A DNA stretch of 41,157 bases, taken from Candidatus Sulfopaludibacter sp. SbA3. Its GTDB lineage: Bacteria > Acidobacteriota > Terriglobia > Bryobacterales > Bryobacteraceae. Numbering within the stretch: the first letter of the stretch is position 1; the number at the start of each line of letters is the position of its first letter. The position numbers were made by a program, and so were the translations under genes. Positions 1 to 41,157 of this stretch are shown piece by piece. The stretch is from positions 1-41,157 of the forward strand of contig CAMDED010000060.1 of NCBI GenBank assembly GCA_945893365.1, given 5' to 3'. Under the pieces are notes generated by a model that searched no databases, was not told the origin of the DNA, and saw only the letters and a program-made list of their open reading frames with translations.

Positions 1-142
1 CACTCAGGTGGGCGCTTCCTCCTCAGTCGCCTTTCTGCGGAATCTCTTCACGACCCCGGCGTCGCCATCCGGCTGATCCTTCTCTCTCTGCTCCAACCGG
101 GCCCTCTCGAAAACCCGCTCTGAGCAAACATCAGACCGCTAA

Positions 143-1223
143 TTGAGTACGAGAAAAGTGTTCGACGCCGTGTTCCTGGGATCGGCCTGCCAGTTAGGGA
201 CCGCGCATCGCATCGAGTTCGAGTGCCGTGCCGGCGTCCTTTCCAAGCGCATCGGACCTTTGAGCGAAGATACCCTCGGCTACGCCATGCAGCGTCAGGA
301 CCCTCAGTCGATACTTGAGTTAGGCTGCACGATAGTCAAGAGCTTGAAGAGAAACGGCGTCCTCGGTTCCGATTGGGCTCGGGGGCGCGTGGTCGCAGCC
401 GTCGATGGCATCGAGATCTGTAGCTCCTACGCGCGCTGTTGTGATACTTGCCTGGAGAGGAGGGTGGAAGAGAAAGTGGACGGCGCAATGCGCGAGTGCC
501 GTCAGTATTACCACCGCGTCTCGGCCGTCACGCTGGTCAGCACGCCTTTTCCGGTATTCCTGGGAATCCGCTTTCAGCAAGCCGGTGAAACCGAAGTGGC
601 TGCCTCGCTGGACTAGCTGCGGCAACTGGTTGGGCAACTCGGGCCCCGGTTCATGGATGTCCTGGTCGCTGACGCCATCTACCTGCAAACGCCGTTCGTC
701 CGTGCGATCGAATCGTTGGGCTTGGAATGGGTCATTAAGCTGAAGGACAATCAACCGGCTTTGCTGGCCGAGGCGGAACGCCTCACCGCGGCTCCCGCCT
801 CTTGCCAGTGGTCCGACGGTAACGGCGACTTTTCTCTGTGGCATTTGCCGGAAGTCGACTGGCCCGTGGCCGACCGCATGGTGCGTGTCGTCAAAACCGT
901 CCGGGTTCAAAAAGTCAAGCGCGTCAAGATCGAGACTATCGGCGAACTTCGCGAGAAGAAAAAAGAAGAGGTCCAGGCGCACTGCACCAATTTCTATGCC
1001 ACCAACGTGAATCTCGCCTCCATCCCTCCGCAGTTTATTCGGCAACTGGGCCGAAGCCGCTGGACCATCGACGCTGCCGCATTCCAAACCCTCACTACCG
1101 GCTGGCATCTCAAGAAGCCTTCCGTGCATCAAGACGTCGCACTGGTAGGCGATGATTCGGGTTCTGGCCTATACCTTGATGATGGTCTTTTATCATCGCC
1201 AGTCGCATAGTTCGCACCATTGA
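143..1223 (+). pseudogene. Decayed DDE (IS4-like) transposase
   Basis: Transposase remnant of a DDE type with the signature AVDGIE, then CC..CL, then YYHR. The frame from a TTG at 143 runs to an in-frame TAG at 614-616. It continues in the same frame (LRQLVGQLGPRFMDVLVADAIY) to about 1150, where a one-base shift moves it to a frame reading MIRVLAYTLMMVFYHRQ and ending at TGA 1221-1223. The first two catalytic Asp are visible (AVDG, about residue 88, and VADAIY). The position normally occupied by Glu in RWxIE reads RWTID. An internal stop, a frameshift and a changed catalytic residue all argue it is dead. No terminal inverted repeats could be defined. The 142 bases upstream show no intact start of the protein. 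The IS family assignment is tentative. Confidence 0.8.
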
Positions 1224-1248
1224 CTTTGGCGGCGCGGCTTGATATAAG
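1220..1248 (+). promoter_or_regulatory. Sigma70-like promoter of the E1/cytochrome cluster
   Basis: TTGACT (1220-1225) and TATAAG (1243-1248) are separated by exactly 17 bases. Transcription would start near 1255. A strong AAGGAGG ribosome site follows at about 1270-1276, just before the ATG at 1284. The -35 box overlaps the last codons and TGA of the transposase remnant, so the mobile element end may supply it. Confidence 0.55.
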
Positions 1249-1283
1249 ATGGCCTGTCATGATAACGCAAGGAGGTTGAATCG

Positions 1284-2618
1284 ATGTCCGAGCACAATCG
1301 TAAAGTCGACCGGCGCAGCTTAATGAAGATCATGGGAGCGGCGGGCGCGACGGGCGTGGTGATGTCCGGTTGCAGCAGTTCCCATGGGAGAACGGGCGGC
1401 TCCGAGCTGACCGGCGACCTCACGGGCGGCAGGTGGGATAGGTCTATTGCCGTGGCCAGCGCCGGACCCGGTGGCAACCCGGACTGGCAGCGCGGCGATG
1501 CCGTCAAGTTTCTCCCGCCGGAAAGGATTCCCACCCGTGGAAAGGCCTCGAGCGTCCTCGCCGCCCTCCCCAAGGACCAGTTGCTGACCATCTACCAGAG
1601 GATGACGGCCAGCCGCAAGTGGGAGACCGCGATGAAGGACCTCTTCGTAGGCGGCAAGGACGGACTCTACGGTTCCTTCCACACCTATATCGGGGAAGAG
1701 GCCATCGCCTGCGGAGTGATGGCGGCGCTCAATGACGACGACTACATCGCCAGCACCCATCGCGGGCACGGCCACCTCATCGCCAAGGGCGGCGACCTCA
1801 ATAAGATGGCGGCTGAAATTTTTTTCAAGGAGACCGGTTACAACAAGGGCTACGGCGGCTCCATGCACATCACCGATATGGCGAAAGGCATCATGGGCAT
1901 GAACGGCATTGTGGGAGCCAGCTACTACCTCGCGGCGGGAGCTGCGATTCGAGGAATGGTTCGCGGAACCAAACAGGTCGGCGTGGCCTTCTTCGGCGAC
2001 GGCGCGGCTAACTCGCCTTACTACTTCAGCGCCATCCGCAGTTGCGCGAACTACAAAATTCCCACCATCTTTGTAAACGAGAACAATTTCCAATACATGG
2101 GCGTGCCGATGGCCACCGTGGTTCCCACCAGATACATCTCCGATTACACGCGCGGGTTGGGCATTCCTCATCATGTGGTCGACGGCAACGATGTGTCGGC
2201 GGTGTACGCCGCAACCAAAGAGTCGGTGGATTGGGCGCGGGCCGGGAATGGACCCAGCATGATCGAGGGCATCACCTATCGCTGGTACGATCACTCGGGA
2301 TTCGCCGGCGGCAGAGTCGGCGCGGACGGAGCGATGGGGCTCCCTTATCGTTCCGATGAAGAGGTGAAGCAGTGGATGTCGCGCGACCCCATTGCGCGAT
2401 ACAAGGGGTGGCTGTTGGAGAAAGGCCTTGCGACGGCGGGCGAACTTTCAGGCATTGAGGCCGGGATGGATAAGGCTGTGCAGGCGTCCATCGAGTTCGC
2501 GCGGCAGAGCAAGGATCCCGAGCCCGGCGCGGGAGTCTGGAACACCAGCGCCAGCGGCCCCATGCCGGCCACGCAGTTCTTCAACCGTTCAGGCCTGGCG
2601 AATTCAGCCAAGGCTTAA
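1284..2618 (+). CDS. TPP-dependent 2-oxoacid dehydrogenase E1 alpha, Tat lipoprotein-like
   Basis: E1 alpha of the pyruvate/acetoin/branched-chain dehydrogenase superfamily, which decarboxylates a 2-oxoacid (or cleaves acetoin) on thiamine diphosphate. The TPP motif is clear: GDG at 238-240 and VNENN at 264-268. Other family marks are HRGHGH, KGYGGSMHI and GIVGA. The substrate/phosphorylation-loop region reads RWYDHSGF rather than the usual RGHS.SDP. The protein is 444 residues against roughly 320-370 for the family. The extra length is N-terminal: twin Arg at 10-11 (DRRSLMK), a hydrophobic Ala/Gly stretch, and a lipobox-like VMSGC with Cys30, followed by a Ser/Gly-rich linker. Seen: the signal-like N-terminus. 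Inferred: export by Tat as a folded, cofactor-loaded, lipid-anchored enzyme. The beta subunit follows after 14 bases. The start is set by AAGGAGG. The substrate cannot be told from sequence. Confidence 0.9.
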   Translation: MSEHNRKVDRRSLMKIMGAAGATGVVMSGCSSSHGRTGGSELTGDLTGGRWDRSIAVASAGPGGNPDWQRGDAVKFLPPERIPTRGKASSVLAALPKDQLLTIYQRMTASRKWETAMKDLFVGGKDGLYGSFHTYIGEEAIACGVMAALNDDDYIASTHRGHGHLIAKGGDLNKMAAEIFFKETGYNKGYGGSMHITDMAKGIMGMNGIVGASYYLAAGAAIRGMVRGTKQVGVAFFGDGAANSPYYFSAIRSCANYKIPTIFVNENNFQYMGVPMATVVPTRYISDYTRGLGIPHHVVDGNDVSAVYAATKESVDWARAGNGPSMIEGITYRWYDHSGFAGGRVGADGAMGLPYRSDEEVKQWMSRDPIARYKGWLLEKGLATAGELSGIEAGMDKAVQASIEFARQSKDPEPGAGVWNTSASGPMPATQFFNRSGLANSAKA

Positions 2619-2632
2619 GAAAGGAGACCGGA

Positions 2633-3616
2633 ATGGCTAAGAAACCCTACGCATTTGCTCAGCTTGAGGCGGTTGCTCTTGAGATGCGCCGCAACAAGGA
2701 CATGGTCTTCTTCTATGAGTATGAGACTCCGGTCGCGACCTCGCCGTCCGGCGAAATTCTGGATTTGATCAAAGAATTCGGCAAGGTCCGCACGTCGGGA
2801 CGCGGTTGGGCGATTGATGAAACGTGGCTCGTCGGCGCGGCGGTGGGTGTCGCCGCGGCCGGCTCCCCCGCGCTCGTGCGGCTGCCTTCGATGACCACGC
2901 TGTTTGCCATCGAATACATCTACAACCAGGCGGGCAAGCTGCGCTCGATGACCGGCGGACAGGCAAGCATGCCGTTCGTTCTGTGGCAGGGCGGCGGAGG
3001 CCGGACCAAAGGTTCGGCCGGGCAGCACACCGAGGTCGGGCAGGAAGCCATCTACGCGAACCTGCCCGGCGTGAAAGTGGTCGTGCCCAGCAACGCTTAT
3101 GACGCCAAGGGTCTCTTGATCGCCTCGATTCGCGATCCGGACCCCGTCGTTTACTTCGATTATTCGGAAGTGAAATCGGGTGAGCAGCCCGACGTTCCGG
3201 ATGAGGCCTACGAGGTTCCCATAGGCAAGGGCGTGGTGCGGCAGCAAGGTAAGGACCTGACGCTCGTGGCTTGGGCTCCGGCGACGGTCGATGTGAAACG
3301 GGCTCTGCCGGAAATCGCCAAGGCCGGCATCGGTGTCGAGTACATCGACCCGCGAACGCTGAAGCCGCTCGACGTCGACTTGTTGGCGGCCTCGGTGCGC
3401 AAGACGCGTAGACTGCTCGTGGTTGAGCATGGCCACTACACCAACAGCTTCGGCTCGCATGTGATCGCGGAGGTGGTTCAGGCGGTGCCGGGCGTGAAGG
3501 TGAAAAAGATCGCTTTCCCCGATGTGCCGGGGCCGGGCGCGCAGGGGATGATGGGCTGGCTGCGACCCGATGCGCCCAAGATCGTCGATGCGGCGATTCA
3601 AATGATGAGGGCCTGA
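2633..3616 (+). CDS. TPP-dependent 2-oxoacid dehydrogenase E1 beta
   Basis: Transketolase-like pyrimidine-binding domain in the N-terminal half and transketolase C-terminal domain in the second half. Recognisable stretches are the region around NQAGKLRSMTGGQ, the Gly-rich GGGGRTKGSAGQHTE, LPGVKVVVPSNAYDAKGLL, and C-terminal YIDPRTLKPLD with VVEHGH. The length (327 aa) is normal for E1 beta. There is no signal peptide. If the enzyme works outside the cytoplasm, this subunit would have to be carried through Tat bound to alpha (a hitchhiker), which is inference. It starts 14 bases after the alpha stop with AAGGAGA as ribosome site. No E2 (lipoyl acyltransferase) or E3 gene lies near, which is unusual for a classical dehydrogenase complex. 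Confidence 0.9.
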   Translation: MAKKPYAFAQLEAVALEMRRNKDMVFFYEYETPVATSPSGEILDLIKEFGKVRTSGRGWAIDETWLVGAAVGVAAAGSPALVRLPSMTTLFAIEYIYNQAGKLRSMTGGQASMPFVLWQGGGGRTKGSAGQHTEVGQEAIYANLPGVKVVVPSNAYDAKGLLIASIRDPDPVVYFDYSEVKSGEQPDVPDEAYEVPIGKGVVRQQGKDLTLVAWAPATVDVKRALPEIAKAGIGVEYIDPRTLKPLDVDLLAASVRKTRRLLVVEHGHYTNSFGSHVIAEVVQAVPGVKVKKIAFPDVPGPGAQGMMGWLRPDAPKIVDAAIQMMRA

Positions 3617-3629
3617 TTTGGAGCCGGGA

Positions 3630-3920
3630 ATGCCGGAGCCGTGCCCGCGCTGCGGCGGTGACATGCATCCCGCCAACGTCAAGACCGCCATCTGGCGCGA
3701 GGAACGCGTGTTTGTGGTGGAGGATATTCCCGCCCAGGTATGCGCCTCCTGCATGGAGCAGTTCTATGACGAGGAGACTACCGATGCGCTGCGCCGCTTG
3801 ACGGAAGAAACTTTTACATCGGCGGAGCCGGTGAGGGAGATCGTCGTTCCCGTCTACTCGCTCGAAGGCCGGATCCACAGGAGGGAATTTGCCGAGGATG
3901 AAGTGCCCGTCGACTATTGA
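3630..3920 (+). CDS. YgiT-type zinc-finger domain protein
   Basis: Small protein of about 96 residues with two CxxC pairs, CPRC near the start and CASC in the middle, as in the YgiT/MqsA N-terminal zinc-binding domain. The line VVEDIPAQVCASCMEQFYDE is typical of that family. There is no helix-turn-helix and no toxin gene beside it, so an antitoxin role is not supported. The ATG at 3630 has GGAG six bases upstream. A TTG at 3618 in the same frame is the alternative. It sits inside the E1/cytochrome cluster and overlaps the start of the next gene, so it is probably co-transcribed. No signal peptide is visible. Its job here is unknown. Metal or cofactor handling is possible but unproven. Confidence 0.75.
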   Translation: MPEPCPRCGGDMHPANVKTAIWREERVFVVEDIPAQVCASCMEQFYDEETTDALRRLTEETFTSAEPVREIVVPVYSLEGRIHRREFAEDEVPVDY

Positions 3921-4323
3921 AGGGTTGCCGACTGCGCTGCTGCTGACTGGGTTGCTGATGGCTGCCCTGCTGCTGACGGCGTGCGGCAAGTCCCCCGCGT
4001 CCGCGCCCAAAGCCGAAGCCGCGCCCAATACCGAGGCCGCGACCGCCCCGTTTAAGATGTCGAGCATTTTTCCCGACGGGCCCGGGCGGACTAAGGTCAT
4101 GAACACCTGTGGCTCATGCCATGCCGTGGTGTGCGTCGCACGGGGACAGCGGACGGCGGAACGGTGGGAGAGCATTAAGATGGGCCACCGCGACAAGCTG
4201 GCCGACACAACCAGCGTCGACATCGAGGATATGTTTACCTATCTCGCGGCGAACTTTAACGATAAGAAGCCGGAACCCAGGATTCCGCCGGAGCTGGCGA
4301 TGCAGGGATGCACTCCGTTTTGA
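3898..4323 (+). CDS. Monoheme cytochrome c lipoprotein (first copy)
   Basis: Hydrophobic signal ending in the lipobox LLTAC (Cys29), then an Ala/Pro-rich linker, then one CGSCH heme c motif (residues 71-75 from this start). A conserved tail follows, YLAANFN with a proline-rich PEPRIPPEL end. Predicted to be a lipid-anchored periplasmic electron carrier. ATG 3898 is chosen; a TTG at 3889 in frame is also possible, and both overlap the preceding gene. It shares its layout and several positions with the next gene (heme motif, W about 20 residues later, YLAANFN, PPEL), so the two are likely duplicates. The position directly after E1 alpha/beta suggests an electron acceptor role, which is inference. 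Confidence 0.85.
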   Translation: MKCPSTIEGLPTALLLTGLLMAALLLTACGKSPASAPKAEAAPNTEAATAPFKMSSIFPDGPGRTKVMNTCGSCHAVVCVARGQRTAERWESIKMGHRDKLADTTSVDIEDMFTYLAANFNDKKPEPRIPPELAMQGCTPF

Positions 4324-4341
4324 AATGGCGGCTGGTTTGAA

Positions 4342-4725
4342 ATGGTTTTGAAATGGACGACGGCATTCCTTTTCGTCCTGACGGGCTGTTCACAGGGCCG
4401 CCGCGAGCAGACTGCGGTCACACCCATGGTTGCGTCGCAGCCGGGTCCGGCCAAGGTGAATCTCGATGAGATCTTTCCCGCCGGCCGCGGTCGCGAATTG
4501 GCGCTCAACAACTGCACCACCTGTCACACGTTTGTTCCGATCGTCGTGTTACGGATGAGTAAGGAAGCGTGGGAGCGAAACAGCCGCGACCATCGGGAAC
4601 GGGTGAAGGCGTTGGGCGACGCGGATTTCAAGATCCTTTACCAATACCTGGCGGCGAACTTCAACCCCGAACGGCCCGTGCCGAAGTTGCCGCCGGAATT
4701 GCTGGAGACCTGGACGTCGTATTGA
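4342..4725 (+). CDS. Monoheme cytochrome c lipoprotein (second copy)
   Basis: Short signal with lipobox VLTGC (Cys16), then one CTTCH heme motif (58-62). It has the same tail as its neighbour (YLAANFN, PKLPPEL) and ends TWTSY. It begins 18 bases after the previous gene and ends 13 bases before the NHL gene, so it belongs to the same transcript. Predicted to be a periplasmic or membrane-anchored electron carrier. A paralogous tandem pair could hand electrons in series or serve alternative partners. No Met ligand position can be assigned with confidence. Confidence 0.85.
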   Translation: MVLKWTTAFLFVLTGCSQGRREQTAVTPMVASQPGPAKVNLDEIFPAGRGRELALNNCTTCHTFVPIVVLRMSKEAWERNSRDHRERVKALGDADFKILYQYLAANFNPERPVPKLPPELLETWTSY

Positions 4726-4738
4726 GAAGGAGTGCAAT

Positions 4739-5776
4739 ATGGAATCACGCAAGAGGAATTCTGTGAGCTTTAAACGCGCCGGCCTGTTGTTGCTTTGTAT
4801 TGCCGGCGTAGCACTCTGCCAGCAGGGAAGCGGCGTGCCCGTGCTGGGTTACAAGCTCGTGAATTGGCCCATCGAAGCGACGAGCGAAGCCGGATTTCCC
4901 GCGGGCGCATGGAATCTCATTCAGGCGCCCGGCATTGCCGTCGATACGAAGGGCCATATCCTGGTGCTCCATCGCGGGGCTCATCCGATTCTCGAATTCG
5001 ACGGCGGCGGCAAGTTTGTGCGCTCGTGGGGCGATGGATTGTTCAGCGAGGGGAAAGTCGTAGCCATTCCTCCGGCCAATCGGACTCCAGCCCGGTCCGG
5101 TTACTCGGCCGTATACGGACCGGCCGGATGCGACTCCTGCGGCGCGCACTCGATCCGCGTGGATGCGGAGGGGAACATCTGGGCTGTCGACGCCCCCGGT
5201 CACATTGTCTACAAGATGGACCCGAAGGGTAAGGTGATCATGCGGCTAGGCCAAAAGGGCGTCGCCGGAATGGGCCCGAACAACTTCTACCTGCCCACCG
5301 ACGTGGCCTTCGCGTCCAATGGGGATATCTATGTGGCCGATGGATACGGCAATCCGCGCGTGGTGAAGTTCACGCGGGCCGGAAAATACATCCTGCAGTT
5401 TGGAAAGCGAGGAACGGGTCCAGGCGAGTTTGGCCTGCCCCACAATGTTGTGCTGGACGCGCAAGGCAGGGTGTACGTCACGGATCGGGACAATCAGCGA
5501 GTCGAGGTTTTCGACCCGGATGGAAAATTCCTGAATCAGTGGAAGACCTATGGCGGGGTCTCCACGCTCTTCATGACGAAAGACCGGCACATCTGGGCGG
5601 GTGGGTTCCTGCACGATCTGGACGGAAAGGTTTTAGGACGATTGCCGGTTCCGCCGAGTGGTGGAGGTGGCGGAGTACACGGTACCGCAATCGCGGATTC
5701 CGGGGATGTTTATCTTTCCCTGCTGAACGGGCAAGTGCATAAATTCGTCAAGACAGCGGCGCCGGCCGGACAGTAG
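4739..5776 (+). CDS. Exported NHL-repeat beta-propeller protein
   Basis: 345 residues with a Sec signal (positive n-region RKR, hydrophobic LLLLCIAGVALC). A run of NHL-type repeats follows, for example a blade with GDIYVADGYGNPRVVKF and one with GRVYVTDRDNQRVEVFDPDG. It resembles the peptidyl-alpha-hydroxyglycine lyase/NHL family of six-bladed propellers, but catalytic identity cannot be claimed. The CDSC near the middle is not a heme motif. AAGGAG lies just before the ATG. As the last gene of the cluster, it may scaffold or bind the exported E1/cytochrome proteins, or bind substrate. That role is inferred from position only. Confidence 0.8.
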   Translation: MESRKRNSVSFKRAGLLLLCIAGVALCQQGSGVPVLGYKLVNWPIEATSEAGFPAGAWNLIQAPGIAVDTKGHILVLHRGAHPILEFDGGGKFVRSWGDGLFSEGKVVAIPPANRTPARSGYSAVYGPAGCDSCGAHSIRVDAEGNIWAVDAPGHIVYKMDPKGKVIMRLGQKGVAGMGPNNFYLPTDVAFASNGDIYVADGYGNPRVVKFTRAGKYILQFGKRGTGPGEFGLPHNVVLDAQGRVYVTDRDNQRVEVFDPDGKFLNQWKTYGGVSTLFMTKDRHIWAGGFLHDLDGKVLGRLPVPPSGGGGGVHGTAIADSGDVYLSLLNGQVHKFVKTAAPAGQ

Positions 5777-5854
5777 CCGCGCTGCTCCACCCCGGTTGCC
5801 GGGTCTCCCGCGGGCGAGACAACGGCGCTCTTTCCCGCAAGGCCGTTCGCGGCG

Positions 5855-5875
5855 CCGGTCAATCCCCTCGACCGG
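5855..5875. terminator. Possible bidirectional stem-loop between convergent genes
   Basis: CCGGTC (5855-5860) and GACCGG (5870-5875) form a 6-bp stem with a 9-base loop, between the stop of the NHL gene and the stop of the minus-strand FG-GAP gene. A second weak hairpin, GTCTC/GAGAC, lies just upstream. Neither has a clear T-run, so terminator function is a guess from location. Confidence 0.3.
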
Positions 5876-8263
5876 TCAGGATCCGGTTGAATACATCCGT
5901 TCCCCAATCGCGCTGGCGGCAACCTGTTGCGGGTAAACGTACTCCCATTCCGATCGGCCCTCGGCCACGCGAATGGTTTGATTCACCGGCGGATTTTCGA
6001 TGCGCTGCCGCAAACCGCTGGGCCAACGGATGTCGAGGGCATCCACCTTTGTGAGCCTTCCCAGACCGAAGTGCTGCTCAAACGGAAGGCAGCCGAAGTT
6101 TGTGCCGCCTTGAATCTCGCGCATCTGCATCGTCTCCCCGCTGGTCAGGGTGATGCGCGCGCCGATAGCGTCGCGATTGCTGGCCGTGCCCGTCAAACGC
6201 ACGTTCAGATAGTTACCCGTGCGCTCCTTGGGACAGAAAACGTTGGTGGTCAACAGGTCGCCGGGATATCCTCCGCCCGCCGCGATGATTATTGAGAGCC
6301 GGCCGTCGCCGAACAGATCGGCGGCATTCGTCCCGTGGCTCTTGCCCGTGAACGGCAAGCCCGATGAAAAAGTCACATTGCGGTACTTTTTGCCGTCGTT
6401 TTCCAGCAGAACGAACGGCTCGAACCGGTCCATGCGCGGGCTGCCGTTCCCCAGCAGAAAGTCGAGGCGTCCGTCGTTGTTCACGTCGCCGCAATTGCCG
6501 CTCATGGTTCCCCAGCATCCGTCAATTCCCAGTTCGCCCGATCGCGCCGTGAACGTGCCGTCGCGGTTGTTGTGCCACACGCGCAAGGGCGAGCCGTCCT
6601 CGGGCCCGTGGCCGGTCTTCATCGTGTGGATCACGTCCTCGTGGTCGGACCAGGCGAATTGGACGATATCGAGCCAGCCGTCGTTGTCGTAGTCGCACCA
6701 GAAGCACGTGCTGCCGACGACAAACTCCGTAAAGCCGGCCTCGGGGCCGACGTTGGTGAACGTGCCGTCTCCATTATTCCGAAACAACTGCGGACGCCCC
6801 AGGCTGGCGCTGAGGAAAAGGTCCGGGTAACCGTCGTTATTGTAGTCGCCCCAAGCATGGCCCATGGTCGGAAACATGTTGTGCAGACCCGACGATTTGG
6901 TGACGTCGGTGAAGGTGCCGTCCCGGTTGTTATGGAAAAGGCGATTCTGAACGGGGCGTTCGAAGAGCCCGCCCAGGTTGTTGGAGACGAAGAGATCGAG
7001 ATACCCATCGCAATCGTAATCCACCCAACTGGCCGAGAACACGGCGCCCCAATGCTGAACGCCGGCCTGCTTCGTGACGTCGGAAAAAGTTCCGTCGCCG
7101 TTGTTGTGAAGGAGGGAACACTCGCCCGGGTAGAAGCCCAAACGGCCGATGAACAGGTCGACGAAGCCATCGTTATCGTAGTCGCCCGCAATCACGCCAA
7201 AGCCGTTTATACAGCGATCGAGACCGGAGCTGACCGAAACATCCGTGAACGTTCCATCGCCGTTGTTGCGGTACAAACTGCACCCTCCGTGCGCCCCGGC
7301 GATGGCGATATCGAGCAGCCCGTCGTTGTTGTAGTCGAAGACGGCCGTGCCGCGGCCTCCGCTGGTCTTATCGAGGCCGATCCTCGCGGCGATATCTTCG
7401 AATTGCACGCTGGCGGGCGCGTATCCGACCTTCATCTCCATGCGGTGCCGCGCAGGGACGCTCTCCGGATATCCTCCGACGGACTGCGAGGAAAGCCAAA
7501 TCAACGAACGCACCCGTTCGTTTTCCGGATTCGCTTCCATGGCCATGACGCCATCGTCGATGGCCTGCTTGAAGCGGCCCGCCCGGTAATTGGCGACCGC
7601 CGACTCGTGCGTCGCGAGCGCTTTGGTCGCCGGATTCCGCGCGGCCTGGTTCAGCTCCCGGACCGCCTGGTCGTAGAGCCCGCACTTCAGATACGCGCGT
7701 CCCAATTCGACTCTGGTCTCAAAGTCATTCGGCTCCCGCTTCAGCCGTTCGAGATGGCGATCGAACAAATCCTGGTACTGAAGGCTGACATATACACCTA
7801 CTTCGGAATACAACTCCATCACATTTCCGGCGAAAATGGACAGCCGCCGCGGCCCCAGCACGGAGTACGCGGCAAGGCCCCGCATCAAAGTATCGGACAT
7901 CATCCCTATCGCCGAAAGCGGCAAGGACAGGGGTAGCGTTAAAATACTGGCGTCGCGAGGATCGAGAAAGCTGAAGCTGCGCCGAGTGGCCTGCGCCGCC
8001 TCGCCCAACGCTTTGACCAGCCCCGCCCCATCCGGACGGGCGAGCCTGCCGATCAGCATGAGCTGATTGGCGACTTCGGAAACGGCGCTGTCCAGATCCT
8101 GAGGCCCGTTCAGGGGAGGACGATACCGCCCGGCCGCGGAGTCCTGTCCGCTAAGAGTTTCGAGACCGGCCTGCAGCGTCCGCGCCCCGGTATTGATCGC
8201 CATGAGACCCGCTTCAAGAAAGCTCGCGGGAATTTTGAGGAGGCTCGCCCAAGGGGTGCTCAT
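5876..8263 (-). CDS. TPR/FG-GAP repeat protein with C-terminal ASPIC/UnbV domain
   Basis: About 795 residues. The N-terminal part has one or more TPR-like helices (ELGRAYLKCGLYDQAVREL; AVANYRAGRFKQAIDDG). The middle holds at least six FG-GAP/VCBS repeats with calcium-loop signatures such as DYNNDGLLDI, DYDNDGFVDLF, DYDCDGYLDLF and DVNNDGRLDFL, alternating with NNGDGTF. The end matches the ASPIC/UnbV (CRTAC1-like) domain, with GARITL and DIRWPSG. The start at 8263 makes an ATGA overlap with the redoxin gene upstream; an in-frame ATG at 8305 is the alternative. No clear signal peptide is seen, which is odd for a family generally thought to be extracellular. It is co-transcribed with the redoxin gene. 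Confidence 0.85.
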   Translation of the reverse strand: MSTPWASLLKIPASFLEAGLMAINTGARTLQAGLETLSGQDSAAGRYRPPLNGPQDLDSAVSEVANQLMLIGRLARPDGAGLVKALGEAAQATRRSFSFLDPRDASILTLPLSLPLSAIGMMSDTLMRGLAAYSVLGPRRLSIFAGNVMELYSEVGVYVSLQYQDLFDRHLERLKREPNDFETRVELGRAYLKCGLYDQAVRELNQAARNPATKALATHESAVANYRAGRFKQAIDDGVMAMEANPENERVRSLIWLSSQSVGGYPESVPARHRMEMKVGYAPASVQFEDIAARIGLDKTSGGRGTAVFDYNNDGLLDIAIAGAHGGCSLYRNNGDGTFTDVSVSSGLDRCINGFGVIAGDYDNDGFVDLFIGRLGFYPGECSLLHNNGDGTFSDVTKQAGVQHWGAVFSASWVDYDCDGYLDLFVSNNLGGLFERPVQNRLFHNNRDGTFTDVTKSSGLHNMFPTMGHAWGDYNNDGYPDLFLSASLGRPQLFRNNGDGTFTNVGPEAGFTEFVVGSTCFWCDYDNDGWLDIVQFAWSDHEDVIHTMKTGHGPEDGSPLRVWHNNRDGTFTARSGELGIDGCWGTMSGNCGDVNNDGRLDFLLGNGSPRMDRFEPFVLLENDGKKYRNVTFSSGLPFTGKSHGTNAADLFGDGRLSIIIAAGGGYPGDLLTTNVFCPKERTGNYLNVRLTGTASNRDAIGARITLTSGETMQMREIQGGTNFGCLPFEQHFGLGRLTKVDALDIRWPSGLRQRIENPPVNQTIRVAEGRSEWEYVYPQQVAASAIGERMYSTGS

Positions 8264-8820
8264 AGGCTTTTCGGAAGAATGTAATAGACCGATTGAATGG
8301 CGCATCCGAAGCCGGCGGTCTCGGTGCGCGTCACCGGCCGGCCGCCCAGATACTCGGCGATGGCGGGATCGAGATACTCGGAGTACTGCGGATCGCCGGG
8401 ATATTTGAAATTGTCGATAGCGCCGCGATAGAGAATCGTGCGATTTTCGCTAATGAGGAACGCGCGGGGCGTCTGTTGCGTGAACCACTGGCCGGCCACA
8501 ACGCTTCCGGGGTCGTGGAGAATCGGGAACGAGAGCCCCCGGTAGCCGATGGTCTTGCGAATCTGATCGGGCGTCTCTCCGTGCCTGGATGCGACGGCCA
8601 CCAATGCCAATTCCGGGTGACGCCCGGTGAAGCCGTTCAAGTACCCGTCGTAGCGGACGCAGTGAGAACAGACGCCGGACCAGAAGAGCACCACGGCTCC
8701 TCTCTTTCCATTCAGAAATGAGGATAGACTCTCTGTTCCGCCGTTCACATTTGGTAGCGCGAACTCGTTCGCGGCGGCGCCGATTTCTTGAGCTCTAGCT
8801 GGTGCTGTTGCGACTTGCAT
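8260..8820 (-). CDS. Thioredoxin-like redoxin (AhpC/TSA-TlpA type)
   Basis: 186 residues with the redoxin fold: FWSGVCSHC gives a CxxC-type active site (Cys51, Cys54), followed by the FPILHDP and QTPRAFLI regions with the cis-Pro loop. This suggests thiol-disulfide exchange, probably outside the cytoplasm. The annotated ATG at 8820 begins inside what reads like a signal peptide: in-frame codons just upstream encode FTPLSLLRCC before MQVATAPARAQ, but no ATG, GTG or TTG is available before an upstream TGA. Either the true start is non-standard, or an upstream mutation removed it, or the protein is cytoplasmic. The stop overlaps the next start (ATGA). Confidence 0.8.
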   Translation of the reverse strand: MQVATAPARAQEIGAAANEFALPNVNGGTESLSSFLNGKRGAVVLFWSGVCSHCVRYDGYLNGFTGRHPELALVAVASRHGETPDQIRKTIGYRGLSFPILHDPGSVVAGQWFTQQTPRAFLISENRTILYRGAIDNFKYPGDPQYSEYLDPAIAEYLGGRPVTRTETAGFGCAIQSVYYILPKSL

Positions 8821-8944
8821 GCAACATCGTAACAGCGAAAGCGGCGTAAATACAAGAGTTTTGCGCGAACCCGGGCCCGTCGATAGCGGAGCGGACCGGG
8901 CGTGGTCCCCGACATCTCACCGGCATCGATCCGATTCGTCAGCG

Positions 8945-9940
8945 TCAGGCGACTCCGCTTGCGGGACTCCCAGCGGATTGCAGGGGGCTTTGGCTGCGAC
9001 TCCGGACGCTAGAATACGCGAGCGGGCCTATATCAATGCACGCAATGCAGAACGGGTTTTGCCCACGCGACCAACAGTTGCGGCTGGAGATGTTTTCGCT
9101 CACGCCGGGAGTATTGGGCATGACCGGCAGCACGGCAGCGCTGGTGAGCTTTGTCGAAAGCAGCAGTCTGCTGCGCGAACTGGCAGGGGTAGAGGTAAGC
9201 TTAGTCAACTGGAACGAGCCGCCGAGGCTCTGGGCACCGAGATTGCCGCCGACGAACGCCGTTGCGTAGAACGGGTGGGCGAAGTGGCGGGCCGCGCGGG
9301 TAAGCAGTCGGACGGTTCCGCAGCATGTGGACCGCGGAATCGCGAGATGACGATGGCAGCCAGTGCGGGACCGGGGCTCCATCACCTATTCGGCAGCCAT
9401 CGGAGGCGCGGCTACCTTGGATACCAGCCCCGACCGATCCGACTTCGCCGAGCGCGTCCTGCGTGGAGCGACGCGTCGAGGCTTCACCGAAGCACCCCGC
9501 TGCGTGGCGCCAGGCGATGGCTCGGCTTGGATCTGGAACACCGCGATCCTCGACCGTTTTCACGCCAAAGAGCACCTCAGTAAGGTTGGAAAGCTCCTCT
9601 GCCTCGACAGCAAGCAAGGCAAGAAATGGATTCAGCGGCGTTATGACGAACTCGACGAGGGCCGTCTGAAGTCCTGCTGAAAGCGGTGGGCCACCACGCT
9701 GCCCAACACGAACAAGCGCGGGAATGCGCCAAATACATCCGAAACAATCGGGACCGAATGCAGTATCCGGAGCTTCACCAACAAGGCTTCCGCACCTCAA
9801 CCGGCGTTGTCGAGGCCGGATGCAAAGTGGTGATTGGTTCCCGGCTCAAGCGGGCGGGCATGCCGCTTAGACCGGGTCGCCGCGTGATCCAGCCCCTCAA
9901 ATCCGAGGTGCACCCTTTCGTCGTCCAGCCGCGGTCGTAG
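8945..9940 (+). pseudogene. ISKra4-family transposase remnant spread over all three frames
   Basis: Family hallmarks appear in order but in different frames. A CTQC zinc-finger piece lies near 9037. FCPRDQQLRLEMFSLTPGVL is in the 9036 frame. QLERAAEALGTEIAADE lies near 9200-9260 in the 8819 frame. A piece with WIWNTAILDRFHAKEHL and KWIQRRYDELDEGRLK lies in 9363-9680. The C-terminal end in 9686-9940 reads CAKYIRNNRDRMQYPE, then STGVVEAGCKVVIGSRLKR. Several frameshifts and a stop at 9678-9680 make it non-functional. No ends or target duplications were identified. The 120 bases between the redoxin start and this remnant hold no gene. Confidence 0.8.
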
Positions 9941-10297
9941 CCGTGCGCGAGGACGAAACGGGTCTCCGGCTTCGACCCGCCGGTGCGGGTAATTGACTCT
10001 CCCGCCGAAACGCCCACAAATTGCCAAGGCGCGACCATCGCGTCACGCAGTGGAAGTCCGCGAACACTTTCACGCGGGGAAGTTCCCGCAACTTCCCAAC
10101 TCCATTCAACCGGGCGTTCCACCCGGCCGTCAACCCGGAATCTCCTGGCCGGAAGGTCGATCCGCGGAGCGCCGCTCGCATCGAGGACGGGACATTTCCC
10201 GGTACGCGATTGATTCGGCGGAAACCTTTCGTCCGGCGCGTGCCGGGGCTGATAATCACGCCTCCGGCGTGTCCTATTCCGAGTATGATTGCTCCTT
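9941..10297. other. Gene-poor stretch, nothing recognised
   Basis: About 350 bases between the ISKra4 remnant and the end of the polyferredoxin gene. Several overlapping open frames exist on both strands, but none has a recognisable motif, ribosome site or family resemblance. It is probably decayed mobile-element DNA, though no match was seen. Confidence 0.4.
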
Positions 10298-12559
10298 CTA
10301 CGCCGCCGGCTGGATGTTAATGAGCCGCTGCCCCGCGTCCTGCCGCGTGAAAGAGAGAACATCCATGGGGCAGACGGCGATGCAGATGCCGCAGCCTATG
10401 CAAGACGTGTTGAAATTGTTCAGCTCGTTCCGCTTCATGGCGAAATCCATTACATCGATCCCCACCTGGCAGTTGCGGCTGCACTCCCCGCAGGCGATGC
10501 ACTTATCGTTCGAATGGATCGCGAAGCGGCTGAGGCGGAATCGCGTAAACACGGCGCTGAAGATCTGCATCATCTTCGCCAGCGGACACCAGTAGCGGCA
10601 CCAGACCTTGCCGCCAAAGAACGGGTAGAGCGCCACCGGAATAATACCGACCAGCCACACGTCGGCGAACAAGTGGTAGTAGGCGAGGCCAATCTCAGCG
10701 GGTTTCCGGAAGACCGCAACCGCGTCCTTTCCCACCATCAGCACGGTGACGATTACCGCGAACCACAGCACGATCGTGTTCATGAACTCCCAGCGGACGC
10801 TCGCCCGGCCCTTCGGGGCCAGATGCCGCCACCGGTCGCCCACCGTCTCCGCAAGGCCGCCGCAGCCGCAAATCCAGGAGCAATATCGCTTGCCGTGAAA
10901 CAGGACTAGCACCGGGATCAGCACGAAGGACAGCAGCGCGCCCCAGACCAGCCAGACCTGATGCGGCGCGCCGAAGAACGTGTAAAAAAACAGCGGCCAG
11001 GCATAAATAATGCCGTAGGAGCGCCAGGCGTTCCGAGCGAAGTTCGGATCAGCGGCGAGCTTCTCGCCAACCCATTGATACTCCACCGCCCAACGGAAGA
11101 GGAACTCCGGAATGAGGAAGAAGAAGACCCACTGGAAGCCGATGAGCGAGACGTAACGCCAGATCTGGAACTTGTCTTTCTTGTCGAATCCCCAGCGCTT
11201 CATGGCCCGTGCGCCGAACACGGTCATGGCCGCCGTATAGACCACTGTGTACCAGAATGACCACGGACGGTCAAAAAACGATACGGCCTTGTGCCCCCAA
11301 CCGTGGTAGGGCCAATACTCGACGTTATCGCCTCCCTTGACGGCGTAGATGCTGTAGGCAACCACGAAAGAAGCGCCCAGGAATGCGAACCGGTTACCCT
11401 TGTAGGCCGTCCAGCAGAGGGCGCCAAAGGACGCCAAAGCCAGTAGCCCGCCCCACAGCGACTGTCCCGCAAAGGCGCCGAGGTCCGGCTTGCCGCCCAG
11501 GATCCACAGACCGAGAAACGTGGCGAGCACCCCGGCGAGAGCCGCGAACGGATTGCCGGTCCAGTCGTTCTCAAGCCGGACGCCGAGCGATCGAAGGAAA
11601 GCCGTGGGAGCTTCGGCGCCGATCAGAACGAACGAATGGCGGTATGGCACTCGCTCGCCCGATTCGAATTCGACGAAGCCCGGCCCAAAGCGGCGTACGC
11701 GCGATTTGAGCATCAGCCGCACCGTACCCGCGGCGACCGCGGCGTGGAGCAGGCGCCGGTTGTCCTTGAAAAGGCGCGAGAATGCCGTGCCGCGGTGCGA
11801 AATCGTCACTCGGTTCCGTGGCGCGAGCGTGAGCGCCGCTTCGACCGCGCTGTTACCGCCGCCAACAATCAGTATGTCTTCGCCGTGGACGTGCTGAGGA
11901 CTGTAGAGCCTGTGGTAGACGTGCTCCAGGTCTTCCCCGGGGACGCCCAGACGGCTGGGGTTGCCGCGTAGTCCGATCGCCAGGACCACCCGGCGGCCGC
12001 GGTAACTGCCCTTCGCGGTGGACGCCTCGAACCAGCCGTCCTTCCGCTTACCCAGGCCGGTCACTCCCTCTCCCGTGCGTACGTCGAGACCGCTCGATTC
12101 GACCTCGTCCCGCCAGCGCGCCACCAGGTCCTCTTTGGCCGCGCCATCGAGCCAGAGCCTGCCTTTTGGAGCTACACTCTCCGGCTCCGCGTAGATCCAT
12201 TTACCTTCCGGAAAGTCTTCAAGAGTATCGGCCAGACGGCCCTTTTCCAAAACGACTACCTTCAGCCCGCGATGCTGGGCGGCCAGCGCGGCGTTCAGGC
12301 CCGCGGCGCCGGCTCCAATGACGATCAAATCCCATTCGTCCTCACGCGCCAGGCGCGCATCGGACTTTGCGGCGATGTGCAGAGCCACGCGATTCCCCTG
12401 CTCCATCGCCAGTTTCAGAACCGGGGCGCCGGTGAGGTCGCCGGCAATGTAGAGGCCCTCGATGTTGCTCTCGTTGTTCTCATTGACCACTGGACGCCGA
12501 GTGACGCCATTCGGACTGTTGAGAATATCCTTGAGAAGTTTGCTAACACTGGTCAACAT
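10298..12559 (-). CDS. FAD/NAD(P) oxidoreductase fused to membrane polyferredoxin
   Basis: 753 residues. First third: a thioredoxin-reductase-like flavoprotein with VIGAGAAGLNAAL (FAD Rossmann) and LIVGGGNSAVEAAL (NAD(P) Rossmann). Middle: about nine hydrophobic segments (for example WGGLLALASFGALCW; YVSLIGFQWVFFFLIPEF). Then NapH/NosR/CcoG-like cysteine motifs (YCSWICGCGG; WCRYWCP) and two [4Fe-4S] motifs, CIACGECSRNC and CIGCGICIAVCP. Likely role: moving electrons from NAD(P)H through FAD to membrane Fe-S centres, or the reverse. Odd: the motif GLYIAGDLTGAP, normally the C-terminal FAD motif of this fold, sits at residues about 36-47, before the first Rossmann motif. It is missing after the NAD domain, as expected for a circular permutation. 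ATG at 12559. Confidence 0.85.
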   Translation of the reverse strand: MLTSVSKLLKDILNSPNGVTRRPVVNENNESNIEGLYIAGDLTGAPVLKLAMEQGNRVALHIAAKSDARLAREDEWDLIVIGAGAAGLNAALAAQHRGLKVVVLEKGRLADTLEDFPEGKWIYAEPESVAPKGRLWLDGAAKEDLVARWRDEVESSGLDVRTGEGVTGLGKRKDGWFEASTAKGSYRGRRVVLAIGLRGNPSRLGVPGEDLEHVYHRLYSPQHVHGEDILIVGGGNSAVEAALTLAPRNRVTISHRGTAFSRLFKDNRRLLHAAVAAGTVRLMLKSRVRRFGPGFVEFESGERVPYRHSFVLIGAEAPTAFLRSLGVRLENDWTGNPFAALAGVLATFLGLWILGGKPDLGAFAGQSLWGGLLALASFGALCWTAYKGNRFAFLGASFVVAYSIYAVKGGDNVEYWPYHGWGHKAVSFFDRPWSFWYTVVYTAAMTVFGARAMKRWGFDKKDKFQIWRYVSLIGFQWVFFFLIPEFLFRWAVEYQWVGEKLAADPNFARNAWRSYGIIYAWPLFFYTFFGAPHQVWLVWGALLSFVLIPVLVLFHGKRYCSWICGCGGLAETVGDRWRHLAPKGRASVRWEFMNTIVLWFAVIVTVLMVGKDAVAVFRKPAEIGLAYYHLFADVWLVGIIPVALYPFFGGKVWCRYWCPLAKMMQIFSAVFTRFRLSRFAIHSNDKCIACGECSRNCQVGIDVMDFAMKRNELNNFNTSCIGCGICIAVCPMDVLSFTRQDAGQRLINIQPAA

Positions 12560-12621
12560 CCTAAGTGTAATGGAGAATTAGCGCCGAATCCTTCCTGTCG
12601 AGCTTGGTACCGGCACTGTAG

Positions 12622-12730
12622 TACACCGGTAGTACCTGCAAGCTTGCGTTTTCGACAATTTCCGACATAATACTGAAGAACGGCAATACACCGGTACGGG
12701 CTTGCGCTTACCGCGCCGATAGGCTATAAA
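12622..12730 (+). promoter_or_regulatory. Tandem promoters with repeated TACACCGGTA boxes
   Basis: TACACCGGTA occurs at 12622-12631 and again at 12687-12696. Each is followed shortly by a TTGCG -35-like box. The pairs are TTGCGT (12644-12649), 18 bases, TAATAC (12668-12673); and TTGCGC (12702-12707), 17 bases, TATAAA (12725-12730). The boxes contain the palindrome ACCGGT and may bind a regulator. They lie between the divergent polyferredoxin gene and the plus-strand secreted protein gene. Confidence 0.4.
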
Positions 12731-12760
12731 AACATGGTACGTGACGTGCATTGTCCCATC

Positions 12761-14002
12761 ATGACGATGTCTCGTAATTTCAGATTTTCGATTGCGCGCA
12801 CAGGCTTGGCGCTAGTACTTCTGCTGTCATGCGCCGGTCTTCGCGCGCAGTCCCTGATGCAAGGGTCCGGTCCAGGAAGGACGGTTCGAATCTTCAATAC
12901 GGATTCGGCGGTTCTCGAGTCCCAGGACGCGCGCAACGACCTTCCGTGCATAGTCGCCCCAGTAAAAGCACGCCTCGGTTTCGACCTCCGCTTTCACGCC
13001 GGCTACGAAGTCAGCGTCCCGTTGCGCGAACTCGCGGGAAACGAAGACATGCTGACAATGGTCTTCCGCATCACACCGGAAGGCGGGAAGGAGCAGGCAG
13101 TCTACTTCTCGCAGAAGATCAGCGTTCCCGCGATTGAAGAGGGCGCCAAGGGCGACGCCTACCTTCGGGGCGGATTCGACCTCGGCGAAGGGAACTATCA
13201 CGTGGACTGGCTGATGCGCGACCGCACGGAGCGCGTCTGTTCCTCGTATTGGGACGTCGAAGCGGTTCTGCCGCCGAAGGACAAGCAATTGGCGATAGTC
13301 ATTCCGGCCGGCGGAATTCGGGCGGTCGAGCAGGAGCCCTTTAAGGAAGAACCGCCCGTAACAAGACTTCCCGAGGAGGCGCTCAACGTCAAGGTGCTGG
13401 TGAATTTCGCGCCACAGAACGCGCGGGCGGCCACGCTCAAGCCGTTCGATACAGCGGCGCTGATCTCGATTCTGCGCTCGGTCGCGCGCGAGCCTCGCAT
13501 CACGAGAGTCTCCGTCGTCGCCTTCAATATGCAGGAGCAGCGCGTGATTTACCGCCAGGACAACGCGGAGCAAATCGATTTCCCGGCGCTCGGCGACGCG
13601 CTCGATTCATTGAAACTAGGCACGGTCGACTTGAACCGGCTTGGCAACAAGCACGGCGACATCAGGTTTCTTACCAAACTGATCGCCGACGAATGCAACT
13701 CGGCGCAGCAGCCGGACGCGCTGATTTTCGCCGGCCCGAAGGTGATGCTTGAGGAAGGGGTGCCGGTCGAAACGCTCAAGCAGGTGGGTGACTTGTCCTA
13801 CCCGGTTTTCTACATGAATTACAACGCCTTTCCCCAAGCCGTGCCGTGGCGCGACGCGATTGGAACCGCGGTCAAGTACCTGAAGGGATTCGAGTATCCG
13901 ATCAGCCGTCCGAGGGACCTTTGGTTTGCCTGGACCGAAATCATGTCCCGTATTGTAAGATTAAGACATGGACGGCCGGCTTCGGCGGCATCCAGCCAGT
14001 AA
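12761..14002 (+). CDS. Secreted protein of unknown function
   Basis: About 413 residues with a clear Sec signal peptide (RFSIARTGLALVLLLSCAGLRAQ). I do not recognise a named family. The first half after the signal has alternating beta-like segments. The second half has a region starting LNVKVLVNFAP and containing RVSVVAFNMQEQRVIY, and a later PDALIFAGPK, which could be a VWA-like or Rossmann-like alpha/beta fold. It lacks a clear MIDAS DxSxS. The ATG at 12761 is preferred because the likely downstream promoter (TATAAA at 12725-12730) would leave no leader for an in-frame ATG at 12734; ATG 12767 is also possible. The methyltransferase gene starts 3 bases after its stop, so the two are surely co-transcribed. 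Confidence 0.7.
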   Translation: MTMSRNFRFSIARTGLALVLLLSCAGLRAQSLMQGSGPGRTVRIFNTDSAVLESQDARNDLPCIVAPVKARLGFDLRFHAGYEVSVPLRELAGNEDMLTMVFRITPEGGKEQAVYFSQKISVPAIEEGAKGDAYLRGGFDLGEGNYHVDWLMRDRTERVCSSYWDVEAVLPPKDKQLAIVIPAGGIRAVEQEPFKEEPPVTRLPEEALNVKVLVNFAPQNARAATLKPFDTAALISILRSVAREPRITRVSVVAFNMQEQRVIYRQDNAEQIDFPALGDALDSLKLGTVDLNRLGNKHGDIRFLTKLIADECNSAQQPDALIFAGPKVMLEEGVPVETLKQVGDLSYPVFYMNYNAFPQAVPWRDAIGTAVKYLKGFEYPISRPRDLWFAWTEIMSRIVRLRHGRPASAASSQ

Positions 14003-14005
14003 ACT

Positions 14006-14548
14006 ATGCTTCGTCACTCCGTTCTTGGGCTGATCGCGGGCGCTCTGACATGCACCGCTCAGCCGGCGGAGAGTAAAGACAGCTTGGCTCCGTTTATTCC
14101 CAGTCCTCAGATTCTCGTCGACAGAATGCTCGAGGCGGCGCAACTGCGCCCGGGAGAGTTGGTGTACGATCTGGGTTCCGGCGACGGCCGCATCGTGATC
14201 ACCGCGGCTCAGAAGTATAAGGCCCGTGGCGTCGGCGTGGAACTTTCGCACAAGCTTTTCAAGTCCGCCTCGGACCGGGTAAGGGACCTGGGCTTGAGCA
14301 AGGACGTGCGCTTCCTGCACGAGAACCTGTTGAAGGTGGACATCAGCCCCGCGGATGTCGTGACCCTTTTCCTGCTCACGGCATCGAACGAGCTGCTTCG
14401 CCCGAATCTCGAAAAATACTTGAGGCCGGGGGCCCGGGTGGTCTCACTCGATTTCGAAATCCGCGGTTGGATCCCCGTTCGCGTCGAGAAAGTCGAGGCG
14501 GACAGGCGCATGCATAATATCTATCTCTACGAAGTGAAAAAGAAGTAA
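14006..14548 (+). CDS. Class I SAM methyltransferase, FAM173-like, with signal-like N-terminus
   Basis: 180 residues. FIPSPQILVDRMLEAA followed by DLGSGDGR (55-61) is the pre-methyltransferase region and motif I of the FAM173/ATPSCKMT-like lysine methyltransferase group. A GVGVEL acidic end of the second strand follows. The first 23 residues (MLRHSVLGLIAGALTCTAQP) look like a signal peptide or membrane anchor. This is puzzling because S-adenosylmethionine is cytoplasmic; an N-terminal anchor facing the cytoplasm is the simpler reading. Substrate unknown. The gene follows the secreted-protein gene with almost no spacing. Confidence 0.8.
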   Translation: MLRHSVLGLIAGALTCTAQPAESKDSLAPFIPSPQILVDRMLEAAQLRPGELVYDLGSGDGRIVITAAQKYKARGVGVELSHKLFKSASDRVRDLGLSKDVRFLHENLLKVDISPADVVTLFLLTASNELLRPNLEKYLRPGARVVSLDFEIRGWIPVRVEKVEADRRMHNIYLYEVKKK

Positions 14549-14592
14549 CCGCTTTAGCCTCCAGCTTGGATTTGGAAATAGAAGCGCCACGC

Positions 14593-14946
14593 CTACCGGT
14601 TTCCCAAACCTATACACACCGCGCCGCCGAGAATCAGTCCAAGCCCCATCAGCTTCCCTTGCGTGAGCGGCTCCTTGAAATAGATCCGCGACCACAGGAC
14701 GGTCCAGAGATTCGAAAGGGAGACCAGGGGGTAGAGAATCGTCAGCTCGCCATGGCGTATGCCCAGGACGTAGACCACCGAGGATAGAACAAATAGCGCG
14801 ACCCCGGCGATGAGCGCCGTGTTCAAAAACAGATACCTTAGACCGAGTTTGAGCTTCGCGGCGCCGATCTTTAGAAACACGGCTCCGAACGATCCGATGA
14901 AGGAAGCCAGAAGTACGAGCAGGATCGAAGAAATGGGGGTCTTCAA
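14593..14946 (-). CDS. Half-size EamA/DMT-superfamily membrane protein
   Basis: 117 residues with four predicted membrane helices, for example ILLVLLASFIGSFGAVFLK, ALIAGVALFVLSSVVYVLG and the final LMGLGLILGGAVCIGLG. The segment GELTILYPLVSLSNLWTVLW is typical of EamA/ArnE-like proteins. Start chosen as TTG at 14946, which overlaps the TGA of the upstream gene (TTGA). A longer frame exists upstream but lies inside that gene and lacks membrane character. It pairs with the next DMT gene, suggesting a two-subunit transporter or flippase of the ArnE/ArnF or SMR kind. Substrate unknown; a sugar-acid link is suggested only by the KDG kinase in the operon. Confidence 0.8.
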   Translation of the reverse strand: MKTPISSILLVLLASFIGSFGAVFLKIGAAKLKLGLRYLFLNTALIAGVALFVLSSVVYVLGIRHGELTILYPLVSLSNLWTVLWSRIYFKEPLTQGKLMGLGLILGGAVCIGLGNR

Positions 14947-15326
14947 GGAGCGGTACCGCTTCTTCCGAGAATACTCACTCCCAGCATCACCAGAGCGACG
15001 CCCATGATTTTGAACGCGTTCAGCCGCTCTCCGATCAACAGCGGCGTCGCAATCGCGACCCACACATACGTCAGCGCGAGAATCGGATAGAGAAGGGAGA
15101 GATCGCCGTCTCTGAGAGTGAAGACCAGCAGCACGGTACTCAGCCCGTAAAACGCGTAACCGGCCATCAGGGGAAAATTCAGGAGAAAACCCGCGATCCC
15201 GGGCTGGGTCATCGCCGCCGCGCCGGTCTTCATGAGAAGCTGAGCGGCCGCGCCAATCAGCGTGCAGAAGAAGACGACGGCGACCGACTGTCTGGCGGAG
15301 AGCGGCCTGTTGAGAAACTTGCGCAC
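14943..15326 (-). CDS. Half-size EamA/DMT-superfamily membrane protein (partner)
   Basis: 127 residues with four predicted membrane helices (SVAVVFFCTLIGAAAQLLMK; GYAFYGLSTVLLVFTL; LTYVWVAIATPLLIGE; MGVALVMLGVSILG). The DGDLSLLYPILALTYVW stretch matches the corresponding segment of the downstream DMT gene (HGELTILYPLVSLSNLW), so the two are paralogues. Start is GTG at 15326, directly abutting the TAA of the KDG kinase gene with no gap. Its stop overlaps the next start. Probably forms a heterodimer with its neighbour. Confidence 0.8.
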   Translation of the reverse strand: MRKFLNRPLSARQSVAVVFFCTLIGAAAQLLMKTGAAAMTQPGIAGFLLNFPLMAGYAFYGLSTVLLVFTLRDGDLSLLYPILALTYVWVAIATPLLIGERLNAFKIMGVALVMLGVSILGRSGTAP

Positions 15327-16361
15327 TTAACGCTGCACCCGGCCAGACCCGTCGCCCTTGAGCAGGTTCTTGACTTCGTCAACCGTAAAGCGGTTGAAGT
15401 CGCCCGGAATGGAGTGCTTGAGGCAGGAAGCAGCCACGGCGAACTCAAGCGCGTCCTTGTGCGTGGGCAGCGTCGTGAGCCCGTAAATCAGGCCTCCCGC
15501 AAAGCAATCCCCCCCGCCCACGCGATCGACAATGTGCGTGATTTCGTAGTGCCGGCTGACCATGAACTCCTTCCCATCGTATAGGCACGCCGACCAGCCA
15601 TTGTGGGATGCGCTCTTCGATTCCCGCAAGGTAATCGCGACCGCCTTGAGATTCGGGAATGCGCTCACGACGCGCTTGCCCAGGTTCTCGTACTGCGTCA
15701 CATCGAGCTTGCCGGAGTGAACGTCGGCGTCCGACTGAATGCCGAGGGCCATCTGGCAGTCCTCTTCGTTCGCGATGGCGAAATCCACATACTTGACCAA
15801 TTCGGTCATCACCTCCGCCGGAGTCTTGCCGTACTTCCACAGATTCTTCCGGTAGTTCAGATCGCAGGAAACGGTGAGTCCTTTCTCTTTAGCCTTGCGG
15901 ACCGATTCAACGCTGAGTTGGGCGGCGGAGGGGCTGAGCGCGGGCGTGATTCCGGTGATGTGAAACCACGACGCGCCATCGAAAGACTTGTCCCAATCGA
16001 TGTCGCCCGGCTTCGCGAGGGCGATGGCTGCGTTGTCGCGGTCGTACACTACTTTCGAAGGCCTTTGGTTCGCGCCCGGCTCGACGAAGTAGATCCCCAT
16101 GCGGCCCTTGGCTCTGACGATCGCCGAAGTGTCCACGCCGAACCGCCGCATTTCAGCCACGACGCCGTCCGCAATCGGGTTGTTGGGCGGGAGCACGGTT
16201 ACATACCGCGCCGATTTTCCCCAGCCCGCCAGGGCTACCGCGACGTTGGCTTCACCCCCGCCGAACGTCGCCACGAACTGCGGCGACTGCAAAAAGCGCT
16301 CGAAGCCCGGGGGCGCGAGGCGCAACATGATTTCTCCGAAGGTAACGACCGTATTCGGCAT
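15327..16361 (-). CDS. kdgK: PfkB-family sugar kinase, probable 2-keto-3-deoxygluconate kinase
   Basis: 344 residues of the ribokinase/PfkB family. The N-terminal signature [16 protein letters not shown] is at 33-48, and the C-terminal catalytic signature [12 protein letters not shown] has its catalytic Asp at 285 (usual form DTxGAGD). NYRKNLW and [10 protein letters not shown] fit KDG kinases. Known reaction of the family: ATP-dependent phosphorylation of 2-keto-3-deoxygluconate to KDPG in Entner-Doudoroff or uronate catabolism. Substrate assignment is by resemblance only. It follows the double-Rid gene by 6 bases and directly abuts the DMT pair, so the four form one transcript. Confidence 0.85.
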
Positions 16362-16367
16362 GAGAGT

Positions 16368-17474
16368 TCACAATTTGGGAATGGCGACGACGTCAACCGC
16401 AAAGCCGGCGTCCATCGACGGCAAGCCTTCGAACAGAAGCATGGTGCTTGCCGGCGGCCGCTTGGGATCGTAAAACTCGAACCGGATCTTACTTACCTGA
16501 TCGCGAATGGAAGCCGAGAGCGGGTAGATACTGGACATGACGACATCGCTGTAGGAGGCGCCCACCGCTTCAAGCGCCCTGCCGAGCCGCTGAAATGCCA
16601 GCCTCGCGTCGCCGTCGGAAAAGCCGTATGCCGACTGCGTTCCGCTCAGCGTTACCTTTGGGGCGCTGACGGCGGCGGTGTGAGAATAGTTTGGCGACGT
16701 CTTGAGTCCATTAGGATTGAGCAGCGCCACGCCATCGACGGCTTTCGAAAGGCGGGCTACGGCTTCGCATTCCGCGACGCCGCGCATGGGAGCGCGTTGA
16801 GTCTGTACGAAGTTCAGGGCGGCCGCGGGATAATGCGCCAGCACTTTCGAGCGAGCCTCTGTGAAGTCCTGCAGGGAACTGACGAAGCAGGTTACGCGCA
16901 GCACGTCCTTCGCATGGATACCACTCCCGGCGACCGCACGCTCCAGATCGGCCAGCGACGACTGCACCAACGAGGTCACGGGGCCAAGCGGGTAGTCGTT
17001 CGTCGATGCCTGTCCGGAAACGAATAGAAGTCCATGTGGATTTACTATTTTCTTCGCGACGGCAATCGATTCAATCACGACTTGGGCGGCTTCAAGCGGC
17101 AGGCCACCCACCTGCACGACGCTCAGCGCCGGCAGGGCCGCCTTGCGCTCGGTGAAAGTCTCGCTGACGATCGCTTGCACGCGCCGGAGGTCGCCGCTCC
17201 CGGCAACGAAAGCTCGCAGCTTTACGATGGACGCGGCGCCGCTGTTCTTCACGAGCGCTTTCAGCGCGTCGCGCACCTGTTGGGAGAGCAATCCCTTACC
17301 CGAAAGAGGAGAAACGTAAAACGCCAGGCGATTGGTTTCCGCCGTAACCGCGCTGGGCGGGTCTTTCGGAATCTCGAGCTTCTGCGTGAGCTCCTCTTCG
17401 GTCTTCTTCTTTTTCGCGAACGACGCTTCGGCTACGCAAAGTAGCAACGCGGCCGCCAGCGCAAGGGATCTCAT
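16368..17474 (-). CDS. Exported protein with tandem RidA/YjgF-like domains
   Basis: About 368 residues from ATG 17474, which gives a clean signal peptide (MRSLALAAALLLCVAEASFA) followed by a Lys-rich segment. Two or three Rid-like units follow, for instance LLFVSGQASTNDYPLGP with LADLERAVAGSG and VLRVTCFVSSL, and VTLSGTQSAYG with LGRALEAVGASYSDVVMSSI. An ATG 99 bases further upstream is in frame but would bury the signal. Rid proteins are normally single-domain cytoplasmic enamine/imine deaminases of about 130 residues, so both export and tandem arrangement are unusual. First gene of the operon with KDG kinase and the DMT pair. Confidence 0.8.
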   Translation of the reverse strand: MRSLALAAALLLCVAEASFAKKKKTEEELTQKLEIPKDPPSAVTAETNRLAFYVSPLSGKGLLSQQVRDALKALVKNSGAASIVKLRAFVAGSGDLRRVQAIVSETFTERKAALPALSVVQVGGLPLEAAQVVIESIAVAKKIVNPHGLLFVSGQASTNDYPLGPVTSLVQSSLADLERAVAGSGIHAKDVLRVTCFVSSLQDFTEARSKVLAHYPAAALNFVQTQRAPMRGVAECEAVARLSKAVDGVALLNPNGLKTSPNYSHTAAVSAPKVTLSGTQSAYGFSDGDARLAFQRLGRALEAVGASYSDVVMSSIYPLSASIRDQVSKIRFEFYDPKRPPASTMLLFEGLPSMDAGFAVDVVAIPKL

Positions 17475-17579
17475 AAGCCGAATAAAAAGGGGTCGAAGGA
17501 GAATTGTAGCATTTGGAGCAGACGGGTAATGGCCGGGAAGGCGCGCCACGGAGTTGCCCGCCGATGCCGCCATGAAGGC

Positions 17580-17606
17580 CAGGCCTCCGGCAAGGCCTCC
17601 GGCCTG
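17580..17606. repeat. GC-rich direct/inverted repeat, possible terminator
   Basis: GGCCTCCGGC appears twice within 27 bases, and the segment begins CAGGCC and ends GGCCTG. It lies in the 200-base gap downstream of the HTH regulator and upstream of the Rid operon, so it may end regulator transcription. There is no T-run. The rest of the gap shows no gene and must hold the Rid-operon promoter, which I could not place. Confidence 0.3.
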
Positions 17607-17675
17607 TCAACGGCCGCCCGACCGCTTCCGCGCTGCCGCCGGCCTTGCGCCGCCTTCAGAGTGTTTCCCGGGCTT

Positions 17676-18800
17676 TCAGGCGACAAGGGCCCCGGTTTGC
17701 GACGTATCGTAGCCGGCCAGCGCTTCCAGTTTCCTCCGAAGCGCGGCGCGCTGCAGCACGTCGAGGAATGCCTTGACAGCGGGCAGGTCCGCCGTTCGCT
17801 TCCGCATCACGAGGTCGTACCGGGCGCTGTGGAGCGGCACAAAGTCCAGGCCGAACGTTTGCGCCGCCGGCCTGGTGGCCATGCACGCATCGGCTTCGCC
17901 GGATACCACGCAATACGCGGCGGCCAAGTGCCCGAAAGCCACTCGATCATAGCCTTGAATTTTGCTTGCCGCAATGCCGGACTTTTCGAGCAGTTTGTCC
18001 AACAAGGCGCGGCTCCCCGAGCCGGGTTCGCGATTCACAATCCGTACGGCTCTTCTCGACAGGTCCTCGGCTTTCCGCACATCCTTCGGGTTTCCCGGCG
18101 CGACGACCAAGCCCTCTTCCCACTGGACGAACGTCACGACGAGGATCTCCTCTTCCGGAAACTCCCCGCGCACATACGGCATGTTGAACTGGCCTGTCCC
18201 GGGATCTTCGAGATGCGATCCCGCGATATGAACTTTGCCTTCCTTGAGCCAGGTTAGCGCCAGCTTGCTCGATGCCGCGGCCGTTACGATTTCGACGCCG
18301 CTCATCCTCTCGACCATGTTCGCGAGCAGGCTCGCCGCCGGATCGCAGCCCGCGAGAACGAGACGCTTCCGCGAGGCCTCTTCCTTGGCGAACACCACCA
18401 GATCCGCGCGTCCCTTTGTCCGCCCCGGACGCTGGATGACGCCGTCCGCTTCAGGCATGTAATAGGGCGTGGCGCTCACGGGCACGCCGACCCATCGGGA
18501 GCCGATCCGCCAGATACGCACCGCCTGCCCCATGACAGGCGCCGCGGCGCTGAGCACTTCCGCCGAGAGGGATTCCGGAGACTTCGGTGAGCCCGCGGGT
18601 AAGGAAAACAGCTCGTCGACGGTCACTTCGAGCTCACGCGCCAGATGTAGCGCGAGCTCCGTATTGGGCACATACGTTCCGGCTTCAATGGCGTAGATCG
18701 TTTGCCGGCTCACATTTACACGCCTCGCCAGATCCGACGCCCCTATTCCTCTACCCTTCCGAAGCTGCCCCAGCCGGTTCTCAACGCGGGTCTTGGCCAC
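17676..18800 (-). CDS. HTH regulator with substrate-binding (PBP-like) domain
   Basis: 374 residues. Residues about 6-66 form an XRE-type HTH (LARRVNVSRQTIYAIEAGTY). After a linker, a periplasmic-binding-protein-like domain of the molybdate/LysR-substrate type covers roughly 120-360. It includes LVLAGCDPAASLL, the NREPGSGSRALLDKLL segment typical of PBP_like domains, and AYCVVSGEADACMATR. There is no signal, so it acts in the cytoplasm as a one-component sensor. It starts 4 bases after the molybdopterin-fold gene, which fits control of molybdenum- or tungsten-related functions. The ligand is inferred from this linkage. Confidence 0.85.
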   Translation of the reverse strand: MAKTRVENRLGQLRKGRGIGASDLARRVNVSRQTIYAIEAGTYVPNTELALHLARELEVTVDELFSLPAGSPKSPESLSAEVLSAAAPVMGQAVRIWRIGSRWVGVPVSATPYYMPEADGVIQRPGRTKGRADLVVFAKEEASRKRLVLAGCDPAASLLANMVERMSGVEIVTAAASSKLALTWLKEGKVHIAGSHLEDPGTGQFNMPYVRGEFPEEEILVVTFVQWEEGLVVAPGNPKDVRKAEDLSRRAVRIVNREPGSGSRALLDKLLEKSGIAASKIQGYDRVAFGHLAAAYCVVSGEADACMATRPAAQTFGLDFVPLHSARYDLVMRKRTADLPAVKAFLDVLQRAALRRKLEALAGYDTSQTGALVA

Positions 18801-18804
18801 TGTC

Positions 18805-19395
18805 TTATTTCCTTAATTGAACTACTTCGAGTCTGGTCAACATCCTAAGCGAACGCGCTCCGGGCTTGTCCTTAGGCGCAACCAGCCGAAAACGGCCCTG
18901 TGCTCCGGCGAGCGGTTTTCTATTCGCCGTATCCGCCAAAAGGATCTGGTTGTCGATGAAGGCCGGGTCGAGCTCGGCCAGCGAGAACACGGCCTGGTAG
19001 CCGTCCTGCCCTTCCGCGAGCACATAACTCGCGAGCGCCTTGCCACGTAACGATTCGCCTTGCGGGACGCCAGCCCGATTCAACACCTCGTGAAGCCACA
19101 CCCCTTCGTAGACCGTCTCCAGGCCATGGCTAGTGGTCTTGACAGACGCGCGAGGCATCTTCGCGAGGTCGGCCGCGGTCAATGTAAGTGGCTGTTTGAC
19201 CGCTCCGGCGATCTGAATGGAAGCAGGTGAATCCTGGGCGGCAAGGACGCCCAGCGACAGGATCAGGCAGAGACACAAGCCGATGGGGCAGGCGATCGTC
19301 TTTTGCCGCCTGCCTTCCACCGCGCATATCGCAGGCCGGAGACGACGATGGCCTGCCCCAGCTCTACCACAGTTCGATCGGCAAATTTGGAACAA
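18805..19395 (-). CDS. Exported molybdopterin-dependent oxidoreductase-fold protein
   Basis: The mature part (from about residue 55) matches the sulfite-oxidase/YedY-like molybdopterin domain in a short form: LTLTAADLAKMPR, then GVWLHEVLNRAGVP, AEGQDGYQAVFSLAEL and a C-terminal GARSLRMLTRLEV. The usual cofactor Cys is not evident, so it may be a cofactor-less or truncated relative. Start is uncertain. TTG 19395 has GGGAG six bases upstream, and the frame then runs through a REPIN-like palindrome that supplies the positively charged segment (EGRRQKT) ahead of the hydrophobic signal core LCLCLILSLGVLAAQ. TTG 19278 is the alternative but lacks charges and a ribosome site. The HTH/PBP regulator follows 4 bases downstream. 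Confidence 0.75.
   Translation of the reverse strand: MFQICRSNCGRAGAGHRRLRPAICAVEGRRQKTIACPIGLCLCLILSLGVLAAQDSPASIQIAGAVKQPLTLTAADLAKMPRASVKTTSHGLETVYEGVWLHEVLNRAGVPQGESLRGKALASYVLAEGQDGYQAVFSLAELDPAFIDNQILLADTANRKPLAGAQGRFRLVAPKDKPGARSLRMLTRLEVVQLRK
19284..19360. repeat. REPIN-like inverted pair of palindromes (copy 1)
   Basis: Two 30-base arms, 19284-19314 and 19331-19360, are inverted around a 16-base spacer and match at about 25 of 30 positions. Each arm folds on its own: GGCAGGCG pairs with CGCCTGCC in the left arm, and GCAGGCC with GGCCTGC in the right arm. One stem pair is G-C in one arm and C-G in the other, a compensating change. Similarity to a second copy near 38125-38211 continues about 30 bases past the right arm. 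Confidence 0.7.
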
Positions 19396-19415
19396 TCGAT
19401 TCTCCCGACGAGCCC

Positions 19416-22400
19416 TTAGAAGTGTACCTTCAAAACGAGCTCAAAGACGCGCGGATCGAGCGCCGTGGTGATGGAGCCGAACGCCGCGTTGCCAAAACTG
19501 CCGTTCGGATTGCCGAGCGGCGGTGTGTTGGTCACGTTAAAAGCTTCCGCGCGGAACTCGGTACGGAAGCGCTTCGTAATCATGAACGTCTTGCCGATCA
19601 TCACGTCGCCCGCGCGATATCCAGGCCCGGACACGGGGTTGCGCGAACTGTCGCCGATCGCGAACTGCGGAGCCTGCGTAAACGCCGCCGTACTGAAATA
19701 GCGCCCAGTGGTCCGCTGACCGGACGGCAGCGCCGGATCCGAGATGCGGTTCGGCCGTTGAATGCCGAAACCCGCGAAGGCGTTGAGATTGGTGGCCTGC
19801 GTGATCGCGATAGGGCTGCCGGACTGAAGCCGGACGATACCGGCAACCTGCCACCCTCCCGCCACCAGATCCCGCCAGCCGGTCAAAGAATGAGAGCGGC
19901 CGCGGCCGAACGGCAGCTCATACACGAAGCCGCTTGAGAAAATGTGCGGCGCGTTGCCGGTGGAGACGTCCTTCTCCAGGCGCTTGTTGAAGCTGTCGGC
20001 GGCCTGGAAGGTCGCAACCGGACCCGTGAGCACGGCGGAATCGAAGACCGCGCCCGCATCGTCGATCAATCGCGAGAACGTATAGGCCACGCTGAAGGTC
20101 AATCCTCGCGAGAATCGCTTCTCAATACGCGATTGGAAGGAATGATAGGTCGAGTGGCCGATGTTATTGCGGTAGAGCGTCACGGTGGTGAAACGCGGGT
20201 ACGTGCGCAAGAGCTGTGCACGTGGGAAGGTTGGCGTTCCAAGCGATGTATTGGCCGGGATCCGGCCGAAATAGGGGTTCGCGACCTGCTGGGTGAGCTG
20301 CGGGCCGAGCTTCAACTGGTCAACCGTGAGCTGGTTCAGATTGATATCGGGCACGCCCAACCGCGTGAGCTTCGATCCCAGGTAGCCAAACTCAAGGCTC
20401 CAGTTCTCGCCGAACGTCTTCTGCAAACTGAGGTTCCATTGCTGGGCGTAGCCGCTGCCGTTGTTTCTCTGCACACCAAAGACACCCTGGCCGAATCCCG
20501 CGTCCGGGCCGGGGGGTTGAGGGACGACGGTTGGACCCCGCGAGAGTACGAAAGCCGGGTTGATGTTGTCCAAAGTCTGCTGGCCGAGGGTCTGGATGAA
20601 CGGAAAGAGAGGCGTCGTGAACGGCGTTGTGATCCCGGCCTGCTCGATCCATGTCATGGAGTAACCGGAACGGACTACAAAGGAGTCCGTGATCTTGTAC
20701 GCCAAGCCGACCCGCGGCGCGAAGTTTTTCTTTTCCAGGTTGCGGGCGGAGCGGGGGAAGCCGTTCGCGCCGAAGTAGTCGAGCTGCTGCGTTTGCAGAT
20801 TGAAAACCGCGCCTTGATCGCCCGCCACCGTCGACGGGAAGTTGAGGGTATAGCGGACGCCGAGATTCACCGACATGCGCCGCGTGGCGCGCCAATCGTC
20901 CTGGATGAAGAACTCGGCGACGGTCGCGCGCGGCTTGAGAATCTGCGATTGCGCGTCGATGCTGAATCGCGTCACCTTTCCCAACAGGAAGGACGCGAAG
21001 CTGTTGCCCGTATTCGCCGCCGGAGTGCCGGCCGCGCTGAGCCCCGCCGTGAAAATGTTGCTGAACTGGAAATTGCCTGTGGGACTGGGAGGTTGCAGTA
21101 CATCCAGCCGCTCCAGCCGGATATCCGTTCCGGCCTTCAAGCTGTGGCGGCCTTCGATCCAGGAGTAATTGTCGATGAGCTGCGTAACCGACGTCGTGAA
21201 ACTCGCATTGCCGTTTGCCGGCGGACCCAGTTGCTGCAAACCTACGACATCGTACGTGGGCAGCACATCGCGGAATGAGGTGAGCGGGATCTTCGGAATC
21301 CGGGAGACCTCGGTGGCCGGTTGTCCGGTCGTCAGCGCGGATCGGTCGAAACCTCGCCGGGTGAAGCCGAAGCGAATCTGATTGACGGCGGCCGGGCTCA
21401 GGTTCCAGCTATGCTCGCCCACGACGCTGTCGGCCCTGGTGAGAGTCTTGCCGATGAAGGCCGCCGTGAATGTGCCGCTACCGTCTGGAAGGGGAGTTGC
21501 AGGTTGGGAGTCGTCGCGAAGAAAGGAGTAGCGCGCGAAAACCCTCTGGCGCGCGCCGAAATAGCGGTCCAGCCGAACATCGAACTGTTCCTGCGCCGTC
21601 GTGTCCGCCCCGACGCGGCGGTAGTTGTTCGCGGCCGCTTCATTCGCACCCGAAAACACGTTGGGGGCGGGATACCGGTCAAGCACCGCCAGCGTCGCCG
21701 GATCGAACAGGGTGGTGGGAATCGTGTTGCCCGGAAATGGATTGCGAACGTATCCCGCGGCTGTCTGGCTCGTCGATTGCGGATCGAAGATCGGTTGCGT
21801 GAATACGCCGCGTTTCTGAGCGCTCGTGGGAACGGTGCTCGTCCTGACAACACCCGTGTCCAGGCGAGTCCCCTGCCAGTCCACGAAAAAGAACGTCTTG
21901 TTCTTCTGAACGGGCCCGCCCAGAATGAACCCGTATTGGTTACGGCGGAAGCGGGGCTTTGGACCCGTGGTCGCGAACAGGTTGCGGGCGTTCAAGGCTT
22001 CGTTGCGGAAGAACTCGAAAAACGTGCCATGCAGGCTGTTCGAACCCGACTTCTGATTCACCATGATCACGCCGCCGTTGGAGCGTCCGTACTCCGCCGA
22101 ATAGCTGTTGGTTTCGACTCGAAACTCCTCGATCGCGTCCACGATGGGATAGTACGCTACCTGCCCGGGCTCCGGCTGCAATACGCTGATGCCGTCATAG
22201 ATGTATTCGCTCACTCGCGGACGGCTGCCATTGATGCGCGGCAGCAGATTGCCCGGCGGCAGATTCACGCCTGGCGAGAGCGCAATCAACGGGACGAAGT
22301 TCCGTCCATCCAGCGGCAACGCGACAATCTTCTTCCGCTCCACCACAAAGCTCGCTGTGCCGCGGCTGGACTGCAGCAATGGGGCGGCGGCAGTGACGAC

Positions 22401-22757
22401 GACCGATTCGGACGCGTCACCCACGCGCAATTCGAGGTCAAGGCTGATGCGGTCCCCTACACGAACGACGATGCCGTCGCGGCGAAGGGTGGCGAATCCG
22501 CCCTTCATGACCGCGAGTTGATGACTGCCAGCCGGCAACGCGAAGAAATGATAGGCGCCGTTCACGTCCGACGCCACCGAGAGCCTGGTATCCGTGCCCG
22601 TGTTGATCAGGTCTACCGCGGCGCCGTTTACCGGCAGCCCGGCAGGATCGCGCACGACGCCGAACAACTCCGCTTTTGTGGACTGCGCTCGCAGCGCGGA
22701 GCATGAGAGAGCGACTAGGAGGAGGGTGACGAATGCGGAGCGGCGGCGATGGGCCAT
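19416..22757 (-). CDS. Oar-like TonB-dependent receptor with CarboxypepD-regulatory domain
   Basis: 1113 residues. Signal peptide (FVTLLLVALSCSALRAQ), then a carboxypeptidase-regulatory/Cna-B-like domain (VVRDPAGLPVNGAAVDLIN; GAYHFFALPAGSHQL). Next is the plug-like region (DGRNFVPLIALSPGV; EFRVETNSYSAEYGRSNGG; NQKSGSNSLHGTFFEF), then a long outer-membrane beta-barrel ending in Phe (VLKVHF). This is the large acidobacterial receptor type thought to import oligosaccharides or other big substrates, though the ligand is unknown. No clear Shine-Dalgarno precedes the ATG at 22757. A perfect inverted repeat lies 19 bases upstream. Its stop is 20 bases before the start of the molybdopterin-fold gene. 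Confidence 0.9.
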   Translation of the reverse strand: MAHRRRSAFVTLLLVALSCSALRAQSTKAELFGVVRDPAGLPVNGAAVDLINTGTDTRLSVASDVNGAYHFFALPAGSHQLAVMKGGFATLRRDGIVVRVGDRISLDLELRVGDASESVVVTAAAPLLQSSRGTASFVVERKKIVALPLDGRNFVPLIALSPGVNLPPGNLLPRINGSRPRVSEYIYDGISVLQPEPGQVAYYPIVDAIEEFRVETNSYSAEYGRSNGGVIMVNQKSGSNSLHGTFFEFFRNEALNARNLFATTGPKPRFRRNQYGFILGGPVQKNKTFFFVDWQGTRLDTGVVRTSTVPTSAQKRGVFTQPIFDPQSTSQTAAGYVRNPFPGNTIPTTLFDPATLAVLDRYPAPNVFSGANEAAANNYRRVGADTTAQEQFDVRLDRYFGARQRVFARYSFLRDDSQPATPLPDGSGTFTAAFIGKTLTRADSVVGEHSWNLSPAAVNQIRFGFTRRGFDRSALTTGQPATEVSRIPKIPLTSFRDVLPTYDVVGLQQLGPPANGNASFTTSVTQLIDNYSWIEGRHSLKAGTDIRLERLDVLQPPSPTGNFQFSNIFTAGLSAAGTPAANTGNSFASFLLGKVTRFSIDAQSQILKPRATVAEFFIQDDWRATRRMSVNLGVRYTLNFPSTVAGDQGAVFNLQTQQLDYFGANGFPRSARNLEKKNFAPRVGLAYKITDSFVVRSGYSMTWIEQAGITTPFTTPLFPFIQTLGQQTLDNINPAFVLSRGPTVVPQPPGPDAGFGQGVFGVQRNNGSGYAQQWNLSLQKTFGENWSLEFGYLGSKLTRLGVPDINLNQLTVDQLKLGPQLTQQVANPYFGRIPANTSLGTPTFPRAQLLRTYPRFTTVTLYRNNIGHSTYHSFQSRIEKRFSRGLTFSVAYTFSRLIDDAGAVFDSAVLTGPVATFQAADSFNKRLEKDVSTGNAPHIFSSGFVYELPFGRGRSHSLTGWRDLVAGGWQVAGIVRLQSGSPIAITQATNLNAFAGFGIQRPNRISDPALPSGQRTTGRYFSTAAFTQAPQFAIGDSSRNPVSGPGYRAGDVMIGKTFMITKRFRTEFRAEAFNVTNTPPLGNPNGSFGNAAFGSITTALDPRVFELVLKVHF

Positions 22758-22776
22758 AGTCTTTTATAAAATACTA

Positions 22777-22791
22777 TGTGATCTTATCACA
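22777..22791 (-). promoter_or_regulatory. Inverted repeat operator candidate upstream of receptor gene
   Basis: TGTGAT-CTT-ATCACA is a perfect 6-bp inverted repeat with a 3-base spacer. It lies just upstream of the 19416-22757 receptor start, among AT-rich -10-like sequences (TATTTTATAAAA on the minus strand). It resembles the CRP half-site TGTGA/TCACA, but the spacer between those half-sites is 5 rather than 6. The regulator is unknown. Confidence 0.4.
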
Positions 22792-23023
22792 ACAGACATC
22801 CAATGCAGGACGTTCCTGAAGAGAAGGCCGGTTTCGAACCAGCGCAGGCGGGGCCCACGGACCCTTGGGCAAGGCCTCGTCGCGCCGGGAGCGAGGGCGT
22901 TTCCGCACCATCTGCTTTCCCATTTGGCGGACCTTGACGGCCACTTCGCCTGCCGTGAATCCGTATTTGGGGAGTGCAAGCCGCCTGCGGGAACGCACGT
23001 GGCTGCTGCTGTCGCCCCTGTTT
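22792..23023. other. Intergenic stretch between divergent receptors, no gene recognised
   Basis: Part of the 318-base gap between two receptor genes. Minus-strand frames of 109 and 159 residues cross it; the 109-residue frame includes KYGFTAGEVAVKVRQMGKQM, but no family is recognised and no ribosome site is seen. It may be a gene remnant or simply leader DNA. Confidence 0.35.
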
Positions 23024-23066
23024 TTGCCGCGGCGTCCTGGGTCCGGTATACTACTTCCCAAGGAGG
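23024..23066 (+). promoter_or_regulatory. Promoter and ribosome site deciding the TTG start
   Basis: TTGCCG (23024-23029), 17 bases, TATACT (23047-23052). AAGGAGG at 23060-23066 lies 9 bases before the TTG start at 23076, which makes TTG the likely initiator of the second receptor. If the promoter is real, the leader is very short. Confidence 0.45.
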
Positions 23067-23075
23067 TCTTAACAA

Positions 23076-26000
23076 TTGACACACCCGATTCTTCGACTTG
23101 CACTCGCTGGACTTCTTTTGGCGGGTATTCTGCCGGCGCAAGAGGTTACCGCCGGTATCTACGGCGTGGTACAGGACTCCACCTCGGCGGTCGTTCCAAA
23201 CGCCGCCATAAGACTCCGTAACATCGCCACGGGGCGAACGCACCAGACCGCGACGGACGAATCAGGCAACTACTCCATCGTGTTTCTGCCGATCGGCACA
23301 TACGAGGTTTCGGCGGAGGCGCAGGGTTTCAAGAAGCTCGTGCTCAGCGATGTGGCGCTGCGCGTGAACGACAACCGCCGCATCTCCATCACCCTCGAAG
23401 TGGGCCAGCTCGCGGAACAGGTTACGGTCGAGGCAAGCGCCGTTACGGTGAACACGGCGTCGGGAACCACCAGCCAGTTACTCGACGGGCGCGACATGAT
23501 CAAGCTGCCCTCGCGCGGGCGCAACGTCCTCCCGTTCGCGCTGTTGATGCCAGGCGTCGTGAGCGACACGCCTTACGACCGCCGCAACAACCGTTCCATG
23601 GTGAACGGCATCAGGCCCACGCATAACGCCTGGCTCCTCGATGGCGGCTACAACATCGACACGGGCGGAAACTGGGGAACGCCGCTTTCACCGAACATCG
23701 AAACGGTCGCCGAATTTCGCGCCATCCGCGGCAATTACTCGGCTGAGTTCGGCATCGGCGGCGGCAGCCAGTTCAACGTCATCACCAAGAGCGGCACGAA
23801 CGACTTGCACGGATCGCTCTACTGGTTCCACCGCAACGACAAGCTGAACGCCCGCAACTTCTTTTCACCCAGCCGCGAGCCGTTTAAGGGCAACGACTAC
23901 GGCTTCAGCGTCGGCGGCCCCGTGTACATTCCCAAGGTGTACGACGGCCGCAACAAGACGTTCTTCTTCGTGCTGCTCGGTTGGATCAAGGAGCGACGCG
24001 AGCAGAATTTCCTGCAAATCGTACCCACCGCGGCTTACAAGACGGGCAATTTCTCGGCGCTCGGCCGCCCGCTGTACGACCCCGACAATGGAATGCCCTT
24101 CGCCGGAAACGTCATCCCGCCCGCGCGCATCGACCCGAACGCACTCGGTTACGCCAAGATGTATCCCGACCCGAACTTTCTCGATGCGGCCGGCCGCAAT
24201 TGGAGCGCGCTCATAGGTCGCGTCGACGACACGACCGAGAAGAACTTCCGCGTCGACCACAACTTCTCCGACAAGCACCGCGTCATGTGGCGTTACACGC
24301 CTGAGTTCCGGTTGAACGATTTCGCCACTTCCTCGGGCTTTGCCTTCCTCCGCCAGAACAACCAGACCCCGGCGCGAAACATGACGGCCAACTACAACGC
24401 CACGTTCCGGCCCGACTTGATCATGGACCTGACGTTTGTCCGGTCTCACAACCGCATTAAGCAGTTTCCGCCGGATCTGAGCGGGGCGACATGGGGAATC
24501 AACATTCCTCAATTGTTCGCGGACACGGACAAGACCTATCCGCTCGGAAGCCTTAATCTGGACAAGGTACCGGACCGCGTGCCGACCATCACGCTCACCA
24601 ACTACGCGTCGGTGGCGCCGGGCTCACCCTGGTCCAACTTCCAGACCATTTACGAATTGCGGAACAACTTCACGTGGATCAAGAATAAGCACACCTTGAA
24701 AGCGGGCTTTGCCTATTCCTACGAGATCAAGTTCGAGCCCACGAATACCGACGTGTTCGGACGCTTCAACTTCGACGGACGCTTCACGCGTCAGGCCGGG
24801 GCCACCTCGGGCGGCGACGCCTTCGCCGACATGCTGCTCGGCCGCCCTCTTCAATACGACGAGACCGACACGGTCGCGTTCAACGATAACCGGCGAAACT
24901 CGATAGAGTTCTACTTTGACGATTCCTGGAAGGTAACGCGCAAGCTGAGCATCAACCTAGGCCTGCGGTGGTCTTACTTCCCGCCGGCGACCGAGCCCGA
25001 CGACCGCTTCCGGGTATTCGTGCCGTCGGCATACGATCCGTCGAAAGCCGTAACTTTGAACGCCGCGGGCCAGGTCCAGCGCGGGTCGGGCGACCGTTTC
25101 AACGGGCTGGTGAATCCGAAGTCCTACTGGGATTCCTCGAAGCGAAACTTCGCGCCGCGCGTCAGTTTTGCCTATGACCTTACAGGCAAGGGGCGCACGG
25201 TAACGCGAGGCGGTTATGGATTGTTCTACAGCCGCGAAATTCTCGGGGCCTTCATCCTCATGTCCGGCAACCCGCCGTTTTCGCAACTGGTCAGTATTCA
25301 GTCCACGCGTCTTTCGAATCCGGGTGGCGGCACGGCGCGCGACTTCGATCTGCCGATCGAGCTCGGCTCGATCGACACCAATCAGCTTACGCCGAACACG
25401 CAGCAATGGAACATCGGCGTCGAGCACGGTCTGGACAACAACACGGTGGTCGAGGTGGGCTACACGGGCTCGCGGGTCATTCACATGATGCGAACTCAGG
25501 ACATCAACCAGCCGCTGCCGAACGCGGCTATCGCGCAGGGCGCGAGCGCCCATCCGTTCCGTCCGTACAAGGGCTGGACGGTGATTAACCACCGTGAGCA
25601 GAGCTTCATGTCGAACTATCACGGATTGCAGGTGGGGCTCAAGCGCAACTACGCCAAGGGCATCATGTTCCAAAGCGCTTACACATGGTCGAAGACGATC
25701 GACAACGCCGACTTCACGGCCGGCATCTACGGGTTTGCGCCGAACACGCGCGACTCTTCGGGCGAGCGCGGCCGCGCGAGCCTGGATGCGAATCACAACT
25801 TCATCGGAAGCGTGATCTGGGATATTCCGTTCCTTAAGGATCACAAGGACATCGTCGGCAAGGCCTTCGGCGGCTGGCAGGTGTCGACGATCTACACGTT
25901 GCGGACCGGCTTGCCGATCAGCCCCGAGTTGGGCCGGGACAACGCCGGTGTGGGAACTTCCACAAGGCAACGGCCGCTCGCTTCCGGCAGCCCTTTCCTC

Positions 26001-26315
26001 GATCACGGTACGCGTTCACTGGCGCAGTGGTTTAATCCGTCGGTGTATTCCGCCCCGCCGCTCGGCACGTTCTCGCCGGTGGCGCGCAACATTCTCAGCG
26101 GACCGGGCTGGAATCAATGGGACCTCTCGTTCGTGAAGGCCATCCCGTTCGGCGAGGGCCGTCGAGTGGAGTTGCGCGCGGACGGTTTCAACATTTTCAA
26201 CCATACGCAGTTTAATACCGTGGGGACGAACTTCCAGCAACCTGCCACGTTCGGGCGCATCACGGCGACACGAAATGAGCGCAACTTTATGGCTGGCATT
26301 CGCATTCAGTTTTAA
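23076..26315 (+). CDS. Oar-like TonB-dependent receptor with CarboxypepD-regulatory domain
   Basis: 1079 residues starting at TTG. Signal (LRLALAGLLLAGILPAQE), regulatory domain (VVQDSTSAVVPNAAIRLRN; NYSIVFLPIGTYEV), plug-like region (SRGRNVLPFALLMPGV; EFRAIRGNYSAEFGIGGGSQ; SGTNDLHGSLYWFHR), then an extended barrel with many FFFV, WSKTID and GLRWSYFPP segments. It ends in aromatic Phe (AGIRIQF), as outer-membrane barrels do. Divergent from the 19416-22757 receptor but only distantly similar to it. Its last 41 bases overlap the start of the multiheme cytochrome gene, so the two are translationally linked. Ligand unknown. Confidence 0.9.
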   Translation: MTHPILRLALAGLLLAGILPAQEVTAGIYGVVQDSTSAVVPNAAIRLRNIATGRTHQTATDESGNYSIVFLPIGTYEVSAEAQGFKKLVLSDVALRVNDNRRISITLEVGQLAEQVTVEASAVTVNTASGTTSQLLDGRDMIKLPSRGRNVLPFALLMPGVVSDTPYDRRNNRSMVNGIRPTHNAWLLDGGYNIDTGGNWGTPLSPNIETVAEFRAIRGNYSAEFGIGGGSQFNVITKSGTNDLHGSLYWFHRNDKLNARNFFSPSREPFKGNDYGFSVGGPVYIPKVYDGRNKTFFFVLLGWIKERREQNFLQIVPTAAYKTGNFSALGRPLYDPDNGMPFAGNVIPPARIDPNALGYAKMYPDPNFLDAAGRNWSALIGRVDDTTEKNFRVDHNFSDKHRVMWRYTPEFRLNDFATSSGFAFLRQNNQTPARNMTANYNATFRPDLIMDLTFVRSHNRIKQFPPDLSGATWGINIPQLFADTDKTYPLGSLNLDKVPDRVPTITLTNYASVAPGSPWSNFQTIYELRNNFTWIKNKHTLKAGFAYSYEIKFEPTNTDVFGRFNFDGRFTRQAGATSGGDAFADMLLGRPLQYDETDTVAFNDNRRNSIEFYFDDSWKVTRKLSINLGLRWSYFPPATEPDDRFRVFVPSAYDPSKAVTLNAAGQVQRGSGDRFNGLVNPKSYWDSSKRNFAPRVSFAYDLTGKGRTVTRGGYGLFYSREILGAFILMSGNPPFSQLVSIQSTRLSNPGGGTARDFDLPIELGSIDTNQLTPNTQQWNIGVEHGLDNNTVVEVGYTGSRVIHMMRTQDINQPLPNAAIAQGASAHPFRPYKGWTVINHREQSFMSNYHGLQVGLKRNYAKGIMFQSAYTWSKTIDNADFTAGIYGFAPNTRDSSGERGRASLDANHNFIGSVIWDIPFLKDHKDIVGKAFGGWQVSTIYTLRTGLPISPELGRDNAGVGTSTRQRPLASGSPFLDHGTRSLAQWFNPSVYSAPPLGTFSPVARNILSGPGWNQWDLSFVKAIPFGEGRRVELRADGFNIFNHTQFNTVGTNFQQPATFGRITATRNERNFMAGIRIQF

Positions 26316-27738
26316 CGGGAACGCCTGCCAGAGCTGCCATCGAGCTATCGTCGAAGCCTATCAACGGACCGGCATGGGCCGGTCCGTTTCCCTTTCCCCG
26401 CGCGTTTCCGAAGGGGCGTTCTACCATCGGCTCTCAAACCGGCACTACACGGTCCGCGATGGGCGGATGCGCCGAAACCAGAAGGACGCGCAGGGCCGGG
26501 AAGTGAATCCGGTTGAGAAAACCATCGATTTTGGCATCGGCTCCGGCAACCACGCGGTCACTTACGTTCACCGGTCCGCCGAGGGGCGGTTGATTGAGTT
26601 GCCCGTGTCCTACTACGCGCTTTCCGGTTGGGCCATGTCGCCCGGTTACGACAAACCGGATCATCTTGACTTCAGGCGGGAAGTGACTGCTGCCTGCCTG
26701 TTTTGCCACTCCGATTCGAGCGACCCCGCGCCGATCGGCTGCGGACGCTGCCACGGCGATGGCGCCGCTCATGCGCTGAAGCCGTCTCGAGAGAATATCG
26801 TAAATCCCAAGCGTCTTCCCGCATCCAGGCAGTTGGACGTCTGTCTGCAATGCCACCTTGAAACGGCATCGAGCGGATTTCCCGATTCCTTGCGCCATGC
26901 GGGGAGGGATGTGTGGCCGTACAAGCCAGGCGAAGCGCTGACGTCGTACAAAACCTATTTCGACCGTGACGATAGTAAGGACCGCTTCGAGGTGAATCAC
27001 GCCGGATACCGTCTGATGCAGTCCCGATGCTTCACGGAGAGCGGCGGCCGGATGACGTGCACCACCTGTCACGATCCGCACAGCGCCAAGGCGCGTAACG
27101 CATGCGGTTCCTGCCATTCGTCGCCGCATGCCCGCGGGACAACCGATTGCGCCGGCTGCCACATGCCGAAGCGCCGCACGGAAGACGCTATTCATGTGCG
27201 AATGACCGATCACAAGATTGTCCGGTCCCCGAAGTTTGAAGAACCGAAGGATGAGCGTCATGAGGCTTTCGCCGGCGGCCTGAAGGCGTTTTACGGCGTG
27301 GGACTCCTCGACCTGGCGCATGTGAAGCAGGCAATCGACTCGGGTCGCGGCACGGAAAACGACTATCGCCGTTGGCTCGCTCTTGAGCCGGGATCGAGTG
27401 CGGCGTTGGCGTCGCTTGGAGAGGCATTGATGCGGTTCGGCAAGCGAGCCGAGGCCGTGCCGCTGCTCGAACAAGTTCGCCTGGACGATCCCCGCAATCA
27501 GGCCGCATTGAACGCCCTGGCCGTTCATCACGCTATCGAGGGCCGGCTTGGGAAGGCGATGGACCTGCTCACGGAAGCTCGGGCCGCGAACCCGGACCAC
27601 CCCCTGACGTGGATCAATCTTGGAGTGACGCACGAAGCGCTGGGCGATACACGGAAGGCGCGCGCCGCCTATCTTGAAGCGATCCGAATCCAGCCGGATT
27701 CAAGTGAGGCTCGCCGCCGACTGGCTGCGCTCAGGTGA
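26275..27738 (+). CDS. Seven-heme cytochrome c with C-terminal TPR repeats
   Basis: 487 residues. Seven CxxCH motifs occur in order: CQSCH, CLFCH, CGRCH, CLQCH, CTTCH, CGSCH and CAGCH, all in the first 300 residues or so. The last 130 residues form about three TPR units (LASLGEALMRFGKRAEAVPLL; LAVHHAIEGRLGKAMDLL; WINLGVTHEALGDTRKARAAY). The N-terminus MSATLWLAFAFSFNGNA can act as a short signal but lacks positive charge. These codons are shared with the receptor gene in another frame. It resembles multiheme cytochromes of the NrfA/octaheme-like group with TPR partners, but no catalytic motif (such as CxxCK) is seen, so an electron-transfer role is the safe reading. Confidence 0.85.
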   Translation: MSATLWLAFAFSFNGNACQSCHRAIVEAYQRTGMGRSVSLSPRVSEGAFYHRLSNRHYTVRDGRMRRNQKDAQGREVNPVEKTIDFGIGSGNHAVTYVHRSAEGRLIELPVSYYALSGWAMSPGYDKPDHLDFRREVTAACLFCHSDSSDPAPIGCGRCHGDGAAHALKPSRENIVNPKRLPASRQLDVCLQCHLETASSGFPDSLRHAGRDVWPYKPGEALTSYKTYFDRDDSKDRFEVNHAGYRLMQSRCFTESGGRMTCTTCHDPHSAKARNACGSCHSSPHARGTTDCAGCHMPKRRTEDAIHVRMTDHKIVRSPKFEEPKDERHEAFAGGLKAFYGVGLLDLAHVKQAIDSGRGTENDYRRWLALEPGSSAALASLGEALMRFGKRAEAVPLLEQVRLDDPRNQAALNALAVHHAIEGRLGKAMDLLTEARAANPDHPLTWINLGVTHEALGDTRKARAAYLEAIRIQPDSSEARRRLAALR

Positions 27739-27828
27739 GGGCCGGACGGCAACCGCGCGAGTCCATTGCGGTCCTCGTCGGGCGGGAAGAGGACCGTCGC
27801 GGTCGGGGGCCCATTGCCGGGAGTGATG

Positions 27829-27917
27829 GCGGTCTTCGAGCAGTCGATCCTCCGCCCGGACGCGGATTTCGGCGCCAACCAAAGAATCGGGCAGCGCCCC
27901 CGTAGTAAATTGATATT
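27829..27917 (-). pseudogene. Fragment of isoprenylcysteine-methyltransferase-like gene tail
   Basis: On the minus strand this reads LVGAEIRVRAEDRLLEDR, nearly identical to LVGTEIRVRAEDRLLEDR near the end of the intact methyltransferase gene at 29148-29702. Only this segment is present; there are no membrane helices or catalytic region. A 73-residue frame with a GTG at 27921 (overlapping the TGA of the DUF3644 gene) runs through it. The remaining bases 27739-27828 show nothing. Confidence 0.7.
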
Positions 27918-29123
27918 TCACGAAACCTGCCTCGCCGACGTCGCGTTGCCAGCCGTCTCACCCGTCTCCGGTGCGGGACGGGCAGCGTTCGGCGCTGCGA
28001 CGGTTTTGATGGCGGGCTGGGGCTTCAACACTGGGTCCTGACCAGTCGCTTCACGGAACTCAGCAGCATCGGACAGCTTCTGCAGGAGAAATCGTCCCCA
28101 GGCCTTCGTATACACATAGTCGCCATGGGCCTTGTCGAACACGCAGAAGTCGGCCCTCGTCTTCTCGGGTGCAGCGCTATTCTTCCTCGGTCGGACGCGA
28201 TAGTGCTGCCAAGCCTTGGTGTGGTGATGCATGTTGAACTGGAAAGGCAATTGTCGATTGACTTCCTTCACAACGTCGCCAGCCTTCACCATGTCCGCGT
28301 TCACGACGGGAATCTGTTTTTCGCGGATCATCCCTACGACCTTCTCGAGCTTCTCCATGTCATCGGGTTTCGTTGGATCGAAGTGGATGAACTCCATGGC
28401 CAAATCGGCCGATTTTTCGTGATTCGCGATCTTGGGGACCAGATAAAAGCTGAAACGAAACTGCGGGCTGTTCAGGACCTCCGTCGGCAATCCCATCCGA
28501 AACTGACTGATGTAGTCCAAGACCTTCGCGGAAGCCGAACTCGCGAGCCTCTTGCGGGCTTCCTGTTGCGCTTTTGGGCTGGTTCGCGAGAATTGTATCG
28601 CCAAGGCGAGTTTGTCGGTCAAGCCATACTTCGGCCCGAACTCTTTGACCAGAAGGTCATCGAAATTCATGAGCATAGCTTGGCATTCACCGAATAGTGA
28701 CGGATCGAGGTATGGCATACCGCGGTGCTCAATCTTGTTCCGTAAGCCGAGGATAAACTCCAGGTTTTTTCGTTCCGGTGGATTGGCGGTCACGAAGTGC
28801 CGCTTGATGCACTCCGCCAAATCCCAGTGCGCTGCATCGCCATCAATCCGCTTGTAGCGTTTCCGTTCGCCCGGCGATTCAAGTTCGTACCACGGTTTTC
28901 TGCCGCGCCGATAGAAAATGGCGTGGAAAAAAGCCGTCCACGCGATGACCATCAGAACGATGTAGTTGCCGGCCCGGAAGTCTATGGCCGGTTTGTTGTA
29001 GATCTCAACGGCCGCAAGAGCAGCATCGCGAGCTTTGCTCAGATTCTCTCTGACCGGCTGGGGCAATCCGCGGGGCATGCAGTTACCGTATCCTCCCCTC
29101 GTAATCCAGGGAGGCTTACCCAT
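27918..29123 (-). CDS. DUF3644-like protein with HEPN-type motif
   Basis: 401 residues. The N-terminal part (RDAALAAVEIYNKPAIDFRA, then NYIVLMVIAWTAFFHAIFYR) matches the DUF3644 type. The motif RNKIEH at 128-133 is the R-x4-H signature of HEPN ribonuclease domains. Known: DUF3644/HEPN proteins occur in bacterial defence and toxin loci. Inferred: a stand-alone RNase-like defence or stress gene. It has no partner antitoxin beside it. The tail (KPQPAIKTVAAPNAARPAP) is low-complexity. An in-frame ATG at 29078 is an alternative start. Copies of a methyltransferase-tail fragment lie on both sides, suggesting insertion by recombination. Confidence 0.7.
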   Translation of the reverse strand: MGKPPWITRGGYGNCMPRGLPQPVRENLSKARDAALAAVEIYNKPAIDFRAGNYIVLMVIAWTAFFHAIFYRRGRKPWYELESPGERKRYKRIDGDAAHWDLAECIKRHFVTANPPERKNLEFILGLRNKIEHRGMPYLDPSLFGECQAMLMNFDDLLVKEFGPKYGLTDKLALAIQFSRTSPKAQQEARKRLASSASAKVLDYISQFRMGLPTEVLNSPQFRFSFYLVPKIANHEKSADLAMEFIHFDPTKPDDMEKLEKVVGMIREKQIPVVNADMVKAGDVVKEVNRQLPFQFNMHHHTKAWQHYRVRPRKNSAAPEKTRADFCVFDKAHGDYVYTKAWGRFLLQKLSDAAEFREATGQDPVLKPQPAIKTVAAPNAARPAPETGETAGNATSARQVS

Positions 29124-29147
29124 TCCGCATCATTTTATCCAATGGGG

Positions 29148-29702
29148 CTACCGTAAGGACCTGATGAAAGGAATGTAAGCGCGCACGCGCCGCTTGTACT
29201 CGCGGAAGGCGTCGCCGAAGCGGTCTTCGAGCAGGCGATCCTCCGCCCGAACACGAATTTCGGTCCCAACCAGAAAGACCGCGATAGCCGCGATCAGCAC
29301 TTCCCATCGCGCCAGAATGAGACCGGTCATGAGAAGCATGCCGCCCATCGCCGCGTAGATCGGGTGCCGAATTACGGAATACGGACCGGACATGACCAAA
29401 TCGTGATCGGCCAGCAAGGCGGCGTGTATGCGCCACTGCTTGCCGAGATACCGTTTCGCGTAAGAAGCGCAGAGCGCCGACGCGACACCGATACCAAGGG
29501 CAAGGACGAGTGTCGCGCCACCGACCGTAACGGAAGGCTGGCGCGCCCACGCCAATCCGAATCCCAGCCCCTGGAGAACGAGGCCCCACTTCGCCCTTGG
29601 GGCCGATACGACGGTCCGACCTCTGGGCCTTCCGGAGATGAGAAACGTCAAGACCCAGCCCACCCAAACGAGGATGAGAAGCAGGTAGGGGGACGCCGGC
29701 AT
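29148..29702 (-). CDS. Isoprenylcysteine carboxyl methyltransferase-like (PEMT/ICMT) membrane protein
   Basis: 184 residues with about five hydrophobic helices (YLLLILVWVGWVLTFLIS; LVLALGIGVASALCA; MGGMLLMTGLIL; VLIAAIAVFLVG). The family signature VMSGPYSVIRHPIYAAM is present, and the final part (EDRFGDAFREYKRRVRAYIPF) is the usual conserved C-terminal helix and YxxRVxxxIP motif. Bacterial members methylate small or lipid substrates; the substrate is unknown here. It lies downstream of the DUF1501 gene by 7 bases and may be co-transcribed with it. Confidence 0.85.
   Translation of the reverse strand: MPASPYLLLILVWVGWVLTFLISGRPRGRTVVSAPRAKWGLVLQGLGFGLAWARQPSVTVGGATLVLALGIGVASALCASYAKRYLGKQWRIHAALLADHDLVMSGPYSVIRHPIYAAMGGMLLMTGLILARWEVLIAAIAVFLVGTEIRVRAEDRLLEDRFGDAFREYKRRVRAYIPFIRSLR
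29220..29273. repeat. Direct repeat flanking the DUF3644 gene (pair with 27829-27882)
   Basis: GCGGTCTTCGAGCAG begins both copies, at 27829 and at 29220, in the same orientation. The match continues over about 54 bases with roughly eight differences. The right copy is part of the intact methyltransferase gene and the left copy is the isolated fragment. The divergence indicates an old duplication rather than a recent target-site duplication. Confidence 0.65.
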
Positions 29703-29709
29703 CTTAAGA

Positions 29710-31161
29710 CTACGCCCGCAATTTCTTCACCAGGTCCGTCTTTCCCGCCACATCGGTCAGCCGGAAATCGCGTCCCTGGAAGAAATAGGTGAGCTTCTCG
29801 TGGTTGACGCCCATCATCTCGAGGATGCTCGCGTGCAAGTCATGAACGTGAACCGGGTCTTGAATCGCACGGAGGCCGATCTCGTCGGTCGAGCCGATCA
29901 CTTTCCCGCCCTTCACGCCGCCACCCGCCATCCACATCGTGAAACCGTACGGATTATGGTCGCGCCCATTGTTGTCGCCTCCGCCGTTTGCGTTGCCGTC
30001 CGAGGTGGGCGTACGCCCGAACTCCCCACCCCACACGACGAGCGTGCTTTCAAGCAGTCCGCGCGATTTCAGGTCGGCCAGCAGACCTGCGATCGGCTTG
30101 TCCACCTTTCCTGTCATGCTCACATGATTCCGCTCGCATTGGCTATGGCCGTCCCAATCCCCGCCCTTCGTGGTGCTGCCGGACCACAGTTGCACGAACC
30201 GTACGCCACGCTCCACCAGACGCCGCGCGAGAAGACACTTGCCGCCAAACTCCGCCGTGCCGGCCGCATCGAGCCCGTAGAGCGAGCGCGTCGCGGCCGT
30301 TTCCTTTGCGAGATCCGTCAGCTCCGGCGCAGCCATTTGCATGCGGAAAGCCAATTCATAGGACGCGATCCGGGCCGGCAGATTCGAATCGTCCGCGCGC
30401 GATTCGTAGTGTTTCTCGTTGTACCAATTGAGCAGGTCGAGCATTTCCCGCTGCTCGTTCGTCCGCATGCCCTCCGGAGGCCGGGCGTTCAGGATCGGAT
30501 TCTTACCGTCCCGCAACGGCGTTCCCTGATACATCGCGGGCAGGAATCCCGAGCCATATACAGGCGGACCGGACTTGATTCCGCCTTCGAGCAGCACCAC
30601 GAACGCAGGCAGATTGTCGCATTCGCTGCCCAGTCCGTAGACGAGCCACGACCCGAGGCTCGGACGCCCGATCCGCGGCCAGCCGTTGTTCAGCCAGTTC
30701 AGCGCGGCCGTGTGCGTGAAACCGTCGTGATGGCAGGAACGGATTACAGCGAGATCGTCGGCATGCCCCGCCGTGTGCGGCAGCAGGTCGCCGATCTCGA
30801 TGCCCGATTGCCCATACTTCTTGAATGTGCGCCGTGACGCGAGCAGCGGCACTTCGTTGAACTTCGAGAACTGCAACTGCACGTGGCCGAAGCTCTCCGG
30901 CACGGGCTGGCCGGTGAGTTTCGCAAGAAGGGGCTTCGGGTCCCACAGATCGATGTGGCTTGGCCCGCCATGCATGAACAGAAAAATCACGTTCTTCGCG
31001 GTCGCGGGCAGGGGCGGGACTTTCGGGGCCAAGGGATTTTTCACCGCGGCCGCGGCCGCGCCTTGCCCCAGCAGATACGTCAGCGCAAGCTGGCCGAATC
31101 CCAGCCCGGAGCGCGTCAGGAACTCGCGGCGCGATGCGAATGGATCAGTCCACATAGACAA
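29710..31161 (-). CDS. DUF1501 (sulfatase-like fold) Tat-exported protein
   Basis: 483 residues with a Tat signal (SRREFLTRSGLGFGQLALTY) and the DUF1501 pattern: NVIFLFMHGGPSHIDLWDPK, RSCHHDGFTHTAALNWLNNG, FVQLWSGSTT, and VVWGGEFGRTPTSDGN with GRDHNPYGFTMW. Known of the family: alkaline-phosphatase/sulfatase-like fold, nearly always encoded next to PSCyt/DUF1549/DUF1553 proteins in Planctomycetes and Acidobacteria, with function not firmly known. Its start overlaps the end of the PSCyt gene by 17 bases, so the two are translationally coupled. Confidence 0.9.
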   Translation of the reverse strand: MSMWTDPFASRREFLTRSGLGFGQLALTYLLGQGAAAAAVKNPLAPKVPPLPATAKNVIFLFMHGGPSHIDLWDPKPLLAKLTGQPVPESFGHVQLQFSKFNEVPLLASRRTFKKYGQSGIEIGDLLPHTAGHADDLAVIRSCHHDGFTHTAALNWLNNGWPRIGRPSLGSWLVYGLGSECDNLPAFVVLLEGGIKSGPPVYGSGFLPAMYQGTPLRDGKNPILNARPPEGMRTNEQREMLDLLNWYNEKHYESRADDSNLPARIASYELAFRMQMAAPELTDLAKETAATRSLYGLDAAGTAEFGGKCLLARRLVERGVRFVQLWSGSTTKGGDWDGHSQCERNHVSMTGKVDKPIAGLLADLKSRGLLESTLVVWGGEFGRTPTSDGNANGGGDNNGRDHNPYGFTMWMAGGGVKGGKVIGSTDEIGLRAIQDPVHVHDLHASILEMMGVNHEKLTYFFQGRDFRLTDVAGKTDLVKKLRA

Positions 31162-33520
31162 ACTCGCTCATATTGAACAACAGCAAACACAGCCGTTCCA
31201 GACTGTTCGATTGCGCGAAGGCGACGGCCCGCGCTCTCTCTTCAGGAGTGGGCGTCCGCCCCAGCGCCAGCTTCCAGCCCCTCTCCACCCAGGCTTCCGG
31301 ATTCTCTCCACGCTCCTTGCGCAAACGCGCCGCGAGCTTGCCCGACTGCGCGGTCATGAACCCGCTGTTCATCAACGCCAGAGCCTGCGGAGCGATGGTC
31401 GAACTCTCCCGCCGCGCGCAACTTGCCGCCGCGTCCGGCTGATCGAAAGTCTCGAACATCGGCAAACGGAACGACCGCTTCACGAGCAGGTAAACGCTCC
31501 GCCTCACATGCTCCGCCGGGTCGCTCGCCACGGGCCATTGCGAAGCGTCGCGCATGCCCTCGCGTTCTTCCTCGCTCAGCGGAATGGCCACAGGCGGGCC
31601 GCCCGGTTTCGGATTCAGCTCGCCCGACACGGCGAGGACGGCGTCGCGCAGCGCCTCGGCCTCCAGGCGCTGCCGGTTCATCCTCCATAGAAAGCGGTTG
31701 TCCGCGTCAATTTTGGAATTCGCCGCGTCCGGGGCGCTCGACATGCGATATGCGTTCGACAGCATCACAGTCCGGTGCATCGCCTTGACGCTCCAGCCGG
31801 CGCGGACGAATTCCGTTGCAAGCCAGTCGAGCAGTTCCGGGTGCGTCGGAGCGTCGCCCTGCCGTCCGAAATCGTTGGACGTTGCGACAAGACCGCGGCC
31901 AAAATGCCCCTGCCAGATGCGGTTCACCATGACGCGCGCCAGAAGCGGATGGTCCCCGGCCGTGATCCATTGCGCGAGCGCCTTACGCCGTTGCGGGACG
32001 AAAGGACCGTTCGAGGGCTCGTCGATGCGTCCACGGCCAAGGATCGCGGCAGGGAAGCCGGGCTCCACTTTTTCGCCCTTCTGCTTGAAGTCGCCCCGCA
32101 GCAGAATGTGCGAATCCGGCACTTGTTCGCTGTGCCCGAGAACGGTTGCCCTGCCGTAGGGAACGGGAGCTTTCACGTAGGCGTCACCGATTTGCCGCAG
32201 CAACGATTCCCGTTCGTCCTTTTCAGCTGGGGTGTAAGCGCCTTCCACAGCGTACCGTCCGGCGCGCTTGCGATCGCCGCCGCCCGACCGCTTGCGCACA
32301 TCCGCGTCGAGGCGCGCGAGCTTCGCCTTCAGTTCGTCCGCGATGGACAGCCTGGTCATGAAGCGCGTGTACTCATAGACCATGATCTGACTGACGACGG
32401 GAATTTCCCGCTCTTCGCTGCCGGCAAACAGAGCTGCGAAACGGTAGTAGTCGCGTTGGGTGATGGGGTCGAACTTGTGATCGTGGCACCGCGCGCAGCC
32501 CATCGTGAGTCCGAGAAAAGCCGCTCCGGTGGTCTCCACGGCTTCCGCCTGCCACTCCGATCGAAACTGATCGCCGAAGAGCGCGTATTCCTGAGCCACC
32601 GCGCCCACCGTGAACAATCCAGTTCCTATACGCCGCGACAGATTCAGCAACTTTTGTTTCGGGATATCGTAGGATCCGTCAAGCTCGAGGTTGTCCGGCC
32701 ACAGCTCGTCCGCCGCAATCTGCTCCTTGACGAACTGGTCGTAAGGCTTGTCCTGGTTGAACGACTGGATCACGTAGTCGCGGTAGCGCCAGGCATTCGC
32801 GAAATAGACGTCGGTTTCGTAGCCGCCCGTATCGGCGTATCGAACCACGTCGAGCCAGTGCCGGCCCCAACGTTCTCCATAACGCGGCGAAGCCAGGAGT
32901 TGGTCGATCAACTCCTCGTAGGCGCCGGGGGACTCGTTCTTCACAAACCGGTCCACGTCCTCGGGCGCCGGCGGAAGGCCGTGCAAGTCGAAATAGGCGC
33001 GGCGCGCAAGCACGGCCTTTGCGGCGGGAGCGACGGGATCGAGCTTCTCCGCTTCGAGCTTGCTCAGGATAAAGGAATCGACGGGATTGCGGGTCCACGC
33101 CGCGTTCCCAACGGCAGGAATGGCGGGCGCGAGCGGCTTGCGGAAGGCCCACCAGCCGGAGACGCCGGACTTCGCCGATTCGCCGCTCCAGGGGGCGCCC
33201 TCTTCGATCCAGGCTCGCAGCGTCGCGACCTGATCGCCGGCAAGCGCGCTTTTTCCAGGCGGCATCTGCAACTCGCCCTTGCGCAGGACGGCTTGATAAA
33301 GAAGACTTTCCGAAGCGCTGCCAGGAACGATCGCAGGCCCGCGTTTACCGCCCTTGAGGAGTCCGTCGCGGTCCCTCATGTCCAGCCCGGACATCTTTGC
33401 CGCGCCATGGCAACCGGTGCAGTTCGTCTCCATGATGGCCTGCGCGGCGGACTGCCCATGGAGAACGGGCGCGGCTAACGCCGCTGCGAACACGTAGAAT
33501 CTCGACCGTGGAGACCACAT
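31145..33520 (-). CDS. PSCyt1-DUF1549-DUF1553 protein (cytochrome c domain)
   Basis: 791 residues with a signal peptide (FYVFAAALAAPVLHGQ), a single heme motif CTGCH (34-38) in the PSCyt1 (planctomycete cytochrome c) domain with GKRGPAIVPG and MPPGKSAL, then DUF1549 (RNPVDSFILSKLEAEKLDP; GRHWLDVVRYADTGGYETD) and C-terminal DUF1553 (LAQWITAGDHPLLARVMVNR; FGRQGDAPTHPELLDWLATE). It is of the common long type. Coupled to the downstream DUF1501 gene by a 17-base overlap. Believed to be an exported redox or polysaccharide-related protein, but the activity is not established. Confidence 0.9.
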   Translation of the reverse strand: MWSPRSRFYVFAAALAAPVLHGQSAAQAIMETNCTGCHGAAKMSGLDMRDRDGLLKGGKRGPAIVPGSASESLLYQAVLRKGELQMPPGKSALAGDQVATLRAWIEEGAPWSGESAKSGVSGWWAFRKPLAPAIPAVGNAAWTRNPVDSFILSKLEAEKLDPVAPAAKAVLARRAYFDLHGLPPAPEDVDRFVKNESPGAYEELIDQLLASPRYGERWGRHWLDVVRYADTGGYETDVYFANAWRYRDYVIQSFNQDKPYDQFVKEQIAADELWPDNLELDGSYDIPKQKLLNLSRRIGTGLFTVGAVAQEYALFGDQFRSEWQAEAVETTGAAFLGLTMGCARCHDHKFDPITQRDYYRFAALFAGSEEREIPVVSQIMVYEYTRFMTRLSIADELKAKLARLDADVRKRSGGGDRKRAGRYAVEGAYTPAEKDERESLLRQIGDAYVKAPVPYGRATVLGHSEQVPDSHILLRGDFKQKGEKVEPGFPAAILGRGRIDEPSNGPFVPQRRKALAQWITAGDHPLLARVMVNRIWQGHFGRGLVATSNDFGRQGDAPTHPELLDWLATEFVRAGWSVKAMHRTVMLSNAYRMSSAPDAANSKIDADNRFLWRMNRQRLEAEALRDAVLAVSGELNPKPGGPPVAIPLSEEEREGMRDASQWPVASDPAEHVRRSVYLLVKRSFRLPMFETFDQPDAAASCARRESSTIAPQALALMNSGFMTAQSGKLAARLRKERGENPEAWVERGWKLALGRTPTPEERARAVAFAQSNSLERLCLLLFNMSEFVYVD

Positions 33521-33590
33521 CTGTATGGGATTATATAATCTTCCAGCGGCCCGCGGGCCTCGCTCGCGCTAGCGTTACCGGAGGCGGAAT

Positions 33591-34004
33591 ATGTTTTTGG
33601 AACCAGTGCCGGATGATTCGGTACGGTGCTCGATCGCACCGTGGCTGACTGTCGGGAATGGCGCGCAAGCTGTCGACTTCTACAAGTCGGCGTTCGGAGC
33701 GACTGAGGTCTATCGCCTGGACGTACCTGGGGGAGGCGTGGTGGCTAGACTTTCCGTCGATGGCGCGGAGTTTTGGCTGAGCGGCGAGTCTCCCGAGCTT
33801 GGCGAGGTGAGCCCCGAGTCTCCCGGTGGCGGTTCGATTCGAATGATCTTGACCGTCGCCGACCCGGACGCCGTTTGCACGCGGGCGCGTGCGGCTGGCG
33901 CCTCAGAGGTCTTCCCTGTAGGGGAGGCACACGGATGGAGATTGGGGCGCGTGGTAGATCCATTCGGACATCACTGGGAGATCGGCCGTCCGCTTCGGGC
34001 GTAG
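33591..34004 (+). CDS. VOC (glyoxalase/bleomycin-resistance) family protein
   Basis: 137 residues of the PhnB-like VOC fold: PWLTVGNGAQAVDFYKSAFG at the start, AEFWLSG in the middle, and the C-terminal GRVVDPFGHHWEIG typical of the second beta-alpha-beta unit. Two metal-binding His/Glu positions near the C-terminus are visible, but no substrate can be given. It lies in a divergent position to the PSCyt gene, with a 70-base gap containing both promoters. Stand-alone gene. Confidence 0.85.
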   Translation: MFLEPVPDDSVRCSIAPWLTVGNGAQAVDFYKSAFGATEVYRLDVPGGGVVARLSVDGAEFWLSGESPELGEVSPESPGGGSIRMILTVADPDAVCTRARAAGASEVFPVGEAHGWRLGRVVDPFGHHWEIGRPLRA

Positions 34005-34172
34005 GCGCTCGATCCGCCACCGGCATGAACGCGCATCGCGGCACGCCGACGGTCGAGGAAGGGGCGGCCCCACATTGCATTCGAAGTGCGGCAGTTATTT
34101 TGTGACAAGGCCCAGCCCCGGCCCCGGAACGGCGTCGCACATTGAGCCGCTCGGGCACGATTCCCGCTGATG

Positions 34173-34217
34173 TACAATCAGAAAAGTTTTTTGGGATTTT
34201 CAACCGATAGGGGGAGG
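34173..34217 (+). promoter_or_regulatory. -10 box and strong ribosome site of the third receptor
   Basis: TACAAT at 34173-34178 is preceded by TG (extended -10-like), and GGGGAGG at 34211-34217 sits just before the ATG at 34222. No convincing -35 was found. The remainder of the 217-base gap after the VOC gene shows no gene. Confidence 0.4.
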
Positions 34218-34221
34218 AACA

Positions 34222-37200
34222 ATGCGTCTATTACTTGCTTTATTGATCGCCACGGCTTGCAGTTTCGCGCAGAGCGTCACCGGCTCCATTACGGGTTTCG
34301 TCAAGGATCCCGCGGGGGCCGTTGTTCCCAATGCGCAGATTATCGCGGTAAATACAGCGACGAATTCGAAATTCGATTCCCTTGCCGATTCGACCGGCGT
34401 CTACAATTTCCGCGCGTTGCCCGTGGGCGGATACGACGTGAGGGCGAGCTTCGCCGGATTCCGTCCCTTCGAAGCAAAGGGCGTGCAGCTTCAGGTGAAC
34501 GAGGTGGTCCGCGTCGACATTAATCTCGCCGTGGGTCAGACCACCGAGACGCTCACCGTAACCGCCGACGTGGTGACGGTGGACACGACGACGTCAACCC
34601 TGAAAACGGTTGTAGACAAGAAAAGGATCGAGGAATTGCCCCTCAACGGACGGAACCCGACGCAGTTGATGCGTCTGGTTGTGGGCGTTCAGGCCGACTT
34701 CAGAGCGGACGTAACCTCCGGAACCACGTATCCGGGGACGACTCCGGTCTCGGTGAACGGGGGCCGCGCCAACCAGACCAACTATGTTCTGGATGGGGCG
34801 CAGAATAACGACCACTATTCGAACGCCCCGAACCCGATGCCGAATCCGGACGCGCTGCAGGAGTTCAGCGTGCAGACCAACAACTTCTCGGCGGAGTTCG
34901 GGCGCAATTCCGGAGGCGTTGTGAACGCGGTCACGCGCTCGGGCACGAACGAGTTTCATGGAGCTGCGTTTGAATATGTCCGCAACAAGGCTCTGAACGC
35001 AGCCAACTTCTTTAATCCGATCGTCGACGGCAAGCGGGTTGACGACGGGCTGAAGCGCAACCAGTATGGGTTTACGGCGGGCGGTCCCGTGTTACTGCCA
35101 AAGGTGTACAACGGCCGCGACAAGACCTTTTTCTTTTTCTCGTATCAGAAGACGACTCTCAGGCAGCAACCCTCCGCCGCAAGCCGCATCGTACCGACCG
35201 CGGCGCAAAAGCGCGGCGATTTTTCGGCGTTACCGCGGCAACTGCGCGATCCTTTCGGAAATACGCCGTACGCCGGCAACCAGATCCCTCTGTCGCAGTT
35301 CAATTCGGTGGCGCGGACGATCGCCGAAAACTACCTGCCGTTACCCTCGTCCGGGAATACGATCAGCTTCCAGGCGCCGAACAGTTTCGACGACAGCCAG
35401 ATTCTGGCGCGCGGCGACGAGCAGATCGGCTCCCGCCATCGTCTGTCGGGCCGCTACTGGCGATCGTGGGCCGCGCAGCCTTCGTTCCTCGACCGCGCCA
35501 ACTATTTGGCCGCGGTCGGCGGGCGCGACTGGCGAAACTGGTCCACAACCATTACCGACACGTGGATCATGAGCCCAACCGTGGTCCACAATATGTTGTT
35601 CAGCTTCAACCATACCGACGGCCCCGTTGTGCAGGTGGGGCCGGAGAAGTCGCTCACCGCGCTAGGCGTCAAGATGTATAACGACGATAAGCCGCAGTAT
35701 CACCTCACCATCAACGGATATTTCCAGATCAATACAGGCGACACCAACAACTTCATCCGCGATGAATGGGAATTCACCGACACCGTCCGCTGGACGAAAA
35801 GGAATCACAACATCAGCTTCGGGGGCCAGTACGGCCGCGGGCGCGGCGACATCGTGAACAATTTCCGCGCAAACGGGCAGTTTGGATGGAACGGCGCGGC
35901 GCCATTCACAAGCGATGCCCTGGCCGATTTCTTCGTCGGCAAGTTCGCCACTCTCGCGCAGGGAATTGGAGAATACAAGGACAACCGGTTCAACATCTTC
36001 GCCCTGCATTTCCAGGATTCAATCAAAGTGACCAGGCGTTTCACGCTCGACATGGGTGTTCGCTGGGATCCGTTTTTCCCCTTCACGGATCTGAACGGGA
36101 AGCTATCGGCGTGGCGTCCGGGGCGGCAGTCGACGCGCTATCCTAACGCTCCGCGCGGTGTGCTCTATCCAGGCGATCCAGGTCTGCCCGACGGCGGCTA
36201 CAAGACGGCGTGGACGAACTTCGGACCCCGGCTCGGCTTCGCGTGGGACGTGTTCGGCAATGGCCGGACCAGCGTCCGAGGCGGTTATGGAATCTTCTAC
36301 GACCGGTCGAATACGATTTCGACCAACAGCCAGGCGAACCAGGGACCGTTTGGGACCGTAGTCAATACCGACGGCAACAACGTGAACAGCTTTACCGATC
36401 CATACGCGGGAACCCGGGATCCCTTCCCCGCGCCGCTGAATCCTTCATCCGATGTCGTATTCGTGAAACCGCATGTGGCGTTCGTGTACGAAGAACATAT
36501 GCGCAACGCCAATCTGCAGGCATGGAACCTGACGGTGGAGCGGGAGATCGCCTCGGGATTTATCGGAAGGATCGCGTATGCGGGATCGAAAGGCACTCGT
36601 CTGGTCTCGCTGCGCGAGGCCAATACAGCGGTTTATGCGCCCGGCGCCACCACGGCCACGACCAACCAGAGACGGCCCCTATTCCCCGAGTTCGGAAACG
36701 TGACCCTTATCGAACCCGTGGGCAACTCGACGTTCCACTCGATGCAGATGACGGCCGAGCGCCGGTTCAGTAAAGGGTTCTCGATACTGGCCAATTACAT
36801 GTTGTCGAAATCGATTGACGATGGATCGGCGAATAAGTCGACCGGCCAGTCGCATGCGAATCCATTCGATCTCCACTACAGCCGCGGAATCTCGGATTTC
36901 GACCACAAGCACGTGTTTTCCTTGTCGGGCCTTTGGCAGCTTCCGGTCCGGTTCGAGAAGCGCGCGGCGAACCTGCTTCTGGGCGGGTGGAATCTGACGG
37001 GTATCACGACGCTCCAGTCCGGATTCCCGTTCACCGTGGGCAGCGGCGTGGACAACGCCCGAACGGGAACGGGCGGGCAGCGTGCGGATATTGTGGGCAA
37101 TCCCTACCTGGCGGATGGGCGCTCGCGCGGAGAACGAATACAGTTGTGGCTGAACCCCGCTGCGTTCGCGCTGAATGCGGTGGGCACGTTTGGCGCGCAG

Positions 37201-37431
37201 GGACGAAACGTTTTCCGCGGACCGGGGCTCGCGACGACGGATCTCGGTCTGCATAAACGCTTCCCCGTCAGCGAGAGGGTAGCCTCGGAGTTCCGGTTCG
37301 AAGTGTTCAATGCTTTCAACCGCGTGAATCTCAGTGGGCCCGACGGCAACCGCAGCTCCGGCAACTTCCTGCGGACGACGGCCGCTTTCGATCCGCGCAT
37401 CCTGCAGATAGCGTTGCGCTTTAGCTGGTAA
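34222..37431 (+). CDS. Oar-like TonB-dependent receptor with CarboxypepD-regulatory domain
   Basis: 1069 residues. Signal (LLLALLIATACSFAQS), regulatory domain (FVKDPAGAVVPNAQIIAVN; VYNFRALPVGGYDV), plug-like region (LNGRNPTQLMRLVVGV; EFSVQTNNFSAEFGRNSGG; SGTNEFHGAAFEYVR), then barrel (RYWRSWAAQ; MGVRWDPFFP; FEVFNAFNRVNL) ending in Trp (ALRFSW). Same architecture as the other two receptors in the window but a separate subfamily. No TonB/ExbB genes nearby. The ligand is unknown. Confidence 0.9.
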   Translation: MRLLLALLIATACSFAQSVTGSITGFVKDPAGAVVPNAQIIAVNTATNSKFDSLADSTGVYNFRALPVGGYDVRASFAGFRPFEAKGVQLQVNEVVRVDINLAVGQTTETLTVTADVVTVDTTTSTLKTVVDKKRIEELPLNGRNPTQLMRLVVGVQADFRADVTSGTTYPGTTPVSVNGGRANQTNYVLDGAQNNDHYSNAPNPMPNPDALQEFSVQTNNFSAEFGRNSGGVVNAVTRSGTNEFHGAAFEYVRNKALNAANFFNPIVDGKRVDDGLKRNQYGFTAGGPVLLPKVYNGRDKTFFFFSYQKTTLRQQPSAASRIVPTAAQKRGDFSALPRQLRDPFGNTPYAGNQIPLSQFNSVARTIAENYLPLPSSGNTISFQAPNSFDDSQILARGDEQIGSRHRLSGRYWRSWAAQPSFLDRANYLAAVGGRDWRNWSTTITDTWIMSPTVVHNMLFSFNHTDGPVVQVGPEKSLTALGVKMYNDDKPQYHLTINGYFQINTGDTNNFIRDEWEFTDTVRWTKRNHNISFGGQYGRGRGDIVNNFRANGQFGWNGAAPFTSDALADFFVGKFATLAQGIGEYKDNRFNIFALHFQDSIKVTRRFTLDMGVRWDPFFPFTDLNGKLSAWRPGRQSTRYPNAPRGVLYPGDPGLPDGGYKTAWTNFGPRLGFAWDVFGNGRTSVRGGYGIFYDRSNTISTNSQANQGPFGTVVNTDGNNVNSFTDPYAGTRDPFPAPLNPSSDVVFVKPHVAFVYEEHMRNANLQAWNLTVEREIASGFIGRIAYAGSKGTRLVSLREANTAVYAPGATTATTNQRRPLFPEFGNVTLIEPVGNSTFHSMQMTAERRFSKGFSILANYMLSKSIDDGSANKSTGQSHANPFDLHYSRGISDFDHKHVFSLSGLWQLPVRFEKRAANLLLGGWNLTGITTLQSGFPFTVGSGVDNARTGTGGQRADIVGNPYLADGRSRGERIQLWLNPAAFALNAVGTFGAQGRNVFRGPGLATTDLGLHKRFPVSERVASEFRFEVFNAFNRVNLSGPDGNRSSGNFLRTTAAFDPRILQIALRFSW

Positions 37432-37462
37432 CGGCAGGGGACGGGCGGGCGTGGTGTAGTGC

Positions 37463-37480
37463 TGGAGTTCAGTAACTCCA
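37463..37480. terminator. Perfect hairpin downstream of the third receptor
   Basis: TGGAGTT-CAGT-AACTCCA gives a perfect 7-bp stem with a 4-base loop, 32 bases after the receptor stop. It lacks a T-run, so it may be a terminator or an RNA-stability element. The rest of 37432-37692 shows no gene; it contains short GGA/TCC-rich repeats. Confidence 0.4.
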
Positions 37481-37692
37481 CAGCATGCGCCGCTATTCAT
37501 GCTGAGCAGCGCCCATCGGAGGAAGGCGGCATGGAGGACTCCGATCCGTCCGTAAAGGATGGTCCGATTTGTTGGGCTGCGGACGGACGGCGGCGGGAGG
37601 CCCGTGGATCACGGTGGGGGAGAGCGATGCCCACCAAACGGGTGTACATTCTTTGCGCACCGGCGTGGTGAATGGGTCGGTAGAATGAATGA

Positions 37693-38235
37693 GTGAACAA
37701 GTCGATCAAACCCTCGCCCACCGAGTCGGGCCTACTGTTTGAGGTCGGCCCGGAACCGCTGCCGGAAACCCCGACGGCGCTGGGTGGGGCGCCGCTGGTT
37801 GTGCAAGCGTTTCGATCCCTGGGGTTGCCTGCCTGGGTGAGGGAGCAGGTACGGATCAAGGAGCGGCAGCGGGGCTACGACGAAGCCACGCTGGTGAAGA
37901 GTTTCGCGATACTGAACGCGGTGGGCGGCGAGTGCCTGGATGACGTGCGTCTGCGCGAGGATGGCGGGCTGAGGGAAATGGTCGGGCGCGAGATACCCTC
38001 TGCCTCGGTGGCACGCAAGTTCCTGTACGGGTTTCACGAGGAAGCCACGATCGAAGAAGCCAGGCAGCGGCGTACAGGAGAGGCGCCGCAGCGTTTCGTC
38101 TTCGTGTTCACACCGACACACGGCTTGCCGCCTGCCTTCCACCGAGCAAATGGCAGGCCACAAACGACGATGGCCTGCCCCACCGCTACCACAGCTCCAT
38201 CGGAGGATTTGCAGCAGTTTCCCGACAAGCCATAA
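37693..38235 (+). pseudogene. Truncated IS1380-family transposase
   Basis: From GTG 37693, the N-terminal part matches IS1380-type transposases: QRGYDEATLVKSFAILNAVG, GECLDDVRLREDGGL, then SASVARKFLYGFHEEA. After about residue 130 (near 38090) the frame leaves the transposase and runs into a REPIN-like repeat, ending at 38235. The DDE catalytic core is missing, so it is a 5' fragment. The junction suggests deletion or rearrangement by the repeat. Confidence 0.75.
38125..38182. repeat. REPIN-like element (copy 2, left arm truncated)
   Basis: TTGCCGCCTGCCTTCCACCG and the right arm GGCAGGCCA...TGGCCTGCCCCA match copy 1 at 19284-19360. Here the right palindrome forms a perfect 9-bp stem (GGCAGGCCA/TGGCCTGCC, 38152-38180). 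The outer part of the left arm is missing, replaced by transposase-fragment sequence. Similarity to copy 1 continues to about 38211 (CTACCACAG.TC.ATCGG). Confidence 0.7.
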
Positions 38236-38255
38236 GCGTATCCATCAACCCACTC

Positions 38256-39185
38256 ATGACCCGATTTCACCCGCGAATTTACGTCCACCAGCCCGGCTTC
38301 CAAAGCACCGTTCAAGACTTAGGACGGCCGGGCTACGGGCACTTGGGAATCTCGGCGAGCGGCGCGGCCGATCCGCTGTCTTTGCGAATCGGCAATCTCC
38401 TTGTGGGTAATCCGGAGAATGCGGCCGCGATCGAGATGACGCTCACGGGGGGGTGCTTTGAATTCGACGCCGGCACGGTGGTCGCACTGGCGGGATCCGA
38501 TTTCGGCGTTCCCCGTTGGGAGAGTTTCGAAGTCAAAAGCGGTCAGACTCTGGCGTGCGGGCCGACCCGATCGGGAGCGCGCTGCTACCTCTGCGTGCGC
38601 GGCGGAATCGACGTCGCGCCCGTGCTGGGGAGCCGGTCCACTCAGGTGATGACAGGTCTTGGCGGCACTGCGCTTAGAGCGGGCGACGTTCTTCCGATCG
38701 GGATTGCGGGACCGGCGTCTCCCCCGCCGAGCTTCGGTCCGCGGTTGCTCCATTCCACTGTTCCGGGCCGCGCGATTCGCGTCACGGCCGGGCCGCAAAG
38801 CGAACGGTTTTCGAGCGCGTTCTATCAATCGGCATTCCTCGTTTCCAGGCATTCGAATCGCATGGGGCTGAGACTCGAAGGCCCCTGCGTGGAGCACCGC
38901 GAGCGCGGCCGTCTGTTGACTGAGGGGGCGGCGCTCGGCGCGATCCAGATCCCGCCGGACGGTCAGCCGATCATTCTTTTTGTGGAGCATCAGACCACCG
39001 GAGGGTATCCAAAGATCGCAAACGTCATTTCCGCCGATTTGCATTTGCTTGGGCAGTTGCGCCCTCGCGACGAGGTTCGCTTCGAGCTTGTAACCATGGA
39101 ACGGGCGCGCATGCTGCTGCGGCGTCAGGAACTTTATGTCCGCTTATCCAGGAACGGAACACGAAAAACGGATATCCCCGAGTGA
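38256..39185 (+). CDS. pxpC: Biotin-dependent carboxyltransferase/5-oxoprolinase subunit C-like
   Basis: 309 residues of the PxpC/KipA/urea-amidolyase AHS2 domain: VHQPGFQSTVQDLGRPGYGHLGIS, then AADPLSLRIGNLLVGN, and VVALAGSDF with RCYLCVRGGIDV. PxpC works with PxpA and PxpB in ATP-dependent 5-oxoproline hydrolysis, but neither partner is present here, so this is an orphan or has a different role. There is no clear ribosome site; the IS1380/REPIN remnant is directly upstream. Its last 50 bases overlap the Ldh-family gene, so the two are coupled. Confidence 0.8.
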   Translation: MTRFHPRIYVHQPGFQSTVQDLGRPGYGHLGISASGAADPLSLRIGNLLVGNPENAAAIEMTLTGGCFEFDAGTVVALAGSDFGVPRWESFEVKSGQTLACGPTRSGARCYLCVRGGIDVAPVLGSRSTQVMTGLGGTALRAGDVLPIGIAGPASPPPSFGPRLLHSTVPGRAIRVTAGPQSERFSSAFYQSAFLVSRHSNRMGLRLEGPCVEHRERGRLLTEGAALGAIQIPPDGQPIILFVEHQTTGGYPKIANVISADLHLLGQLRPRDEVRFELVTMERARMLLRRQELYVRLSRNGTRKTDIPE

Positions 39186-40197
39186 GCTTCAAGCCCGCGT
39201 TCAAGATCTGTTCGAGCGCTGCGGCATGAGCCGCGGCGACGCCGGCCTGCTTGCCGATTCCCTGGTCGCGGCCGATGTGCGCGGTATTCACTCGCACGGC
39301 GTGCTGCGCGCGCCGGAGTACGTTGAGAAGCTGCTGAGCGGCGGCGTCGACCCCAAGGGACGTCCAAGGGTGGTTTCGGACCGCGCGGCCGCCCTCGTCG
39401 TCCATGGCGGCAACAGCATGGGGCAAATCGGCGCATGGTTCGCGATGGGTCTCGCCATCGAACGGGCGCGCGCGTCGAATGTCGCGGCCGCCGCCGTTCG
39501 CGGAAGCAATCACTGCGGCGCGATGTTCTACTACGCCACGCGGGCCTTATCCGAGGACATGATCGGCATCGCCATGACGAATGCGCTTCCCACCATGGCC
39601 CCGTGGGGCGGTAAGGACAAGATCGTGGGTATCAATCCGCTCGCCGTTGCCATTCCGTGCGGGAACGAGCCGCACGTGGCGCTCGACGCCGCGTTCAGCT
39701 ATTCGTCGCACGGCAAGATTCGGGTGTACGGCCAGAAAGGCGTCCCGATTCCCGCCACCTGGGCTTTCGATTCCAAAGGCGTTCCCACGACGGACGCGGC
39801 GAAGGCGATGGAGGGCCTTCTCCAGCCCATTGGCGAGTACAAGGGTGTGGGACTGGCGATCGTTTCGGGCATGCTTTCCACGCTGCTTTCGGGCGCGAGC
39901 TACGGAGCCGAGTCCGGCAATATGATCGACGGCGCGAAGGCCGGACACGACGGCCATATTTTCATCGCCATCAACATCGCCGGGTTTGAGGACGTGGCGA
40001 GATTCAAGTCGCGCGCCGATGGCATCGTCCGCCAGATTCGTGAAAGCGCCCCAATTGCGGGAAGCGCCCGCCTGTTCGCTCCCGGCGGACTGGAAGCGGA
40101 AACCGAGGCGAACTACCGCCGCGACGGGATCCCGCTGAACGCGACGACTTGGGAAGGCATCGAAAGCGCGGCGAAACGCGCCGGAGCGGCCAGGTAG
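39136..40197 (+). CDS. Ldh-family (malate/lactate/ureidoglycolate-type) NAD(P) oxidoreductase
   Basis: 353 residues. Family marks: ADVRGIHSHGVLRAPEYVE at the N-terminus (with the conserved SHG), GSNHCGAMFYYA with the NH of the active site, ALPTMAPWGGKDKIVGINPLA, and C-terminal GHIFIAINI. Known enzymes reduce or oxidise 2-hydroxy/2-keto acids (malate, lactate, 2,3-diketogulonate, ureidoglycolate). The exact substrate is unknown. The next gene (enolase superfamily) begins 29 bases downstream, suggesting catabolism of a sugar acid or hydroxy acid. Confidence 0.85.
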   Translation: MSAYPGTEHEKRISPSELQARVQDLFERCGMSRGDAGLLADSLVAADVRGIHSHGVLRAPEYVEKLLSGGVDPKGRPRVVSDRAAALVVHGGNSMGQIGAWFAMGLAIERARASNVAAAAVRGSNHCGAMFYYATRALSEDMIGIAMTNALPTMAPWGGKDKIVGINPLAVAIPCGNEPHVALDAAFSYSSHGKIRVYGQKGVPIPATWAFDSKGVPTTDAAKAMEGLLQPIGEYKGVGLAIVSGMLSTLLSGASYGAESGNMIDGAKAGHDGHIFIAINIAGFEDVARFKSRADGIVRQIRESAPIAGSARLFAPGGLEAETEANYRRDGIPLNATTWEGIESAAKRAGAAR

Positions 40198-40226
40198 TAC
40201 AATTCCCTTTATCGAAGGAGGCAGAC

Positions 40227-41157
40227 GTGATCAAAACCAGCCATCATGGCATTTCCCGCCGGCAGTTTCTTGGAACCGCTCTTGGAACCGGCGCGGCCAT
40301 TCCGTTTCTCGCGGAGTACCATAAACTCGCGGGCGCGGCGACGAAGCGCGTAAAGATCCGGGATGTCCAGACGATGGTGTTTCAAGGAGGGCGCACGTAC
40401 GTCCTGGTGAAGATCGTTGCCGATGACGGCGCGTTTGGAATCGGTGAAGCGTATGGGACTCCGGGAATCGGAGTCAAGGAGCAGATCCTGTCGCTGAAGC
40501 CGTGGCTGACGGGAAAGGACCCCCTCGAGATCGACACGCTCTATACGACGCTCGGCGAGCGGAGCTCCAATCTCAGCGGGACGCGCACGGACGGCTCGGC
40601 ACACTCGCTGATGCGCGCGGCGAGCGGAATCGAGATGGCCCTTTGGGATCTGGCGGGAAAGATTCTGGGCGTGCCGGCGACGACTTTGCTGGGCGGCAAG
40701 TTCCGCGACAAAGTGCGGGTCTACGACCATGAAGCGCCGCGCAACATGCTCGACAAGCAGTCGTGCCGGGAGTGGGCGCAGAAAGTGAAAGCGGACCCGC
40801 GCGGCTTCACGGGGCATAAGTTCGGTTTTCCGCACACGAATCCAGCCACCGACAAGACGCGCGACCTCAGCAATCGCGTGCTCACCACGAAGGAGTTGAA
40901 CCAGATCCGGCAAGGCTTCGAGAACTGCCGCGAAGCCATCGGCTGGGACCACGACATCATGGTTCACTGCCACTGGGAATACGATGTACGGACTTCCATC
41001 CAGATTGCCGAAGCGGTGGAACCGATTCGTCCCATGTGGTTGGAGGACCCGCTGCATGTCGAGTATTCCGAATCCTGGCGCAGGCTTTGCGCGAGCTCCC
41101 GCGTGCCCATTTGCATGGGCGAGAACCTGGCGCGGCGGCAGGGCTTCAAGGACTTCA
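40227..41157 (+). CDS. Enolase-superfamily (mandelate racemase/muconate lactonising) enzyme, Tat signal, partial
   Basis: GTG start with AAGGAGG just upstream. It runs off the window, with about 310 residues seen. N-terminal Tat signal (SRRQFLGTALGTG, RR at 11-12). Enolase-superfamily marks are the lysine loop HKFGFPH, LEDPL with metal Glu273, and CMGENL with Glu299. The usual metal Asp of strand 3 is replaced by an HCH motif (His247, Cys248, His249), similar in position to D-x-H enzymes of the sugar-acid dehydratase type. Probably dehydrates or racemises a sugar acid outside the cytoplasm or is exported folded. Operon with PxpC-like and Ldh genes. Confidence 0.85.
   Translation, partial: MIKTSHHGISRRQFLGTALGTGAAIPFLAEYHKLAGAATKRVKIRDVQTMVFQGGRTYVLVKIVADDGAFGIGEAYGTPGIGVKEQILSLKPWLTGKDPLEIDTLYTTLGERSSNLSGTRTDGSAHSLMRAASGIEMALWDLAGKILGVPATTLLGGKFRDKVRVYDHEAPRNMLDKQSCREWAQKVKADPRGFTGHKFGFPHTNPATDKTRDLSNRVLTTKELNQIRQGFENCREAIGWDHDIMVHCHWEYDVRTSIQIAEAVEPIRPMWLEDPLHVEYSESWRRLCASSRVPICMGENLARRQGFKDF

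Follow-up and report, generated by a model that had tools for sequence, protein, structure and literature searches.

We describe here a conserved cluster of five genes encoding both subunits of an E1-type 2-oxoacid dehydrogenase, the alpha one bearing a Tat lipoprotein-type signal, together with a YgiT-type zinc finger protein and two monoheme c-type lipoproteins (cytA and cytB). In the window, which is the whole stretch of 41,157 nucleotides analyzed, this core occupies positions 1284-4725, on one strand and with tight spacing. 2-Oxoacid dehydrogenases are cytoplasmic complexes in which the acyl group is delivered to lipoate and CoA and the electrons to NAD. We consider it fairly probable that the cluster encodes a ThDP-dependent dehydrogenase of 2-oxoacids (or acyloins), exported by Tat and with c-type cytochromes as its direct electron acceptors. 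Somewhat more cautiously, we favor the idea that it constitutes an unprecedented respiratory class, an extracytoplasmic ThDP-dependent 2-oxoacid:cytochrome c oxidoreductase, where an E1 freed of E2 and E3 would be exported by Tat, folded and with its cofactor, and its hydroxyalkyl-ThDP would give up electrons one at a time to heme c lipoproteins that are probably bis-His.

All six open reading frames of the region were confirmed (Table 1), being the intergenic spacings, in gene order, of 14 bp, 13 bp (1 bp with the TTG start), an overlap, 18 bp and 13 bp. The sequence-only reading had placed E1 alpha and E1 beta beside two heme c lipoproteins, and reading frames, domains, leaders and CxxCH motifs all bear this out. 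Its proposal of a six-gene cluster stands for the five-gene core, which recurs, but not for the exported NHL propeller, which adjoins cytB only in the window. This gene gave no tblastn match in the 18 other cytB-bearing loci, 13 of which offer at least 2.6 kb downstream, and this absence rules it out as a core member. The core as first read needs one addition as well: its E1 and cytochrome parts hold, and a conserved zinc finger belongs to it.

Table 1. Features of the E1-cytochrome region, in positions of the window.
Feature	Position	Strand	Basis or detail
Shine-Dalgarno-like aaggagg	1269..1275	+	read in sequence; 8 bases upstream of E1 alpha start
Tat signal with lipobox Cys30 (DRRSLMK ... 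MSGC)	1284..1373	+	RR in 23/23, Cys in 22/23 orthologues
E1 alpha, 2-oxoacid dehydrogenase type, signal-bearing	1284..2618	+	PF00676 E1_dh, E 5.8e-63
Enlarged outer active-site loop region, residues 329-358	2268..2357	+	alignment with acidobacterial E1s
E1 beta, without own signal	2633..3616	+	Transket_pyr and Transketolase_C
YgiT-type CxxC...CxxC zinc finger, leaderless	3630..3920	+	TIGR03831; alternative TTG start 3618
cytA, monoheme c lipoprotein	3898..4323	+	CGSCH 71-75, candidate distal His97, conserved Cys79 and Cys138
cytB, monoheme c lipoprotein	4342..4725	+	CTTCH 58-62, candidate distal His84, conserved WTSY-type C-terminus
NHL propeller, exported-type leader	4739..5776	+	NHL repeats; outside conserved core

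The two E1 subunits have the domain make-up of an alpha2beta2 enzyme: alpha contains E1_dh, and beta the pyrimidine and C-terminal domains of transketolase type. His133, GDG 238-240, N267-N268 and His337 of E1 alpha are invariant in the 17 of 23 sequences aligned (alignment A2; 13 of 23 E1 beta sequences make up A3). Glu63 and His132 of E1 beta occupy the positions of the catalytic E59 and H128 beta. Alignments with the human and Geobacillus chains show that the ThDP/Mg motif and the catalytic residues (alpha H133, D239, N267/N268 and H337; beta E63 and H132) are intact; the role of H128 beta is that given in PMC2663715. We found that the outer loop region is 4-12 residues longer in the exported E1 than in other acidobacterial E1s, being full in 22/22 exported rows and shorter in 16/16 canonical ones, and the human E1 alpha loop is 9 residues shorter. 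Locus L017, where the E1 alpha frame is split in two pieces, does not enter A2 and was excluded from both the loop count and the tree. In E1 enzymes, the outer loop is the one that serves the E2 lipoyl domain. The AlphaFold model of E1 alpha, with a mean pLDDT of 47, was too poor to support a docking site and was discarded.

As to the substrate, curated pyruvate dehydrogenase E1 models (TIGR03182/TIGR03181, NF006667) remain far below their cut-offs, with 245.7 vs 393.85, 189.7 vs 411.35 and 182.6 vs 321 bits, and the E1 of acetoin dehydrogenase is a member of the 2-oxoacid dehydrogenase E1 family too. In this sense, the enzyme could be an acyloin (acetoin-type) dehydrogenase, with the rest of the explanation unchanged: the sequence does not specify the substrate, and even the best curated match, a pyruvate dehydrogenase model, is the one scoring 245.7 against 393.85 bits. 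No specific observation speaks against this reading, which we judge unlikely. Neighboring genes gave no substrate clue: aside from the five genes, the only families seen in over roughly half of the loci are antisense or shadow frames of these, and genuine shared neighbors are largely confined to L005, L007-L009, L013 and L014, which are close relatives of one another.

Export of E1 alpha is well supported by its sequence, although a signal alone does not prove it. The N-terminus reads MSEHNRKVDRRSLMKIMGAAGATGVVMSGC, with the RR motif, hydrophobic stretch and lipobox Cys of a Tat lipoprotein, and Pfam TAT_signal matches it weakly (14.9 bits, under the cut-off of 22.7). The Tat/lipoprotein-type signal that had been noticed in the window proved to be conserved: none of the 23 orthologues lacks the RR motif and the Cys is missing in only one, the aligned rows being 62-81% identical to the window protein. 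In L010 and L012 the pattern search caught an earlier RR, and the DRRTLLK motif was read directly instead. The exception is the diverged E1 alpha of G525, which lost the lipobox Cys and retains the RR together with a cleavable-type leader, suggesting that export is the trait conserved. A comparable leader was absent, by eye and up to 110 residues upstream of the match, from 16 distinct canonical E1 rows (L022, without tblastn match, was left out). In the tree, built leaving out L017 and L021, the exported E1s form one side of a branch with a support of 100/100. A TatC gene is present in the own genome.

The signal might alternatively be a decayed leader, or the enzyme be cytoplasmic or anchored on the cytoplasmic side, serving an ordinary E2/E3 encoded elsewhere. 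E1 beta carries no signal, and an E2 gene of the own genome (C49) lies on a contig without E1_dh match. Also, within family f1 more than two E2 domains occur in 4/7 carriers of the cluster vs 3/18 non-carriers (Fisher p 0.07). However, this lean is explained by the carriers' extra E2 genes having their own E1 gene within about 3 kb, and overall E2-domain matches number 40 in 18 carriers vs 41 in 18 non-carriers, the latter being the first 18 listed in the order sample, all of family f1. No clear co-variation of an E2 set with the exported E1, which would have spoken for this alternative, was seen. Nor does E2 accompany the cluster itself, as had been stated for the window: E2 queries gave no match across 369,840 bases of cluster loci. 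With the conserved RR and Cys, the altered outer loop and two exported-type cytochromes in the E1 gene cluster also against it, we regard this alternative as very improbable.

Both cytA and cytB start with a lipoprotein-type leader. Of 37 homologues collected, 28 were aligned (alignment A1), and every one of them keeps the lipobox Cys and CxxCH, a combination proper of class I-like c-type cytochromes. No invariant Met was found among these 28, and a distal Met ligand was therefore rejected. The one invariant candidate is a His, at H-x17-(Y/F)(L/V), in 18/18 cytA and 19/19 cytB, and the hemes would probably be bis-His. A literature search on the heme ligands of quinohemoprotein amine dehydrogenase added nothing to this. 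In the cytB model, blocks of residues 41-120 reach pLDDT 87-97, and the closest fold is SorB, with a moderate likeness (Z 7.2, rmsd 5.6). Foldseek with cytB returned nothing under E 0.001 (best E 0.21), and the SorB model NF052246 gave 17.5 bits, not reaching the cut-off of 93. A PDB sequence search yielded weak matches only, the best E being 0.031 for cytA and 0.0087 for the cytochrome profile.

The small protein encoded between E1 beta and cytA matches TIGR03831 with 36.6 bits (cut-off 20.2), and 16/16 zinc-finger homologues scanned match the model as well, with E values no higher than 0.01. Alignment A4 covers 16 of the 21 zinc fingers available. An MqsRA toxin-antitoxin was considered and rejected: the MqsA model gave 18.2 vs 61.8 bits with the zinc part alone matched, and in the window the gene is flanked by E1 beta and cytA, not by a toxin gene.

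Of 24 loci, 16 have all five core genes; contig ends truncate three, in two the block lies apart, two are without cytA and one is without both cytochromes. L040 was dropped as a copy of L018, and L026, L042, L045-L054 and L056, whose contigs agree in length with those of other loci already counted, were taken to be identical with these. One locus is labelled groundwater, and the isolate names of some others presumably denote sponge metagenomes. Both E1 genes and the zinc finger gene stand with one or both cytochrome genes in 18/23 other loci, which indicates that the association is not due to chance. In a sample of 200 genomes from the order, E1 alpha was found in 17, cytochrome in 17 and zinc finger in 18, with all three in 16, E1 and cytochrome sharing 16 genomes and E1 and zinc finger 17/17, figures to be read knowing that one genus supplies 10/17 carrier genomes and that linked genes co-occur anyway through block inheritance; at genus level, 6 are shared, among 75 genera.

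Whether the cytochromes are the redox partners of E1 deserves consideration. An exported E1 could carry out non-oxidative ThDP chemistry, as a decarboxylase or a carboligase, or use another acceptor (e.g. quinone or a soluble cytochrome), while the cytochromes serve other envelope role. The parts are tied by gene association alone, and the cytochrome pair is not indispensable, since it is lacking in the diverged G525, which retains the zinc finger and both E1 subunits, the alpha one exported, and cytA is missing beside E1 in L011 and L057. Against this, the cytochromes are present in 16/17 E1 alpha genomes of the order, and the zinc finger-cytA-cytB block persists after its separation from E1, 10 kb off in G397 and on a different contig in G237, both draft assemblies. 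The conservation of the cytochromes with this E1, on which the sequence-only reading depended, holds at genome level, apart from the missing pair of G525 and the missing cytA of L011 and L057. We hold separate roles for E1 and the cytochromes as a possible, rather unlikely, explanation.

As in the sequence-only reading, the electron route is an inference. If the cytochromes are indeed the acceptors, E1 alpha and E1 beta would fold together in the cytoplasm with ThDP-Mg, perhaps assisted by the zinc finger, and the complex would cross the membrane through the Tat signal of E1 alpha. E1 beta, having no signal, would be required to hitch-hike. After transit, E1 alpha would be anchored as a lipoprotein and the enzyme would decarboxylate a 2-oxoacid to hydroxyalkyl-ThDP. 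Outside, where lipoyl domain and CoA would be missing, the lipoproteins cytB and cytA may take up the electrons one at a time, in two steps, and water would free the carboxylic acid from the acyl-ThDP left after electron loss. A precedent is given in PMC2663715, where isolated E1p converts pyruvate to acetate, using DCPIP to accept the electrons, at a rate 13 times higher in the I206A mutant.

The system resembles several known ones without coinciding with any of them. It shares with pyruvate and branched-chain 2-oxoacid dehydrogenase E1 (alpha2beta2) both subunits, the ThDP motif and the catalytic His/Glu positions, and differs in the Tat/lipoprotein signal, the larger outer loop, the cytochromes in the operon and E2 not being found adjacent. 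SorAB sulfite dehydrogenase follows a similar plan, in which a small monoheme c subunit, SorB, accepts the electrons of an exported catalytic one, and SorB is the nearest fold to cytB; however, the catalytic subunit of SorAB is a molybdenum enzyme instead of a ThDP-dependent one, and the distal ligand of SorB is Met, whereas here the candidate is His. PoxB, the pyruvate:quinone oxidoreductase, also converts a 2-oxoacid to acid and CO2 free of CoA with electrons going to the respiratory chain, but it is a flavoprotein of the cytoplasmic face, and a flavin domain was not found in Pfam-type domain matches of the cluster proteins. In the first heme domain of the diheme cytochrome c DHC (Z 5.2), the sixth ligand H51 is reported to lie 17 residues from a YL signature (PMC2909971), the spacing seen in cytA and cytB, which in contrast have one heme per protein and are lipoproteins of an unrelated operon. 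In agreement with the first reading, we found no description of an exported or periplasmic E1 in the titles and abstract starts of the open-access literature, which is not proof of absence.

If the proposed function is true, E1 chemistry alone would suffice for a periplasmic respiratory dehydrogenase, and extracytoplasmic keto acids would supply electrons to the transport chain with no need of uptake, CoA or NADH. Such an enzyme may also be of use in enzyme electrochemistry, as a compact electron donor from ThDP to heme. For uncultured Acidobacteriota, it would represent a new route of organic-acid use.

We found all six open reading frames of the proposed cluster consecutively on the plus strand at 1284-5776 of the window, which is contig C60 of an assembly of 7.88 Mb in 299 contigs (96.65% complete). 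They are spaced, in order, by 14 bases, 13 bases, an overlap, 18 bases and 13 bases, and an aaggagg sequence resembling a ribosome site lies directly upstream of the E1 alpha gene. The remaining genes listed include a transposase remnant preceding the cluster; the ORF just before the seven-CxxCH protein is presumably TonB-receptor-like.

Coordinates and matches of the cluster genes and of other genes in the window
Feature	Position	Strand	Match or remark
E1 alpha	1284-2618	+	PF00676, E 5.8e-63
E1 beta	2633-3616	+	transketolase-type domains
YgiT-type zinc finger	3630-3920	+	36.6 bits vs cut-off 20.2
cytA	3898-4323	+	small CxxCH lipoprotein
cytB	4342-4725	+	small CxxCH lipoprotein
NHL protein	4739-5776	+	
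ORF	143-616		no Pfam match; may be rest of transposase remnant
Transposase remnant	653-1210		DDE_Tnp_1, 27 bits
Large protein	10298-12559		pyridine nucleotide-disulphide oxidoreductase part, 4Fe-4S domains; middle membrane-like by eye
Seven-CxxCH protein	26275-27738		TPR tail
DUF3644 protein	27918-29123		E 5e-51

Scanning the genome collection with E1 alpha, an approach limited to close relatives, yielded 17 distinct loci. Five more came from searching 396 genomes of the phylum and 200 of the order, and a sixth (genome G477) from a cytochrome search; the window brings the total to 24. The named relatives are Acidobacteriota, chiefly Bryobacterales, and one contig labelled Rhodospirillaceae. 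The full order E1 alpha-E1 beta-zinc finger-cytA-cytB occurs in 16/24 loci, one of which (L017) has E1 alpha split in two pieces, and three loci truncated by contig ends (L004, L006, L069) match this order in their remaining genes. The cluster is real and conserved. The expected conservation of the cytochromes beside E1 holds for both proteins in those 16 loci; L011 and L057 carry a single cytochrome of the cytB type, in L012 and L058 the zinc finger-cytA-cytB block is located apart from E1 alpha and beta, and L060 lacks the pair. This last locus (L060:898-3421, genome G525), where an E1 alpha of the exported type that has lost the lipobox stands with E1 beta and the zinc finger, is a natural variant. 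At L075:2811-13001 in genome G397, about 10 kb separates E1 beta from the zinc finger-cytochrome block, a stretch in which the overlapping L012 has an ORF that we take to be cytochrome P450-like. The Rhodospirillaceae-labelled contig, L011, is placed among acidobacterial rows near L003 in the E1 tree, and its label may reflect transfer or a binning error. The NHL propeller had been counted as a cluster member, a view that we reject since its gene has no match in any of the other 18 loci that carry cytB. In the phylum sample, an E1 alpha orthologue (70-100% identity) was found in 4/396 genomes, the next-best matches being at 38-43%. Distribution is patchy, as E1 alpha is present in just 1/43 genomes of the family that includes G391.

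In the order sample of 200 genomes, 17 genomes hold E1 alpha (E 1e-120), 17 the cytochrome (E 1e-10) and 18 the zinc finger (E 1e-8). All three turn up together in 16 genomes, and at these thresholds the remaining 182 have no match to any of them. G525 has E1 alpha and zinc finger with the cytochrome missing, and G477 has the cytochrome with E1 alpha missing, probably because its contig ends within E1 beta. Co-occurrence of E1 and cytochrome has a Fisher p of 1.7e-21, or of 2.4e-7 at genus level (6 of 75 genera shared). These p values overstate it, because neighbouring genes pass on together and one genus supplies 10/17 genomes. With the caution that draft assemblies call for, it is more telling that the zinc finger-cytochrome block is retained 10 kb away from E1 beta in G397, and inside a different contig from E1 in G237.

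The E1 alpha leader in the window, DRRSLMKIMGAAGATGVVMSGC, carries a twin-arginine motif ahead of a lipobox-like Cys, and the signal is kept in the orthologues as the sequence-only reading anticipated, with RR in 23/23 proteins and the Cys in 22/23. The sole exception, the 62% identical E1 alpha of G525, has no lipobox in its leader IDRRTLLRTLGSAGATAAFVSPSTAQ, which is still of the Tat type and ends in what we take to be a cleavable-type signal peptidase site. By eye, 16 distinct further E1 rows (about 25-42% identity), taken from the window's own genome and the phylum, show no comparable leader in the stretch of up to 110 residues upstream of the match, which lies partly outside genes. A tree built from 22 exported and 15 canonical E1 rows puts the exported group on one side of a branch with support 100/100; long branches leave its nearest canonical relative uncertain. 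E1 beta begins MAKKPYAFAQLEAV with no leader visible. Tat transports folded, cofactor-loaded proteins, and a partner without its own signal can ride along; E1 beta and ThDP could therefore be co-exported with E1 alpha. TatC is present in the genome.

By sequence family, the exported enzyme is an E1. Alpha His133, Gly-Asp-Gly 238-240, Asn267-Asn268 and His337 (17/17 aligned) and beta Glu63 and His132 (13/13 aligned) are kept, and align with the ThDP motif and catalytic residues of the human and Geobacillus enzymes. Beyond His337, the outer active-site loop region is enlarged, being filled in 22/22 exported rows and 4 to 12 residues shorter in 16/16 canonical ones. In the Geobacillus E1, the outer loop is reported to take part in engaging the lipoyl domain (PMC2663715). 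According to the same paper, isolated E1 converts pyruvate to CO2 and acetate while reducing the dye DCPIP, a reaction 13 times faster in the I206A mutant, whose complex activity falls to 35%. E1 by itself, given an artificial acceptor, thus performs the chemistry proposed here.

The absence of E2 near the cluster was borne out, since tblastn with three own-genome E2 ORFs gave no match in the cluster loci (369,840 bases). Overall, E2-domain matches number 40 in 18 carriers of the exported E1 vs 41 in 18 non-carriers. In f1, the only family in this comparison with both carriers and non-carriers, more than two E2 domains occur in 4/7 carriers vs 3/18 non-carriers (Fisher p 0.07), an excess that leans against an exported, E2-free enzyme. 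Each extra E2 gene of carriers G000, G289, G525 and G477 is either fused to an E1 gene or lies no more than about 3 kb from one, which explains it with no need for the exported E1. An E2 of the C49 type has no E1_dh match on its contig in G000, G289 and G525, and also in non-carrier G421.

Across an alignment of 28 cytA and cytB sequences, every protein keeps the lipobox Cys, CxxCH and one His (cytB His84, cytA His97); no Met is conserved throughout. This His stands 17 residues ahead of an aromatic-Leu/Val signature (18/18 cytA, 19/19 cytB), the same spacing as that given for the sixth ligand, H51, of the first heme domain of DHC (PMC2909971). Together, these features suggest that both cytochromes are likely bis-His ligated with low potential. 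CytA has two further conserved residues (12/12 aligned), Cys79 and Cys138, the latter within a C-terminal GCTPF motif, which may be disulfide-bonded close to the heme. For cytB, modelled at pLDDT 87-97 in residue blocks 41-120, Foldseek gave no match under E 0.001. The closest fold is that of the sulfite dehydrogenase heme subunit SorB, at a Z of 7.2 (rmsd 5.6), a middling score since it stays below 8. This likeness fits, without proving, a role of cytB as heme subunit serving an exported dehydrogenase.

In the proposed mechanism, ThDP and a 2-oxoacid would give hydroxyalkyl-ThDP and CO2, two one-electron steps to heme c would yield acyl-ThDP, and water would release the acid; cytA and cytB could act in series. 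The zinc finger is the steadiest partner of E1 alpha (17/17 order genomes), is leaderless and is retained even in G525, which fits a cytoplasmic role, perhaps in assembly or quality control before export, or in regulation. Searches of open-access papers turned up no description of such an exported-E1 system, in agreement with the initial view that no periplasmic E1 of this kind is known to have been described. If the electron route is demonstrated, these enzymes would constitute a new class of respiratory enzyme.
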